The translations under genes were made by a program, and so were the position numbers. Below are positions 1 through 60,953 of a stretch of DNA of 60,953 nt, piece after piece (within the stretch, counting starts at the first letter, position 1; each line of letters opens with the position of its first letter). This DNA is from an uncultured Spartobacteria bacterium (GTDB lineage Bacteria > Verrucomicrobiota > Verrucomicrobiia > Chthoniobacterales > Chthoniobacteraceae), in contig CAIXGS010000041.1 in assembly GCA_903919125.1 (NCBI GenBank), positions 1 to 60,953 of the forward strand, written 5' to 3'. Under the pieces are notes generated by a model. The model did no database searches, was not told the origin of the DNA, and saw only the letters and a list, made by a program, of their open reading frames with translations.

Positions 1-140
1 CGCACCATGCAGCCTACGGAAAATCATGAAGCAAACCGGAGAACAGCCTCCGAGAGCCGGATGCGGGAAATCCGCCCGTCCGGTTCGATGAGGGGGAGAC
101 GCGTGTGGGTGGTTTACCAAACGCGTCTCCCTACTCTATT
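1..140 (+). mobile_element. Group II intron, 3' end (domains V and VI), truncated by window edge
   Basis: Positions 54-86 fold as group II domain V: a 9-bp lower stem (54-62 with 78-86) starting with the AGC catalytic triad, a two-base CC bulge at 76-77, an upper stem (63-66 with 72-75) and a GAAA-containing apical loop. Domain VI follows: an 11-bp stem (94-104 with 121-131) and then CTACTCTATT, which contains the likely branch-point A (about 133) and the usual bacterial 3' intron end at 139-140. The tight D5-D6 spacing and the terminal sequence resemble bacterial class C introns (family knowledge). The ribozyme core and any reverse transcriptase gene would lie left of the window, so intactness cannot be judged. 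The 3' exon is a dispersed repeat (141-190). Confidence 0.85.
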
Positions 141-190
141 CCGCGGTCCCAGGAGAGAAGGACCAATTTTCTTAAAGATTTGGTATTAGT
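141..190 (-). repeat. Dispersed palindromic repeat, copy 1 (interrupted by the group II intron)
   Basis: The reverse complement of these 50 bases matches 9672-9721 at 43 of 50 positions. In the second copy this stretch leads straight into a GCGGAGC-N4-GCTCCGC hairpin. Here that hairpin is cut after the CCGC of one arm and replaced by the intron end, so this is the 3' exon of the intron. Confidence 0.8.
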
Positions 191-210
191 GCCCGAATGC
201 ACGCGCTCCT

Positions 211-1728
211 TTACCAAGTATAACGGACCGTGTACGTGACCGCCGTTTCGCCTTCCGGCGGGACTGGCACCACGCTCTGCATCGTGTGGCTGTCCAAAGG
301 CCGGAACTCGTGACTTTTCGCCGTTAACTTCCAACTCGCAGTCCGCACAAAGTGTTCCACGACGTGAATCTCGACCGGGTTTTTCCCTTGGTTGCGCACT
401 TTTATCTCAAAGCTTTCGTCCAGCGTCTTTCGGGCCGTATCTAATTGGAAGTCCGTCCGTTTGCGCTCACCTACGAGATCAAACGCGTTGCCTAGCTTCA
501 CTTGAACCTTTTCGTTGCGAGGCGTGTGATCTAGTCGGTCCTCCCCCACGAATTCCAGCTGCTCTCCGTCCTTGCGATAGACGCGCAGCACCCCAGCCGG
601 TAGCGCCATTCCCAGCTTGGACGCTTCGGAATTCGTGAACTCCAAGCGCGACTCCACCTTCTTTGAGGGCGTCGTTCCCCATTCACCCTCGAGCATGATG
701 TGGCCGAAAAATTGCACGCCAGCCTGCGGGTCGTAGAGGTAGATTCGTCGGGTCGGGATTCCCGCTGCGCGCGCAAACTCCACCTGCTTGGTTTCCTGAT
801 CCCGCAAGGTGGTGGGACGTGGCAGGGTGTAGAGATGAAAGTCGTCGAATGTTTTCTCGGAAACTTCGGCGATTGCATCACTTCGCGCCGCAGCCATCAG
901 GGCCTGCATTTTGTACGATGTTTGTGGCCCTTGGGCGCGGTGCACGTCTCCAGCGAGCAACTTGATGTGGGCACTCTCGAACTGTTTGCCAGAGCGGTTG
1001 TTCATGGTCACCCAGCCATTCATATCGGCGAGGTCTCCGGCTTCGGGCAGTACTAAATTGTAGCTCGCATTCCACTCCAGTCCTTGGGTCAGATACGCGA
1101 GTTCCGCCTGTAAACTGGTGGCCTCGGGGCTTTGAATTTTCCAACTCAACACCGGCTTGAGCAGCACCCCCTCGTCCTTGACCGCGGGGAATAGTGGGCG
1201 GCCAGGAAGTTCAAACACGATCTTGCCGTCCACCTCGATCATCGGTTCGACGGGCTGCCCTCCGGGAACGTAACCGCTGCGGATGATTTTCCCCTCGACG
1301 ACACGATCTCCTTTTTGCGCCTCGTGTACCAGAAAGCTCAGGACTTGCCCCTCGTATCGATCCAGCAAGGTGAGCTGGTTGACTGGGTCGTTTTGGTAGT
1401 TTTGTTCCAAAATCGAAAGCGAAACCTTGCCCGACGGATCTCTCAGAATGACCGTGCTCGGGTCCAAGCTAGCCGTCGCCCCAGAATAGCGGATGCTGTT
1501 TTCACCGGCCTTGAGTTCCAGCGGCACAGTGTCGCGCACGACGGCGAACTGCCCGTTGTAAATCGTCAGCCCAGGGCTAGCTAAAGCCGACAGGCTCAAC
1601 ATGGAAAAAACGGCGGCCGCAACCACTGTATGCCCCAAACGCTCGGAGGAACAACCGCGTGGGGAACTGCGCTGCGTTGTGCAACGATCTGGGCGGCGTG
1701 GAGCCAAAAAGTGGGAAGGCCGGTTCAT
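211..1728 (-). CDS. DUF4139 domain-containing exported protein
   Basis: A 505-residue protein of unknown function. The start at 1728 was chosen because upstream in-frame codons overlap the end of manA. A basic N-terminal stretch of about 35 residues precedes a hydrophobic segment (VVAAAVFSMLSLSALASP) that looks like a signal peptide, so export is likely. The mature part is beta-rich, and the central and C-terminal region (WNASYNLVLP, then GWVTMNNRSGKQFESAHIKLLAGDV) matches the pattern of DUF4139 proteins, which are related to the mucoidy-inhibitor type. It follows manA in the same direction with an 80-bp gap. The substrate and role are unknown; the family call rests on pattern recognition. 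Confidence 0.8.
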   Translation of the reverse strand: MNRPSHFLAPRRPDRCTTQRSSPRGCSSERLGHTVVAAAVFSMLSLSALASPGLTIYNGQFAVVRDTVPLELKAGENSIRYSGATASLDPSTVILRDPSGKVSLSILEQNYQNDPVNQLTLLDRYEGQVLSFLVHEAQKGDRVVEGKIIRSGYVPGGQPVEPMIEVDGKIVFELPGRPLFPAVKDEGVLLKPVLSWKIQSPEATSLQAELAYLTQGLEWNASYNLVLPEAGDLADMNGWVTMNNRSGKQFESAHIKLLAGDVHRAQGPQTSYKMQALMAAARSDAIAEVSEKTFDDFHLYTLPRPTTLRDQETKQVEFARAAGIPTRRIYLYDPQAGVQFFGHIMLEGEWGTTPSKKVESRLEFTNSEASKLGMALPAGVLRVYRKDGEQLEFVGEDRLDHTPRNEKVQVKLGNAFDLVGERKRTDFQLDTARKTLDESFEIKVRNQGKNPVEIHVVEHFVRTASWKLTAKSHEFRPLDSHTMQSVVPVPPEGETAVTYTVRYTW

Positions 1729-1807
1729 GGGAGTTGCCGATAATAGCCCCTTCACTATCCGCCAACTCTGCGGCTTCTCAACCGCATTTTGTGTAAATTT
1801 AACGCCT

Positions 1808-2746
1808 TCAGTGAGGAAGGCTGACGCGTAACAGGGCTGCACCCTCTGTTTCGGGAACAAACTCCACAACCTCAGCCTCTACCGGCAGGACAAACCAATC
1901 GCCTTTCACCATTCGGTGCGCCCCCACTTGTACCGCCCCCTCCACCACCATAAACAGGGGCCCCGTCTCTCCTGCGAGATAGCGGCTACCCTTTAAATCG
2001 AGCCAATCCACGCCGAAAAATTCGCATCCGAACGCCGCCTGCCGCAAAGGAGGCTCCAACGAGGGTTCGTGATCGCTAAACGCAATGCACGCGAGAGATT
2101 CAGCGATGTGCAAAGGGCGTGCCTGCCCGTCCAAGCCCACGCGATTCCAATCAAAAATACGGTAGGTCGTGTCGCTGTTTTGTTGCACCTCCGCAATCAA
2201 ACACCCCGCTCCAATCGCATGGCAGCGCCCCACTGGGATGTAAATGGAGTCTCCCTTCGTCACTGGAATCCGGTGCAGTAGCGACTCCACCTCGCCCGTT
2301 TTCAATGCGTGTTCCAGAGCCGCTCGATCCACTCCTTTCTTAAAGCCTGCGTACACCGCCGCGCCAGGCTCTGCTTCAAGAATGTACCACCATTCATTTT
2401 TAGGCTCGGCCCCGGTGTTCCCCGCCTCCAGCCTTGGGGGGTGCACCTGCACGGAAAGCGTTTCCCGAGCATCCAGCAGTTTGATTAACAAAGGAAACCG
2501 CTCACTTTCCGTGGCGGTTTCACCGAAAACCGCAGCCCTGTGATCTTTCCAGAGTGAGTGTAATGTGGCCCCTGCATGGGTTCCTGCGGATACGACACTT
2601 TGCGCTTCTGGACGGTCCACCACTTCCCAGGCCTCCCCGATAAGCGCTCCGGGTCGCAGTTGGCGCCCGTAATGCTCCTGAAGCGCTCGGCCTCCCCACG
2701 GCCGTTCCTGATAAATGGGGGCAAAGACTATCGGTTGTTTGAGCAT
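1808..2746 (-). CDS. manA: Class I mannose-6-phosphate isomerase (short form)
   Basis: Interconverts mannose 6-phosphate and fructose 6-phosphate in the cytoplasm, feeding mannose use or GDP-mannose synthesis. The 312-residue length matches the short Firmicute-like type. Visible landmarks are the N-terminal YQERPWGG, the zinc-site segment LSVQVHPP with the nearby EPKNEWWYIL, the cupin segment IPVGRCHAIGAGCLIAEVQQNSDTTYR and the downstream HIAES. The ATG at 2746 is preferred; an in-frame GTG at 2773 would add nine residues and also lacks a clear ribosome binding site. The gene is divergent from the zinc dehydrogenase at 2879, and the DUF4139 gene follows it. Confidence 0.9.
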   Translation of the reverse strand: MLKQPIVFAPIYQERPWGGRALQEHYGRQLRPGALIGEAWEVVDRPEAQSVVSAGTHAGATLHSLWKDHRAAVFGETATESERFPLLIKLLDARETLSVQVHPPRLEAGNTGAEPKNEWWYILEAEPGAAVYAGFKKGVDRAALEHALKTGEVESLLHRIPVTKGDSIYIPVGRCHAIGAGCLIAEVQQNSDTTYRIFDWNRVGLDGQARPLHIAESLACIAFSDHEPSLEPPLRQAAFGCEFFGVDWLDLKGSRYLAGETGPLFMVVEGAVQVGAHRMVKGDWFVLPVEAEVVEFVPETEGAALLRVSLPH

Positions 2747-2878
2747 GAGTTCCAGTTGTGCTTGGGGTGGCACACTAAATTCATCATCGCAATTCGCTAT
2801 TCATAGTCACAATCTTTTCATCGTGTTCGCCGTTTTTTCCTCCGATTTTGCGGCCTCATTTTTAAACAACTCGTTTTG

Positions 2879-3910
2879 ATGAAAGCTCTCGTTCTCTCCC
2901 AATACCGCCAACTCGAATTACAGGATCTGCCCCAACCTACTCCCGCTGCTGACGAAGTCCTGATCCAGGTTCGCGCCTGCGGCATCTGCGGCAGCGATGT
3001 GCACGGCTACGATGGGAGCACTGGTCGTCGCATCCCGCCTCTGGTGATGGGCCATGAGGCAGCGGGAGTCATAGCGGCTGTTGGCGGTGATGTCAGGGAC
3101 TTCGCCGTTGGTGACCGGGTCACATTCGATTCCACTATCTCCTGCGGTCAATGCCATTTCTGTAAACGCGGCCAAGTCAATTTGTGCGATGCGCGTCAGG
3201 TGCTGGGCGTCTCCTGTGGCGACTATCGTCGTGCGGGTGCCTTCGCGGAATTTGTGACGGTCCCCGCTCGGGTGCTTTACCGGTTGCCGGACGGGCTTGC
3301 GTTTGAGAAGGCCGCGATGATTGAGGCGATTTCCGTTGCAGTCCATGCGGTTCATCTTACCCCTGTGGAACTTAACGATACCGCCGTGGTCGTTGGCGCC
3401 GGCATGATTGGCTTGCTGACTCTCCAGGCCGCGAGGCTCGCTGGTTGTCGCAAGATTATCGCTGTGGACGTCGACGAAGGGCGTTTGCGCACAGCCCTGA
3501 GCCTAGGCGCGACCCATTCGATCCTCGCCAAAGACCAGGATGTTCCTGCCTTGGTGCGCGAATGGACTGACGGCCGAGGCGCCGATGTCGCCTTCGAATG
3601 CGTCGGAACCAGCGTCACCGTCCAGTCGGCGATAGAAAGCACGCGCAAAGGCGGCACCGTGACTCTTGTGGGCAATATCGCCCCGCGCATCGAGCTTCCG
3701 TTGCAATCCGTGGTGACGCGGCAAATTCGTCTTCAAGGCTCGTGCGCCTCTGGCGGAGAAATCCCTGCGTGCATCGAACTCCTCGCGGCCGGTCTGATTC
3801 AGGTCGAGCCCATGCTCAGCGCCTTTGCGCCGCTTGAGGATGGGCCTCGCTGGTTTGAGCGCCTTTACTCGCACGAGGCGGGCCTGATGAAAGTCGTCCT
3901 CCATCCTTAA
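2879..3910 (+). CDS. Zinc-dependent medium-chain alcohol/polyol dehydrogenase
   Basis: A 343-residue MDR-family enzyme that should oxidise a polyol or sugar alcohol with NAD(P)+. The catalytic zinc ligands appear in ACGICGSDVHGYDG and GHEAAG. A structural zinc site is present with four cysteines (CGQCHFCKRGQVNLC). The Rossmann motif is VVGAGMIGLL. The similarity is closest to the sorbitol or galactitol-1-phosphate dehydrogenase type, but the substrate cannot be read from sequence. The ATG at 2879 is preferred over an in-frame TTG one codon earlier. The SDR gene begins 13 bp after the stop, so the two probably form an operon for one sugar or sugar-acid route. Confidence 0.88.
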   Translation: MKALVLSQYRQLELQDLPQPTPAADEVLIQVRACGICGSDVHGYDGSTGRRIPPLVMGHEAAGVIAAVGGDVRDFAVGDRVTFDSTISCGQCHFCKRGQVNLCDARQVLGVSCGDYRRAGAFAEFVTVPARVLYRLPDGLAFEKAAMIEAISVAVHAVHLTPVELNDTAVVVGAGMIGLLTLQAARLAGCRKIIAVDVDEGRLRTALSLGATHSILAKDQDVPALVREWTDGRGADVAFECVGTSVTVQSAIESTRKGGTVTLVGNIAPRIELPLQSVVTRQIRLQGSCASGGEIPACIELLAAGLIQVEPMLSAFAPLEDGPRWFERLYSHEAGLMKVVLHP

Positions 3911-3923
3911 CTTAAGCGTTTCT

Positions 3924-4703
3924 ATGCAATTTTTCGACTTAACCGGCCGTGTGGCACTCGTTACCGGCACTAGCCGCGGTCTTGGACAGTACCTCGCTCG
4001 CGCCCTTGCCCTCGCAGGTGCGGACATCGCCATGACCAGTCGCAATGCCGACTCGCTGGCGCCGTTTCAGCGGGAGATTGAGGCGCTCGGACGCCGGACC
4101 TTTGCCACCGCGCTGGACGTTCGTGATCACGGTTCCATTCAGGAGGCGGTCGCGCAAGTGGAGGCAGCCTTTGGGAAAATAGACATCCTAGTAAACAACG
4201 CAGGCTGCAATGTGCGTAAGCCTGCCATCGAGGTGACTTGGGAGGATTGGAACCTGGTTGTTGATACGAATTTGCGCGGCACGTTTTTCACCGCCCAAGC
4301 GGTTGCTTCCTCGATGATCCGCAATGGTTATGGTCGCATCATCAACATTGGTTCGGTTACGTGCGTGGCCGGTTATGCGGGCTTGGCACCTTATGGGGCG
4401 AGCCGCGGCGGCGTTAAACAGTTGACCATGAGCCTCGCCGACGATTGGGGAAAACACGGGATTACCGTTAATTGCCTCGCGCCGGGTTGGTTTCGTACCG
4501 ATCAAAACAAGGTGCTATACGAAAACGCAGAATGGCTTGCTTACCTCTGTGATCGCATCCCGTTGAAACGTCCAGGTGCCCCTAATGATCTGGATGCGCC
4601 GGTCATTTTCTTGGCTTCGGAGGCCAGTCGCTATGTTACCGGTCAGACGCTCCTAGTGGACGGAGGCATTTCGACGGGGGCGACCAAGGCGACGCTCAGC
4701 TAA
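3924..4703 (+). CDS. SDR-family oxidoreductase with YxxxR in place of YxxxK
   Basis: A 259-residue short-chain dehydrogenase similar to gluconate 5-dehydrogenase or 2-deoxygluconate 3-dehydrogenase. The cofactor motif TGTSRGLG, the NNAG motif, the catalytic serine (INIGSVTC) and a C-terminal VTGQTLLVDGG are present. The active-site tyrosine lies in YGASRGGVK. The lysine normally four residues after it is an arginine (codon cgc), which is unusual because that lysine binds the nicotinamide ribose and lowers the tyrosine pKa. It is probably co-transcribed with the preceding zinc dehydrogenase. The substrate is unknown. Confidence 0.87.
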   Translation: MQFFDLTGRVALVTGTSRGLGQYLARALALAGADIAMTSRNADSLAPFQREIEALGRRTFATALDVRDHGSIQEAVAQVEAAFGKIDILVNNAGCNVRKPAIEVTWEDWNLVVDTNLRGTFFTAQAVASSMIRNGYGRIINIGSVTCVAGYAGLAPYGASRGGVKQLTMSLADDWGKHGITVNCLAPGWFRTDQNKVLYENAEWLAYLCDRIPLKRPGAPNDLDAPVIFLASEASRYVTGQTLLVDGGISTGATKATLS

Positions 4704-4776
4704 GGGGAGACGCGCTCAGTTCGGTCGGTCTCGCAAGCGAGAGAGACGAGCTTCGACGCGCTTCGGCATGCCCGCT

Positions 4777-5973
4777 TTAATGTGCCCCAGGCATATCTCG
4801 CTTGGCGTCGAACGATTCGGCGGGGTGTGTCTCGGGAGACATCCCTGCGGATTCTCGGGCCATTTTTGCCAGAAGCAACGCCTTCTCTTCTTCCCGGAGC
4901 GGTTCCCAGCCACTCAAAACCGCCACCTCTCTCACGGGTGCTTCTTTCACCTCTTCCTCTACCGCCGGTGTTTTGTTGCCCTCAAGCCAGACCACTTTGG
5001 AGACATTTTTGTCCTTCTCTTCCACTTCTCCAGTAAATCCCAACGCATCCGCCCTGCGCGGGTCGGTGAGTAGTCCCCACTCCGGAGAAACCATCGTGAC
5101 CCTCTGCCCCTGAATCACATCCCTGAACGCAGCCGGCTTATCCGCGGACTCACGCAGCTGCTCCCTGAACTTTACCAAACTGCGCTCCTTCATCACGCGG
5201 ATTACCGGTAATTCGCCTCGGACACGGGCTGCTACCCAGTTGTACGCGGGCCCACCCACAAATATGGATTTTCCCAACTCCGAGATGTTTGTGATGTTGA
5301 CGGTGTGTAGAACGCACCCGCCGTTTTCCGAGGCATCGATCAGTACAGTGCTGAGGTCTGTCTCGTCGAAATCCTTGATGGAACAAAATACGTAGTTGTC
5401 GGGACCAGTATTGTATTCGCGGTCTGCCCAAATGCCGATTCCTGTGGAGGGATTCCACTTGGCTTTGGGCGGAAGTGGTGCCCAGCCTATGGTTTCAGTC
5501 CCGTAGCGCCAGCTGACCCATGAGGCTGCCCATTCCAAGTCGGGGGCCCAACACCAGCCTTCTTCTTTGGCACGCACCCAGCGGCCAAAGTGGTACACAA
5601 TTCCACCGAAGTCTTCGTTGCTCAGCCATGTCCAACCGTAGCGGGAGTAGGCCCAAGAACCGACTGTGTAGGGTGCCCATTTTTCATCTACATTTTTGGG
5701 CTTCCAACACCGGCCATACTCGCCCAAATCAAGCCATTCTCCGTAGGGAGAAAGGGCTTCTTTGAAGAAGCGGCGCGCCATCTCCTGCGGTTCGACCTTT
5801 AAAACCGGTTTAATCGGGGACGCTTGTCCAGTTTCGCTATCCACCAAAGAACTCGGCGTGGAAGCCGCTTTTTTCTGAGGTTTAGCCGCCGTTTTTGCGG
5901 AAGCAGCCCCTACCAGTCCTAAAAAGAGGGCTAGAGAAGCGAGTTGGTTGATTGATCTAAAGCGAGATCTCAT
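4777..5973 (-). CDS. DUF6600-type tryptophan-rich exported protein
   Basis: A 398-residue protein of unknown function. The start at 5973 gives MRSRFRSINQLASLALFLG, a convincing signal peptide ending near ASA. Residues about 70-180 carry repeated aromatic motifs (YGEWLDLGEYGRCWKP, WAPYTVGSWAYSRYGWTW, YHFGRWVRAKEEGWCWAP, WVSWRYG, IGWAPLPP) typical of the DUF6600 region seen in many Gram-negative envelope proteins. The C-terminal third is acidic and charged with no recognised domain. The protein is probably periplasmic or outer-membrane associated. The gene converges with the SDR gene, with a small hairpin between them (TCTCGC-AA-GCGAGA near 4729). Confidence 0.75.
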   Translation of the reverse strand: MRSRFRSINQLASLALFLGLVGAASAKTAAKPQKKAASTPSSLVDSETGQASPIKPVLKVEPQEMARRFFKEALSPYGEWLDLGEYGRCWKPKNVDEKWAPYTVGSWAYSRYGWTWLSNEDFGGIVYHFGRWVRAKEEGWCWAPDLEWAASWVSWRYGTETIGWAPLPPKAKWNPSTGIGIWADREYNTGPDNYVFCSIKDFDETDLSTVLIDASENGGCVLHTVNITNISELGKSIFVGGPAYNWVAARVRGELPVIRVMKERSLVKFREQLRESADKPAAFRDVIQGQRVTMVSPEWGLLTDPRRADALGFTGEVEEKDKNVSKVVWLEGNKTPAVEEEVKEAPVREVAVLSGWEPLREEEKALLLAKMARESAGMSPETHPAESFDAKRDMPGAH

Positions 5974-6292
5974 GGGTACGTATCGAGTGCGGCTTCCCGA
6001 GGCCGCGAAGGTCGGTTTTGAGCCTAAAAAATGGTTTAAATTAAGGAATCCAGCGCCTGAAAAAGTGTCTGAAAATGAATGGTTTAAAAGCTGAAGTGGA
6101 TTCACTCTTTTTTAGATAATTTTTGAGGTGATCCGAGGCGGCAAAAGATGGGTTAAGGGGAGAATTTCACCCTAAATGAAGCAGATTTTGGGCTAGAGGG
6201 GCATCTCACCTGAATTTTACTCATTTTCCCCAAACTTTTTCCCCACCGAATTCCGTAGCGAACATGGAATCAACAACATCAAGGAGGACTCA
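5974..6292. other. Intergenic region upstream of two divergent genes
   Basis: This 319-bp A+T-rich stretch holds the control region of the DUF6600 gene (leftward) and of the orphan gene at 6293 (rightward). A direct repeat ATGGTTTAAA occurs at 6031-6040 and 6079-6088, a possible operator. A sequence block at 6187-6259 is shared with the region upstream of the gene at 51108. No coding sequence was seen here. Confidence 0.5.
6187..6259 (+). promoter_or_regulatory. Shared upstream block, copy A
   Basis: It contains TTTGGGCT (6187-6194), then CATTTTCCCCAAACTTTTT starting at 6222, then TTCCGTAGC (6251-6259). The same three elements in the same order and with nearly the same spacing occur at 51017-51089, each just upstream of an orphan exported protein. 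This is likely a shared promoter and 5' leader; the function is inferred only. Confidence 0.45.
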
Positions 6293-7012
6293 ATGCAAAC
6301 ATCTAAAGACTTTATTGGCAACCTATGCAGTAAGCCCCAGCTAGCCGAGCGCCTTGGCCAGCACATTGGCCATGTCATAGTCCAGCGCCTTGGCCAGCTC
6401 ATAGCCCTACCATGTTTGGTAAACTCTGCCAGAGAGCTCTCTACTCTCTCAGAGGTCGCCAAGACTGTTCATCTATCGATTGCTTCCAGCGCTTCGCGGC
6501 TGGTGCGCCGGTCGGCTCGTATTTTGGGAGACTTCCTTTCTGGCACGGGCATCCAATCCACGGGCTCGAGCAAGGCATCGATCCAACTGAGCCAAAGTCT
6601 TCCTGTAGGGGTTGTCGTATCCGAGTCCGGCCAAATTCAGGGCGCCGCTCCTCGCTTAAATGCCGGTTTCATTCCGCGTTTGATCCTCGGGGCGGCTGGG
6701 TTGGTTGCCTTGGTTTTCCTTTCCAGTTGCGCTCATTGCCCAATGTGCGGGAAGTGTGGCCACGGAATGATGGCGGCTCCCTCGGCAAAAGGCTCCGCCA
6801 AAGAGCCTGCGATGCATCACGGCTCTGGGCGCATGCACCGCTCCGGGCACCTCGCCTCGGGAGATGGGGAGGGGCAGCCCGCTTCCACGCCAGTCATTCA
6901 GCAAAAGAGTGCCAAAGCCAAGCGCGCGAACGCAAGTGAACCTGCTGCAAACAAGGGGAGTGCGGCCGCGCCAAACTCGCTTGAGACCCCTATGCGCAGA
7001 AGTTTCCGTTAG
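6293..7012 (+). CDS. Orphan protein with internal lipoprotein-like segment and Cys cluster
   Basis: A 239-residue protein I do not recognise. A strong ribosome binding site, AAGGAGGA (6281-6288), sets the start at 6293. The first 125 residues are unusual: near-repeats of RLGQ-I around residues 20-38 (DNA repeats built around CTTGGCCAGC) and then serine-rich sequence. Residues about 129-146 form a hydrophobic segment ending in a lipobox-like LSSC, followed by CAHCPMCGKCGHG, a C-x2-C-x2-C-x2-C cluster that could bind metal. The tail is rich in Ala, Lys and His with low complexity. A later TTG start at about residue 129 would give a small lipoprotein, but the ribosome binding site argues for the long form. 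Confidence 0.55.
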   Translation: MQTSKDFIGNLCSKPQLAERLGQHIGHVIVQRLGQLIALPCLVNSARELSTLSEVAKTVHLSIASSASRLVRRSARILGDFLSGTGIQSTGSSKASIQLSQSLPVGVVVSESGQIQGAAPRLNAGFIPRLILGAAGLVALVFLSSCAHCPMCGKCGHGMMAAPSAKGSAKEPAMHHGSGRMHRSGHLASGDGEGQPASTPVIQQKSAKAKRANASEPAANKGSAAAPNSLETPMRRSFR

Positions 7013-7113
7013 GGCGGTTGAGGTCGCGACGGATTGCATCGGCGAAGACTTCGCGTAGAGTTCATGCAAGGAGAGTTGACCGTGTCTCGCCGTCTAGCCA
7101 TGGTTCGGCGCGT

Positions 7114-8502
7114 ATGAACTACGACCTGATTGTCATAGGTGGCGGGCCGGCCGGCTACGTGGCGGCGATTCGAGCAGCGCAGCTTGGGAAAAAAGTCGCT
7201 TGCGTGGAAAAAGAGCGGGCGGGCGGCACTTGCTTGAACTGGGGCTGTATTCCCACGAAGTCTTTGCTGCGCAACGCTGAACTGTATCACATTTTCGCGC
7301 ATCGAGCGGCGGAGTTTGGGCTCAAGGCAGACAATGTTTCTTTCGACTGGGCGAAGATAGTCAGCCGTTCGCGGGACGTTTCGGACAAAAATGCGGGTGG
7401 GATCGAGTTTCTCTTCAAAAAGAACAAGGTCGACTACATCAAGGGCGAGGCTTCCTTGGATAAAGCGGGTTCGGTGAGCGTGAAGGCCGCCGATGGCGCG
7501 GTTCAGACGCTTGCCGCTGCCAAGATTATGGTCGCCACGGGCTGTCTTCCTCGGCCGATGCCGGGGTTTGGGTTCAATGGTAAGACGGTCATTTCCAGCA
7601 AGGAGGCGATGATTTTGCCTCAGCAGCCTAAGAGTCTCATTGTGATTGGTGCAGGGGCAATCGGGGTGGAATTTGCGTATTTTTACAACGCCTTCGGCAC
7701 CAAGGTAACGGTGGTGGAGATGTTGCCGAATTTGCTGCCGGTGGAAGATTCCGAGGTTTCTGTGGAGTTAGAAAAATCCTTTAAAAAGCAGGGAATCAAG
7801 GTGTTAACTTCGCATAAGACAGTCAAAACTGAGGCGGATGAACACGGGGTAAAAATTACCGTTGAAGATGTAAAGGGAGTGCGGCAGGAGTTGGAAGCGG
7901 ACGTGTGCTTGGTTGCGATCGGCGTACAACCGTTGCATCCTGGTGGAGCGCTGAAGCTTGCATTGAACGAGAGGGGCTACATCCAGACGAACGAACGTTA
8001 TGAGACCAATGTGCCCGGAGTGTACGCGACGGGCGACATTATTGGGCCGCCATGGCTAGCGCATGTGGCTAGTTTTGAGGCGATTCAAGCAGTAAACGGA
8101 ATGTTTCAGGCTGGGTTTCAACCCAAGAAGGTCGGGACCTTCCCTGGGTGCACCTACTGCCAGCCTCAGGTTGCGAGCGTTGGGTTGACGGAGCGGGCTG
8201 CGAAGGAAAAGGGTATTTCGTTCAAAGTGGGCAAGTTCCCTTACGCGGCGAGCGGTAAAGCGCGTGCTATTGGTGAAATCGAGGGGTTCGTGAAGCTGAT
8301 CCTCGGCGAACCACACGGCGAAGTGCTAGGTGCGCACATCATTGGGTCGGAAGCTACTGAACTGATCGCGGAGCTAGGTCTGGCCATCACTTTGGAGGCG
8401 ACCATCGACGAAATTGAAGGCACGATCCATGCGCACCCGACGTTGAGTGAGATGATTCACGAAGCGACGGGGCAGGCTCATGGTCATGCCATACACCTGT
8501 AA
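7114..8502 (+). CDS. lpdA: Dihydrolipoyl dehydrogenase (E3)
   Basis: The FAD flavoenzyme that reoxidises lipoyl groups of 2-oxoacid dehydrogenase complexes using NAD+. It has 462 residues from the ATG at 7114, where the FAD motif IVIGGGPAGY begins almost at once. The redox disulfide is C40-C45 in GGTCLNWGCIPTK. A second Rossmann motif (VIGAGAIGVEFA), the FAD-contact segment VYATGDI and the catalytic C-terminal HAHPTLSEM are all present. It is not adjacent to its E2 partner, which is at 36194. The 62-bp gap to tal allows co-transcription. Confidence 0.96.
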   Translation: MNYDLIVIGGGPAGYVAAIRAAQLGKKVACVEKERAGGTCLNWGCIPTKSLLRNAELYHIFAHRAAEFGLKADNVSFDWAKIVSRSRDVSDKNAGGIEFLFKKNKVDYIKGEASLDKAGSVSVKAADGAVQTLAAAKIMVATGCLPRPMPGFGFNGKTVISSKEAMILPQQPKSLIVIGAGAIGVEFAYFYNAFGTKVTVVEMLPNLLPVEDSEVSVELEKSFKKQGIKVLTSHKTVKTEADEHGVKITVEDVKGVRQELEADVCLVAIGVQPLHPGGALKLALNERGYIQTNERYETNVPGVYATGDIIGPPWLAHVASFEAIQAVNGMFQAGFQPKKVGTFPGCTYCQPQVASVGLTERAAKEKGISFKVGKFPYAASGKARAIGEIEGFVKLILGEPHGEVLGAHIIGSEATELIAELGLAITLEATIDEIEGTIHAHPTLSEMIHEATGQAHGHAIHL

Positions 8503-8564
8503 GTTGCTCACTTTCAATCTAAAGCAGATCAAAATTAGTCCCATCACCCTATCACCCTAAAATT

Positions 8565-9527
8565 ATGAGTACCCTTTCTCAACTTGAACAACTCAAGCAG
8601 TTCACCAAGGTCGTCGCCGATACAGGCGATTTTGAGTCCATGCGTGAATTCAAACCTCAGGATGCGACCACTAATCCGTCCCTGATCCTCCAAGCCGCCA
8701 CGAACCCGAAGTATAGCCCCATTTTGGATGCGGCGATTGCCGATCGGAAAAATAGCGGCCTGACCGGAGCCAAACAACTCGATGACATCATCGATCACAT
8801 CCTTATCGCGTTCGGGTTGGAGATTTTGAAAATCGTCCCCGGTCGCGTTTCTACGGAAACCGACGCGCGCCTTTCTTTCGACGTCGAAGGGACGGTGGCC
8901 AAGGCGCGGCAGTTGATTGGATTGTATGAAAAAGCCGGTATTTCCAGAGACCGCGTATTGATCAAAATCGCGTCCACTTGGGAAGGCATTAAGGCGGCAG
9001 AAATCGTCCAGAAAGAAGGGATTCATTGTAATCTTACCCTTCTTTTCTCCCTGCCGCAGGCCGTGGCTTGTGCCGACGCCCAAGTGCAGTTGATTTCTCC
9101 CTTCGTTGGCCGAATCTACGATTGGTACAAGAATGCCAATAAGCGCGATTACACAGGCGCTGAAGATCCCGGGGTGCAGTCGGTTGCCACTATTTTTAAT
9201 TACTACAAGCACTTCGGTCATGAGACGGAAGTCATGGGAGCAAGCTTCCGCAATGTTTCTCAGATCGTGGAGTTGGCGGGGAGTGATCTGCTGACCATTT
9301 CTCCTGATTTGCTCGCGAAATTGGCTGCCTCCACGGAACCTGTTGTGCGCAAGCTCGACGCGGCTGCCGCTAAGGCTGCCCACATCGAGAAAGTGCACAT
9401 TGACGAGAAAACGTTCCGTTTCTTGTTCAATGAAGACGCCATGGCTACCGAAAAAACTGCGGAAGGCATCCGGAAATTCGCTGCAGACATCGTGAAGCTG
9501 GAGCACGCGGTGGCTTCCCACCTGTAA
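8565..9527 (+). CDS. tal: Transaldolase
   Basis: Transfers a dihydroxyacetone unit between sugar phosphates in the non-oxidative pentose phosphate pathway. The 320-residue length fits the TalB class. Landmarks are [12 protein letters not shown] near the N-terminus, the Schiff-base lysine K134 in [31 protein letters not shown] and the later MGASFRN. Upstream, a 9-bp unit ATCACCCTA is repeated in tandem just before the start. A strong intrinsic terminator follows at 9551-9589. Confidence 0.97.
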
Positions 9528-9550
9528 AATTCACTCAAAGTGACATTTGC

Positions 9551-9589
9551 AAAGCCCCAGTCCCTCACAGGCTGGGGCTTTTGCTTTTT
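9551..9589 (+). terminator. Intrinsic terminator of tal
   Basis: AAAGCCCCAG (9551-9560) pairs with CTGGGGCTTT (9572-9581), giving a 10-bp stem followed by a T-rich tract to 9589. Confidence 0.9.
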
Positions 9590-9928
9590 GTAAGCTTTTC
9601 CGACTCGTCACCGCTGCGCTCGTTACGTTCTTTGTGGTTAAGGAAAGAGTGTTTTCGCGAGTGTTTTTAAGTCTAATACCAAATCTTGAAGATAACTGGT
9701 CCTCCTCTCCCGGGAACGCGGAGCCCCAGCTCCGCTTTGACGCTCCAAAAGCCCAGACAGGCATTGCGGAGCTGGTGCTCCGCGCTCCCAGGCGCTGAGG
9801 TCTTTTGGATCATCCATAAACCTGAAAGAGATGGTATAGGTCTCGGGTTCTGGATTCAAAGCGATGCGGCTTACAGGCCGGTAGGAATTCCGATTCACCA
9901 GGCGTAATTTTTTAGATCTCATTTTCCC
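9590..9928. other. Gene-free stretch holding a dispersed repeat
   Basis: It holds no recognised gene. The middle part is the palindromic repeat at 9672-9801. A minus-strand frame runs through the repeat (fragments such as SAWERGAPAPQCLSG) but is only the repeat translated. The last 120 bp form the upstream region of the Kdo transferase gene. Confidence 0.6.
9672..9801 (+). repeat. Dispersed palindromic repeat, copy 2 (complete)
   Basis: The first 50 bp match the inverted copy at 141-190 (43 of 50). It then carries two hairpins of the same design, GCGGAGC-N4-GCTCCGC at 9718-9735 and 9766-9783. The flanking GGGA (9712-9715) and TCCC (9786-9789) extend the outer arms into one large cruciform. 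The pattern is that of a REP- or MITE-like intergenic repeat; its mobility is not shown. Confidence 0.75.
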
Positions 9929-11284
9929 ATGGATCGGCCTAATCCCCCAGCCACCCTCAAGCCTTTTGCCCCGTCCCGCCAAGAGTTGACTCGTTCCCTA
10001 TTGGTGTACCGGCTTGCCCTACCGTTTGCCGCAGCGCTGTTGTTGCCGGGCTTTTTGCGGCGAATGTTTCGGCGGGGAAATTTTCAGTCTGGATTTGGCC
10101 AACGTTTAGGGCGATTTGAACGGGAAGACTGTGTGCGGCTTAAAAGTCGGCGGTGGCTTTGGATTCGTTCCATCAGTGTGGGTGAAACGCTCGTGGCGTT
10201 GAAGCTTGTCCGCGCCTTGAAGGTGGCAGTGCCCGAGGTGTCTGTTGTCCTCTCCGTGACGACTTCTACCGGATACGCCCTCGCTTCGGCCGAGGCTGCG
10301 GATGGGTTGTTCCCTATGTACAATCCTGTGGACAGTCAAAGTGTAGTGCGGCGCGTACTTGATTTAATACGTCCTATTGGGCTCGTTTTGGTGGAGGGAG
10401 AAATCTGGCCAAATCTGATGGCCGATTGTCACACCCGTGGGATACCGGTGATGCTCGCGAATGCCCGTCTTTCGCCGAGATCTGCGGGGCGTTTTGCCAA
10501 GTCCAAGCGATGGGTAGCGCCGTTTTTCCAACTTCTAGAGTGGGTAGGTATTCCTGACGAAGAGGATCGTGCACGTTGGGAAGCGGTCGGCGTGGCCTCT
10601 GAGCGATTGCACCTGACTGGGAGCATAAAGTTTGACCAGACGGCAAAGGTGGCGTCGTGCGTTCCCGAGTTGCGGCAACTCTTGAGCACGTCTGGGATGC
10701 CTGAGGACGCCCCGCTTTGGGTGGCAGGTAGCACCCACGATGGAGAGGAGGTCTTGTTGGTGGAGTGTTTGAAGCGGTTGCGCCTCCGATTTCCAACGCT
10801 GCGCCTCGCCATTGCTCCTCGGCATGTGGAGCGTGTTGCTGGGTTGCTTGCGGAATTACAGGCGTTGCAAGTGTCCGTCGTTCTCCGGAGCGCACTTCCC
10901 TCCGCCGTGCCCTGGGAGGTCCTCTTGGTGGATACCACGGGTGAACTCACGGATTGGTACGCGTTGGCAAGCGTGACGTTCGTTGGCAAAAGCCTCACGG
11001 CATCGGGTGGTCAGAACCCTGTTGAGCCTGCGCTGGCTGGAAAGGCCGTGGTATTTGGCCCGCACATGGAAAATTTCGAAGCTGTGGTGCGGTTGCTTCT
11101 AGCCGCAGAGGGAGCGGTCCAGGTGGTAGATGAGTCTGCTTTGGAGGAAGCTGTTTCAGCCCTGCTTGAGAATCCCCTTCGCTGCGAGGCGTTGGGGGTG
11201 AATGCGATCCATGCACTACGGGGCCATCAGGGCGCCACTGGTCGGACGGTCGAGCTTGTTCTCCAGACCTGCCGGATCCGATAG
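9929..11284 (+). CDS. waaA: 3-deoxy-D-manno-octulosonic acid (Kdo) transferase
   Basis: Transfers Kdo from CMP-Kdo to lipid A precursors at the inner membrane, so the organism should make LPS. The 451-residue protein is a GT-B glycosyltransferase. The N-terminal hydrophobic segment (LALPFAAALLLPGFLRR) is a membrane anchor. The catalytic-base motif SISVGE, the segment VLVEGEIWPNL, the TGSIKFD motif, the CMP-binding GSTHDGEEV, then APRHVER and GGQNPVEPALAGKAVVFGPHMENF are all characteristic. It starts with an ATG 8 bases after a short A+T-rich leader and ends before an intrinsic terminator at 11320. Confidence 0.95.
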   Translation: MDRPNPPATLKPFAPSRQELTRSLLVYRLALPFAAALLLPGFLRRMFRRGNFQSGFGQRLGRFEREDCVRLKSRRWLWIRSISVGETLVALKLVRALKVAVPEVSVVLSVTTSTGYALASAEAADGLFPMYNPVDSQSVVRRVLDLIRPIGLVLVEGEIWPNLMADCHTRGIPVMLANARLSPRSAGRFAKSKRWVAPFFQLLEWVGIPDEEDRARWEAVGVASERLHLTGSIKFDQTAKVASCVPELRQLLSTSGMPEDAPLWVAGSTHDGEEVLLVECLKRLRLRFPTLRLAIAPRHVERVAGLLAELQALQVSVVLRSALPSAVPWEVLLVDTTGELTDWYALASVTFVGKSLTASGGQNPVEPALAGKAVVFGPHMENFEAVVRLLLAAEGAVQVVDESALEEAVSALLENPLRCEALGVNAIHALRGHQGATGRTVELVLQTCRIR

Positions 11285-11319
11285 GAAACGGTAGGAAAAA
11301 AACAGCAGAAGTCGGGAAG

Positions 11320-11342
11320 CGAGTGTCTTCGACTCGTTTTTT
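11320..11342 (+). terminator. Intrinsic terminator of waaA
   Basis: CGAGT (11320-11324) pairs with ACTCG (11332-11336) around a 7-base loop, followed by six Ts (11337-11342). Confidence 0.65.
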
Positions 11343-11472
11343 CGGTGCCCAAGACGGGTTTGGAAACGCGTTGAAGACCGTGCGCGAAGCTAAGCGCTCA
11401 AAAGAAGCGAATCCTCCGCATCTATCCGGCTTAGTGGCGCGGTTCTGCGGAGCGGGTCGCCGTTCGGGCCCC

Positions 11473-11504
11473 CGGTTGCGCGTGGAATTCACCACGCGCA
11501 ACCG
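11473..11504 (-). terminator. Perfect 13-bp stem-loop after the K+ channel gene
   Basis: CGGTTGCGCGTGG (11473-11485) is perfectly complementary to CCACGCGCAACCG (11492-11504) around a 6-base loop, 17 bp past the channel stop codon. No T tract follows on the minus strand, so it may terminate poorly or act as a 3' stabiliser. Confidence 0.55.
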
Positions 11505-11520
11505 ATGCGCACTCTATTTG

Positions 11521-13005
11521 TTACGCGTTGGCCTCTGGGCCGGATTCATTTTCAGGCTTGGCGGCGGCTTCAGCAGCAGCTTTGGCAGCGGCGGCGAGTT
11601 CGCGTTCTTCCTTGGCTTTACGGTTTGCCGCAGCGCGTTTCTCTGTGATTTCGACGACGTTCTTATCGAAGTCTTCGTAACGGGAACGCAATTGATCGAA
11701 GCCACTTCGGTCTAGAACGTAGACGTCGCAGTAAGTAGTGGCCTGAACGCTGGCGTTACGTTTATCCCCAGAGACCAGAGCCATTTCACCGAAAGGCGAT
11801 CCCGTGGTGAGACCCGCAACGCGGTTGCCGTTCACGATGATGTCTACCGCTCCGTTTGTGAGGAAATACATTCGAGTACCGAATTCTCCCTCGCGGATAA
11901 TGTAATCGCCGGGGATATAGGCTTCTGTGGTTAACATACCCACGACTTCGCGGATGAAAATCTCCTTTACGCCCTTGAAGAACTCCACCTTCTGCAAGAT
12001 GTCGTTGTTGAGGAAAACGAGAACGTCGACGGAAAGAGCGTGCGGTAGCGTGCCGAGAACCTCGGAATCGGACACGTTTTTGCGGGACTCCCAGAGGTAC
12101 TGGTAATAGTCGCGAACGCGATCCTGCATGCCGATAGGCAACTGTTTGATGCGCATGAACTCGTTAATGATTTCATTGCGGCTTTCAAACGCGGCTCGTG
12201 CTGCGTCGCGATTCGCGATCAAAACTGGAATGTTACCGACGATGTATCCGTAGAAGGACACCCCGGCGATCTGTGCGAAAATGGTGAAGATAATCTGCTG
12301 GTTGTTGTCCTTCGATGGGCTGTAGTCCCCGTAACCGATGGTGGTCATCGTGGTGACCGTCCAGTAGAGGGAACGCAGGTACACCTCAAAATTGGTAAAC
12401 TTCCGGGTTTCTGCCTCCGCGATGGTCTTTTGAACTAATTGAGTCTTTCGGTCGTCCTCCCAAACCCAAGCGATTTTTGCAGGCGCAGTGTCGATGGAAT
12501 CCGGCGAGCCACCTGCCCACCACCAGCCCAAGGCCACAGCGTGAATGGCTTGAATTGCCCAGTATCCGAGCGACATGAGTTGCATCATGGCGCGGGGGAG
12601 TTGGAGGATCATCTGGAGATCCGCAAGCACGGCCGACACCTTGAAGGTCTTAGTCAGAGGAAGCACTCTCAGCAGCAGGTACCAGTCGCTTTCCCAGTGA
12701 AAAACATCGGCGAAATACTCAAATGGAATGGCCGCCAAAAGATCCGGAATCATCCAGCCCTTGGAATAAAGGCGGAAAACGGTTTTGAAGTCTTTGACGA
12801 CCTCCATGCGGTGTTTCTTCGTGCTGGAAATATCCAGAAGGAAGTCCGCGAACATGATAGAAATCATTACCCAGTAGAAGAGATCGTGGACGATTTCTCC
12901 TGTGCGCATTCTGTAAGAAAGCGTCACACCGAAGATAAGATTTGCTGGGACTAAAAAGAGTCCCCAATTGCCGCGGAGTTTACCGTTGTGACTGATGAGA
13001 GGCAT
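11521..13005 (-). CDS. Cyclic-nucleotide-gated potassium channel (CNG/HCN-like)
   Basis: A 494-residue inner-membrane cation channel. Six transmembrane segments occupy about residues 15-260, including the PAS-less EAG/HCN-like start and a charged S4-type stretch (LRVLPLTKTFKV). The selectivity filter TTIGYGDY in YWTVTTMTTIGYGDYSP predicts K+ conduction. A C-linker-like helical region follows (residues about 280-340). A cyclic-nucleotide-binding domain occupies about 360-460, with the phosphate-binding cassette FGEMALVSGDKRNASV holding the conserved Glu and Arg. The tail is Ala/Glu-rich and probably a coiled coil. It should be opened or modulated by cAMP or cGMP. It stands alone, with no cyclase next to it. 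Confidence 0.92.
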   Translation of the reverse strand: MPLISHNGKLRGNWGLFLVPANLIFGVTLSYRMRTGEIVHDLFYWVMISIMFADFLLDISSTKKHRMEVVKDFKTVFRLYSKGWMIPDLLAAIPFEYFADVFHWESDWYLLLRVLPLTKTFKVSAVLADLQMILQLPRAMMQLMSLGYWAIQAIHAVALGWWWAGGSPDSIDTAPAKIAWVWEDDRKTQLVQKTIAEAETRKFTNFEVYLRSLYWTVTTMTTIGYGDYSPSKDNNQQIIFTIFAQIAGVSFYGYIVGNIPVLIANRDAARAAFESRNEIINEFMRIKQLPIGMQDRVRDYYQYLWESRKNVSDSEVLGTLPHALSVDVLVFLNNDILQKVEFFKGVKEIFIREVVGMLTTEAYIPGDYIIREGEFGTRMYFLTNGAVDIIVNGNRVAGLTTGSPFGEMALVSGDKRNASVQATTYCDVYVLDRSGFDQLRSRYEDFDKNVVEITEKRAAANRKAKEERELAAAAKAAAEAAAKPENESGPEANA

Positions 13006-13109
13006 AGCGCAGAAGGGTGGATAACTTGCGCACGGGAATTAGCAAGAAACGCGCCACGTGCCAGCCTTCTTCGCAAAAAGCAACGGAACTTTCCTCCAAT
13101 TGAGTCGTT

Positions 13110-13508
13110 TCAGGGAGACTCCACCACGGACACGCCGATGGGGGCGAGCGAGGCAAACGCGAGTTTCACATGTTGAAGCGCGAAGGGGATGCCGATGATC
13201 GTGAGGGCGCATCCTAGTGCGAGGGTCAGGTGGACAACGGCCAGATGCCATCCGGCGAAGATTAGCCATAGGATGTTGCCGAGGAGTCCCAGACCGCCCG
13301 TTCCCAGATCCTCTTGGCCGGTCAGCGCGCGTCGGCTCACGACCTGCCTTCCGAAGGGCCACATCGAGAAAGTCCCCAACATAAAGCAGGCGCGACACCA
13401 GGGCAGACCCACAATGCTCAGCGCCATCAAGACGCCAACCAAATACCAATGAATGGCATTCAAAGCCCCGCCGCAAAAGAACCAAAGGAGGTTAAGAAAG
13501 ATCCTCAT
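13110..13508 (-). CDS. yccF: YccF-family inner-membrane protein
   Basis: A 132-residue integral membrane protein of unknown function. The two family repeats are visible: RIFLNLLWFFCGGALNAIHWYLVGVLM followed by SIVGLPWCRACFMLG, and later GNILWLIFAGWHLAVVHL followed by IIGIPFALQHVKLA. The ATG at 13508 is chosen; two GTG codons lie directly upstream in frame. It lies upstream of the K+ channel in the same direction, 104 bp away, so the two may share a transcript. Confidence 0.88.
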   Translation of the reverse strand: MRIFLNLLWFFCGGALNAIHWYLVGVLMALSIVGLPWCRACFMLGTFSMWPFGRQVVSRRALTGQEDLGTGGLGLLGNILWLIFAGWHLAVVHLTLALGCALTIIGIPFALQHVKLAFASLAPIGVSVVESP

Positions 13509-13676
13509 CACCACAGTTTAACATATCCCAGGGATCCAGGAAGGGGCCGAATTGTAAAAGTCAGTCCGTTTCCGTTCATTCGTTATTGGGGAAGATTCAT
13601 AATCGGATCTTTGCGTTTAGATAATTCCAACCCGCAAAGTATTAAAACAAGGGCTAAAACCCTCAAAGCAGTGCCC

Positions 13677-14702
13677 TTAGACGCTCAATGTCCTCAGCGC
13701 ATCGAGTTTTGCCCACGCTGCACCACTCGTTATGGACTCTCTAGCTCGGAGGATTCCTGCTGACAAGTCGCTCTCTAATCCCGCCGCCACAAACCCGGCG
13801 GCACTATTGAGAATAACCGCTTCCGTTGCTGGTCCCTTTAACGAGCCCGATACAATTCCTTCAAGAATGGCCGCGTTCTGAGTGCGATCTCCGCCTCTAA
13901 GAGCGCTCACCGGCGCGGTCTCGAATCCCAGCTCGAGAGGATCTACGGAAAATGACCGCAGCGCGTTGTGTTCCACTGCGATGACTTGGGCCGCGCCCGC
14001 GAGCGTGAGTTCGTCGGCACCGCAACCGTGGACGGCCCAAGCCCTGTGCCGGCCTAAGCGGCGGAGCGCCTCTGCGTACTTTGGAAGCAATTCACAGGAA
14101 TACACGCCGACCAACTGGTGGGCAGGCCGCGCCGGATTGAGCAACGGCCCCAGCAAATTAAAAACCGTCGATACGCCGCGCTCTGCCAGTGTGCGGCGCA
14201 CGGGTCCTATCGTTGCAAAGGCCGGGTGGTACAGCGGGGCAAACACAAACCCCAACCCGTGACGGTAGACGCATTCACGCAGCGCGTCGGGAGGAAGGTC
14301 GATCCGCACGCCAAGCGCCTCCAATACGTCGGCCCCTCCGCACTGTGAAGTCACCGCCCTGTTGCCATGCTTTACGACAACCGCGCCGCCCCCAGCCAGT
14401 ACAAACATGCAGGTGGTCGACACGTTGAACAGTTCCAGTCGATCGCCTCCGGTTCCGCACACGTCGAGCATCGGACCGGACAGGCGCGCTGGGTCGATGC
14501 CCGGGTCGCGCGCCATGTGCAGGAGCGCTTCCACAAACGCCGCGATTTCGGAGGCCGTCTCGCCTTTAGCGCGCAGAGCTTCGAGAAAAGCACATTTAGG
14601 TTCGGGGAGCGCAGCGGGATCGGCCAGCCAGGATACGGCGCTAAAAATTTCCTCGCGAGAGAGTTCCTCTTGGGTAGCGACGGAGTGGAGGAGGTGCTGC
14701 AT
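13677..14702 (-). CDS. trpD: Anthranilate phosphoribosyltransferase
   Basis: Second step of tryptophan synthesis: joins anthranilate to PRPP in the cytoplasm. The 341-residue length is normal. The PRPP-binding motif DVCGTGGD, then FNVSTTCMFVLAG, KHGNRAVTSQCGGADVLE, the YHPAFATIGPVRRTL segment and TVFNLLGPLLNPA match the family. The start at 14702 (MQHLLHSVATQEELSREE) gives the usual N-terminus; upstream codons in frame reach into the nrdR promoter region. No other trp genes are nearby. It is divergent from nrdR. Confidence 0.95.
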   Translation of the reverse strand: MQHLLHSVATQEELSREEIFSAVSWLADPAALPEPKCAFLEALRAKGETASEIAAFVEALLHMARDPGIDPARLSGPMLDVCGTGGDRLELFNVSTTCMFVLAGGGAVVVKHGNRAVTSQCGGADVLEALGVRIDLPPDALRECVYRHGLGFVFAPLYHPAFATIGPVRRTLAERGVSTVFNLLGPLLNPARPAHQLVGVYSCELLPKYAEALRRLGRHRAWAVHGCGADELTLAGAAQVIAVEHNALRSFSVDPLELGFETAPVSALRGGDRTQNAAILEGIVSGSLKGPATEAVILNSAAGFVAAGLESDLSAGILRARESITSGAAWAKLDALRTLSV

Positions 14703-14861
14703 GGGTTTTTGTACCAAGTGAGGGGTCCGGCTGGCAATGGGATGGGCGGGGAAGGCTAGGTTTGGGCGGGGGCTTTGGAAGTGAAAAAGACGGAACGATT
14801 CCGCTTGCAGACACAACGGCTTGTGGAAGAGTGGAGACGTGGTTCTAAAGGACACAAGATA

Positions 14862-15353
14862 ATGTATTGCTCCAAGTGCGGCGTGCTCGAAGATAAGGTG
14901 ATTGATTCCCGTCCAGCGAAGGACGGAAGAAGCATCCGTCGTCGTCGCGAGTGCATTGGCTGCGGTTTTCGTTACACCACGTATGAGCAGATCGAAGTCG
15001 TGGAACTGCGGGTGCTTAAGCGCGACGGACGTTCTGAAGCGTTGGACCTACAGAAAATCGTGAGCGGGATGGTGAAAGCTTGCGAAAAGCGCCCGGTGAG
15101 TTTGGAGCGAATCGAGGAAGCTGCGCGCGAGATTCTCAGCAGCTTGGAGGCGGGTCTGGAAAGGGAGTTCCCGAGCAGGATCATTGGAGCCAAAGTGATG
15201 GAAGCGCTTCATGCCTTGGATGAAATTGCCTATGTCCGGTACGCGTCTGTCTATCGACAATTCGAGGATATCGGAGAATTTATTGACGAAATTCATTTGC
15301 TCGGAACCCGAGCCAAACCTAGCACGCTGCAACCCGAACTCTTCACTCCATGA
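14862..15353 (+). CDS. nrdR: Transcriptional repressor NrdR
   Basis: An ATP/dATP-sensing repressor of ribonucleotide reductase genes. The start at 14862 follows AAGGA and gives the canonical N-terminus MYCSKCG. The zinc ribbon uses C3, C6, C31 and C34 with the family block KVIDSRPAKDGRSIRRRREC and the RYTTYE motif. Residues about 48-138 form the ATP-cone. The 163-residue length is slightly above the usual 150 because of a C-terminal tail (LLGTRAKPSTLQPELF). Its stop overlaps the start of the next gene (ATGA), so the two are translationally coupled. Confidence 0.96.
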   Translation: MYCSKCGVLEDKVIDSRPAKDGRSIRRRRECIGCGFRYTTYEQIEVVELRVLKRDGRSEALDLQKIVSGMVKACEKRPVSLERIEEAAREILSSLEAGLEREFPSRIIGAKVMEALHALDEIAYVRYASVYRQFEDIGEFIDEIHLLGTRAKPSTLQPELFTP

Positions 15354-15910
15354 TTTGTCTTTGCGACGCTCCACAATTGATTCACTTGGGACAGGGGGGA
15401 GCCGTGGCTCTGGAGCTTGGCTGGTTGGCGCAGAGTCTTGAGCAGGCCGCCTTCGCCGCTGGTTATGAGCATTGGCCGGCTGTCGATGTGGCTCGGAGCG
15501 TTACGGATTTTTTGCGAGCAAATAGTTCGTCTCAACCCTATACAATGGAGCATTTTAAGCTGGCTGTAAACCGAGTGTTGCGGGGGATTGGTTATGGCGA
15601 AGTGGCTCCGCATTTTCTACGCGGTGGTCTAGAACTGCGTTCTTCGCTGGTGGATTTGGTACGGGAAGTTCCACCTGGCTTTCATATGGGCTTCTTCAAG
15701 GCCTGCGAAGTCGGGTGCCAACGTTTGCTCTCCAGCGGGCTGGCTACGCATATCGTGTTCGAGGACTTGCACGTCGCGGTCAAATTGCTGCTCGGGCGCT
15801 TGAACTGGAGCACGCATTGCCAGGCTGTCGCAGACGAGTTAGTGGAGTTTATTCGAGGCTGTTTACTTAAGGCGACTGGGGCGGCGAAAGTCACCTTCAT
15901 CATTCGATAA
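15350..15910 (+). CDS. Unknown protein translationally coupled to NrdR
   Basis: A 186-residue cytoplasmic protein that I do not recognise. Its ATG overlaps the nrdR stop by four bases. It starts MICLCDAPQL and is mostly helical, with a central segment VARSVTDFLRANSSS followed by FKLAVNRVLRGIGYGEVAPHF, then VREVPPGFHMGFFKACE. Scattered cysteines show no zinc motif, and there is no signal peptide or membrane segment. The coupling suggests a role linked to NrdR or nucleotide metabolism, but this rests on position only. The HIT gene starts one base after its stop. Confidence 0.7.
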   Translation: MICLCDAPQLIHLGQGGAVALELGWLAQSLEQAAFAAGYEHWPAVDVARSVTDFLRANSSSQPYTMEHFKLAVNRVLRGIGYGEVAPHFLRGGLELRSSLVDLVREVPPGFHMGFFKACEVGCQRLLSSGLATHIVFEDLHVAVKLLLGRLNWSTHCQAVADELVEFIRGCLLKATGAAKVTFIIR

Positions 15911-15911
15911 A

Positions 15912-16250
15912 ATGACATTGTTCGAAAAAATCATCGCCCGGCAGATTCCCGCAAAAATTGTGGCGGAAACTTCCGAGTGGCTGGCTTTCCACGACATACA
16001 GCCCCAAGCGCCAGTGCATGTGCTGGTCGTTCCAAAAAAACTCATCCCTCGCGTGGGGGAGGCCCAGCCCGAGGACTGCGCATTACTTGGCTCGCTTCTG
16101 CTTGGTGCTCAGGAGGTAGCCCGCCTTACCGGAGTGCTCGACACGGGGTTCCGAGTCGTGATCAACCACGGGGCGGACGGCGGCGAGTCTGTGCCCCACC
16201 TCCACGTCCACGTTTTGGGAGGACGTCCCCTCGGCTGGCCCCCGGGATAA
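15912..16250 (+). CDS. HIT-family nucleotide hydrolase
   Basis: A 112-residue histidine-triad protein, likely a nucleoside phosphoramidase of the HinT type acting in the cytoplasm. The N-terminal FEKIIARQIPAKIV, the central VLVVPKKLIPRV, the VINHGADGGESVPHLHVHVLGGR catalytic segment (His triad HLHVH) and the closing WPPG are diagnostic. It follows the unknown gene with a one-base gap and forms the third member of the nrdR unit. Its last 89 bp overlap the convergent yraN gene. Confidence 0.95.
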   Translation: MTLFEKIIARQIPAKIVAETSEWLAFHDIQPQAPVHVLVVPKKLIPRVGEAQPEDCALLGSLLLGAQEVARLTGVLDTGFRVVINHGADGGESVPHLHVHVLGGRPLGWPPG

Positions 16251-16662
16251 GCGGCGCACTTCCAGGATGACGGGTTTCTTGGGCGGTGAAGGCGTTTTGG
16301 ATGTGACGCAATTCCCGATGGTTTTCGTGTAGAATAACTTCCACAATGTCGAAGCGGACTGTCACGTCTTCCACCTCGAGTTGTTCTAACCACTCCTGAG
16401 CGGCGCGCACAATGCGACGCTGTTTTTCCCAATCCACGGCCTCTTCAGGGGAACCGTGAGCTTCGCTTGAACGCGTTTTAACCTCTACGAAAACAAGTTC
16501 CATGCGCAGACGCGCCCTGCAAACCAAGTCGACCTCGCCTCCATAAGTGGGCTTGTAATTGCGGTACAGCACTTTGTATCCGGCTTTTTGGAGAAAACGA
16601 GCCGCCAGTCGCTCTCCTTCCACGCCCAGTCCTCCACTGGCGCACGACTCCGCAAGCGACAT
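16162..16662 (-). CDS. yraN: YraN-family (UPF0102) putative endonuclease
   Basis: A 166-residue member of the YraN family, a restriction-endonuclease-like fold whose physiological role is poorly known. The core shows GEVDLVCRARLRMELVFVEVKTRSS, with the metal-binding E/D and ExK residues, and ends at VRFDIVEVI and HIQNAF. The start at 16662 lies four bases past the rnhB stop; a start at 16734 is possible but would overlap rnhB. A C-terminal tail of some 35 residues beyond the usual family end (GASRGDVLPKRGRGGG) is encoded antisense to the HIT gene. It ends the rplS-rnhB-yraN operon. Confidence 0.9.
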   Translation of the reverse strand: MSLAESCASGGLGVEGERLAARFLQKAGYKVLYRNYKPTYGGEVDLVCRARLRMELVFVEVKTRSSEAHGSPEEAVDWEKQRRIVRAAQEWLEQLEVEDVTVRFDIVEVILHENHRELRHIQNAFTAQETRHPGSAPLIPGASRGDVLPKRGRGGGAQTRRRPPRG

Positions 16663-16666
16663 ACTT

Positions 16667-17293
16667 TTATTCCAGCGCGAGAACCAATTGCGACACCGGT
16701 CCAAAACTGCGCCGATGTACTGGAGAAGGGCCATGCTCCCTCAATCGCGCCATGTGCAACTCGGTGCCGTACCCTTTGTGTTGGGCAAAAGCGTATTGTG
16801 GGTAAACGGCGTCGAGGGCAAGCATCAGCCGATCGCGAGTGACTTTTGCCACGACACTCGCCGCCGCGATACTCAGGCTGAGTGCGTCCCCGCCGACGAG
16901 CGCGGTTTGGGCGAAGGGAAAGGGGCGGACCGGGAGTCCATCAATGAGCACATGATCTGGAGGTTGAGAGAGTTGTAACACGGCGCGCCGCATGGCCTCG
17001 TGGGTGGCTCGCAGGATGTTTAGTCGGTCGATTTCCGGCGCATCCAAGGCGACTACCGAGTGGGTGACGGCTGGGTTTGCCAGCAATTCTTCGTAAATGC
17101 GCTCCCGCATTTTGGGTGACAACTTCTTGGAGTCGGTGAGCTTGGTGTGGGTAAAATCCTCTGGAAGAACCACCGCAGCCGCGACAACAGGGCCAGCAAG
17201 AGGCCCGCGTCCCGCCTCGTCTACTCCTGCTATCCGTAAAAAACCAGAGGCGCGGAGCTGAACCTCATAGTTGAGGGAGCACCGCGCCTCCAT
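16667..17293 (-). CDS. rnhB: Ribonuclease HII
   Basis: Removes RNA from RNA-DNA hybrids and misincorporated ribonucleotides from DNA. The 208-residue protein has the catalytic motif GVDEAGRGPLAGPVV (D25, E26), the segment LTDSKKLSPKMRE, LIDGLPV and the later SIAAASVVAKVTRDRLM, all matching the RNase HII family. It lies between rplS and yraN on the minus strand, the usual gene order in many bacteria. Confidence 0.96.
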   Translation of the reverse strand: MEARCSLNYEVQLRASGFLRIAGVDEAGRGPLAGPVVAAAVVLPEDFTHTKLTDSKKLSPKMRERIYEELLANPAVTHSVVALDAPEIDRLNILRATHEAMRRAVLQLSQPPDHVLIDGLPVRPFPFAQTALVGGDALSLSIAAASVVAKVTRDRLMLALDAVYPQYAFAQHKGYGTELHMARLREHGPSPVHRRSFGPVSQLVLALE

Positions 17294-17351
17294 AGAGCTT
17301 GGTTTGTGGGCGTGACGCAGCGTTTGGGCGCTGTGAAAAGCCGAGTTAATT

Positions 17352-17702
17352 CTAGCGCGCTTTTTCGCGAACGGCCATTGCCTGTTTGCCCTTGCGCAGA
17401 CGCAGGTAGTTGAGCTTGGCCCGGCGAGCTACCCCTACGGTCTCCACCTCAACCTTCGCCACGCGAGGCGAATGCAGAGGAAACACGCGCTCCACACCTT
17501 CACCATACGAAATGCGGCGTACCGTGAAAGACTCGTTCATGAGGGAGCCCTTGCGACCGATCACGATCCCTGAGTAAATCTGAATACGTTCCTTGTCACC
17601 TTCGACCACGCGGGTGTGGACTCGAACGGCGTCGCCTACTTTAAAGGGGGCGACTTCTGACTTCATCTGCTCCTGATTGATCTTCGCGATAATGGCTGAC
17701 AT
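17352..17702 (-). CDS. rplS: 50S ribosomal protein L19
   Basis: A 116-residue protein of the large subunit at the subunit interface. The start at 17702 is set by a strong ribosome binding site, GGAGGAAA, just upstream (about 17706-17713 on the minus strand). Landmarks are FKVGDAVRVHTRVVEGDKERIQIYSGIVIGRKG, SFTVRRISYGEGVERVFPLHSP and the C-terminal RRAKLNYLRLRKGKQA. It is the first gene of the rplS-rnhB-yraN unit and is divergent from tadA. Confidence 0.98.
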   Translation of the reverse strand: MSAIIAKINQEQMKSEVAPFKVGDAVRVHTRVVEGDKERIQIYSGIVIGRKGSLMNESFTVRRISYGEGVERVFPLHSPRVAKVEVETVGVARRAKLNYLRLRKGKQAMAVREKAR

Positions 17703-17801
17703 AAGATTTCCTCCAATGAGGTTTTTTGAAAAGGGGTGTGAATACAACTCGCTCCGGCAAGCTAAAGCAAACAAATTCCCATCTAAATTCATTTAAGACT
17801 C

Positions 17802-18299
17802 ATGGAACCCTTGATCGACTTGCACAGTGACGAATATTTTATGGGCGAGGCGCTCAGAGCGGCCAAGCGTGCCTTTCAGCAGGCCGAAGTTCCTGTGGGA
17901 GCCGTGATTGTACGCGACGGGCGGATCATCGCGAGGGCCTCCAATCAAGTGGAACAATTAGTCGACGCCACCGCGCACGCCGAGATGCTTGCCATCACTC
18001 AGGCCGAGTCTGTTGTGGAAGACTGGCGTCTGACAGACTGTGACTTGTATGTGACGAAAGAGCCTTGTGCGATGTGCGCTGGGGCCATTGTTCATACACG
18101 GTTGCGGCGCGTGATTTTCGGCTGTCCGTCGCCCAAGGACGGCGCGGCGGGCAGCCTGCTCAACTTGTTGCAGCACCCAAAATTGAACCATCGTTGCGAT
18201 GTCACGAGCGGGGTTCGCCTCGCGGAATGTGCCAGTCTGTTAAAGGAATTCTTCCGCGAGCGGCGCGACGAGAAGGCCTTAGAACTCGGAGGCGATTAG
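17802..18299 (+). CDS. tadA: tRNA-specific adenosine deaminase
   Basis: Deaminates A34 to inosine in tRNA-Arg(ACG). The 165-residue protein has the zinc deaminase signature with H59 and E61 (HAEMLAI) and C89/C92 (PCAMCAGA). The family's MGEALRAAKRAF and VPVGAVIVRDG near the N-terminus and the FGCPSPKDGAAGSLLNLLQ segment are present. The C-terminus (CASLLKEFFRERR) is typical. It converges with rimO and ends in a short hairpin. Confidence 0.95.
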   Translation: MEPLIDLHSDEYFMGEALRAAKRAFQQAEVPVGAVIVRDGRIIARASNQVEQLVDATAHAEMLAITQAESVVEDWRLTDCDLYVTKEPCAMCAGAIVHTRLRRVIFGCPSPKDGAAGSLLNLLQHPKLNHRCDVTSGVRLAECASLLKEFFRERRDEKALELGGD

Positions 18300-18320
18300 C
18301 AGCTTAGACGGCTGCTCTTT
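18298..18320 (+). terminator. Possible weak terminator after tadA
   Basis: AGCAGC (18298-18303) pairs with GCTGCT (18311-18316) and is followed by CTTTCC. The stem begins inside the stop codon and the T tract is poor. Confidence 0.3.
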
Positions 18321-18359
18321 CCAACTCGCCGGATCGTCGCAGCAAATTTAGTGCGCCGT

Positions 18360-19793
18360 TTACTCCACGCGTTCGCCGAGGAGGTCGTACAGTTGCCCTT
18401 CGGTGATGCGCACGTTGATGAACTCGCCCAGTGGTGCGTCTTCGCTCAAGAGAATACGGCCGTCGATGTCTGGGGCGTCGGAATGGCCGCGAGCCACGCC
18501 GGGTTGATCCACCAAGGCGCGGATCACGCGTCCAACTTGCTGTTGAGAATGTTCTTCTGCGATACGCTGTTGCAGCTTCATCGCTTTTTTGAAGCGCGCC
18601 TGCTTTGTACGGGCTGGAAGATGTCCTTCCATCTTCGCTGCTTTGGAGCCTTCTTCCTGCGAGTAAGTAAATACGCCCAATCGCTCGAAGCGGGTGCGCT
18701 TGATAAAATCCAAGAGGTACTCAAATTCCTCTTCGGTCTCGCCCGGGAAGCCAACGATGAAAGTGGTGCGAATGGCGATGCCGGGAATCCCCGCACGGAT
18801 CCGTACGATGAGGTTCTCGATATGTTCGCTGGAGGTCTCCCGTTGCATGAGCTTGAGCATACGCGGGTGGATGTGCTGGAGGGGCATGTCGATGTAGCGG
18901 CACACCTTCTCGCACTGTGCGATGGTCGTGATGAGTTCGTCGCTCCAGTGGGCTGGATGTGTGTAAAGAAGACGCACCCAGAAGTCGCCTTCGAGCGCGT
19001 TCAAGGCGCGCAACAGATGCGAGAGTGTGGTGCCCCGAGCGGAGTCCACTGGCTGGCGAGGGCCGGCCTTTTCCTCCCATAAATCCATCCCGAAGTACGT
19101 GGTATCCTGTGAGATAAGATTAATCTCTTTGACTCCTTCCGCCACCATTTGGCGAACTTCTTGGACGACGGAATCCACCGTGCGTGAACGGTGACGGCCT
19201 CGCATTTGCGGAATCACACAAAACGAACAGGGATGATTACAGCCTTCCGCGATCTTGGTGAAGGCGGTGTGCTTGGGGGTGAGTCGCACGCGAGGTGTAT
19301 CCCAGTCGGGGATGTAGACAGGCTTGCGGCTGACCAGATTCAACGGCTCCCATGCCTCGTTCGTGAGCGCTTTCGCCTTTGCCTTGGACGCGGGAGCCAA
19401 GTCCGGATGCAGCGGGCGGTCGAGCACCTGACGCACAATTTTTCCGGCGTCCGCGATTTGGTCGAGCCCGAGAAATGCGTCCACCTCGGAGAGCGACTTG
19501 GAGAGGTCGGAGGAAAAGCGCTGCGCCATGCAACCGGTGACGATGAGCCGCTGGCCCGCGCGTTTTTTCAGGCCGCGCTGTTGGTGGGAATCAAGAATCT
19601 CCTCGATAGACTCCTCTTTCGCAGAGTCAATAAATGCGCAAGTGTTTACGATGAGCACATCTGCTTCATCCGCATTTGCCGTGAGCCCAAAGCCTTCCTT
19701 TTGAATGCCTCCGAGCATGATCTCCGCATCGACGAGATTTTTGGCACAGCCGAGGCTGATCATTCCGACTTTGGGTGGGGCAATGGTTTTCAT
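18360..19793 (-). CDS. rimO: Ribosomal protein S12 methylthiotransferase
   Basis: A radical-SAM enzyme that methylthiolates an Asp of ribosomal protein S12. The N-terminal cluster domain carries the cysteines of SLGCAKNLVDAE, NTCAFID and TGCMAQR. The radical-SAM motif is CNHPCSFCVIPQMRGRHRSR (cysteines spaced C-x3-C-x2-C). The C-terminal TRAM region ends at residue 477. The LISQDTTYFG segment is typical of RimO rather than MiaB. It starts 11 bp after the RND pump gene stop and is probably co-transcribed with it. Confidence 0.95.
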   Translation of the reverse strand: MKTIAPPKVGMISLGCAKNLVDAEIMLGGIQKEGFGLTANADEADVLIVNTCAFIDSAKEESIEEILDSHQQRGLKKRAGQRLIVTGCMAQRFSSDLSKSLSEVDAFLGLDQIADAGKIVRQVLDRPLHPDLAPASKAKAKALTNEAWEPLNLVSRKPVYIPDWDTPRVRLTPKHTAFTKIAEGCNHPCSFCVIPQMRGRHRSRTVDSVVQEVRQMVAEGVKEINLISQDTTYFGMDLWEEKAGPRQPVDSARGTTLSHLLRALNALEGDFWVRLLYTHPAHWSDELITTIAQCEKVCRYIDMPLQHIHPRMLKLMQRETSSEHIENLIVRIRAGIPGIAIRTTFIVGFPGETEEEFEYLLDFIKRTRFERLGVFTYSQEEGSKAAKMEGHLPARTKQARFKKAMKLQQRIAEEHSQQQVGRVIRALVDQPGVARGHSDAPDIDGRILLSEDAPLGEFINVRITEGQLYDLLGERVE

Positions 19794-19804
19794 CGAAAAA
19801 AGTT

Positions 19805-22800
19805 TTAGTGCGCCAGCAGGGTGTCCTCAACGAGCATATCCTCGTTCTGGCCACGAGCCGGTCTGTTACGATGCAGGAGCGCGAAGACTGCGGGAACAAA
19901 AAAGAGCGTTGCGATGGTTGCGAGAAAAAGGCCACCGATGACGGCGCGTGCTAGGGGAGCGTTTTGTTCACCGCCTTCGCCCGCGCCCAGGGCCATGGGA
20001 ACCATGCCTATCATCATCGCAAGGGCCGTCATGATTACGGCGCGCAGTCGTGTGGAACCAGCCTCCAAGGCCGCGTAGACGGGGGAGAGCCCTTCCGCTA
20101 ATTGCTCCCGGGCAAAGCTAATAACGAGAACGGAATTCGCCGTGGCGACGCCCAAACTCATGATCGCGCCCATCAATGCGGGAACGCTCAAAGGGGTTTG
20201 AGTGAGGTGCAAGCCCCAGGCCACTCCAGCCGCGGCTCCGGGCAGCGCCATGATGATGATGAAGGGATCCAGCCAGCTCTGGAAGTTCACTACGAGTAAA
20301 AGATAAATCAGCACCACCGCTCCGCAAAGACCAAAACCAAGGGCGAGGAAGCTCGAGCGCATCGTTTCCGCCTGCCCGCGCATTTCGATGAAAGAACCGC
20401 GTGGCAACTCCTTGCTAAAGCTGTCAAGGACGGGCTGTAGCTCGGAAAGCACGCTTCCAAGGTCTCTTCCGGCCACCCCTGCGTACACATCGATCACCGG
20501 AAGAATGTTATAATGACTCAATAGCGGCGCGGCTTGGGTGCGTTGTACGGAGGATAGATTGCTAAGAAGTTGGACATCGCCCTCGCCTGGCGCACTTCGC
20601 GTGATCGGGATGCTGGCGAGAGATTCTAGCGAACTCATTGCGGCTTCGGGTGCGCGGAAATTTACGAGGTATTGGACGCCAATTTTCGGGTTCAGCCAAA
20701 AAATGGGCTGGACCTGACCGCTGCCGCTGAGACTGAGCAAAATGGAGTTCGCCACATCTTTTTCGCTCAGGTTCATCAGAGCGGCGCGTTCGCGATCGAC
20801 ATTGATTTGAAGGCGCGGCAGGTCGGCTGGCTGTTGAATCCGCACGTCGACTATTCCGGGAATGGAGCGAATGCGGTCCGAGATTTTCGCGGCGATGAGT
20901 CGGTTGCCGTCCTGATCGCGGCCCCGTATCTGGATGTCAAACGGCGCTGGGAGGCCGAAGTTGAGCGTTTGGCTGATGATGTCGGCGGGGAGAAAGTAAA
21001 ATAGGGTGCTTGGGAATTCGCGGTTGAGGCGGTCCCGCAACTGGCGTTCGTACTCGAAGGTTGGGGCGTGGCCGGGTTTGAGGGAGATGAGCACATCGGA
21101 GTCTCCGGTACCGAGCAAACCGTTGTTGGAGTAACTCAGACTGATGCCTGAGTTAGGAATGCCCATGTTGTCGAGGATCCCGTCCAAGTCTTTTTCCGGA
21201 ATAATTTTGCGAATGGTCTCCCCCACCTTTTCCACCAACTGGGCAGTCTCCTCGATACGGGTTCCAGAACGGGCGCGCATATGAAGGCGGATTTGACCGC
21301 TGTCGACCAAGGGGAAAAAGTCTCGCCCGAGCAGGGGTAAGATGAACATCGAACCTGCGCACATGAGTAGGAAGATTGAGGAGAAAATTGCCCGCCTTTC
21401 GAGACAGGCGCTCAGACAGTAGCGGTACAGACTTCTGAAACGTTCGAAGCCACGGTCGAAGGCCCGTTGAAAAAGAACGAAGGGGCGCAGTAGGCCGCCC
21501 GGCAAAGCTCCTGTTCCGTGGCCTGCGTAGGAGCTGTTGCGATAGAACCACTGGACCATTGTTGGGATAATGGTCCGTGAGAGCACGTAGCTCGCGAGCA
21601 TCGCGAAGACGACGGCCTCTGCAAGCGGCACGAACAAGTAACGTGCGACGCCGCTGAGAAAAAACATCGGGACGAATACGATGCAAATACACAGCGTGGA
21701 CACCAGTGCCGGAAGTGCAATTTCCTCTGCCCCATCGAGAATCGCCTGAGTAAGTGGCTTACCCATAGTCATTTGCCTATGCACATTTTCGATCTCAACA
21801 GTGGCATCATCCACTAAAATGCCCACAGCCAGAGCGAGGCCGCCGAGCGTCATGAGGTTAATCGTCTCTCCGAGCGCGCTGAGAACGGCGACAGAACTGA
21901 GCACCGCCAGCGGGATGGAAAGCGCGATGATCACGGTGCTGCGCCACGACCCGATGAAGAGCAAAATCATGAGAGCGGTCAGGGCGGCGGCTACGAGACC
22001 TTCATGCAAAACGCCTTGGATGGCGGCGTGCACGAATCTGGACTGGTCGGAGAATTCCGTCACCACCAAATCCTTGGAGACTGTCGAAAGCGCTCTGGGC
22101 ATCTGCGCTTTTACTCCCTCAACCACTTTCAGGGTGGAGGCCATGCCGCTTTTCATAATGGTGAGCAGTACCCCTCGTGTGCCATTGTGGCGCACCACGT
22201 TGGTCTGGGGCTGCGAGCCATCGCGAACCTGTCCGACTTCTTTCAAACGGATTACAGTCCCGCCCACCGTGCGCACGGGCACCTCGTTGAGCTCTTCCAA
22301 AGCCCTCGGACTCACGTTGACCTCCACATCGTATTCGGTGTCCCCAACTTTCGCGGTGCCGCTGGGCATGATCAGGTTTTGGCTACTCACTGCGTTGACT
22401 ACGTCCTGCGCAGTCATCCCTCGTGCTTTCAGTGCGGTGAGATCCAAATCGACCGATACGACCCTGGTGCGTCCACCATAAGGCCAAGGAATTTGAGCAC
22501 CTGGAACAGTCACCAAGGCGGTACGAATCTGGTTGAGTGTTGTGTCGTAAATTTCTCCCTCAGATAGAGTTTTGCTTGTTATGGAATACTGAAGCACGGG
22601 CACGGTCGAGGCGCTGTAGCGAATCACTAGCGGAGGGGTTTGCCCAGGTGGCATCAAGCGGGTCACGGTTTGGGCAACGGCCGTAATCTGGGCGACTGCG
22701 CCATCCACAGACGCACCGTCGCGCAAAAACACTTTGATGATACCCACCCCGCTGTAGGAGTTGGACTCGATGTGCTCGATGTCGTTGACTGTCGCCGAGA

Positions 22801-23011
22801 GCGAGCGCTCGTGCACGTACAGAATTCGCTGCTCAATCTCCTGCGCATTCAACCCAGCGTACTGCCAGATGACCGACACAACCGGAATGTTGATGGACGG
22901 AAAGATGTCCGTGGGGGTGCGCAACAACACCAGCGGGGTCAGCAGCAAGAGAGCCAGCGCCGCGACCACAAAGGTGTAGGGGCGACGAAGCGCCAAGCGA
23001 ACTATCCACAT
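19805..23011 (-). CDS. RND-family efflux transporter, inner-membrane subunit
   Basis: A 1068-residue proton-driven efflux pump of the AcrB/HAE type. It has the expected first transmembrane segment (FVVAALALLLLTPLVLLRTP), a long periplasmic loop, a central membrane cluster (GILVDDATVEIENVHR in TM4 carries the proton-relay aspartates), a second loop and a second cluster (LGVATANSVLVISFAREQL). No membrane fusion protein or outer-membrane channel gene is adjacent, which is unusual. It sits between trxB (38 bp upstream) and rimO. The substrate is unknown. Confidence 0.92.
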   Translation of the reverse strand: MWIVRLALRRPYTFVVAALALLLLTPLVLLRTPTDIFPSINIPVVSVIWQYAGLNAQEIEQRILYVHERSLSATVNDIEHIESNSYSGVGIIKVFLRDGASVDGAVAQITAVAQTVTRLMPPGQTPPLVIRYSASTVPVLQYSITSKTLSEGEIYDTTLNQIRTALVTVPGAQIPWPYGGRTRVVSVDLDLTALKARGMTAQDVVNAVSSQNLIMPSGTAKVGDTEYDVEVNVSPRALEELNEVPVRTVGGTVIRLKEVGQVRDGSQPQTNVVRHNGTRGVLLTIMKSGMASTLKVVEGVKAQMPRALSTVSKDLVVTEFSDQSRFVHAAIQGVLHEGLVAAALTALMILLFIGSWRSTVIIALSIPLAVLSSVAVLSALGETINLMTLGGLALAVGILVDDATVEIENVHRQMTMGKPLTQAILDGAEEIALPALVSTLCICIVFVPMFFLSGVARYLFVPLAEAVVFAMLASYVLSRTIIPTMVQWFYRNSSYAGHGTGALPGGLLRPFVLFQRAFDRGFERFRSLYRYCLSACLERRAIFSSIFLLMCAGSMFILPLLGRDFFPLVDSGQIRLHMRARSGTRIEETAQLVEKVGETIRKIIPEKDLDGILDNMGIPNSGISLSYSNNGLLGTGDSDVLISLKPGHAPTFEYERQLRDRLNREFPSTLFYFLPADIISQTLNFGLPAPFDIQIRGRDQDGNRLIAAKISDRIRSIPGIVDVRIQQPADLPRLQINVDRERAALMNLSEKDVANSILLSLSGSGQVQPIFWLNPKIGVQYLVNFRAPEAAMSSLESLASIPITRSAPGEGDVQLLSNLSSVQRTQAAPLLSHYNILPVIDVYAGVAGRDLGSVLSELQPVLDSFSKELPRGSFIEMRGQAETMRSSFLALGFGLCGAVVLIYLLLVVNFQSWLDPFIIIMALPGAAAGVAWGLHLTQTPLSVPALMGAIMSLGVATANSVLVISFAREQLAEGLSPVYAALEAGSTRLRAVIMTALAMMIGMVPMALGAGEGGEQNAPLARAVIGGLFLATIATLFFVPAVFALLHRNRPARGQNEDMLVEDTLLAH

Positions 23012-23048
23012 ATACGGGTTTGGGTGTGCAGCCTTCTACTGCTCGAGA

Positions 23049-23969
23049 CTAACTGTGATGCGAAAGGTACCGCTCCGCGTCAAGGGCTGCTGCACAACCT
23101 TGGCCGGCAGCTGTAATGGCTTGGCGATAAGTGCGATCTGCGACGTCGCCGGCTGCGAAGACTCCGGGGATGTTGGTGTGTGTGGTCTTGTGTTGAATGA
23201 GATAGCCGTCAGCGTCCATGTCCAGCTTGCCCTTGAAAGGCGCTGTGTTTGGCGTGTGGCCGATCGCGACGAAAACGCATTTCACTTCAAGTTCGCGATC
23301 CGCTCCTGTGACAGTGTCCTTGAGCAGCACGCCGCGCATTTCGCCCTCTGCATCCGTGAGATATTCCACAGGGGCGCTGTTCCACAAGATCTCAACTTTA
23401 GGATGGTTGAGGGCGCGATCAGCCATGATCTTGGAGGCTCGTAAAGAGTCTCTCCGGTGGATCAGATAGACTTTCGAAGCGAAGCGTGTGAGGAAAGTGG
23501 CCTCTTCGCAGGCTGAATCGCCACCGCCTACGACGCACACTGGGACATTGCGGTAAAAGGCGCCGTCACATGTCGCACAGGAAGTGAGTCCGTGGCCAAT
23601 GCGCGCCTTTTCGTCGGGCAACCCAAGCCATTTGGCGGAAGCGCCCGAGGCGATAATGAGTGTCTCGGTTTCCAGCCAGTGGCTATCGACCTTTAATCGC
23701 ACATGACCTTCAGCGGGCTCAAATTCGGTGACTGTGCTGTATTCAAACCGCGCTCCGAAGCGCTCCGCCTGCGACTTCATTCCAATGATAAGATCTGGCC
23801 CATCAATGCCTTGAGGAAATCCCGGAAAATTCTCCACGAGTGTGGTGGTGGAGAGTTGGCCGCCCGGTTCGTGGCCTTCCAAAACGAGGGGCGCGAAATT
23901 CGCGCGCGAGGCGTATATTGCCGCGGTGAGCCCTGCACAACCTGTGCCGATAATGATCATCTTTTCCAT
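23049..23969 (-). CDS. trxB: Thioredoxin reductase
   Basis: An FAD enzyme that reduces thioredoxin with NADPH. The 306-residue length is normal. The redox motif is CATC (C131, C134), followed by DGAFYRN; the NADPH motif is [12 protein letters not shown]; and the C-terminal [28 protein letters not shown] region (AAGDV) contacts FAD. The N-terminal FAD motif reads GTGCAG where most members have GxGPAG. It is the first gene of a likely trxB-RND-rimO unit. Confidence 0.95.
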   Translation of the reverse strand: [306 protein letters not shown]

Positions 23970-24110
23970 GAGAAGACTGAACAGTAAGGTATGAAGGGCG
24001 ATACTGGCAAACGGGATCCTTAGATCCGGAGATATCCGATGAGACGTTCTTCAGAAGCCGAGCTCTCGAAGCGCACGCCGGCTGCGCTTTCAGCCCTTGG
24101 AGGGGCAAGC

Positions 24111-25199
24111 TCACTTTGAACGCAGGTCCATCCGCGTGCTCGCTTCGGGTGCAACGGGTTGCCCCACTTCTTCGACGGGTGACGTGAACATGTAGCGCCA
24201 AACCGCGTCTTGTGTGTAATTGCCGGCGGCATCGCGAGGGGAATTCTTCGCGTTGGGAGTCACGTAGCCATGAGCGCGCGCGGCGTCGCCCTTGACGTCC
24301 CCTGTGGTGATGAGACGGCGGGAATTGCCGAACGGCGGTTTCGCTTCATCGGTGTTCACAATTGGACCGAATTTATTGAGCCCCAATAGAATCCATGATC
24401 TCGGATAATGGTCTGCGGACCAGCCGCCGTCCAGTACATGGCTGTACCCGAAAAACCGGTTGGGGGCCGTGGCGGAGCTCAATCCCTGCCAGGATTCGTA
24501 CTGGTCGCGCGGTCCACAAAACATTACGCAGCGATCCACTCGTTGTTGGATGGCGAAACGCGCCGAAGACGTGGCGCCGTGTGAGGCACCCGAGATGATC
24601 ACTTTCTCCCAGTTCAATCCGGTGCCATCTGGGGTGAGAAAATAATCCCAGCCGCCTTCTGGGTTAGTCTTGGCGAGCCATTTTACAAATTGAAAGGCGC
24701 GCTCCATCATGGAGTCTGGCTTAGGGATGGAAACGGCCTCGCTGGCATCGATGCCGGTAGTGGCTTCTAGACGGATGTTACCCAGATATTGGGTGTCGGC
24801 CGGCGCCGGCTCCTTGTTAAGTTTGGCGAACCAGCCGTTCGCGTAACTCACTTGGATTGCGTGTAGTCCGTAACTGTTAAGCCGCTCGAAAAGGGCTGCG
24901 TTGTAGCCCATCAACCACACGACGAGTTTTCCTTGCGGGGCGACGCGGGTATCGACATTGGCGCGCTCCGTATCTGTGGGCTTGCCGTCTTTTTCGAAAA
25001 GGAAATTGATCTCTGGATGGGGCTGAGCCTTGGGGTCCAGAACGCTGGCGCGCGCTGTCAGGTCGTACGCTTTCGGCGCCGGATCGTGGTAAACCAGCGA
25101 GGACTTTGCGCTTGAGGGTTCGGCGGCGAGGGCGGAGTTTGCGAGGGCGCAGCTTATTGCGAGTCCGCAAAGTGAGAGCGGGTGGGATGAAATTTTCAT
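24111..25199 (-). CDS. Exported alpha/beta-hydrolase-like protein
   Basis: A 362-residue protein. The start at 25199 gives MKISSHPLSLCGLAISCALANSALA, a signal peptide with an Ala-x-Ala end. The mature part shows a nucleophile-elbow motif G-A-S-H-G in VIISGASHGATSSARFA and an earlier LVVWLMGYNAALFERLN, so a serine hydrolase or esterase fold is likely. The family resembles a group of exported proteins without characterised substrates. Its function is unknown. It is followed on the minus strand, after 142 bp, by trxB. Confidence 0.7.
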   Translation of the reverse strand: MKISSHPLSLCGLAISCALANSALAAEPSSAKSSLVYHDPAPKAYDLTARASVLDPKAQPHPEINFLFEKDGKPTDTERANVDTRVAPQGKLVVWLMGYNAALFERLNSYGLHAIQVSYANGWFAKLNKEPAPADTQYLGNIRLEATTGIDASEAVSIPKPDSMMERAFQFVKWLAKTNPEGGWDYFLTPDGTGLNWEKVIISGASHGATSSARFAIQQRVDRCVMFCGPRDQYESWQGLSSATAPNRFFGYSHVLDGGWSADHYPRSWILLGLNKFGPIVNTDEAKPPFGNSRRLITTGDVKGDAARAHGYVTPNAKNSPRDAAGNYTQDAVWRYMFTSPVEEVGQPVAPEASTRMDLRSK

Positions 25200-25248
25200 T
25201 AGGGCGAGGAACGGGAGGAGTTGGGGAGGGACAATTTGAAGCAAGATT

Positions 25249-25806
25249 TTGAGTCAGAAAGACAACTCTGTTTTTGCTGTGGGATTAGCGAGCATTAGAA
25301 TAGAATTTTGGTCTGTTGTCGTGCTTTCCAAAAGCTCCTCGAGCGGCTTGTTTAGTCAGATGTGCGCGTCGTTTGAGTCATTGGGAAAACAGTTTAGGCC
25401 GGGCCGTATTGTTTCTGCATGGGTTGGACAGCGGGCTGAAACTGCGGTTTGGAGCGGCTTTGCGCGCAGCGAAATTCTTCCGTGGTGGCTGGGAAAAGGT
25501 TGCCGCAAAGTGGATATTCCAGCAACGCGTTTTGCGGAGCGTTCCCGCCGCGATGGTCGGATGCACTGGGCGGAAGTGTCTGCTGGGCTGGTCATCCGGG
25601 GGTTGTGGGATTCGGGTGAGGAGGCCAAAGATGCGAAGGCGGCCGTGCCAAGGCTTTGGATTGTGACCCGACAATCCTCTACGGTTGAAGAGGACGCGTT
25701 TGGACACGAGAGAATGCCTCTTTTGGAGGCGCCACTTTTTTCTGCTGCCCCAATCGAACTTGTGATCGAACTCGCCCCGCCTTCGCCCCAGCTGGAATTG
25801 TTTTGA
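25249..25806 (+). CDS. Unknown protein ending in a clamp-binding-like motif (QLELF)
   Basis: A protein of up to 185 residues that I do not recognise. Codon use looks genuine through its length. The true start is unclear: TTG at 25249, GTG at 25321 and ATG at 25360 are possible and none has a good ribosome binding site. The last five residues, QLELF, match the pentapeptide by which DNA polymerases and repair proteins bind the beta sliding clamp, and the preceding APPSP is a typical flexible linker. A link to translesion or repair proteins (the ImuA/ImuB group) is possible but unproven. It is divergent from the hydrolase gene. Confidence 0.5.
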   Translation: MSQKDNSVFAVGLASIRIEFWSVVVLSKSSSSGLFSQMCASFESLGKQFRPGRIVSAWVGQRAETAVWSGFARSEILPWWLGKGCRKVDIPATRFAERSRRDGRMHWAEVSAGLVIRGLWDSGEEAKDAKAAVPRLWIVTRQSSTVEEDAFGHERMPLLEAPLFSAAPIELVIELAPPSPQLELF

Positions 25807-25910
25807 ATGGGGAAGCGCCTCCTGATGCGGGATGAACTCCCTCAAGCAAAGGTTCTGAGCCGATCGTTAAGTCTCAGGAATCCAGCGCTTTCAGGATGCG
25901 TTTTCCGGCG

Positions 25911-28900
25911 CTACTGGACGATCATTTTCCCGTTCATGATTACCCAGTGTCCTGGAAATGTGCACACAAACGGGTAAACGCCCGGCTCGTTGGGAGCGTT
26001 GAAGCGGAGGACTGTGCCGGTATTAGGATCCAACAACTTGGTGGCTTGCAGTATTTTGTCGGAGGGCGGTATGAAATTTTTAAGGATGCCGCCCGGGTCT
26101 TTTGCCATCTCGTTTGCCGCCACACCGACCTCTTCCAGCGCGCCCGGTTGGACGATTAGAAAGTTGTGCTGCATCAGGTCTGGATTGTTGATGACAAGCT
26201 TCACGGGTTGAGCCCGTTTAACTGTGAATTCATTTGGGGTGAACAGCATCCGCTCTGGGATGGTAGCTATTTCGATGGTGGCAACGTCTTTGCCTGCGTC
26301 GAAAGCGATCTCCTGGGGGTTGTGCGGCTTGCGGTCGAGTAGCATTTTGTCCGGTCGAGTCGATTTCTTAAGGAAAGCGTTTACCATGAGAGACATCGCT
26401 GCATCCTGCTCCCATTGAAGGCGCAGCTTCTCAGAACCGAATGCAGTGACAACGGCATAGCGCAAATGATCGCTCATCGGGCTGTGCATCACAGGCATCA
26501 CGGCGTCAAAGGCAGCGCGGGAGCCGACATAGCTAGCCGAGATGACAGCTTCCAAACGCACCAAGCCGACTGGATCGGCGGCAGCCTTTACGAGTGCGGA
26601 GGCGCCGCCGTCCGCGAATTGGTCGTGCCAGTGGCGGAGCATCCTCGCCGCTGCAGCTCGAGTGTGATGCTCCTCACAACTAAGTAGTTCTGTGAGTAGG
26701 GCGGGTCGGTATTCACCCAGTCCACGGAACATCCACAGCGCTTCCACTTGATGGTGGCGGTGCCTGGGATCTTTCGTGTCCAGTCCGCTCAGCCAGTGAT
26801 CCAGAGCGGCGGCGACCTCCGCTGAGCCCCTCTCGCGCAACTCTCGCTTCGCCCAGTAGCGGACGCGATATTCGGGCCGCTTGAGTTGAGCCAGCAGCGC
26901 TTCGACTGAGGCTCCAGCTACCACTGGCGCGGCGGGAAGCGGTGCTCCCTTTGGCGTGATCCGCCAGATACGCCCCGAAGTTCGGTCCCGGCGTGGATCG
27001 CGCAACGAATACTGGGCATGCCCTTTAATGGGATTGTACCAGTCGCAGAGGAAGAGCTCGCCGCGCGGACTGAACGCGAGGTCGACGGGGATGAAACTCA
27101 AGTTTTCGGAAAAGAGGAGGTCGCTGATAAACTTTTCTTCAAAGTGGTCGTCGGACTCAATCCATTGGTGGAGTTCGATTTTGTTGGTGGGTTTGTAGCG
27201 AGCCTTGATGAAGCAGCCCTGCAATTCGGATGGCCAGTTTGGAAAATCAATGAACTCTTGTCCGCAGGTACCAGAGTAGGCGGGAAGTTTTCCGGCAGAG
27301 GGATGTTGTTGGGGATAAGGTGGATTGGTAGCGTGAAAAGCGTTTGCGAATATCGGATGGCTGCCGACATGATTGCCCCAATCATCAAAGGTAACTCCCC
27401 AAGGGTTGGTGCTCGGATAACTCCCAAACGTGGTGAGTCGTTGACTGAATGGGGTGAATTGAAACCAGCCGCTATTCTGGAGTCGCACCGGACCGTAAGC
27501 GGTCTCCACCTGCGAATGATGGAAAATGGATTCCCGCATGAGTAGATCCCCGTCTGGCGTCCAAACCAAATCGTGGAGTGCGTGGTGACTGTCCTCTGTG
27601 CCGAAGCCAGCGAGAATTTTCTCGCGATGATTCGCACGCCCCTCCCCCGTTGTATCCTCGATCAAAGTGAGATACGGCTGCTCAGAAACGTAGATGCCGC
27701 GTTTGGTGAGTTCGAAGGAAAGCGGGATGTGCAGATGATCCGCCCAGACGGTGCATTTGTCCGCCTTCCCATCTTGGTCGGTGTCCTCGAGGATGATGAC
27801 CTTGTCGCTGGGTTCACCTCCCGGATAAACGTGGGGGTAGGTCGTGGAGCAGGCAACCCACAACCGGCCTTTGTTGTCCCAGCGCATCTGGATGGGCTTT
27901 GCGAGATCTGGAAATTGTTCTTCTGACGCGAAGAGGTTGAGATCGAATCGGTTGTCGACGCGGAAAGCTTTTTTTTCCTGCTCCGGATCCAACCATTCGT
28001 TGGCCCCCCTAGCATTCGAGACGGCTTCGAGCGCGGGCAGATTAGAATCGTCGACAGCGCTTGGCGTGCTTGGTTTGCCCTGAGCAAGATCCCAGATCCT
28101 GCGCTCGCGATTGGCGGTGAGGAGATCGAAGTTTCGCATCGCGGGCAGAAAGTCGAGATAACCGTAATCTTTGCGTCGGCCACCGGTGTAGTAGAAGCTG
28201 TTGAGCGGACGATACCTACGGAAGTACTGGGCGTTTTTGTCAACGACCGCCTCGCGCAAGGCCTCGTTCGGAGCGGGTGGTGATGATTGAAAGAGGCCGC
28301 GGTAGATGCGCTCGGATACCAGAGCATCGCCTGATTTAGTGAGATGTACTCCGTTGATGGTCAGTGGGTTGCCTGGGAGCGTTTTGCCGCTAGTGAAATG
28401 AAAGAGGTCGATGAATGCCACATTTTGTGCGTTGCAAACCTCCTCCATGGCGAAGGTGTAAGCCTCGATGTTTGCGTTGTTGAGATCAGCGGCGGGGATG
28501 CCTGGCAGGTTTTCGCAAGCCGTGGGCGAGAGCAGCACGAGCTGCGGGCTGGATTTTCCATTGAAAGCGCTGCCCTTCACAGACTGGACCCATTTCGTTA
28601 ACCGGTCCTTGAAGGAATCCAACTTTTCTAGGCCACCGAAAGATTCGTTGAACCCGAACGCGGCAACGATGATGTCTATCTTCTCGTGGGTGAGATGCTG
28701 AAAGAGGGAGGCGAAGTTTTCGGGACGGGGTTGCAGGTCGACTTCGTCTGCTGACCAAGCGAGATGGCGTATCACGAGTTCATCTTGAGGACATCCGAGA
28801 TGCAGGGCAGATTCGAGATGGCCAAAGTCTTGTGCGCGCTCAAGCAAAGTGTTGCCGACAAAAGCAATGCGATTGCCCTTGTGGAGCACCAGAGGAAGTG

Positions 28901-29108
28901 TTGTGTCCGTTGGCGCAGTGGGGATTGGACCAGGCGCGGTGTTTTGGTACAGGCCGAACGGAGCGAGCGCTGGATCGTCTGGAAGCTTTGGAAGTGCGGA
29001 CGCTGGTTTGCCCGTGGTCTGGGATAGGGCGAGTGAAGTGCTTGTGAGCCAGCTAAGGGCTAGCCAAAGAAAGTGTGGGGCGCGGAGCGCCTGAAGTGCG
29101 TTGGACAT
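25911..29108 (-). CDS. Exported SGNH-hydrolase/propeller/HEAT/cupredoxin fusion (PVC type)
   Basis: A 1065-residue exported protein, N-terminal hydrophobic stretch at residues 10-29. Four modules follow in order. An SGNH/GDSL-like region (about 75-275) has block I as AFVGNTLLE, where Ser is replaced by Thr, and the distal pair as NGVHLTKSGD. A membrane-bound-dehydrogenase or glucose-dehydrogenase-like beta-propeller (about 385-720) has DSHHALHDLVWTPDGDL. A HEAT-repeat region follows (about 730-900). The C-terminal cupredoxin (about 960-1065) has copper ligands visible in QHNFLIV and VCTFPGHWVIMNG (His, Cys, His, Met), as in azurin. It has no CxxCH heme motif, unlike the related protein at 43067. 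It is likely a periplasmic redox or sugar-derivative protein. Confidence 0.85.
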   Translation of the reverse strand: MSNALQALRAPHFLWLALSWLTSTSLALSQTTGKPASALPKLPDDPALAPFGLYQNTAPGPIPTAPTDTTLPLVLHKGNRIAFVGNTLLERAQDFGHLESALHLGCPQDELVIRHLAWSADEVDLQPRPENFASLFQHLTHEKIDIIVAAFGFNESFGGLEKLDSFKDRLTKWVQSVKGSAFNGKSSPQLVLLSPTACENLPGIPAADLNNANIEAYTFAMEEVCNAQNVAFIDLFHFTSGKTLPGNPLTINGVHLTKSGDALVSERIYRGLFQSSPPAPNEALREAVVDKNAQYFRRYRPLNSFYYTGGRRKDYGYLDFLPAMRNFDLLTANRERRIWDLAQGKPSTPSAVDDSNLPALEAVSNARGANEWLDPEQEKKAFRVDNRFDLNLFASEEQFPDLAKPIQMRWDNKGRLWVACSTTYPHVYPGGEPSDKVIILEDTDQDGKADKCTVWADHLHIPLSFELTKRGIYVSEQPYLTLIEDTTGEGRANHREKILAGFGTEDSHHALHDLVWTPDGDLLMRESIFHHSQVETAYGPVRLQNSGWFQFTPFSQRLTTFGSYPSTNPWGVTFDDWGNHVGSHPIFANAFHATNPPYPQQHPSAGKLPAYSGTCGQEFIDFPNWPSELQGCFIKARYKPTNKIELHQWIESDDHFEEKFISDLLFSENLSFIPVDLAFSPRGELFLCDWYNPIKGHAQYSLRDPRRDRTSGRIWRITPKGAPLPAAPVVAGASVEALLAQLKRPEYRVRYWAKRELRERGSAEVAAALDHWLSGLDTKDPRHRHHQVEALWMFRGLGEYRPALLTELLSCEEHHTRAAAARMLRHWHDQFADGGASALVKAAADPVGLVRLEAVISASYVGSRAAFDAVMPVMHSPMSDHLRYAVVTAFGSEKLRLQWEQDAAMSLMVNAFLKKSTRPDKMLLDRKPHNPQEIAFDAGKDVATIEIATIPERMLFTPNEFTVKRAQPVKLVINNPDLMQHNFLIVQPGALEEVGVAANEMAKDPGGILKNFIPPSDKILQATKLLDPNTGTVLRFNAPNEPGVYPFVCTFPGHWVIMNGKMIVQ

Positions 29109-29257
29109 TCGAAGGGGATAAGTTCCTCGAATTCTAAAAACTGTTTAAGCCGATGACCAGCAGCCAGTCTCATGAACGCGTTTAATTTGGAGGGATGGTC
29201 GCCGTCGGGCAGGTATCGACAGCCCTCGATGGAAGGAGTTTGGTTCTCCTTGTTTTT
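29109..29257. other. Intergenic region with an unexplained plus-strand terminator
   Basis: This 149-bp gap lies between two minus-strand genes. It ends with AAGGAG (29233-29238), a 7-base loop, CTCCTT (29246-29251) and then seven Ts (29253-29259) on the plus strand, which is the wrong strand for either neighbour. A small plus-strand transcript starting within 29109-29200 would explain it. No known RNA family was recognised. Confidence 0.4.
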
Positions 29258-29259
29258 TT
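29233..29259 (+). terminator. Orphan intrinsic terminator (plus strand)
   Basis: A 6-bp stem (AAGGAG/CTCCTT) with a TTTGGTT loop and a 7-T tract. The T tract runs over the stop codon of comEC, which is on the other strand, so it serves no annotated gene. Confidence 0.6.
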
Positions 29260-31540
29260 AGGGCCAACGTAGTTCCTCACCGGTCAGGAACGTGCGAAAA
29301 CGTCTCTCAGGGCCCTCCCAGCCTTCCACTGCACCACACGCCTCTTGAAGCCACACAATTGCGCCTGACTGGCGTTGGCGCACGGCCCAGAGCCTGTTTG
29401 CTTCGCAGCGTGGATCTGTGCGACTGCCCTCAACCACAATGAGCCGGGCACCGACGGCCCGCACGAAGTCGTCCGTACCGGTGATCTCTCGACTGTGGGT
29501 GCCCCGTACCCAAACATCGGCGTGGAGGCGTTCTCGCGAGTTTGCCAGCAACCAACGTTCGGTCGGCAGGCCGGCGTCCGCAGTGAAAAGAATTGTCCAG
29601 CTCGGCGTGGTCCATCGGAGGACGATGCCCTTGTCATCCGCGACTCCGGCGGCCAGTCCTGTTGGCGGATAGAGCACCTCAAGTGACTCGGTATCGCTTG
29701 CCTCGAGGTAGTCGCCCGCACTGGTAGTGTGGACTGGAATATGGTTTGCGGCGAACCATTCCAGGATGTGTCGCCGGGAAAGAGAGCTGTCTTCCAAAGG
29801 CGAATTGATAATCCTCTTGGGATTGAAGGCTTCTTGAGCGGTGATCGCTCCACCAATGTGTGCGGCATTTCCATGCGACAGTAGGAGTCCATCAAGTGTC
29901 TGTATGCCATAGGAATGTGCTGCTGGCACAAGGGTGTTGCGGGTATCTGTTTCGCTCCCGCAATCCAGAAGCCAGCGCTTGTATTTCCCGCGCAGCAGAA
30001 CCGCGCCACCTCTGCCAAAGTCAAATACGACGAGCGATGGCGGTGTTTTGAATGGGGTACCTACCGCCCAGTGCCCCTTTGGGATCTCGCTGGCACCGCG
30101 GACAAAATCCAACAGCCGTTCCGCGACCCAAGCATTAGCACGGTTAAGCGCAGGCGTTGCAGGACCGAATGGCGCGCAAAATACGGCTAGGAAGCCGAGG
30201 GCTAGGTTTACGAACGCGACGGGAACCGCGACGAGATTCACGAGAATGCCGATTGGCGTGATTTGATGAAACAGCCAGATACTCCACGGCATTCCGGAGA
30301 TCCACGCAATGAGGCTGACGGAGCAGGCTTCGGCGACTGGGCGACCAAGGGAGATGACGTTTTTTTGCCACGAGTTCCAAAGTCGCTTTGGTAGGAGAGC
30401 GTCCGGCTCCAGAATGCGTTGGAGCCGGTTGGCCAGCGGGCGAACGCAAAGGGCAAGCGTTAGCACAATTCCAAAGGAGAGTTGGAAGCCACCCTCGAAC
30501 AGATTGTTACCGTCCCAAAATAAGAGGAGTAGTCCCGCTCCGCCGAGGCTGTTGAGTACCACGGCTGGCCTCTGGATCCAATCCGCTCCGAGGATAAGCA
30601 CGCACATTACCATGGCCCTCACACAACTCGCCCCCATTCCTGTTGCAATGCCGTAGGCCATGAGCACCGGCAGCGCCATGAGGGAACCGGGCCTCGCTCC
30701 AAGGCCTGCTAGGCGCAACGTCGTTGCGAGAAATGCGGCGAGCATTGTCATGTTAAGGCCGCTGACTGCAAATAAATGAAGAGTTCCCGTGTCTCGAAAC
30801 CAAGGCCGCGCTTCGAGCAGAGAGCCGGCATGAACGCCCAGTACCATACTGGAAATTAGCGCGTGGGTCTGAGGTCGCATTTCAATTCCACGACGGAGCT
30901 GCTCTGAAATGGCGGCGGAGAGATGCGCTGCCCAGGTCTGGATTTGCCAGCGCGTATTGGGCAAAAGGATGCTCCCGTCTGTCGCGCGAAGCAGGTCGGC
31001 TTCTGCCCATAAATCCTGGCGGCAGAAATACTCCGCCGCATCGAATTGACCTGGATTCCTTGCGGCTGGAATGGGCCGCAGCAGCGCTCTAAAACGCACT
31101 ACATCGCCGCACTGCGGAGAGGTTCCTTTCCAGCGTACCAGTAATTGTGTGTTCTGCGGGACGAGCGGCTGGGGCTCTGCAGTGTGGACGCTGAGACGGA
31201 AACGCTGGGAGTCGTCTGGAACTTCGAGGACACGGCCCGTGAGAGTCACGGTGCGAGGGACATCTGGCGCAAGAGCTTGCGCAGCTGCGCGCGAGGGAGA
31301 AAGAATGTGGCGTTGGTAATGAAGTGCTCCAGCGGCATCTAACGCGACCAATAACAACAGGTAGCGACCCAGCTTGATGCCGCGAATTGGGGAGAGCCAG
31401 GCGAAGACAATTGCGGCAGTGCTAATTCCGAGCAGCGGGGCGAGCGGCCACTGCAAGCTATCGGCGAGTATCACGCCAAGGGCTGCGGATAAGGCCGCGA
31501 AAAACAAGGGCGCCGGCGGTCGGAATAACGGATGCTCCAC
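29258..31540 (-). CDS. comEC: ComEC/Rec2-family competence protein
   Basis: The channel that carries incoming single-stranded DNA through the inner membrane in natural transformation. The 760-residue protein has an N-terminal membrane pair and DUF4131 region (residues about 1-190), a Competence domain with many helices and the motif HLFAVSGLNMTMLAAFL (about 260-500), and a C-terminal metallo-beta-lactamase-like domain (about 520-740). In that last domain the usual metal motif HxDxDH reads SHGNAAHIGG, so both aspartates are gone and hydrolytic activity is doubtful. It follows the TPR gene with a 66-bp gap. No other competence gene is adjacent. Confidence 0.9.
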   Translation of the reverse strand: MEHPLFRPPAPLFFAALSAALGVILADSLQWPLAPLLGISTAAIVFAWLSPIRGIKLGRYLLLLVALDAAGALHYQRHILSPSRAAAQALAPDVPRTVTLTGRVLEVPDDSQRFRLSVHTAEPQPLVPQNTQLLVRWKGTSPQCGDVVRFRALLRPIPAARNPGQFDAAEYFCRQDLWAEADLLRATDGSILLPNTRWQIQTWAAHLSAAISEQLRRGIEMRPQTHALISSMVLGVHAGSLLEARPWFRDTGTLHLFAVSGLNMTMLAAFLATTLRLAGLGARPGSLMALPVLMAYGIATGMGASCVRAMVMCVLILGADWIQRPAVVLNSLGGAGLLLLFWDGNNLFEGGFQLSFGIVLTLALCVRPLANRLQRILEPDALLPKRLWNSWQKNVISLGRPVAEACSVSLIAWISGMPWSIWLFHQITPIGILVNLVAVPVAFVNLALGFLAVFCAPFGPATPALNRANAWVAERLLDFVRGASEIPKGHWAVGTPFKTPPSLVVFDFGRGGAVLLRGKYKRWLLDCGSETDTRNTLVPAAHSYGIQTLDGLLLSHGNAAHIGGAITAQEAFNPKRIINSPLEDSSLSRRHILEWFAANHIPVHTTSAGDYLEASDTESLEVLYPPTGLAAGVADDKGIVLRWTTPSWTILFTADAGLPTERWLLANSRERLHADVWVRGTHSREITGTDDFVRAVGARLIVVEGSRTDPRCEANRLWAVRQRQSGAIVWLQEACGAVEGWEGPERRFRTFLTGEELRWP

Positions 31541-31606
31541 CCCAGCGGAATCGTAGCTCGCCGAGGTGTCGGGCCTCGGCCAGACGCGAATGATTCGGAG
31601 CTGGGC

Positions 31607-34213
31607 TTACTTTAAACGGTGCTCCCGTGCGTACTCGGGATAACGACTTTGGAGCCGGTTTAGAACAGTCAGGGACTCTTTTAATTTTCCACCGGAGCGG
31701 TAGGCGTAATAGGCTTTTTCCATCGAGGCCGGCGCGATTTGGTCATCATCAAAAACAATGGAAACGCTCTCAAATAATTTCGCTGCAGCGTCAAAATTTT
31801 TCTGCGCGACTTGAATGTCTCCAGCCACAATTCGAGCCTCTGCGTTGAGCGGACCTTCGGGCTGGACGCGTATCATTTCGTCGACTGACTTCTGGGCGTC
31901 CGCGCTTAAACCGAGTTCAAGCTGGGCTTTTGCCTGAATAAGCAAACCTCTAGCCTTTGATGTAGGATGTTTTACCAGAGCGATATACGTTTTTGCTGAC
32001 TCAATCGCTCCGTTCGGATTTTTCAATGCGAGCCGCGCGTTGGCCAGTTGGAGCCAGTCTGCATCCGTCACTTCTTCGCCGGCGCAGAGCAGGGAGAGTG
32101 CGGGCTCCGCTTTCGCGAATTGTTTGGCGTCAATGTGCCACTGGGCACACCAGCGCAAAAGGTCCGGAGATACCTTTGACTTGCCTTGCGGAAGATACTC
32201 TTGCACGCGCAGCCAGAAGTCCTCTGGAAGGTTAAGGTTGTAGGTGCAATAAATCAGCCGCAAACTGTCTGACTCAAAATAGTTAGCGGGATCGAGTTTG
32301 CGGGCCTCCATGAGATTCGGCACCGCGGTCTTGTAATCTTTTGCTTCAAAGGCCGAGCGGCCGATCCAGTGATGCGCCTCCGCCTTGGAGGATGTCTCGG
32401 GGTATTCTTTGAGAAGGCGTTCAAATCCTGCAGTCATGCCTGCGTTGTCACTCTGTTCGCCACGCAACAAAGCGAGCTGCTTGAGAGCCGTCTCGCGGTC
32501 CGTGGACGCGGGGAATCGTTTGATAAGCTCTTCGTAATCCTTTTCAGCCGCGGCGTATTGTTTCGCGCTTCGCTGGGTCTCGGCCCGCCAGAAAAGAGCC
32601 GTTCCAGCCAAGGGATAATTGGGTGCTGCGGTGAGCAAGGCCGTCGATGCGGCGATGGTTCCCTGCGCGTCTCCAGCGCGGACGGAGCATTCCGCCCAGC
32701 GCATTAACGCGTCGTTCTGACGCTCTGATTTGAGCTGCTTTGATTTGGTGACTTGCGCGTAGGCGGCGGCGGCACCGGGGAAGTCGGAGCGTAGCCGGAG
32801 GGTTTCCGCCTTCATCAGTAGGGCGTTGTTCGCCTCCGTCGGGGCTGGGTTAGTGGCCAGAAAGGCGTCGATATCTTGAGGTAGCTCTTTACGCTCTAAA
32901 TTGTAGTAGCAAACTAGCCGCTCATAACGCGCGGTGGCTGCTGCGGGAGAGACCGGAGCGGCATCGATGAGTTTGGTGTAAAGCGTGGCAGCCTCCGCAT
33001 ACTGTTTGAGTGCGCGGTGTGCGTTGCCGACAATTAATTGAATTTCAGGTAGTTGAGTGCTGTCAATTGTAGCTTCGGCAGCATGGTAAGCAGCGATAAC
33101 CCGCTCGTTGTCACCCAATGCCATGCAGGTTTTTAGAATGCCCAACTGCAAGATGGGGTGCCATTTAGCCGTCTCAGGTATTTTCAGAGCCTTCTCCAAG
33201 GCCGCGAGCGCCTTTTTGTGATCCGGCAACTCAACCAATGTCAACGCGGCGCGGGTGATGGCCTCCGCTTTGATATCCGGATTGACTGCTTCCGCTGCGA
33301 GCTTTTCAAAGCGCATCAGGGAATCCTCAGTGCGCCCCGCTTCCCCTCCGAGCAAGGCGGCTTGGAATTGACTGACCTCCCGGAACGGGTGCGCATCGGC
33401 CATGTCCGCAAGCGTCTGGTAGATGACGCGGGCTTCCGTCTTGCGGTTCAGTTCTTGGAGACAGCGTGCTGAAAAGTATCTCGCACTGATTTTAACATTC
33501 GCATCCGCGATAAGTTGGGCAGCCAGCTTATAGTGTGCTTCGGCGAGGCCGAAATCTTTTTCCTGCCGCTCAAACTCGGCCAGACGAAAAGCAGCCACGC
33601 CGGCTTCTGGACCCGGGTGAGGAAGTTCCACAAGCTTAAGATAATACAAGCGGGCAGAATTGGTGTTGCCCAGCTTCATGTAAGCTTCCGCCAGTCTGTA
33701 AAGGGCGGGCCCCAGCTGAGTGGAGCGTGGGAACTCGAAGAGGAAACGCTGGTACTCGGTAGCAGCAGAATCCCACTGCTGTTGAGTGTAGTAGAAATCG
33801 GCGAGACCCAGTTGGCGCTGCTCGTTGCTTGCGGATTGAGGAAGAGGGCGAGAAGGCGAGGGGGTCGGGTTGGGAGTGGGAGCCGTGGATGCTGGAGTAG
33901 AAGAGGGAGTAGGTTGTGGGGCGGTCGGCTGGGACTTGGAAGGCATGTCGAGCTTTCCACCTAAATCTCCACGGAAATCTGGGGAATCTTCCGGAGCGGG
34001 CGGGCGAGGCGCCGCATCGCGCGCTGGTTTCTGGGGCGACGGAGTCAACGGCACTCCGGGGATAATCGGAACTACGGGAATGACTTTCGGAACCGTTTTG
34101 GGATCGCCGGAATTAACCGGGATTGCGCGCGGGGGCGGTCCGTCGTCGGGGACTTGCGCGAGCGCCCGAAGCCCTGAAAGAAGAAGCATCCCAGCCACCG
34201 AGATTTTTTTCAT
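31607..34213 (-). CDS. Exported proline-rich TPR protein
   Basis: An 868-residue protein. The start at 34213 gives MKKISVAGMLLLSGLRALAQ, a signal peptide. Residues about 20-130 are rich in Pro, Thr and Ser and probably disordered. From about 135 to the end there are many tetratricopeptide-like repeats, for example ADFYYTQQQWDSAATEYQRFL and RAETQRSAKQYAAAEKDYEELIKRFPAS. It lies directly after exbB and exbD in the same direction, so it may be a periplasmic partner of that proton-driven complex, similar in place to CpoB-type TPR proteins. No specific function is known. Confidence 0.85.
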   Translation of the reverse strand: MKKISVAGMLLLSGLRALAQVPDDGPPPRAIPVNSGDPKTVPKVIPVVPIIPGVPLTPSPQKPARDAAPRPPAPEDSPDFRGDLGGKLDMPSKSQPTAPQPTPSSTPASTAPTPNPTPSPSRPLPQSASNEQRQLGLADFYYTQQQWDSAATEYQRFLFEFPRSTQLGPALYRLAEAYMKLGNTNSARLYYLKLVELPHPGPEAGVAAFRLAEFERQEKDFGLAEAHYKLAAQLIADANVKISARYFSARCLQELNRKTEARVIYQTLADMADAHPFREVSQFQAALLGGEAGRTEDSLMRFEKLAAEAVNPDIKAEAITRAALTLVELPDHKKALAALEKALKIPETAKWHPILQLGILKTCMALGDNERVIAAYHAAEATIDSTQLPEIQLIVGNAHRALKQYAEAATLYTKLIDAAPVSPAAATARYERLVCYYNLERKELPQDIDAFLATNPAPTEANNALLMKAETLRLRSDFPGAAAAYAQVTKSKQLKSERQNDALMRWAECSVRAGDAQGTIAASTALLTAAPNYPLAGTALFWRAETQRSAKQYAAAEKDYEELIKRFPASTDRETALKQLALLRGEQSDNAGMTAGFERLLKEYPETSSKAEAHHWIGRSAFEAKDYKTAVPNLMEARKLDPANYFESDSLRLIYCTYNLNLPEDFWLRVQEYLPQGKSKVSPDLLRWCAQWHIDAKQFAKAEPALSLLCAGEEVTDADWLQLANARLALKNPNGAIESAKTYIALVKHPTSKARGLLIQAKAQLELGLSADAQKSVDEMIRVQPEGPLNAEARIVAGDIQVAQKNFDAAAKLFESVSIVFDDDQIAPASMEKAYYAYRSGGKLKESLTVLNRLQSRYPEYAREHRLK

Positions 34214-34291
34214 ACAAAATTGTGAAAGGACTATTCCGCGAAGTTGCACACAGTCCGCGATCCGAAGATCTCAAGCGAGCCGAGGCTACGG

Positions 34292-34705
34292 TCAGTCCGT
34301 TTTGTTTGTTGCAAATGCGACGTTCCAGATTCCGGCCGCGCGGCAGGTATCCAAAACCTGTACGATGTGATCATAGTCGGTTTTCACATCGCCTCGCAGG
34401 ATGATGGCGTAGTCTGGATACAGTGCGGCGAGGCTTTTGAGTTTAGCCTGAAGCGCATCTTTGGTGATGGTTTTACGATCCAATACGATGGTGCCGTCCG
34501 CCTTGATATTCAGGACGGTCTGGTTGACTACTGGGTTACTTTCTTGGCCCGCTTGGGCTGATGGAACTCGCACGTCGAGTTCATTTTCTTTGCGGGCCAT
34601 GCTCCAAGTGACGACGAAGAAACATAACAGCACCAGAAGGATGTCCACCATGGGAGCGACCTGGAAGGCGACGGCTGTCGGTTCACTGCGAGAGCGAAAT
34701 TTCAT
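34292..34705 (-). CDS. exbD: Biopolymer transport protein ExbD/TolR family
   Basis: A 137-residue inner-membrane protein of a proton-driven energising complex. One transmembrane helix near the N-terminus holds the key aspartate D21 in APMVDILLVLLCFF. The periplasmic part ends with the usual ALYPDYAIILRGD and DTCRAAGIWNVAFAT segments. It follows exbB with a 57-bp gap. No tonB gene is present nearby; the partner could lie elsewhere. Confidence 0.93.
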   Translation of the reverse strand: MKFRSRSEPTAVAFQVAPMVDILLVLLCFFVVTWSMARKENELDVRVPSAQAGQESNPVVNQTVLNIKADGTIVLDRKTITKDALQAKLKSLAALYPDYAIILRGDVKTDYDHIVQVLDTCRAAGIWNVAFATNKTD

Positions 34706-34762
34706 AAAAAGGGATGGGAGCGGTGGGCGGTGAGGCTTGAGGTGCGAATTGAACCTCTGGGG

Positions 34763-35677
34763 TTAAAACTCGTCTTCCACACGACCCGGCTCACGGCGGC
34801 GTTGGTAGCTGGCCGCCAGAAGGCCCATCACGTGGCTGGAAGCTCCCTCCAGTTCCGAGATGAGTCCCTGAACCTTATTGCGGAAAATTGCGTAGAATCC
34901 TGCGGAAATCACCGCCAGCACCAGCCCAGAAGCCGTGGCGATAAGCGCTTCAGAAACGCCGCTTGCGAGCAAGATGTCGCGAGAAATCGAGGCCCCTCCC
35001 TTACCGATGGCAGCGAAGGAATGGATAATCCCGATCACGGTTCCAAACAAGCCCACCATGGGGGCGAGAATTCCGATATCAGCCAGGTATGCCACCCGGT
35101 GCTGCATCGCAGAGGCTTGGGCACTGCCCTCCGCTTCAGCAACTTCCTTCAGTGATTCGAATGGCACCCCTGGATTCTTGGTGGCGAAATCCAACGCCCG
35201 CTGCACCACTCTCGCGAGGGCTTCTCCATGTCGATTGGAGACGGCCAGAACCCCGAGATAATCTTTCTTACGGATCAAAACCTCCACCGTGCCAATGTAT
35301 TGGCGTGTCGCAATAGTTCCGCGTCGAATCGTGAGGGTGAAGCCGATAACGAGCATTCCCACGATGACCGACAGGACGCCGAGGGGAATCATTGCCCAAC
35401 CGCCTTTGCGCAACAACTCCCAGAGGTTATTTACGGACAAGTCCTCGGAGTCAGCGGCGCTGTTGGTTGCTGCGGGTGCTCCTGCATCGAGGGGAGTGAC
35501 GGCAGCAATGGGCGCCATCACCGAGGGCGTTGACAAGGGTGGTAGCAGCGGCATATGCGTCGCCAGAGAGACGAGCGGCCCTGCGGGTGAGGCGGTTGAG
35601 TGTTGGATGAGCCCGTCTTGAGCGAAGGTGAGAGAGACACTGCAAAACAGGGCCGCGAAGGTTGCGATAGCTTTCAT
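34763..35677 (-). CDS. exbB: MotA/TolQ/ExbB proton channel family protein
   Basis: A 304-residue inner-membrane channel protein. An N-terminal signal peptide (MKAIATFAALFCSVSLTFA) is followed by a Pro-rich periplasmic segment and then three transmembrane helices: GGWAMIPLGVLSVIVGMLVIGF, and the pair with ILAPMVGLFGTVIGIIHSF and SEALIATASGLVLAVISAGFYAIF. Signal-bearing ExbB proteins with a periplasmic extension are known in several Gram-negative groups. It heads the exbB-exbD-TPR unit. Confidence 0.93.
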   Translation of the reverse strand: MKAIATFAALFCSVSLTFAQDGLIQHSTASPAGPLVSLATHMPLLPPLSTPSVMAPIAAVTPLDAGAPAATNSAADSEDLSVNNLWELLRKGGWAMIPLGVLSVIVGMLVIGFTLTIRRGTIATRQYIGTVEVLIRKKDYLGVLAVSNRHGEALARVVQRALDFATKNPGVPFESLKEVAEAEGSAQASAMQHRVAYLADIGILAPMVGLFGTVIGIIHSFAAIGKGGASISRDILLASGVSEALIATASGLVLAVISAGFYAIFRNKVQGLISELEGASSHVMGLLAASYQRRREPGRVEDEF

Positions 35678-35772
35678 GAGCAGGGTGAGAGCCGTCTAAT
35701 GTAACCATACTGCGCTCGGATGCAACCTCGAGGCGTTAGGAATGCGGCGAGTTTAGTTCACCGGCCTCAAGT

Positions 35773-35800
35773 GGCGCCGGCCCGAAGGAGGGCGCCTTTT
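35773..35800 (+). terminator. Weak palindromic hairpin between acyP and exbB
   Basis: GGCGCC occurs at 35773-35778 and 35791-35796, followed by TTTT (35797-35800) on the plus strand. Neighbouring genes are minus-strand, so its role is unclear. Confidence 0.25.
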
Positions 35801-35809
35801 AGTCCACCT

Positions 35810-36079
35810 TTAGTCCAAGATTTCAAAGCCTCGGGAGGTGAAGGATGGGATTGAGCGGGATTCTTCCTTTCGGATGTGAGACTTCACTTCGCTCTCGCGG
35901 ATTGCTTCGACAAAAAGCTCCAATTCTCCGGGTTCTCCGCAAGCCTGAAGCTCTACGCGCCCGTCTGGAAGGTTGCGCACCCAACCGGAAACATCGAAGC
36001 CGCAAGCCAGTTGGCGCACACAATAACGGAAGCCCACACCCTGCACGCGGCCCTCATAAAAAACCTGAACACCAGTCAT
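35810..36079 (-). CDS. acyP: Acylphosphatase
   Basis: A small cytoplasmic enzyme of 89 residues that hydrolyses acyl phosphates. The motif YEGRVQGVGFRYCVRQLA contains the catalytic Arg (R18, GFR) and the segment SGWVRNLPDGRVELQACGE holds the catalytic Asn. The ATG at 36079 is preferred; an in-frame TTG two codons earlier is possible. It is divergent from the pyruvate dehydrogenase E2 gene. Confidence 0.93.
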   Translation of the reverse strand: MTGVQVFYEGRVQGVGFRYCVRQLACGFDVSGWVRNLPDGRVELQACGEPGELELFVEAIRESEVKSHIRKEESRSIPSFTSRGFEILD

Positions 36080-36193
36080 TCCCAAGCTATAGGTGTTTGA
36101 ATCAAGCAGGGCCTCAAAAAGTTTTCCCTTTTTCCTTAGCCCGTCCTTCGTTTAAACCTCCCACAGTTTTTTCACCCAAACTCACCCGCCAAC

Positions 36194-37471
36194 ATGCCCT
36201 CTTACATCGAAATGCCCAAGCTTGCCGACACAATGACCGAGGGCACCCTCGTGAAGTGGCGTAAGCAACCCGGTGATAAAGTCGCTATGGGTGATGTGGT
36301 TGCAGAAGTGGAAACCGACAAAGCCACGATGGAAATGGAGAGCTTTGAGGATGGAATTATCCACGAGCTCCTGGTTCAAATCGGCCAGAAAGTGCCCATC
36401 GGCTCGAAAATCGCGATGGTTCTCAGTAAAGGGGAAAAGCCGCCTGCGCCCGGAAGTGTGGCTTCCCCAGCATCTAGCGTCAAAAGTGCCGCACCAACCG
36501 CACCAGCCTCTGCGGCAGCTTCCGCTACAGGACAAGCTGTCGCCGCTTCGCCTGAAGTCACGCACTCGGCGCCAGGAGCTCGGGTGAAAAGCTCGCCTTT
36601 GGCGCGGAAATTGGCCAAAGAACGCGGTGCCAACCTTGCGTCTTTGCAAGGGACGGGCCCGGGCGGGCGCATTATCGCGAAGGACGTTTTGCAGGCGAAG
36701 CCCGGCGTGCAAACTGTGGTTGCCCCTGTTGCGCAGGCTACTGCGCCGACAGCCGTGCTCGTGCCTGCGGCTGGGGCCGGTGACCAAGTCATCCCCCTAA
36801 GTGGGATGCGCCGCATTATTGCGGATCGGCTTTTGCTGAGCAAAACGACCATTCCTCACTTCTATCTCCACATCGAAGTGGACGCCGCGCCGATGATGAA
36901 AATGCGCGCAGAGTTGAACGCTGGGGTGGATCCTGAAACCGGCATCAAGCTGACGGTGAACGATTTTGTTTTAAAGGCGGTTGTTGCAGCCGCAGTGAAA
37001 GTGCCAACGGTGAATGCCGCGTTTAATGGCGACTCCATTTTACAATTTGGCTCCGTGGGACTCTCCGTTGCGGTGGCGGTAGACGATGGGTTGGTGACTC
37101 CAGTGGTGCGAGATGCACATTCTAAGTCATTGGTGGCTCTGAGTTTGGCGGTTAAAGATTTGGCCACTCGCGCAAGGTCCAAAAAATTGAAGCCCGATGA
37201 GTACCAAGGCGGGACGATCACTGTTTCAAATTTGGGGGCTTACGGGATCGAATTTTTCGACGCCATCATCAACCCGCCGCAGGCAATCATCGTGAGTGTC
37301 GGTGCCATTGTGAAGAAGCCCGTGGTGGGGGCAAACGACGCGATTGTGGCGGGTCAGCGTCTTGCAATTGGCCTGAGCGCAGATCACCGCGTGGTGGATG
37401 GGGCGGTTGGTGCGCAGTATTTGGCGGAGCTGCGGCGACTGCTTGAAAGCCCCGCGCTGTTGCTGGTTTAA
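36194..37471 (+). CDS. pdhC: Pyruvate dehydrogenase E2 (dihydrolipoamide acetyltransferase)
   Basis: The core acyltransferase of a 2-oxoacid dehydrogenase complex, probably pyruvate. The 425-residue protein has one lipoyl domain (residues 1-80, lipoyl lysine K43 in VETDKATMEME), an Ala/Pro-rich linker, an E1/E3-binding domain (SPLARKLAKERGANL with GTGPGGRI) and a catalytic domain ending with the active-site SADHRVVDGAVGAQYL. The partner E3 is at 7114 and no E1 gene is in the window. It is divergent from acyP and not in an obvious operon. Confidence 0.95.
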   Translation: MPSYIEMPKLADTMTEGTLVKWRKQPGDKVAMGDVVAEVETDKATMEMESFEDGIIHELLVQIGQKVPIGSKIAMVLSKGEKPPAPGSVASPASSVKSAAPTAPASAAASATGQAVAASPEVTHSAPGARVKSSPLARKLAKERGANLASLQGTGPGGRIIAKDVLQAKPGVQTVVAPVAQATAPTAVLVPAAGAGDQVIPLSGMRRIIADRLLLSKTTIPHFYLHIEVDAAPMMKMRAELNAGVDPETGIKLTVNDFVLKAVVAAAVKVPTVNAAFNGDSILQFGSVGLSVAVAVDDGLVTPVVRDAHSKSLVALSLAVKDLATRARSKKLKPDEYQGGTITVSNLGAYGIEFFDAIINPPQAIIVSVGAIVKKPVVGANDAIVAGQRLAIGLSADHRVVDGAVGAQYLAELRRLLESPALLLV

Positions 37472-37485
37472 CCCTTTCTGGAGTC

Positions 37486-37511
37486 AGATGATGGGTGAAA
37501 GCCCGTCATCT
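37486..37511 (+). terminator. Possible terminator between pdhC and the pirin gene
   Basis: AGATGATGGG (37486-37495) pairs with CCCGTCATCT (37502-37511), a 10-bp stem with one G-T pair. Few Ts follow, so it may be weak and act in both directions. Confidence 0.4.
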
Positions 37512-37522
37512 TTGCGGACCAG

Positions 37523-38224
37523 TTAGTGCAGCTCAAATAGAAGCGCTTCCAGCGGCTCGATACATTCCAGAAGTAGCTCAGTTTCGCCTTCCACGGCGAG
37601 GCCATCGCCCGCTTCAACTCGGGCTCCATTTCCGGAAACAAAACTCCCGGAAATCACTTGTATCCACACCCCCCAATCCTCGGAGAGGGCGTGGCCAATG
37701 CGTTGCCCTTTGGTGAGAGAAATTTTGTAAACGCAAGCGTCTTGATGGATGGTGGCGGAACCCTCGTGCCCATCCGGTGAGATGAGGAGCACTTTGGCGC
37801 GCGTCTCCGAGCCGGGTGCCGGTTTCCATTCGGAGTAACTGGGAGTCAGGCCTTGGCGCGCTGGTTGAATCCAGATCTGGAGGAAGTGCGCGGAGTCATT
37901 TGCGGAGGGATTGAACTCGCTGTGAGTGACACCGGAACCCGCGCTCATGATCTGGATCTCGCCGGGGCCAAGCTGCCTTTGGTTGCCCATGCTGTCTTTG
38001 TGCGCCAACGCTCCGGAGACTACGTAGCTGAAAATTTCCATGTCTCTGTGAGGGTGCGTTGGGAAGCCGCTGCCTGCTGCAACATGGTCTTCGTTGATGA
38101 CACGCAACGTTCTGAACCCCATGGATTCGGGGTTGTAATAATCTCCGAAGGAGAAGGAATGTCTGGAGTCAAGCCAACCGAAGTCTGAGTGGCCTCTGCT
38201 GGCGGCTTTGTGGAGCGTAAACAT
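37523..38224 (-). CDS. Pirin-family protein (cupin)
   Basis: A 233-residue bicupin of the YhhW/pirin type. The first cupin has the metal ligands in THPHRDMEIFSYVVSGALAHKDS and the following SAGSGVTHSEFNPS, the usual His/Glu arrangement. It opens with LDSRHSFSFGDYYNP. YhhW has quercetinase activity in vitro, but a natural substrate is not known. It converges with pdhC; uvrB lies downstream on the same strand. Confidence 0.92.
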   Translation of the reverse strand: MFTLHKAASRGHSDFGWLDSRHSFSFGDYYNPESMGFRTLRVINEDHVAAGSGFPTHPHRDMEIFSYVVSGALAHKDSMGNQRQLGPGEIQIMSAGSGVTHSEFNPSANDSAHFLQIWIQPARQGLTPSYSEWKPAPGSETRAKVLLISPDGHEGSATIHQDACVYKISLTKGQRIGHALSEDWGVWIQVISGSFVSGNGARVEAGDGLAVEGETELLLECIEPLEALLFELH

Positions 38225-38332
38225 GATGAAAGTTTAGACGCGGTGAGCGAGGCACTCAATGGGGAAGGCAACGTTTAGCTTGCTTGTGGGCGTGACGAGG
38301 AAGGTTGAAAGGCAATCGTATTCAGCTCTGAG

Positions 38333-40486
38333 CTATTTACTTTTCTTCGAGAATTTTCCGGGCTTTTTCACTTTCTTTTGCGGGGTGGGTACGACGCCGG
38401 AGGTGCCCTTGAGCTCGCGAATTTGGTCCCGCAACAATGCCGCTTTTTCGTACTCCAACGCCCCCGCCGCCTTCACCATGTCGGCCTCCAACTCGCGCAG
38501 AGTCTCGGCGATATCCATAGTCCCAGAAGCCGTCCCGCCTTCCGCGCTCCCATCCGACCCTCGCAAAATTGTGTGCAAACTTTCCTGCACCGCCCGTTGC
38601 ACACTACGCGGTGTAATCCCATGTTTCGCGTTGTATTCCATCTGTTTGGCGCGCCGGTATTCCGTGATGTTCAGGAGTGCGCGTATGCTTTTGGTGACTG
38701 TGTCCGCGAACAAATAAACCTGACCATTGATGTGGCGTGCGGCGCGACCAGCCGTTTGAATGAGAGAAGTTTGCGAGCGTAAAAAGCCCTCCTTGTCCGC
38801 GTCTAAAATGCAGACGAGTGACACTTCCGGCAGATCAAGGCCTTCACGCAACAAATTGATCCCCACAAGAATATCGAAGTCTCCAGCGCGCAGACCGCGT
38901 AGAATCTCCACCCTCTCGATCGTGTCGATATCGCTGTGGAGATAGCGCACCTTTAACCCCACGTCCTTAAGGTACTCGGCCAATTCTTCTGCGGTCCGCT
39001 TGGTCAGTGTCGTCACCAGAACGCGCTCTTTTAACTCAGTGCGTTGCCTACAGAGCTCGATTGTTTCGTCGATCTGGTCCTGCAGCGGTCGCACCGTAAT
39101 CTGGGGATCCAACAAGCCAGTAGGGCGGATGATTTGTTCAGCAATCAGGACGGCACCTGGAGTCGTGACGTCGAACTGCTCAACAGGCGTGCCGGTTGCG
39201 GAAATGCGCTTGAGGGGAGCGTCATTGCTCTCGCCGAGGCCCGCCTTTTGGAGTGGTAAAAAGGTGGTGTTGCCCACGATGGAGTTTCGCATCTCAAACA
39301 CACCCGGAGTCGCACTAATGTAGAGGGCCTGATTCGTCATTCCCATGAACTCAGGAAAGTTTAAAGGTCTATTGTCCAATGCACTAGGCAAGCGAAAACC
39401 ATGTTCCACCAAGGTCGTCTTGCGCACGCGGTCGCCCTCGTACATGCCGCCCACTTGCGAAAGTGTGGTGTGCGATTCGTCCACCACCAGCAGGTAGTCC
39501 TTTGGAAAAAAGTCCAGCAACGTGTAGGGACAGGAACCCGGCGGTCGACCGGTGAGATGGCGCGAGTAATTTTCGATGCCGCTGCAAAATCCCATCTCCT
39601 GCATCATCTCCAAGTCGTATTCAGTTCGCATTTTAATGCGCTGCGCCTCAAGCAATTTCCCTCGTGATTCGAACCATGGAACCCGCTCATCTAACTCGAC
39701 ACGGATGGAGCGCATTGCGGTTTGCAGCTTTTCCGCCGGTGTGACGAACTGCTTGGCTGGGAACAATGTAAACACGGTGAGTTGTCCGTAAGCGTGCCCC
39801 GTAAGCGGATCAAACTTCGTAATCCGGTCGACCTCGTCTCCGAAAAATTCGATGCGAACGGCCTCGTCCTCTTCAGAGCCCGCCTGGATTTCCACGGTGT
39901 CGCCTCGGACACGAAATTTTCCGCGACCGAAATCGTAGTCATTGCGTTCGTAAAGCATCTCGATGAGCTTGAGTAAAAGCACCTCGCGAGCAAGCACTTG
40001 ACCTGAGCGAATGGTGAGTAGCATTTCGAGAAAGTCCATGGGCGAAGCCAGGCCGTAGATGCAGGAAACGGAGGCGACCACGAGCACGTCTCTGCGTGTT
40101 AAAAGTGAGGACGTGGTGGAGAGGCGTAGACGTTCGATCTCTTCGTTGATGGAGGAATCCTTTTCAATATAAGTGTCGGTAGTGGGGATGTAAGCCTCGG
40201 GCTGGTAATAGTCGAAGTAGGAGACAAAGTATTCCACCGCGTTGTTGGGGAAGAACTGTTTGAACTCCGAGTAGAGTTGGGCGGCGAGGGTTTTGTTGTG
40301 GGAGATGACCAGAGTGGGGCGGTCGAGATTCTGGATGACATTCGCAGCGGTAAATGTTTTCCCCGAACCTGTTACACCGAGAAGAGTCTGGTGTCGGTTG
40401 CCTGCCTCAAGAGAGCGGGTTAACTTGGCGATGGCCTGTCCCTGATCGCCGCAGGGTTGATATTCGGAGGCAAGCTCGAAGGGCAT
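38333..40486 (-). CDS. uvrB: Excinuclease ABC subunit B (with inserted segment)
   Basis: The damage-verification helicase of nucleotide excision repair. The 717-residue protein has the Walker A motif GVTGSGKT, the beta-hairpin YYQPEAYIPTTDTYIEKDSSINEEIERLR, DESH, the helicase motif SATPG, RPTGLLDP, AGRAARHINGQV and a C-terminal UVR domain (LRELEADMVKAAGALEYEKAALLRDQIRELKG). Between SATPG and RPTGLLDP there are 58 residues where E. coli UvrB has 16, so some 42 residues are inserted. The ATG at 40486 is chosen because the in-frame upstream codons run into the divergent promoter region. Confidence 0.96.
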   Translation of the reverse strand: MPFELASEYQPCGDQGQAIAKLTRSLEAGNRHQTLLGVTGSGKTFTAANVIQNLDRPTLVISHNKTLAAQLYSEFKQFFPNNAVEYFVSYFDYYQPEAYIPTTDTYIEKDSSINEEIERLRLSTTSSLLTRRDVLVVASVSCIYGLASPMDFLEMLLTIRSGQVLAREVLLLKLIEMLYERNDYDFGRGKFRVRGDTVEIQAGSEEDEAVRIEFFGDEVDRITKFDPLTGHAYGQLTVFTLFPAKQFVTPAEKLQTAMRSIRVELDERVPWFESRGKLLEAQRIKMRTEYDLEMMQEMGFCSGIENYSRHLTGRPPGSCPYTLLDFFPKDYLLVVDESHTTLSQVGGMYEGDRVRKTTLVEHGFRLPSALDNRPLNFPEFMGMTNQALYISATPGVFEMRNSIVGNTTFLPLQKAGLGESNDAPLKRISATGTPVEQFDVTTPGAVLIAEQIIRPTGLLDPQITVRPLQDQIDETIELCRQRTELKERVLVTTLTKRTAEELAEYLKDVGLKVRYLHSDIDTIERVEILRGLRAGDFDILVGINLLREGLDLPEVSLVCILDADKEGFLRSQTSLIQTAGRAARHINGQVYLFADTVTKSIRALLNITEYRRAKQMEYNAKHGITPRSVQRAVQESLHTILRGSDGSAEGGTASGTMDIAETLRELEADMVKAAGALEYEKAALLRDQIRELKGTSGVVPTPQKKVKKPGKFSKKSK

Positions 40487-40637
40487 TCGTACAGCATAGC
40501 GTAGAGGCTGTATTGGGCAACGAGGTCTGCGAGGACTCGGGATTTGAGTGCAAAGGTGCACCAGAGGCAGGACAGGGTTGCAGCAAGGTCGTTTGTTATC
40601 GAAGATGCGAGGAGACAGCCTGCTATATCCAATTTTA

Positions 40638-42239
40638 ATGAAAACGGTCTACCTCCTTGCCAACGGTGATTTGCGCCAATCCGCGAATCAGAAATGCGAA
40701 GCTGCTCAAGCCGCGATGGAGTTGCAAATTAAGGCGGCGCTGAAAGCTGAAGGCTGGACGTTGCAACGTGCACACGCTTTCGATGCGGCGAAAGGGCACG
40801 GGTTTATCGACAGTCAAAAGTATGGGATGGAGGTGTTTCTGAGTATCCCGCCAGACGCTCCTCTCATCGTGGCGGAGGCTGTTTGGCAATACAGTCACCA
40901 TGTCCTCCCGGGGCTTTTGACTCACAAGGGTCCAATTTTGACGTTGGCAAATTGGAGTGGAACGTGGCCTGGCCTAGTGGGGATGTTGAACCTGAACGGC
41001 TCACTTAAAAAAGCCGGGGTGAAATACAGTACGCTTTGGAGCGAACATTTTAACGACCACTTTTTCCGCAAAGGCCTCAAGCGCTGGCTCGAAAAGGGCC
41101 GCCTCAAGCACGACATTTCTCACGTGCGCCCATTGGCGGATTGCAAAGTGCCCGGCCCTGCGAAGCGCGAGGGTGTGCGATTTGCGAAAGGCTTGCTGAA
41201 GTATAAGGCGATCATGGGAGTGTTCGATGAGGGCTGTATGGGGATGTATAATGCGATCATTCCAGATGAGTTGCTACACAAGGTTGGCGTGTTCAAGGAG
41301 CGTCTCAGCCAGTCCTCGCTTTATGCCACAATGCTGGAGGTCTCCGATAAAGAAGCGGCTACCGTGTACGACTGGTACGTGGAGCACGGTGTGGTTTTCA
41401 AACTCGGGCGCTCGGAGGCAGACTCCCTGACCCGCAAACAAGTTTTACTACAGTGCAAAATGTACATCGCGGCCGTGCGGCTCGCGGAAACCTTCGGATG
41501 CGCCACCATTGGTATTCAATACCAGCAGGGACTGAAGGATTTAGTGCCGGCTTCTGATTTGGTTGAGGGAACGCTGAACAATGCGCTACGGCCTCCTGTA
41601 TTTCAGCTCGGCGGCGATGAGGAATTGTACGAAGGGGAGGCGTTGCCCCACTTTAACGAGGTGGACGAATGCGCGGGCCTGGATGGGTTGGTGACTTATC
41701 GCTTGTGGCGGCAATTGGGTTTTGAGCCGGAGAATACGCTGCACGACCTGCGCTGGGGGCGTTCTTACCGCTTTGAGGATGGACGAGAGGAATACGTGTG
41801 GGTGTTTTTGATTTCAGGCGCGGCACCACCCGCACATTTCATTGGAGGCTGGGCTGGAGCAGTGAGCGAGCGTCAGCCGGCCATGTATTTCCGGCTTGGC
41901 GGTGGTACGTTAAAGGGCGTCAGCAAGCCGGGTTGGATCGTGTGGAGTCGTGTGTATGTGGTCGACGGTGTCCTGCGTTTTGACACGGGTTTGGGAGAGG
42001 TGGTGGAACTGCCGCAACACGAGACTGAGGAGCGTTGGGCCCTGACAACCGAGCAATGGCCGATCATGCATGCGGTGTTAAAGGGCATTTCTCGGGATCA
42101 GATGATGGCGCGCCATCCGTCGAATCACATTCAAGTCGTTTACGCCCCCGATAAGGCAGCGGCTCGGCTGGGGTTGTTCGCCAAGGCCAGCGCCATGGAG
42201 GCGTTGGGGCTAGAAGTGTTCATCTGCGGAGACGTCTAA
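40638..42239 (+). CDS. L-fucose/L-arabinose isomerase family protein
   Basis: A 533-residue enzyme of the fucose isomerase fold, expected to interconvert an aldose and ketose. The start at 40638 gives MKTVYLLANGDLR. Features consistent with the family are EVDECAGLDGLVTYRL, which carries acidic metal ligands, and the long central alpha/beta region. The exact sugar cannot be decided, since length and motifs differ from E. coli FucI. The following class II aldolase starts two bases after its stop, so the pair likely forms a deoxysugar route: isomerase, then aldolase on the phosphorylated ketose. A kinase gene is missing here. Confidence 0.8.
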   Translation: MKTVYLLANGDLRQSANQKCEAAQAAMELQIKAALKAEGWTLQRAHAFDAAKGHGFIDSQKYGMEVFLSIPPDAPLIVAEAVWQYSHHVLPGLLTHKGPILTLANWSGTWPGLVGMLNLNGSLKKAGVKYSTLWSEHFNDHFFRKGLKRWLEKGRLKHDISHVRPLADCKVPGPAKREGVRFAKGLLKYKAIMGVFDEGCMGMYNAIIPDELLHKVGVFKERLSQSSLYATMLEVSDKEAATVYDWYVEHGVVFKLGRSEADSLTRKQVLLQCKMYIAAVRLAETFGCATIGIQYQQGLKDLVPASDLVEGTLNNALRPPVFQLGGDEELYEGEALPHFNEVDECAGLDGLVTYRLWRQLGFEPENTLHDLRWGRSYRFEDGREEYVWVFLISGAAPPAHFIGGWAGAVSERQPAMYFRLGGGTLKGVSKPGWIVWSRVYVVDGVLRFDTGLGEVVELPQHETEERWALTTEQWPIMHAVLKGISRDQMMARHPSNHIQVVYAPDKAAARLGLFAKASAMEALGLEVFICGDV

Positions 42240-42241
42240 CC

Positions 42242-43003
42242 ATGAATATTACGGACGAAAAACGGGCCGCGCTTCTCGCGCTTTCGCACGAGTTGGGAGC
42301 GGAACATCGCGACCTCGCGATCTTGGGTGAAGGCAATACGTCCGCCCGTCTTGAGTCGGGACGGTTTCTCGTCAAGGCTAGCGGCTGCAATTTGGGAACG
42401 CTTGGTGCCGAAGATCTTGTGGAGTGTAATTCCTCTCCATTGCTCGAATTGCTCAACCATGCCGAGGCCACTGACGCCGATGTGGATCGCGCTGTGATGG
42501 GTTGCCGCCTCGATCCGAAGGCCCGTCGACCATCGGTGGAAGCGCTCTTCCACGCCTACTTTCTCTCGTTACCCAACGTGGAGTTTGTCGGTCACACCCA
42601 TCCCACCGCCATTAACGCGGTACTTTGTTCCCCGCGCGCCCGCGACTTTGCTCAGAAGCGGACGTTTCCAGATGAAATTGTGTGCTGCGGTCCGGCTTCA
42701 GTGTTCGTCCCGTACACGGATCCGGGGCTGTGGTTGGGGCAAGAGATTCGCACCCAGACGGAAATGTTTATTAAGGGGCACGGCGTTCCTCCACGGGTGA
42801 TTTTGTTGGAGAGCCATGGGGTGATCACGCTTGGAGCCTCTCCCGAAGCAGTTAAGGCCGCTATGTTTATGGCGGTCAAGGCGGCACGTATTTTTGCAGG
42901 GGCGGCGGCTTTGGGCGGCCCCGTCTTTTTATCGGACGCGACGGTCGCGCGCATTGGGGGGCGCAAGGACGAGCATTACCGCCAGGCGGCGCTAAAGTTG
43001 TAG
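42242..43003 (+). CDS. Class II aldolase/adducin family protein
   Basis: A 253-residue zinc aldolase, related to L-fuculose-1-phosphate aldolase. The substrate loop GEGNTSAR, the metal ligands in FVGHTHPTAI and the later ESHGVITLG, plus the KASGCNLG segment, match the family. It is coupled to the preceding isomerase by two bases, so it should cleave the ketose phosphate of the same sugar to dihydroxyacetone phosphate and an aldehyde. It converges with the CxxCH protein gene. Confidence 0.87.
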   Translation: MNITDEKRAALLALSHELGAEHRDLAILGEGNTSARLESGRFLVKASGCNLGTLGAEDLVECNSSPLLELLNHAEATDADVDRAVMGCRLDPKARRPSVEALFHAYFLSLPNVEFVGHTHPTAINAVLCSPRARDFAQKRTFPDEIVCCGPASVFVPYTDPGLWLGQEIRTQTEMFIKGHGVPPRVILLESHGVITLGASPEAVKAAMFMAVKAARIFAGAAALGGPVFLSDATVARIGGRKDEHYRQAALKL

Positions 43004-43066
43004 ACGGTGCCGACTGGGTGTCCGCGTCTTTCGTAAACCACGGGGCGATGAAACGCAGGTGGCCGT

Positions 43067-45844
43067 CTACTTGATCATATCCGACTGGAGATAGGCCACG
43101 ATGTCGGAGACTTTTTGTGCGTCGAGGCCTAGCATTTCCGGTTGAGGCATCAACGAGCGGGGCAGCTTGTTGAGCGACGCCAGCTTGGCGCGTTCCACTT
43201 TCTGCACCATCCCGCCCACGCACTTGATCACAATCGGATCCGCGTCGGAGATGACAATCCCGTCGATGGTGTGGCTGATGCTCCACTTCTCGCCCTTCTT
43301 CACACCCGCCTCCACGCGAGACCCTTCGTAGCCGTGTGATATCTCCGCAGAGGGATTTACAATGGCATTTACCAAGACCTCGCGAGGTTGGGTCTTCCCA
43401 AATGCCGTCAGATCAGGTGCGTACTCCGAGCCTGCGGCACCGATTTTGTGGCAGCTATAACACACTGCGACGGCAGCCTGACCCCGTTCGACGTTTCCGT
43501 TGAGGGCCACGATATCTTTTACGGAAGGCAACGTAGAAGTCGTGATGAGCGGATCGGGTGAAACGATGCTGACTAATCCAGCCGGCTTGGGAAGCGAGAC
43601 GCCCCGTTTTTCCAGAGCCAAGTCCACGGGGTAATTTTGCCACTCCTGAGTGCGGCGGCTGGTGAGCCACCACTTCGTGGTCTCCTCCAAATCCTGAACG
43701 TCTTTGTTGGCGAAAACATCAGCCATTGCCTCCACTGCGGCTGGATCGTTGATGAACGCAAGCGCGGTGACCATCAATTTGCGATCCTCCAACGAAAGCT
43801 TCTTGGATACCGCCCGATCGCGTAATTCTACCGCCGACTCCGCAGAACCGAGCCGCCAGGCGATCCGAGCAAAAGCGGGCGACCAATCATCTGCCGACTT
43901 CGGCTGATGCGGCCGCAGAGCAGCATAGACCTGACTCTCCTTGCCTTCGGAACCCAACCCCAAGGCTTCCAAATAAGTGGCATCGTTGCCGTCGTAACCT
44001 TGCGCGATTTCTTGAAGAATTGGGCCGCTCTGCGCAAAGGGAACGTCTCTTAGGCTGATTGCGACGGCTCCGCGAATGGCGGCGGAAGCGTCTTTAACCA
44101 TCCGCGTAGCCAGAGGCACCACGTCTTTCCCAGCCCGCAAAAGTGAACGGAACGCCACGAGCCGAACATTTTCGTCTTTGGAGGATAAAAGTTCGCGCAC
44201 CTTGGCTTCGCCACTCGGGCCCATTTGAGCGAGAACCCAGATCGCACGGGCCGCCAAATACGGATTGGAGTCCTTGAGAAGTTCCGTGACCACAGGCACC
44301 GCCTTTTCCCCCTGCGCCTTGAGGCGAATGAACCCGCTGTAGCGAACATTTACTGCCGGACTCTTGAGCGCTGCAAGCTGACCCTCGGTGGTTGCGAGAT
44401 CGAACTTTGGCACTTTGGAAACGAAGCCCTTCGGCGCGATCCGGTAAATGGTCCCGCACAACTGGTCATCTAAAGTTCCATGTCCACCCACCCGCGCGTC
44501 GAACCAGTCCGCGACGTAAATCGCGCCATCAGGGCCTACTACGACGTCCGCCGGACGAAACAACGTCTCGATCTTGTTCGAGGGTGTGCCGCCTAAAAAG
44601 TCGGATCCGGCAAACTCCTTGGCTTTGTTGGACGTCACGAAATCGAAGCGCTCCATCTTGAACCCAGCGCCTTCCTGCTTGGGATAATATCCGAAGACGA
44701 CGTTCTTGCCTGCTTCGCAAGCCAGCAACAAGCCGCGGTATTTATCCCCAAGCGCGCCGTTCTCGTAAAAGGCCACGCCTGTGGGAGAACCGCCGCCGTA
44801 CACGTCCCCGGCGGGCATGGTGCCGGGATCTTCCTGTCGCCATTCCGCGACGGGAGTGTCCTGACCGGGGCGCTTGTCCGCCTGCCAAGTACGCTTGCCG
44901 TTTTTGGATGCAAAGCCCGCGTTGCCGCCCTCCAGAATCGGTGTGACACGGCACGCGGGCGGATCGTCGTTGTCGCTCTGGTACATCTGGCCAAACGAAT
45001 TAACCGTCTGCTCGTAGCTGTTGCGGTAATTGTGGCCGACGATCTGTGCGTGAGTTCCATCGGGATTCATACGGATGGTGGCGCCGCCAATCCAGACGTG
45101 ACCATCATCGCTTCGCCGCCCGGCAATGGAGTGTGAGTCTGCGTAAGGACTTCCAAGATAAAATGTTTTGCCAGATTTATCCGTAAACTGTGCGCCCGTA
45201 TTTCCCTGGTTAAAGTACCATAGACCATCAGGGCCGGCGGTTAGGGAATGCAGACTGTGGTCGTGATTGCGCCCGTTGAACCCAGTCAGCAAGACCTCGC
45301 GCTTATCCACGGAGGGATCGAAATGTGTGCCGCCCTTCGTGTTTGAGTAAACGAGAAGATCGGGCGGTTGGGATACCACCACTTTGTCATCCAGAACGGC
45401 GATGCCCAAGGGCGAAAGCAACTCTGCTTCTTGAACAAATACTGTGCTTTTGTCGGCTTTGCCGGCGCCGGTTGTGTCTTCCAGCACCACGATCCGATCG
45501 CCTTCGGGCCGACGCTTCGATTTGCCTCGATAGTTAACCCCCTCAGCCACAAAGAGACGCCCGAACCGGTCAAAGTCGATATTCGTGGGATTGTTCAGTA
45601 ACGGCGTCGTGGCCCAGACTGTGATTTCGAGGTCGGCTGGAACGGAAAACAGCTCTGTGGGGACGACCGTTGGGGCCGCTTCACTCGCTGCGTTTTGGGG
45701 AAGATTCTGGGGGGGATTCTGGGGGGGATTCTGGGGGGGATTCTGTGCCGTCAAAAGGGCGGCGCCTCCAAAGAGACAGAGGGGTGCCAAGAGCATTCGA
45801 GATGAGGAAAAACGACGGCAATTTCGGGGATTTCGGAGGCTCAT
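43067..45844 (-). CDS. PVC-type heme-binding CxxCH protein (propeller, HEAT, cytochrome c)
   Basis: A 925-residue exported protein. A signal peptide (residues about 15-33, MLLAPLCLFGGAALLTA) is followed by a Gln-Asn-Pro-Pro repeat encoded by 12-bp units (45696-45745). A dehydrogenase-like beta-propeller covers about 60-480, with PTNIDFDRFGRLFVAEGVNYRG and RPADVVVGPDGAIYVADW. HEAT repeats cover about 500-720. A C-terminal cytochrome c module has the heme site CYSCH and a downstream Met in SLMPQPEM as a possible axial ligand. Such proteins are typical of Planctomycetes and Verrucomicrobia and probably oxidise a sugar or carbohydrate derivative in the periplasm. Confidence 0.9.
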   Translation of the reverse strand: MSLRNPRNCRRFSSSRMLLAPLCLFGGAALLTAQNPPQNPPQNPPQNLPQNAASEAAPTVVPTELFSVPADLEITVWATTPLLNNPTNIDFDRFGRLFVAEGVNYRGKSKRRPEGDRIVVLEDTTGAGKADKSTVFVQEAELLSPLGIAVLDDKVVVSQPPDLLVYSNTKGGTHFDPSVDKREVLLTGFNGRNHDHSLHSLTAGPDGLWYFNQGNTGAQFTDKSGKTFYLGSPYADSHSIAGRRSDDGHVWIGGATIRMNPDGTHAQIVGHNYRNSYEQTVNSFGQMYQSDNDDPPACRVTPILEGGNAGFASKNGKRTWQADKRPGQDTPVAEWRQEDPGTMPAGDVYGGGSPTGVAFYENGALGDKYRGLLLACEAGKNVVFGYYPKQEGAGFKMERFDFVTSNKAKEFAGSDFLGGTPSNKIETLFRPADVVVGPDGAIYVADWFDARVGGHGTLDDQLCGTIYRIAPKGFVSKVPKFDLATTEGQLAALKSPAVNVRYSGFIRLKAQGEKAVPVVTELLKDSNPYLAARAIWVLAQMGPSGEAKVRELLSSKDENVRLVAFRSLLRAGKDVVPLATRMVKDASAAIRGAVAISLRDVPFAQSGPILQEIAQGYDGNDATYLEALGLGSEGKESQVYAALRPHQPKSADDWSPAFARIAWRLGSAESAVELRDRAVSKKLSLEDRKLMVTALAFINDPAAVEAMADVFANKDVQDLEETTKWWLTSRRTQEWQNYPVDLALEKRGVSLPKPAGLVSIVSPDPLITTSTLPSVKDIVALNGNVERGQAAVAVCYSCHKIGAAGSEYAPDLTAFGKTQPREVLVNAIVNPSAEISHGYEGSRVEAGVKKGEKWSISHTIDGIVISDADPIVIKCVGGMVQKVERAKLASLNKLPRSLMPQPEMLGLDAQKVSDIVAYLQSDMIK
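45696..45745 (-). repeat. 12-bp tandem repeat with C7 tracts in the CxxCH gene
   Basis: Three units of a 12-bp repeat, each with a run of seven Gs on the plus strand (seven Cs in the mRNA sense), separated by ATTCT. They encode PQNP-type repeats just after the signal peptide. Each tract is a potential slippage site. Confidence 0.75.
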
Positions 45845-46067
45845 TGTTTGGGGGATAATGGTTTGCTGAAGTTCTTCTTAGGGTTTTTCCATTCAAGTTT
45901 AGAACTAGTCCGTAAGCATGCCCGCACGAGACTAGCTTAGCCTTCAGCGTCCATTTGGACGCCGAGCGCAATAATCCACAAACTTTGCTGGAGCACCGAA
46001 GCACACCCCGCAGTTCTAAACTGCGTGTGCGGCGATTCGAGAGAATTCCCTAACGGGTGAACGGGAA
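45845..46067. other. Intergenic region with several hairpins
   Basis: It separates the CxxCH gene (start) from the end of the Pal gene, both minus-strand. Two good hairpins are GCGTCC-ATTT-GGACGC (45947-45962) and the stem at 46001-46030. A weaker pair is CTAGTC/GACTAG around 45905-45934. No coding sequence was seen. Confidence 0.5.
46001..46030 (-). terminator. Stem-loop after the Pal-type lipoprotein gene
   Basis: GCACAC-ccc-GCAGTT (46001-46015) pairs with AACTGC-GTGTGC (46019-46030), a 12-bp stem with a 3-base bulge and a 3-base loop, 37 bp past the pal stop. No T tract follows on the minus strand, so termination is uncertain. Confidence 0.45.
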
Positions 46068-46628
46068 CTATTTACCGACACCGAATTCGGCGCGGCGATT
46101 CTTGGCCCATGCGCTTTCGTTGGAAGCAGAGTCCACGGGCATTTCCGAACCGAAGCTGACAGTCTGAATCTGACTCGCAGAAAGGCCCTTCTCAATAAGC
46201 GTTTGGCGCACTGCCTGTGCCCGGCGCTCTCCTAGGCCGCGGTTGTATTCCGCTGTCCCGCGTTCATCGGTGAACCCAGCGATGATGAGCGAACTGGAGG
46301 AGCCTTTCAGCGCTGCGGCTACCGCTCCAACCTTGGACTGTTCGGCACCACCAACGGTGTAGCTGTCGTATCCAAAGTGAACGGGGGCAAAACGATGCCG
46401 GTCGACGCCTGAAGAGGTGAAGGAGGATCCTTCCGAGCGTTCCGGAAGCGGACTGCCGAGGTTTCCGCCGCCGCCCGCCATGTCGGAGCCACCGAGAGGT
46501 GTTCCTTGAACGAAATCCGAATCGCTACCGCTTGAGGACTTTTTCTTTTTCTTGAAAGCGGCGCAAGAAGTGGAGGAAAGTGCGAGGGCCGCAAGGAGTA
46601 ATGTGTGAGTAAGCGTGCGCAAAGTCAT
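46068..46628 (-). CDS. pal: OmpA/Pal-family outer-membrane lipoprotein
   Basis: A 186-residue peptidoglycan-associated lipoprotein. The start at 46628 gives MTLRTLTHTLLLAALALSSTSC, a lipoprotein signal with lipobox ending at Cys22. The Ser/Gly/Lys-rich linker follows, then the OmpA-like domain (about 80-186) with HFGYDSYTVGGAEQSKVGAVAAAL, GFTDERGTAEYNRGLGERRAQAVRQ and NRRAEFGV, which bind diaminopimelate of the cell wall. tol genes are not adjacent. Confidence 0.94.
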   Translation of the reverse strand: MTLRTLTHTLLLAALALSSTSCAAFKKKKKSSSGSDSDFVQGTPLGGSDMAGGGGNLGSPLPERSEGSSFTSSGVDRHRFAPVHFGYDSYTVGGAEQSKVGAVAAALKGSSSSLIIAGFTDERGTAEYNRGLGERRAQAVRQTLIEKGLSASQIQTVSFGSEMPVDSASNESAWAKNRRAEFGVGK

Positions 46629-46684
46629 AAGTCTGATTGCAACCTGTATTACTGCAAAAAGGTATGCGTTCGCTAGCCCTCTTT

Positions 46685-46714
46685 TTGACAAATAACAATA
46701 TCCTCAAAAATAAC
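46685..46714 (+). promoter_or_regulatory. Candidate promoter of galE
   Basis: A consensus TTGACA (46685-46690) lies 18 bp before AATAAC (46709-46714), a four-of-six match to TATAAT. galE starts 75 bp downstream. Confidence 0.3.
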
Positions 46715-46788
46715 GCTTCCTCCCGCTGGTTTCCCCGTTGCTCTTCCTTGCTCGCGTGCCGATTCATCGCTATTGGATAGTAAGGGAT

Positions 46789-47760
46789 ATGAAACTATTT
46801 GTTACGGGTGGTGCTGGGTATATTGGAAGCATTTGCGTCGAGGAAATCCTTAATGCAGGACACTCCGTGACGGTGTTCGATAACCTGAGCGAAGGGCATC
46901 GAGGTGCGCTGGATCCTCGGGCAACGTTCGTGCAGGGCGACCTGTTGAACCCAGCGGAGGTGGGCAGCGCGCTTGCGGAATCCGGAGCAGAGGCCGTGAT
47001 GCACTTTGCTGCCAATGCACTTGTGGGGGAGTCCATGACCAACCCCACCAAGTATTTCCGCAATAATGTCACAGGTGGGATGCATCTCCTAGAGGCCATG
47101 GCCTTCTGCGGCGTGCGCAAAATCGTCTTCTCCTCCACCTGCGCCACTTTTGGTACTCCCGAACGCGTCCCTATTGACGAAACTTTCCCGCAACGTCCCA
47201 TTAACCCGTATGGCGAATCGAAGTTAATGTTTGAACAAATGTTGCGTTGGTATGACGAACTGCACGGAATTAAGTATGTAGCGCTGCGTTATTTTAATGC
47301 GGCGGGCGCGAGTCAGCGGTTTGGTGAGGATCATCGTATTGAAACGCATCTCATTCCCAATGTGCTTAAAGTGGCACTTGGCCAAAAAGAATCCGTTTCA
47401 ATTTTTGGGACGGATTATCCGACACCAGACGGCACTTGCATTCGAGATTACATTCATATCTTAGACCTCGCTCAGGCTCATATGCTTGCGCTCGGTTCAA
47501 AGGAATCAGCCAAGTACAATCTTGGAACAGGCGGCGGAACCAGCGTGCGTGAAATCATCGCCACCTGTGAAAAGGTGACTGGCAAGGCGATCCGCGTGCA
47601 GGAACAACCGCGGCGCGCCGGAGATCCCGCGCGATTGATCGCGTCCTCTGAGAAAATCCACGACGAACTGGGGTGGAAGCCCAAATTCGGGGCCATTGAG
47701 GGCATTATAGAGAGCGCTTGGCAATGGCATCTGGCGCATCCCTTTGGATATCAGGGATAA
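46789..47760 (+). CDS. galE: UDP-glucose 4-epimerase
   Basis: An NAD-dependent extended SDR enzyme interconverting UDP-glucose and UDP-galactose for surface polysaccharides. The 323-residue protein has the cofactor motif TGGAGYIGS near the N-terminus, catalytic residues in FSSTCATFG and YGESK (Y141, K145), and the family region RYFNAAGAS. The start at 46789 follows TAAGGG; in-frame codons upstream (46738) would put 17 residues before the Rossmann motif. Confidence 0.95.
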   Translation: MKLFVTGGAGYIGSICVEEILNAGHSVTVFDNLSEGHRGALDPRATFVQGDLLNPAEVGSALAESGAEAVMHFAANALVGESMTNPTKYFRNNVTGGMHLLEAMAFCGVRKIVFSSTCATFGTPERVPIDETFPQRPINPYGESKLMFEQMLRWYDELHGIKYVALRYFNAAGASQRFGEDHRIETHLIPNVLKVALGQKESVSIFGTDYPTPDGTCIRDYIHILDLAQAHMLALGSKESAKYNLGTGGGTSVREIIATCEKVTGKAIRVQEQPRRAGDPARLIASSEKIHDELGWKPKFGAIEGIIESAWQWHLAHPFGYQG

Positions 47761-47856
47761 AGAATAGTTGTGCGGAGTACGATAGCATGCAGGCTCGCTT
47801 GAAGGGTTTCCATTGGGGCACCATGGCGGTAACGCTGCACTCCATTCCATCTCACT

Positions 47857-50800
47857 GTGAATTTTACTGATCTGTTCATTCGGCGCCCGGTAGTTGCCAC
47901 GGTGGTGAGTCTTGTCCTGCTATTGGCGGGGATTCAGGCTTACTTTTCCCTCAATGTCCGCCAGTTTCCGCGTAGCGACATCGCTGTGATCAACATCAAG
48001 ACGCGCTATGTGGGCGCCAGCGCCGACCTAGTACGAGGCTTCGTGACGACCCCCTTGGAGCGCACTATCGCCAGCGCGGATGGAATCGACTACTTAGAAA
48101 GCCAGAGTGCCCAGTCGCTTAGCATCATTACTGCGCATCTCAAGCTGAACTTCGACACCAACGCCGCGCTCACTCAAGTTCAGGCGAAGATCGCCCAAAT
48201 CCGCAACGAACTCCCGCCTGAGGCAGAGGCGCCTTCTATCGAGTTGACCACGTCGGACAGTCAGTTCGCCTTGATGTACATCTCGTTTTACTCCGAAAGC
48301 ATGGAGGCCAACCAGATCACGGACTACCTTACTCGCGCCGTTCAACCGCGTATCACGGCCATTAACGGAGTCCAAAAGGCGGACATCCTCGGTGCCCGTA
48401 CCTTCGCAATGCGTATTTGGCTCAAACCACAGCGCATGGCGGCGCTTGGAATCACTCCAACAGAAATACGCAACGCGCTTTCCTCCAACAATTACCTCTC
48501 CGCACTGGGGGGCACTAAAGGCACGTTAATCACGGTCAATCTGGTGGCGAACACGAACTTGAAGTCCGTCAACGAGTTCAAGAATCTGGTTCTCAAAGAG
48601 CGTAATGGAAGCATCATTCGCCTTCAGGACGTGGCGGACGTTGTTTTGGGAGCAGAAAGTTACGACACCGATGTGCGGTTCTCTGGTCAGAAGGCGATCT
48701 TCATGGGCGTCTGGGTGCTCCCAACATCCAACAGTCTCGACGTTATTTCCGCTGTTCGTAACGAATTGCCGCAAATTGAAAAGCAACTTCCAAGCGGCAT
48801 GCACGTCCACCTCTCCTACGACGCAACGGGGTATATCCGCGACGCGCTTCATGAAGTGCTCTGGACCCTTTCCGAGACGCTACTGATCGTCATCTGTGTG
48901 ATCTTCCTTTTCCTAGGTAACTGGCGCTCGATCCTCATTCCGGTTGTGGCAATTCCGCTTTCGCTCGCAGGTGCCCTTTTTCTAATTCAGACGATGGGCT
49001 TTACGCTCAATCTGCTGACGCTTTTGGCGATTGTGCTCTCGGTGGGGTTGGTGGTGGATGATGCTATCGTGGTGGTGGAAAATGTCGAGCGCCACTTGCA
49101 GGAGGGGCTTTCGCCGATGGACTCGGCGATCAAGGCGGCGCGGGAATTGGTGGGGCCGTTAATTGCGATGACGGTCACCTTGGCGGCGGTGTATGCGCCC
49201 ATAGGCCTTCAAGGGGGACTCACGGGGACCTTGTTCAAGGAATTTGCCTTCACGCTCGCTGGGGCGGTGGTCGTGTCCGGCGTGGTCGCGTTAACGCTTT
49301 CGCCGATGATGTCGTCCAAACTGTTACGGGCGCAGGATTCCCATACGGGCTTCGGGGGTTGGGTAAACCAGCGCTTTGACGCGCTACGCCAATGGTACAA
49401 GCGGCGACTCATCGAGACGTTGCGCTGGCGGCCGGTAACGTTGACTTTGGCGGGAATCATCATGCTTTTGGGTGTGCCATTTTACATGTTGTCCATGAAG
49501 GAACTCGCTCCGAAGGAGGATCAGGGGGTGATCCTTGGGGTGATTCAAGCCGCTCCCAACAGTACCATAGATCAGACGATGTTGTACGCATCGCTAGTGA
49601 ATGACGTGTACTTCTCGCTTCCTGAAACTTCCACGAGCTTTCAGATCATTGAAGCTTTCGGCGGTTTCTCCGGCTTGGTAACCAAACCCTGGAGCCAGCG
49701 TAAGCGTTCGACCGAGCAGATGGTCGGCGAAGTCTTTGGAAAAACCGCGCAAATTCCCGGAGTGCGCGTCATCGCCTTTACGCCTTCGGCACTGCCCGGC
49801 GGAGGGAACTATCCGGTGGAATTCGTGATCGCTTCTACCGCGGAGCCCAAGGAATTGCTAGAATTTGCCAACGCTCTTGTTGCTGCTGCTTTTAAAAGCA
49901 AATTATTCGTGTTCGCCGACACTGATTTGAAGTTCGACTTTCCCCAAACCGAGGTTGTGTTCGACCGGGATAAGGTCGCTTCCATGGGGTTGAATCTCAG
50001 CCAAGTGGGCGCTGATTTGGGTACCATGCTCGGGGGCGCTTATGTGAACCGTTTTTCTATCGAGGGTCGCTCTTACAAAGTAATTCCGCAATTGGAGCGT
50101 GCTAGTCGACTCAACTCGGACCAATTGAAGGATTTGTATGTGACGGGGCCGGGAGGGAGGCTTGTGCAGTTGTCCACCTTCGCGACGCTTCGCAACACGA
50201 CCGAGCCCCGCACCCTGAACCGGTTTCAACAGCTCAATAGTGCGCGAATTCAGGGAGTCATTCCTCCCAACATCACCTTGGATCAGGCCCTCAAGGCCCT
50301 CGAGGCAGAAGCCGCTAAAATTTTACCCAAGGGATATTCAATCGATTACGCAGGCGAAGGCCGCCAACTCCGGGTGGAAGGCAATAAATTGCTCCTGACG
50401 CTGGCGTTTTCGGGCATCCTAATTTTTCTCGTTCTGGCCGCACAGTTCGAGAGTTTTCGCGATCCGCTCGTGATTTTGGCGGGGTCGGTACCGTTGGCTC
50501 TTTCCGGTGCCTTGCTCTTCTCGTTCCTCGGGTTTACGACGCTCAATATCTACAGCCAAGTGGGTTTGATTACCTTAGTTGGGCTGGTTTCAAAGAACGG
50601 GATTCTCATCGTAGAATTCGCCAACACACTTCGCACGGAAGGCGCTTCCAAGTTGGATGCCGTGATCGAGGCGGCTTCAACGCGGCTCCGGCCTATTTTA
50701 ATGACCTCGGTAGCAACGGTCTTTGGGCACTTCCCCCTTGTTATCGCCAAAGGACCAGGAGCGGGCGCACGCAACAGTATCGGTATTGTTCTGGTGACGG

Positions 50801-50898
50801 GTATGATTGTCGGAACGCTGCTCACGCTTTTTGTCGTGCCCGCGGTGTATATGGCGCTTTCCCACCGGGGCGAAAACGATCCTGTGAAGCCGAGTTAA
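47857..50898 (+). CDS. RND-family efflux transporter, inner-membrane subunit (second)
   Basis: A 1013-residue AcrB/MdtF-type pump. It starts with GTG at 47857 and the N-terminus MNFTDLFIRRPVVATVVSLVLLLAGI is typical. TM4 contains LSVGLVVDDAIVVVENVERH with the proton-relay aspartates; the second repeat has LVGLVSKNGILIVEFAN. No membrane fusion protein or outer-membrane factor gene lies next to it. galE is 96 bp upstream. An intrinsic terminator follows at 50899. The substrate is unknown. Confidence 0.93.
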   Translation: MNFTDLFIRRPVVATVVSLVLLLAGIQAYFSLNVRQFPRSDIAVINIKTRYVGASADLVRGFVTTPLERTIASADGIDYLESQSAQSLSIITAHLKLNFDTNAALTQVQAKIAQIRNELPPEAEAPSIELTTSDSQFALMYISFYSESMEANQITDYLTRAVQPRITAINGVQKADILGARTFAMRIWLKPQRMAALGITPTEIRNALSSNNYLSALGGTKGTLITVNLVANTNLKSVNEFKNLVLKERNGSIIRLQDVADVVLGAESYDTDVRFSGQKAIFMGVWVLPTSNSLDVISAVRNELPQIEKQLPSGMHVHLSYDATGYIRDALHEVLWTLSETLLIVICVIFLFLGNWRSILIPVVAIPLSLAGALFLIQTMGFTLNLLTLLAIVLSVGLVVDDAIVVVENVERHLQEGLSPMDSAIKAARELVGPLIAMTVTLAAVYAPIGLQGGLTGTLFKEFAFTLAGAVVVSGVVALTLSPMMSSKLLRAQDSHTGFGGWVNQRFDALRQWYKRRLIETLRWRPVTLTLAGIIMLLGVPFYMLSMKELAPKEDQGVILGVIQAAPNSTIDQTMLYASLVNDVYFSLPETSTSFQIIEAFGGFSGLVTKPWSQRKRSTEQMVGEVFGKTAQIPGVRVIAFTPSALPGGGNYPVEFVIASTAEPKELLEFANALVAAAFKSKLFVFADTDLKFDFPQTEVVFDRDKVASMGLNLSQVGADLGTMLGGAYVNRFSIEGRSYKVIPQLERASRLNSDQLKDLYVTGPGGRLVQLSTFATLRNTTEPRTLNRFQQLNSARIQGVIPPNITLDQALKALEAEAAKILPKGYSIDYAGEGRQLRVEGNKLLLTLAFSGILIFLVLAAQFESFRDPLVILAGSVPLALSGALLFSFLGFTTLNIYSQVGLITLVGLVSKNGILIVEFANTLRTEGASKLDAVIEAASTRLRPILMTSVATVFGHFPLVIAKGPGAGARNSIGIVLVTGMIVGTLLTLFVVPAVYMALSHRGENDPVKPS

Positions 50899-50924
50899 AC
50901 TACCGAAAGGTAGTGTTTTAGTTT
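50899..50924 (+). terminator. Intrinsic terminator of the second RND pump
   Basis: ACTACC (50899-50904), a GAAA tetraloop and GGTAGT (50909-50914), followed by GTTTTAGTTT. It begins directly after the stop codon. Confidence 0.75.
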
Positions 50925-51016
50925 GGAATGATGTGCGTGTCGCGAGCGCAGTTCGTGGATGCCCTTTTCCCATGGCTATGCACGAATTTTTAGGTTTTTA
51001 AATTTCTTGGTTCCAA

Positions 51017-51089
51017 TTTGGGCTGACCATATTGCTAGCCCTTAAATAGCTGCACATTTCCCAAACCTTTTCGCCTTCATTTTCGTAGC
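51017..51089 (+). promoter_or_regulatory. Shared upstream block, copy B
   Basis: TTTGGGCT (51017-51024), CATTTCCCAAACCTTTTC starting at 51055 and TTTCGTAGC (51081-51089) occur in the same order as the block at 6187-6259. It precedes the orphan gene at 51108 by 18 bp. Confidence 0.45.
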
Positions 51090-51107
51090 AATGAAGGGAG
51101 GGATGCG

Positions 51108-52436
51108 ATGCATTGCACAACACTTTCGGGGTGGGTCAGAATTTACGGCGTCTGGGTTGAAAAATTTCTCAGGTCACTTTTTTGGGAACTTCCTTGGGAA
51201 CTTCTTGAAGGCGCAGGCGGCAAGGAAACTGGGATGCCTTTTCGGAGGCAAGTTTCTCGCTGGATTTATTTTATTCGTAGACTGTGGGCTCGGTATTCCA
51301 GAGCTGGAAACTCCGCTGTGCCGCCGAAGAAGTCGCTTGTACGCCCGTTTGATGTGTTTCGGCTTCGAGTGTTAGTCGTAGTCATTATGGCCGGAGCGTC
51401 TTGCATCCTTTGGGCAGATGCTGGCGCGGCGAGTGTCAACATGGTTCCAACTGGAGTGGACGCATTCCTCGCAAACCAAAAGGGCGATGCTACTGTCCCG
51501 CCTGGGCCGGGTTCTTCTTCCGAGGAATTGTGCGAAGACTTGCCCGAAGATTTGCCCGAAGATTTGCCCTACACGTCGCACTCTTTTTGTCCCGACTCGC
51601 AAGAGGTCCTAACCGACGTATTCCCAACCGTGCGTGCCGACACGCTTCGCCGAGGGGCCTCACCTTCCCATGGCGGATTCCTTTTTGAGAAATTTTCGCC
51701 GATTCGAAGTTCATCGAACTCACCCCTTGCTATGCGTCGTCCAAAACCAGGCACGCTTTGGCTTGAACCTTTGGATGCGTGGTGCGGTTCGGGGCTTTCT
51801 AGCGGAAGACATGCGTCTGCAGTTGGATGCAGCGAGCGCGGGCCTTTGCTGATCTGTAACTCCACGCAAAACGAAGTTGTGTCACCGTGTCGTGTGTTCG
51901 CTGCTGAGGCCAAGGGCGGCGCGAACCTGCGAATGGGCGGGGATGTTCTGAATGGTGAAACGGAGGAACGAAAGCGAGTGGCGCATCTTCCGGAGTGGGT
52001 GCCGGCTGCGTTACGGCAGGCGGGCGATTTGGTGAACGAATTCCGCACGGAAAGTCTCAAGCTAGACACGTCGCCGAATTTGGCTGATGTGAGGGAATAC
52101 TTTGAAGACGCGCTGGGAGAAACCCCCGTTGAGGACGCTGCGGGTAGACTGCTTTTTGAGAGATGGGACGATCTGGATTGGGGAGTCTCGTGGAGGCGGG
52201 GTATTTTGAGCTGTTTGGATGGTATACTTTATTTGGATTGGTTGACCAACGACGACTTCGGATTAAGCGAGGCGCGTGAGTTCTTTGAAGCGCCTTTTTT
52301 CGACGCGGTCCAAACGCGGCTTTGGTACACTTGGCTCGCTGCGGGAGGTTGGCACGAAGCCGTAGTGAGGGGTCGGCGCATGGGGATGAGTGTGGGAGTG
52401 CGTGGCCACGTGGTGCACCTGCGCCTCTACTGGTAG
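51108..52436 (+). CDS. Orphan exported protein with long pre-signal N-terminus
   Basis: A 442-residue protein that I do not recognise. The start at 51108 has GGAGGG 6 bases upstream. Residues 1-87 are rich in Trp, Arg and Leu and encoded by short near-repeats (GGGAACTTC twice). Residues about 88-109 (VLVVVIMAGASCILWADAGAAS) form a hydrophobic signal-like segment. A short repeat EDLPEDLPEDLP (DNA unit of 12 bases) follows near residue 145. The last 150 residues, from about LPEWVPAALRQAGD, look like a folded helical domain rich in Trp and Asp/Glu. A late GTG start at residue 88 is possible. Its layout mirrors the gene at 6293. Confidence 0.55.
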   Translation: MHCTTLSGWVRIYGVWVEKFLRSLFWELPWELLEGAGGKETGMPFRRQVSRWIYFIRRLWARYSRAGNSAVPPKKSLVRPFDVFRLRVLVVVIMAGASCILWADAGAASVNMVPTGVDAFLANQKGDATVPPGPGSSSEELCEDLPEDLPEDLPYTSHSFCPDSQEVLTDVFPTVRADTLRRGASPSHGGFLFEKFSPIRSSSNSPLAMRRPKPGTLWLEPLDAWCGSGLSSGRHASAVGCSERGPLLICNSTQNEVVSPCRVFAAEAKGGANLRMGGDVLNGETEERKRVAHLPEWVPAALRQAGDLVNEFRTESLKLDTSPNLADVREYFEDALGETPVEDAAGRLLFERWDDLDWGVSWRRGILSCLDGILYLDWLTNDDFGLSEAREFFEAPFFDAVQTRLWYTWLAAGGWHEAVVRGRRMGMSVGVRGHVVHLRLYW

Positions 52437-52671
52437 GGATGGAACGCCGATGAGTTTGTTTGGCGTGCATCGGGAAGCTGCTGCCGGAATGGAACGAGGT
52501 GCTCGTTGGGCGAAGCGGGGTTTCTTCGCGTTACCCCCACGCGTATTGCTTCGAATTGCTTTTTTGTTGTGCGCAAAAGCGCAGGAGCTAGGGGACAAAT
52601 TTTGAGTTGGGCATTGAGAGAGCGTCCGCGTTGCGGTAAAATCCCGCCGACGGAGATTTTGTCCTCAAAGG
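52437..52671. other. Intergenic region before the LOG gene
   Basis: This 235-bp stretch shows no recognised gene or strong hairpin. A distant inverted pair GGACAAA/TTTGTCC occurs at about 52594 and 52660. Confidence 0.4.
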
Positions 52672-53805
52672 ATGGAGGGCTTTTGGCGTCTCCGCAAAAC
52701 CTCATCCCCCCTTTCCAATATTGTGCAAGATTTTACCGGAGGTGGCATCCACGCCCTGCCCATCAAATCGACGAGATCCTGCGGCGATCCAGAGTTTGAT
52801 CGTCGTATTGCTTCTCTGGTCGAGGAGTGGGGGGGCGATGAAAAAACAGCAGGCCTCATCTCTGAGCTGATCATCACAGCCCTCAAATTGGGTCGGGACA
52901 AAACACCATTGGCGGATCTCAAACTTTTCAATCGCTCTCTGCGGGAAATGAGAGCGGGTTCTCGTGTATTTGCTCCGTACAGGGATAGGCGCAAGGTGGT
53001 TGTGTTTGGATCGGCAAGGACAGACCCCAGAGAGGAGGAGTTTCAAGCGGCGGAAGCATTCGCGACGCGGATTCGAGAACTTGGCTACATGATCATCACA
53101 GGCGGGGGGGACGGAATTATGGGCGCGGCCCAAAAGGGGGCTGGGAGGGAGTCCTCTTTTGGATTAAATATCCGGCTCCCGTTTGAACAGCGGGCCAATG
53201 AGACCATTGATGGCGATTCTAAGCTGGTAAACTTCAATTACTTTTTTACTCGGAAACTAAATTTTGTAAAAGAGTCTCACGCTGTTGTTTTGTTTCCAGG
53301 AGGTTTCGGGACCATGGATGAGGCATTTGAAGTTTTAACTTTAATGCAGACGGGAAAAGCGCGGATCTTACCGGTTGTAATGGTGGACAAACCCAATGGC
53401 ACTTATTGGCGTACCTGGAATAGCTTTCTTGCAGAATACCTTTTAAAGCTTGGGCTGGTTTCCCCCGAGGATTTTCACCTGTTCAAGGTCACAGATCATC
53501 TCGAGGACGCCATCTCGGAAATTGAGCAATTTTATCGCAACTTCCGTTCCTACCGCTGGGTGGGTAATCGCCTTGTAATTAGGATGAATTACCCTTTGTC
53601 GGATTCGGCTTTGGTCGAATTACGCGGACGTTTTCACGATATTGTGGGCGACCATGTTTTGGAGCAAACCGTCGCGCTTCCTGAAGAGCAGAATGAGCCT
53701 GAACTCGCCGCCCTTCCTCGTTTAGTTTTTGTGCCCGTTCATAAAAACTTCGGGAGATTCCGACAACTCATCGACGCTATCAATGTCGCTCCACCCGCAG
53801 AGTAA
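52672..53805 (+). CDS. LOG-family protein (Rossmann-like, nucleotide-binding)
   Basis: A 377-residue member of the LOG/lysine-decarboxylase-like family, which includes cytokinin-activating phosphoribohydrolases and the PpnN nucleosidase. The conserved PGGFGTMDEAFE motif is present, preceded by the nucleotide-binding ITGGGDGIMGAAQKGA. N- and C-terminal extensions make it longer than the short LOG type, so it is closer to PpnN-like or TIGR00730-type proteins. The start at 52672 has only a weak ribosome binding site and may lie further in. Confidence 0.85.
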   Translation: MEGFWRLRKTSSPLSNIVQDFTGGGIHALPIKSTRSCGDPEFDRRIASLVEEWGGDEKTAGLISELIITALKLGRDKTPLADLKLFNRSLREMRAGSRVFAPYRDRRKVVVFGSARTDPREEEFQAAEAFATRIRELGYMIITGGGDGIMGAAQKGAGRESSFGLNIRLPFEQRANETIDGDSKLVNFNYFFTRKLNFVKESHAVVLFPGGFGTMDEAFEVLTLMQTGKARILPVVMVDKPNGTYWRTWNSFLAEYLLKLGLVSPEDFHLFKVTDHLEDAISEIEQFYRNFRSYRWVGNRLVIRMNYPLSDSALVELRGRFHDIVGDHVLEQTVALPEEQNEPELAALPRLVFVPVHKNFGRFRQLIDAINVAPPAE

Positions 53806-53875
53806 GCCGGAAATGCGTAATAATTGAGGTCATGGGGGGTATTTTCTATGCGTATCCCCATTTTCTTTTTCAGCC

Positions 53876-54202
53876 ATGCGAAATATTTTCGACCTATCCA
53901 CCATCAACAAAGCTATCCCGAGTAACGGAAGCGTTGAGCTCCCAGAGCTAGAGGAAGGCATTGAATTAGAGCAACCTTGGAATGTAGTGGTTCATAATGA
54001 TCCGGTCAATTTAATGAGTTATGTAGTTAAGGTCTTCGTGAAGGTACTCGAGTTTTCGCAGGCTAAAGCTGAAAAACACATGTGGGAGGTTCACAAAAAA
54101 GGGCGCTCCATCGTGTGGTCGGGAAACCGCGAAAGGGGCGAATTATATGTCCAGCAACTCCACGCGTATCTTTTGCTCGCAACCTTGGAGCAAAGCGTAT
54201 GA
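53876..54202 (+). CDS. clpS: ATP-dependent Clp protease adaptor ClpS
   Basis: A 108-residue adaptor that delivers N-end-rule substrates to ClpAP. The core PWNVVVHNDPVNLMSYVVKVFVKVL with the substrate-binding ND and the later KAEKHMWEVHKKGRSIVW match the family. The N-terminal 35 residues are an acidic extension. Its stop overlaps the start of the DUF2017 gene (ATGA), so the two are coupled. Confidence 0.95.
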   Translation: MRNIFDLSTINKAIPSNGSVELPELEEGIELEQPWNVVVHNDPVNLMSYVVKVFVKVLEFSQAKAEKHMWEVHKKGRSIVWSGNRERGELYVQQLHAYLLLATLEQSV

Positions 54203-54690
54203 TTCAGAGACTGTTATTCCAAACTAACGAAGACGGTTCTGTTCTCCTTGGCGGGTTGGATGAATTTCTGGTCGCTCTGATCCGTGATCTGCCCCAAGTC
54301 GGATCCCCTGAGCCGGATTCTGAGCCGCGTCTCTTCCCCAGCCTCACCGAGGGTCGCCAACCCGAAGCTGATGCGGATTGGGCAGAGTTTGTGCGACCAG
54401 AGCTGGAGGCGCATTTCCAACTCAATCGGGATCGGGTCTTGGAAGATTGCTTAAAGATCCGTCCGGAAGGGCAGCGAAGCTTTAAGCTGGAGATTCCCCA
54501 AGAAAGCGCGCCAGCTTGGATTCACGCGATCAACCAAGCGAGGCTTTCTCTGGCGGCGAAATATCGTTTTACGGACGAGCAACTGGAGCACGGCAATGTT
54601 GGAGAGGGACCAGAGCGACTCGCTATGTTTCAAATGCAATTTTATGGCATGCTGCAGGAGTGGCTTTTGTCCGTGACGGAAACATTGTAG
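54199..54690 (+). CDS. DUF2017-type protein coupled to ClpS
   Basis: A 163-residue protein with no known function. It starts at 54199 inside the clpS stop codon. It is mainly helical with an acidic middle region and ends MFQMQFYGMLQEWLLSVTETL. The same gene pair, clpS followed by a DUF2017 gene, occurs in Actinobacteria, which supports the family call and suggests a role with ClpS. Function is inferred only from this neighbourhood. Confidence 0.7.
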   Translation: MIQRLLFQTNEDGSVLLGGLDEFLVALIRDLPQVGSPEPDSEPRLFPSLTEGRQPEADADWAEFVRPELEAHFQLNRDRVLEDCLKIRPEGQRSFKLEIPQESAPAWIHAINQARLSLAAKYRFTDEQLEHGNVGEGPERLAMFQMQFYGMLQEWLLSVTETL

Positions 54691-54921
54691 TTTTTTGGTA
54701 GAATAGCCCCAAGTGGTCTCAGGCGACGGTCGGCCGGTTCATGCGCACCAATTTGGGATTCATGTGCTTGTTCTGAATAAGCCTTCTGAAAAAAAGGTAT
54801 GATCTCTTGGGGCGAGGGTTTGTTTCTTTCGGAGGATTCCCGCCCCAAAGGTGGAGCGATTCCCCTCAGCAAACAAAAAGGCTCCCCAAAAATCGGCGGA
54901 CGCGGTAACTGCATATAACGC
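54691..54921. other. Intergenic region with a large hairpin
   Basis: TTGGGGCG (54807-54814) can pair with CGCCCCAA (about 54841-54848) around a loop of some 27 bases. No gene was recognised; a minus-strand frame of 93 codons has no support. Confidence 0.35.
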
Positions 54922-55422
54922 ATGTTTTCGCTACGGCCTCTCTATCTTCTTTGTTTCCTATTTCTAGCTAGCTGCGCAAGTTCTCGTTACGAGTACAGCT
55001 ATGTTCGAGGAAAAACCGCGGTTCTCCGTGATGGGCAAGCAATTGCTCCGGAGAAAGCGCCCGAAGCGGTTCGTCTGGCAATAGCCGCGGCCAACCGAAT
55101 CGTTGGGTCACCGTATTGCTATGGCGGAGGGCATGGTGGTGAACCCGCCAAGGGCTACGATTGCTCCGGAGCGGCGTCCTATGTTTTAGCCGCCGCGGGT
55201 GCTTTAAAGGGTGGCGCGACGACCTCGTATGGGTTTCGAAGCTTTGGCAATTCAGGGAAAGGGAAGTGGATCACCATTTACGCTAGCAAAGGGCACGTCT
55301 TTCTGAGTGTAGCAGGCCTTCGCTTCGATACCGGCTATACAGGTCAAAGGGAAGGGCCGCGATGGACAACCAGAAATCGGCCCGCTGCCGGTGCTGTTCT
55401 CAGGCACCCGCCCGGTCTCTAA
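54922..55422 (+). CDS. NlpC/P60-like lipoprotein, probable cell-wall endopeptidase
   Basis: A 166-residue protein. The N-terminus MFSLRPLYLLCFLFLASC is a lipoprotein signal with a LASC lipobox (Cys18). The catalytic Cys lies in GYDCSGAASYVL and the His in KGHVFLSVAG, the NlpC/P60 arrangement; GSPYCYGGG before the Cys is also typical. It is probably an outer-membrane lipoprotein that cleaves peptidoglycan cross-links. The C-terminal GLRFDTGYTGQREGPRW is normal for the family. Confidence 0.82.
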   Translation: MFSLRPLYLLCFLFLASCASSRYEYSYVRGKTAVLRDGQAIAPEKAPEAVRLAIAAANRIVGSPYCYGGGHGGEPAKGYDCSGAASYVLAAAGALKGGATTSYGFRSFGNSGKGKWITIYASKGHVFLSVAGLRFDTGYTGQREGPRWTTRNRPAAGAVLRHPPGL

Positions 55423-55785
55423 TTTGGCGGAGTCCACGAGTTTTTTCACAGGGTTTGCCTTGGTTTCCTCGAAGAGCGTGTCGTTAGGGAAAACGCCACG
55501 AAAAAGGCTGCCCGTGTGCTTGTGGGACGCTGAGGTTTTGCTTGAGGGTCAAGCTGAAGCCTTATTTGTAATAACGTAAAGCGCGACACGAGAGTCAGGA
55601 GCGATCTTCCTTGTGGAGAGAATAAAGTCACAGGGGGAGAGGGGGCTGGTTGGCTTGGTTTTGAGCCCGGTTCGGAAGGCCGTGAGGTAGGCGTTTCGAG
55701 GCTCTCGCGGTATCCGAGTTGGCGACCGTGTAAAATGATCTCTGCGCTGCTCCAATTCGCAAGTGTACATCATACGAAGTTCATT
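55423..55785. other. Gene-free stretch before the polysaccharide island
   Basis: This 363-bp stretch holds no recognised gene. A minus-strand frame (55549-55794) contains NAYLTAFRTGLKTKPTSP and PDSRVALYVIT, which read like protein sequence and might be a remnant, but no family was recognised. No clear terminator for the NlpC gene was found. Confidence 0.35.
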
Positions 55786-56895
55786 ATGAACCATAAACCA
55801 TTAGTGAGCGTCTCGATGATTACTTATAATCACGAGGAATATATCGAAGAGGCGATTCTCGGCGTACTCATGCAGGAGACAAACTTTGATATAGAATTGA
55901 TTATTTCAAACGATAATTCGCCTGATGGGACAGACGCGATTATAAGGCGTATTATTAAGGAACACTCAAAAGCTTTTTGTATCAGGTACATCAAGCACAA
56001 TGAAAATATAGGTGCCATGCCTAATTCGCTGCACAATCTTCAGCTATGTAGCGGAAAGTATGTTGCTCTTTGCGAGGGGGACGATTGCTGGACAGACCCA
56101 GAGAAGCTCCAAATTCAGATCGATGAGATGCAACGCCGGCCAAATTGCGACATATCTTTTCATGCGGCTGAAATTTTATCTGGCTCAAACCGCACAAACC
56201 GAGTTACGGCGTTTCACCATTTAACAACAAAAATATTTAGCTCGCGCGACGTAATTATGGGAGGAGGCGACTTTTGCCCAACGGCCTCTATTGTCATAAA
56301 GCGTTCGATTATTGAGGGCGTGCACGACTTTCTACGGCAGGCTCCTGTGGGCGATTATTTTCTTCAAGTCATGGGAAGCTTAAAGGGAGGCGCTCTCTAC
56401 TTGAATAGAGTGATGAGTGCTTATCGGCGGGACACCCCGTTCTCATGGACTACGGAAATGCAATGTCTGCAAAAGAAGAGAACATTTTTTAATTCAATTT
56501 TATCTACTATTCAAAAGTTTGATCGCTATTTAAAACGAGATTACACCAGTGAGCTTAATTTTGAAATCGAGCGTCATTACCTCCACTTATCTCTTACTTA
56601 TTTAGGGCGGGGCCGTATCAGCGATTATCGTTCTTTTTTTGAGGAGTATGCTCGGAAACATTACAGCACGCTCAGGGTGAGAGCGCTTTTTCACGCTGGA
56701 ATCCTAACCAAATCCGTGGGGTTTGTCGTGTTCTTGGACAGACTTTTTTTCGGATATCCCGGTGCTTGGACAAGGGTCTTTCGGAAGCTGTTCTCCTACT
56801 TGTGTCAGAGCCGAATGCGGCAACGGAATCAGCCGCTCAAAGCAACCATCGCGCCCCCTCGTGGAGTATTACAAACCCAATCTAGTTCGCGATGA
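55786..56895 (+). CDS. Family 2 glycosyltransferase
   Basis: A 369-residue GT-A enzyme for surface polysaccharide. The N-terminus PLVSVSMITYNHEEYIEEAI, the NDNSPDGT segment, the DXD-like GDDCW and ENIGAMPNSLH match GT2. It has no strong membrane segments, so it works in the cytoplasm. The start at 55786 gives the usual beginning; upstream in-frame codons lack a ribosome binding site. Its stop overlaps the next gene (ATGA). Base composition is lower in G+C than the housekeeping genes, suggesting horizontal origin. Confidence 0.88.
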   Translation: MNHKPLVSVSMITYNHEEYIEEAILGVLMQETNFDIELIISNDNSPDGTDAIIRRIIKEHSKAFCIRYIKHNENIGAMPNSLHNLQLCSGKYVALCEGDDCWTDPEKLQIQIDEMQRRPNCDISFHAAEILSGSNRTNRVTAFHHLTTKIFSSRDVIMGGGDFCPTASIVIKRSIIEGVHDFLRQAPVGDYFLQVMGSLKGGALYLNRVMSAYRRDTPFSWTTEMQCLQKKRTFFNSILSTIQKFDRYLKRDYTSELNFEIERHYLHLSLTYLGRGRISDYRSFFEEYARKHYSTLRVRALFHAGILTKSVGFVVFLDRLFFGYPGAWTRVFRKLFSYLCQSRMRQRNQPLKATIAPPRGVLQTQSSSR

Positions 56896-57998
56896 TTCAC
56901 AAATCCATTTACGTCACGGAGCCGGCTATGCCGCCGCTGGAAGAGTTCATCCCTTATTTACAAAAAATATGGGAAACCAAAATCCTCACAAACGGCGGTC
57001 CGTTTCACCAGCAACTCGAGGCCGCGCTTTGTACATACCTCATGGTGAAACATATTTCTCTGTTCGCTAACGCGACGATCGCTTTGGTTACTGCGTTGCA
57101 AACCCTTCGGATTACGGGCGAAGTGATCACCACGCCATATTCGTTTGTCGCCACGGCTCACTCACTTTTGTGGAACGGCATCAAGCCCGTGTTTGTCGAT
57201 ATTTGCCCGAAGACTCTCAATATTGACCCTTCCAAAATAGAATCCGCGATAACGCCCCAGACCACGGCCATCATGCCAGTTCACTGTTATGGACATCCCT
57301 GCGATGTAGAGGCCATCCAGAAAATTGCCGACATTTATAACCTAAAAGTCATCTACGACGCCGCGCACGCCTTTGGGGTGCACGGGGAATCGGGAAGTGT
57401 ACTTGGCCATGGGGATCTCTCGGTGTTGAGCTTTCACGCGACCAAAGTATTCAATACATTCGAGGGCGGTGCGATTGTCTGCCCGGATGCCAAGATAAAA
57501 CAGCGAATAGACAACCTTAAAAACTTCGGCATCGTCAGCGAGGTCAGGGTGGTGGCTCCTGGTATCAACGGGAAGATGAGCGAGATCAATGCGGCTTTTG
57601 GGATGTTGCAATTAAATGGAATTGAGGCAGCGCTTCGAAAGCGGATGGCTATTGATACAATTTACCGCGAGCAATTGAGCGGTGTGCCGGGGATCCGGTG
57701 CCTCCAAAGCGCTGGTGAAAAAGTCGCTAATTACTCTTATTTCCCAATTCTTGTAGGGCCAGAATATCCGCTCAAGCGCGACGGACTTTACGATAAGCTC
57801 GCACAGAATGGCATTCATGCGCGCAGGTATTTCTACCCCTTGATTACCGAGTTTCCAATGTATCGCAGTCTTCCCTCTGCGGCGCATTCTAATTTACCGG
57901 TCGCCATTAAGGCGGCAAACGAGGTTCTGTGCTTGCCGATTTATCCCGATCTGCTCATGGCGGAATTGGAGAAAATAATCAACATAATTAAGGAATAA
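56892..57998 (+). CDS. DegT/DnrJ/EryC1-family sugar aminotransferase
   Basis: A 368-residue PLP enzyme that aminates a nucleotide-activated keto-sugar. The cofactor lysine is K185 in SFHATKVFNT, and D156 in IYDAAHAFG contacts the pyridine nitrogen. The N-terminal TKILTNGGPFHQQLEAAL and ATIALVTALQ are also typical. It overlaps the preceding glycosyltransferase by four bases and is followed after one base by the WbqC gene. The nucleotidyl donor pathway (dehydratase, transferase) is not in the window. Confidence 0.92.
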   Translation: MIHKSIYVTEPAMPPLEEFIPYLQKIWETKILTNGGPFHQQLEAALCTYLMVKHISLFANATIALVTALQTLRITGEVITTPYSFVATAHSLLWNGIKPVFVDICPKTLNIDPSKIESAITPQTTAIMPVHCYGHPCDVEAIQKIADIYNLKVIYDAAHAFGVHGESGSVLGHGDLSVLSFHATKVFNTFEGGAIVCPDAKIKQRIDNLKNFGIVSEVRVVAPGINGKMSEINAAFGMLQLNGIEAALRKRMAIDTIYREQLSGVPGIRCLQSAGEKVANYSYFPILVGPEYPLKRDGLYDKLAQNGIHARRYFYPLITEFPMYRSLPSAAHSNLPVAIKAANEVLCLPIYPDLLMAELEKIINIIKE

Positions 57999-57999
57999 A

Positions 58000-58698
58000 A
58001 TGAAGATAGCAATTATGCAGCCGTATTTGTTTCCCTATATAGGGTATTTTCAGCTTCTTGGGGCTGTTGATCAATTTGTGATTTGTGATAATTATCAGTA
58101 CACAAGGCACGGATGGATTAGCCGAAATCGTTATCTTCAAAATGGGAGGGACGCTTTCTTTAGTTTACAAATAAAAGGCGACTCGCAAACCAAAAATATT
58201 TGTGAACGCGAACTCGCAGCCGATTTCAAGGCCGATAAAATATTAAACCAATTAAAGGACGCTTACAAAAAAAGTCCGCACTTCGAGCAAACCATGGCTT
58301 TAGTAGAGTCTGTTTTGGAATATCCGGACCGCAATTTATTCCGATTCCTAGAGAATTCGATAAAACAAGCTTGCGACCGCCTGGGCATCACGCGGCAGAT
58401 CTCTAAAACATCTCAAATTCCAATTGATCACTCTTTAAAAAAAGAAGAGAGAGTCATAGCGCTGTGTTCGGCGATGGGTGCTGATGTTTACGTGAATGCG
58501 ATTGGAGGGCGGGAGGTGTATTCAGCAGAAAACTTCTTAAAGAAAAATATTGAGTTAAAATTTTTGGAATCCAAGCCTTTAACTTATCAGCAGTTTGGTG
58601 GAACGTTCGTTCCATGGTTATCAATCATTGACGTGATGATGTTTAACCCGATAGATGTCATTAAACGCTGTCTCGAGTGCGATTATCAAATGGTTTAA
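58000..58698 (+). CDS. WbqC-family protein
   Basis: A 232-residue protein with the diagnostic N-terminus MKIAIMQPYLFPYIGYFQLL and DNYQYTRHGWISRNRYL. WbqC proteins occur in O-antigen and amino-sugar clusters; they are linked to acylation or transfer steps but their reaction is not established. It ends an operon with the GT2 and DegT genes and is A+T-rich. Confidence 0.88.
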   Translation: MKIAIMQPYLFPYIGYFQLLGAVDQFVICDNYQYTRHGWISRNRYLQNGRDAFFSLQIKGDSQTKNICERELAADFKADKILNQLKDAYKKSPHFEQTMALVESVLEYPDRNLFRFLENSIKQACDRLGITRQISKTSQIPIDHSLKKEERVIALCSAMGADVYVNAIGGREVYSAENFLKKNIELKFLESKPLTYQQFGGTFVPWLSIIDVMMFNPIDVIKRCLECDYQMV

Positions 58699-59011
58699 TC
58701 CATTTCCAAAAATAAGCTCAAGTTTTTTGCAAATCTTTTGTCGGAGAGTCTCGGTGCAGTAAATAATGCTTCCTAACCCACAATTAATGCAAAGAGCATA
58801 GAAGTCTTGAATTTGCGGTCAGTTTGCCTTCCTTGCGGGCCGACATCCGCTCCGACAAACTTGCAGATCTCGAAGCACCAAGGGCCGCAGTTGATTAGCA
58901 TGCGACGCTTTAACATTGCTGATTTATTGATTCCCAATGGCCCGTTATTTAACGGATACCGATCGGCCTTGATAGCGGAGGCTGTTTTCCGCCTAGAGTT
59001 TTGGGCAGTGG
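58699..59011. other. Gene-free stretch after the polysaccharide island
   Basis: This 313-bp stretch lies between the WbqC gene and the end of nagB, which converge. No gene or clear terminator was recognised. Short frames on both strands look like chance. Confidence 0.4.
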
Positions 59012-59791
59012 TTAATCGCTTAGCAACCCCGCTGCAGCGCGATCGACAAAAAGGCACACTCCGTCCCTGGTTCTTAAAATGCTGGCGGGGCATTCGGTGG
59101 AGACTTCCCCTTGGCAGGTTCCCCGCACCGCCGCCGCCTTGCGTTCTCCTGGAACCACCACACTTAAGTGAGCGGCGCGTCGAAATACCGGAATCGTCAG
59201 AGTGATCGCACGCAGCGGCACCTCTGCCAATTGTGAAAAACAGCCGTCATGAACCTGTTGCTCCCGGCAAGTCAGGTCGAGTTCCACCACTTTGACTGAA
59301 GCTGCATCGTTAAAATCTGCTACAGGCGGGTCGTTAAAAGCGAGATGCCCGTTTTCTCCGATCCCCAGACAGATTAAATCGATGGGTTCGGCCTCAATTA
59401 GTGCGGCATATCGTGCGCACTCGGCTTCGGGATCGATGGCCTCGCCTGCGATTGGGTGAAAGTTCTCGAGCTGCACGCGGGAGAGAAAATGACGTTCGAT
59501 GTATTTTCTAAAACTGGCGGGATGAAATTCGCTTAAGCCGACGTACTCGTCCATGTGAAAGCCGGTGACTCTGGACCAGTCCACACGCTCGCTGGAAAGT
59601 TCTACGAGCGACTCTAGGAACTGGTCCTGTGAGGGGGCGCAGGCAAACACAACTCGGGCCCGACTCTGCTTACTAAGAATTCGCGAAAGGAGCTTCACGA
59701 CGTGTTCCGCAGCTGCGCGGCCCACTGATGGCCGGTCGGCGTGAATGGAAAGTTTGGGGGCACCCGAGATTGGGATGAAGGAGGAGGTCAT
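59012..59791 (-). CDS. nagB: Glucosamine-6-phosphate deaminase
   Basis: Converts glucosamine 6-phosphate to fructose 6-phosphate and ammonia. The 259-residue protein has the catalytic D81-E82 in GFHMDEYVGL and the motif LGIGENGHLAFNDPP. The start at 59791 is set by these landmarks; an upstream in-frame region adds 24 residues without support. Directly before the start a perfect 8-bp inverted repeat (59802-59809 with 59831-59838) covers the GAGGGG that would serve as ribosome binding site, which may control translation. Confidence 0.9.
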   Translation of the reverse strand: MTSSFIPISGAPKLSIHADRPSVGRAAAEHVVKLLSRILSKQSRARVVFACAPSQDQFLESLVELSSERVDWSRVTGFHMDEYVGLSEFHPASFRKYIERHFLSRVQLENFHPIAGEAIDPEAECARYAALIEAEPIDLICLGIGENGHLAFNDPPVADFNDAASVKVVELDLTCREQQVHDGCFSQLAEVPLRAITLTIPVFRRAAHLSVVVPGERKAAAVRGTCQGEVSTECPASILRTRDGVCLFVDRAAAGLLSD

Positions 59792-59801
59792 TGATTCTAG
59801 A

Positions 59802-59838
59802 GCCCCTCGATCAGACCAAGAAAAGGGTACCGAGGGGC
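59802..59838 (-). promoter_or_regulatory. Hairpin in the nagB 5' leader
   Basis: GCCCCTCG (59802-59809) is perfectly complementary to CGAGGGGC (59831-59838) around a 21-base loop. In the nagB sense the arm next to the gene contains GAGGGG, about 11 bases before the ATG, so folding would hide the ribosome binding site. Confidence 0.5.
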
Positions 59839-60019
59839 AACGGTAAATCTTGGCGATACACATCTCAGCTCGCTAGGAGCGGCGAGGGTTTCCAAAGAAC
59901 CAAAGCAATTTTAACAGCAGAAGACGAGTTTAGTTTTCGGTTGGTATCTGCTATGGAAATCAGAGCTCGCCGCACTTGTCTTGACCTCTCGGGCTGGATG
60001 ACCGTGATAATGTGTCTCG

Positions 60020-60814
60020 ATGACCCATCCATTGACGCCCGTAGAACAGCAACTTTCTGATGCTTTGAAGTCTTCTTTGGCGATTATTGAATCGCATCCA
60101 ATTTTTGGAGACCTCAGGACGGAAGCCCAGCTTCGTGTTTTCATGGAACATCATGTTTTTCCGGTGTGGGATTTCATGTCCTTGTTGAAGTTTCTCCAAG
60201 CCACGCTTGCCCCTGCGACTTGGCCGTGGCTGCCCCGTGCCCATGGCGATTTAGTCCGGTTGATTAATGAGATCGTAGTGGGCGAGGAGTGCGACGAGTT
60301 GCCCAAGTCGCATCGAGCTCAAGCTTCGCATACAAGCCACTTTGACCTCTACCTGATGGCCATGAGAGAAGTGGGGGCCGATACTGGAGCAATCAGTGAA
60401 TTTATTGAGGTTGTTCGGAATAAGGGTCTTGAGGCAGCTCTGGATGCGCCGTGCGTTCCCGACCTTTCTCGAGCCTTCATGTGCGACACTTTTGCACTAC
60501 TTAAGCAGGGGGAAGCGCACCGTGTGGCCGCCTCTTTTTCGTTCGGGCGGGAGAACGTGATCCCCGGAATGTTTAATTCCCTGCTGGATCAACTCGGGAT
60601 CGGTGAGGATCGTGCGCCTATTTTTCACTATTATCTAAAGCGCCACGCCGAACTCGATGGGAACGAGCATGGCCCAGCAGCACTTCGCTTGGTGACGACC
60701 CTTTGCAACGACGACCCCGTGAAACTCAAGGAAGCAGTTGCCTCGGCAAAGGCTGCCCTGGCAAGCCGAGGCCGCTTTTGGGACAGCTTAAGGGGGCAGT
60801 TGAACAATCATTAA
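60020..60814 (+). CDS. DUF3050 domain-containing protein
   Basis: A 264-residue helical protein of the DUF3050 family, which has a heme-oxygenase-like fold. Landmarks are LRTEAQLRVFMEHHVFPVWDFMSLLKFLQ and LINEIVVGEECDE in the first half, with further His and Glu residues (SHTSHFDLYLMAMREVG) that could bind metal. The start at 60020 is an ATG. It is divergent from nagB and ends directly before the insertion-sequence left end. The reaction is unknown. Confidence 0.85.
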   Translation: MTHPLTPVEQQLSDALKSSLAIIESHPIFGDLRTEAQLRVFMEHHVFPVWDFMSLLKFLQATLAPATWPWLPRAHGDLVRLINEIVVGEECDELPKSHRAQASHTSHFDLYLMAMREVGADTGAISEFIEVVRNKGLEAALDAPCVPDLSRAFMCDTFALLKQGEAHRVAASFSFGRENVIPGMFNSLLDQLGIGEDRAPIFHYYLKRHAELDGNEHGPAALRLVTTLCNDDPVKLKEAVASAKAALASRGRFWDSLRGQLNNH

Positions 60815-60817
60815 TGA

Positions 60818-60953
60818 GGGCTCTTGATCAAAGATTGGGGACATAGGGGATAGAATCCCAGTATGTCGCGCCTCCTTAACTCCATCGGAATCAGTGGTTA
60901 TAAAATTCTCAACCAAACTACCAAGTCGGATTGCATTGAAATAGACCTCCAAG
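60818..60953 (+). mobile_element. Left end of a probable ISL3-type insertion sequence, cut by window edge
   Basis: Beginning at 60818-60819 the sequence GGCTCTTGATCAAAGATTGG has the start expected of ISL3-family terminal repeats (family knowledge). It lies three bases after the DUF3050 stop. A reading frame starts 45 bases in. The right end and the target duplication are outside the window. Confidence 0.5.
60863..60953 (+). CDS. Putative transposase, N-terminal fragment
   Basis: Only 30 residues are visible: MSRLLNSIGISGYKI, then LNQTTKSDCIEIDLQ. It is truncated by the window edge. ISL3 transposases begin similarly with a short leader before a zinc-finger region, which would follow outside the window. 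The call depends on the terminal-repeat evidence at 60818. Confidence 0.4.
   Translation, partial: MSRLLNSIGISGYKILNQTTKSDCIEIDLQ

Follow-up and report, generated by a model that had tools for sequence, protein, structure and literature searches.

A group II intron outside class C inserted at one position of a MITE palindrome in an uncultured Spartobacteria bacterium

Class C group II introns insert next to stem-loops and terminators, and a group II intron found inside the hairpin of a dispersed repeat raises the question of what it recognizes there: the folded structure or the sequence. Such a case occurs at the start of the stretch of DNA analyzed here (the window; 60,953 nucleotides), which is contig 41 of the 87 contigs in a 4.34-Mb assembly of an uncultured Spartobacteria bacterium (G000). 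A 2015 review distinguishes three known target specificities of group II introns, i.e., homing sites, terminators and attC, the latter two being used by class C only (PMC4424553), and a 2022 survey also places types g6, U1 and U2 after terminators (PMC8919778). An initial annotation of the window had proposed that a class C intron, ending at about 139-140, sits in the second arm of a GCGGAGC-N4-GCTCCGC hairpin, that its 3' exon is a repeat found again at 9672, and that this chromosomal repeat serves as a landing site and spreads the intron.

A group II intron occupies positions 1-139 of the window with its 3' end, which comprises the C-terminus of its reverse transcriptase (RT) and domains V and VI. 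The last RT/maturase codons (...HHAAYGKS*) occupy 3-29 on the plus strand, with the stop codon at 27-29, and the same frame runs on in contigs C79 and C10. The group II model RF00029 matches 52-139 over its full length (77 of 77 model positions, 54.1 bits, E 7e-08). Folding places domain V at 54-86, with the AGC triad in GAGAGCCGG, and domain VI at 90-136, with a bulged branch-point A at 133 (both on the plus strand; z -6.2 relative to shuffles); the fold and the last 82 nt of the intron put its 3' end at 139. In G000, the intron ends are GTGCG...CTAT, so that the RNA has both the domain V/VI with bulged A and the GUGYG...AY ends of mobile group II introns. The 3' exon (140-185, plus strand) consists of TCCGCG from the second hairpin arm and the right half of the repeat up to its terminal TTGGTA, and is followed at 186-188 (plus strand) by TTA, the right copy of a 3-bp TNA target duplication. 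Over 50 nt, window 140-189 shows an 88% match to the complement of 9673-9722. The annotation was accurate on the boundary, on the recurrence of the exon and on the hairpin arm, the insertion site lying two bases into the second arm (GCGGAGCTGGGGC^TCCGC).

The repeat around the intron is identified as a 159-bp MITE by its terminal inverted repeats (ends TACCA..TGGTA), its length and its 3-bp TNA duplications. Among 34 full copies from several species (36 rows, two of which represent one copy on both strands), 27 have matching TNA flanks (P 4e-11, with only the middle base free). There are at least 40 MITE copies in G000, and matches in sister species number at least 50 (G009), 31 (G001) and 21 (G007). 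Each MITE holds two inverted 18-bp palindromes, GCGGAGC-N4-GCTCCGC. A full-length, intron-free copy with both hairpins, 160 bp in this case, lies in the window at 9677-9836 (minus strand). One of its hairpins (9718-9735, minus strand) is an exact empty target, GCGGAGCTGGGGC^TCCGC, with the insertion point between 9723 and 9722; the other (9766-9783, plus strand), GCGGAGCTGGTGCTCCGC, is one base off target. G000 retains 88 exact empty targets, and a reversed-pattern control gave 0. Set against ten intron copies, this number corresponds to an occupancy of about 10%.

These intron copies were found by searching G000 with window 1-190, which returned ten intron 3' ends, each of them located at a contig end or close to one and each followed by TCCGCG[T/G/C]TCCC. 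The predicted 5'-junction pattern had ten exact matches, at ten other contig ends (none for the reversed pattern), and the same ten 5' junctions were recovered with an exon-free query, the 5' end of a related intron. Neither the 3' nor the 5' ends depended on the exons for their detection. The intron has a minimum of ten copies in G000, and each of the twenty ends, ten 3' and ten 5', is located at GCGGAGC-N4-GC^TCCGC of the MITE hairpin, with none elsewhere in the genome; the chance of ten of ten intron ends falling anywhere in the repeat is P about 1e-28. For 5' and 3' ends alike, five junctions are in the right hairpin, as in the window, and five in the left, the two sets being on opposite strands of the repeat. 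The MITE is cut off beyond the hairpin in two copies (C74 on the 3' side and C56 on the 5' side). Because every G000 junction is near a contig end, one could suspect that a multi-copy intron and a multi-copy repeat were misjoined in assembly. This is scarcely credible, as the same junctions are present in independently assembled sister genomes, including single contigs that carry both ends (L101 and L151), and 5' and 3' junctions agree in number and arm usage (5+5). The landing site proposed in the annotation is borne out for ten of ten G000 copies and for copies in sister species. Since every copy is at the same base of the MITE palindrome, one selfish element uses another as a landing pad.

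The last 82 bases of the intron are identical in all ten G000 copies and the flanking repeat alleles differ, which indicates that the repeats were in place before the intron and that about six insertions were independent. An alternative is that MITE and intron were moved as a unit by a MITE transposase, so that the ten copies would derive from one or two insertions. The identical repeat alleles in four right-arm and two left-arm 3' flanks fit such spread, but it is improbable in view of the equal use of both hairpins, the opposite-strand insertions in sister species, and the variety of repeat alleles next to identical intron ends (two or more for the right arm, several for the left); about six separate insertions would still be required. 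The idea that the repeat spreads the intron holds in that it offers many sites, and fails in that there is no sign of the repeat carrying the intron.

The G000 contigs with 5' ends stop at intron base 136, and no 5' end could be joined to the 3' end of its own copy. The RT body is absent from this assembly because contigs break within the multi-copy intron, and the only RT found in G000 with PF00078 is not that of the intron. A full-length RT was, however, recovered from sister species, as full-length relatives of the intron occur in G009 (L101) and G006 (L102). The RT of L101, an ORF of 557 aa, contains RVT_1 and GIIM domains and scores above the TIGR04416 cut-off, and the 71-aa RT C-terminus on C10 is 97% identical to it. 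An RT with a maturase domain, another feature of mobile group II introns, is accordingly represented by its C-terminus in the window and by the full ORF in G009. A domain search detected no endonuclease (En) domain in the RT of the full-length relatives.

Sister species also revealed how the same palindrome is used in other ways. A second intron type, with the 5' end GTGCGTTGGGAAAGCTGAAG, is present in G009 and G007 at GCGGAGCCCCAGC^TCCGC, i.e., with an unchanged offset but on the opposite strand of the palindrome. In G007, one contig (L151) contains both ends of a single intron that has an internal deletion, with the MITE on the 3' side. Three scars were observed, each a single case in a draft assembly; two of them (L136 and L129) are short intron remnants in MITE palindromes. 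A MITE in G007 (L136, 1556-1570) retains no more of the intron than its final 14 bases, correctly joined to the 3' exon, which a 5'-truncated insertion or a deletion would leave. In G009 (L164, C102, 1486-1500), a 14-nt intron 3' end is directly followed by an intron 5' end, head-to-tail in a MITE arm, an order that RT template switching would give. In G001 (L129), GTGCGC replaces an arm of the MITE palindrome. The 5.2-Mb G001 genome also has at least 40 matching 3' ends of a related intron (e.g., L220-L259) at diverse sites, mostly before T(A/T)A. These sites rule out repeat specificity of the whole sister lineage, and homing to the repeat is thus a trait of the MITE-inserting sublineage only. 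Separately, domains V-VI of L101 and of L103/L104 are nearly identical, yet their RTs are only about 72% identical, which suggests, from sequence comparison, that RNA parts may have been exchanged between intron lineages.

The assignment to class C, made in the annotation, did not survive comparison. In the RT tree, eight class C references, including GsI-IIC, the Eubacterium rectale RT and an intron beside an integron, form a clade with 100/100 support that excludes the present RT. In addition, the present lineage matches the D1-D4 model RF02005, whereas the five class C references with D1-D4 match RF02001. Class C is rejected on both grounds, although the nearest PDB matches of the RT are solved class C RTs; set apart in this way against class C references alone, the intron is a non-class-C intron.

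The pairing of exon and intron offers a second view of target choice. EBS1 was located at intron positions 197-200 in six of six introns, and it pairs with the intron's own exon at 7, 7, 7, 7, 6 and 5 of 7 positions (39 of 42 in total); among 720 permutations of exons, only the true assignment reaches 39/42. In the second type of G009, EBS1 is GCTGGGG, the exact complement of IBS1 on that strand, CCCCAGC. The match is seen in the type with an available EBS1, since the G000 contigs end at intron base 136, short of 197-200. A putative EBS2-IBS2 pairing, assigned by eye, is AACGGCA/TGCCGTT (7 bp) in the sister intron L104 and only the 3-bp CGC/GCG in the MITE introns.

Could the hairpin itself be the signal? 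A class C intron that recognizes a folded stem-loop, with the repeat hairpin in place of a terminator or attC, would be compatible with a strong palindrome at the site (folds spanning the MITE sites rank among the top 0-6% relative to background windows), with the same offset on both strands, and with the behavior of class C-attC introns, which insert into or directly after the attC stem-loop (PMC7923331). We regard this explanation as unlikely. The RT and D1-D4 comparisons place the intron outside class C, the 7-bp EBS1 pairing exceeds the 3-4 bp of IIC introns (PMC7923331), and for related introns at non-MITE sites, folding of the 5' exon is at background level, L153 being the one exception. 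A hairpin as a general requirement of the lineage is rejected on this ground. Furthermore, the G006 intron L102 lies a single base past an IS end. Because the IS terminus reads GCGGAACTAGGG, L102 has the MITE 5' exon intact at 12 of 13 bases but lacks the opposite arm, and CAGCG replaces TCCGC downstream. No empty site for L102 was found by a search with its joined flanks, the 5' flank being the IS end, and recombination between copies could also explain this site. We lean towards recognition by sequence, the palindrome being important in that either strand then offers an identical arm sequence. In a less likely variant, which we mention tentatively, the MITE would extrude a DNA hairpin whose loop is read by the non-class-C lineage; the arms would be a universal docking structure and the loop the address, and sublineages would have switched strand through a change of EBS1 alone.

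The reading that we favor, with good confidence, is that an endonuclease-less, non-class-C mobile group II intron homes inside the palindrome of the 159-bp MITE. The intron RNP would reverse-splice into GCGGAG-[7-nt IBS1]^TCCGC through EBS1-IBS1 pairing that involves the loop and two arm bases, and EBS2, EBS3 or the protein may make contact with the arm sequences. The RT would then make its copy of the intron at this site, presumably primed from a replication fork, as is the case for other introns that lack an endonuclease. With identical arms on both strands, a change in EBS1 alone could let the intron switch strand, and the MITE would offer about a hundred sites per genome, roughly one tenth of them occupied.

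The closest precedent for a transposable element as host is RmInt1 (IIB3/class D) of Sinorhizobium meliloti, which homes to a site in ISRm2011-2 and whose ectopic sites resemble IBS (PMC5894124). Leaving class placement aside, the two systems share an En-less IEP and a homing site in an abundant mobile element, so that the intron multiplies with the element (PMC5894124). They differ in that the RmInt1 host is an autonomous IS of the IS630 family and here it is a MITE, and that paper describes no sister type on the opposite strand of the same palindrome. Class C-attC introns likewise insert into or beside a genome-recurrent stem-loop (PMC7923331), but they are of class C with a short IBS1, unlike the present RT and RNA. 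Class C introns located after intrinsic terminators also use the neighborhood of a hairpin and an En-less RT, whereas insertion here is inside the stem of a transposon-borne palindrome without a T-run and involves a 7-bp EBS1. In Pseudomonas putida KT2440, group II introns are tied to a dispersed palindrome in that two of nine copies are in REP sequences (PMC1525189), as opposed to ten of ten copies at one base of a MITE. A literature search with scant coverage of subscription journals found no paper on MITE-specific group II introns. Mobile elements that house group II introns are known; in the present case, an entire lineage from several species is bound to a single palindrome of a MITE, with two types exploiting opposite strands. 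The system represents a natural experiment on EBS1 retargeting, a way to ask whether hairpins can be used by non-class-C introns, and an example of a non-coding repeat that sets the copy number of a retroelement.

Several other elements were noticed during these searches. Some sister introns are at sites with a second dispersed motif, ATTGCCGTTTTTAG, of which the window has no copy. The flanks of L023, L111, L153 and L163 contain yet another dispersed palindrome, a repeat ending ATTGCCGTTT(T/C)TAG; it hosts one MITE copy, and some sister introns are located at its end. In G000, contig C75 starts with an intron copy and encodes at 753-1550 (L040) an RT with RVT_1 and without a maturase domain, which resembles the RT of diversity-generating retroelements and is followed by a coding stretch, NNNAANCRAANRNRNNPGNRNNNTGFRPAP, resembling a template repeat. 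A second, different group II domain V/VI (L038; 48.7 bits) is present in the same genome at C30:81867-81943 on the minus strand; its exons are different, and no intact RT lies near it. Finally, G013 has about 12 copies of another intron family (L283-L294), and nearly every one follows GGGAC(A/C/G)GGC or a closely similar sequence.
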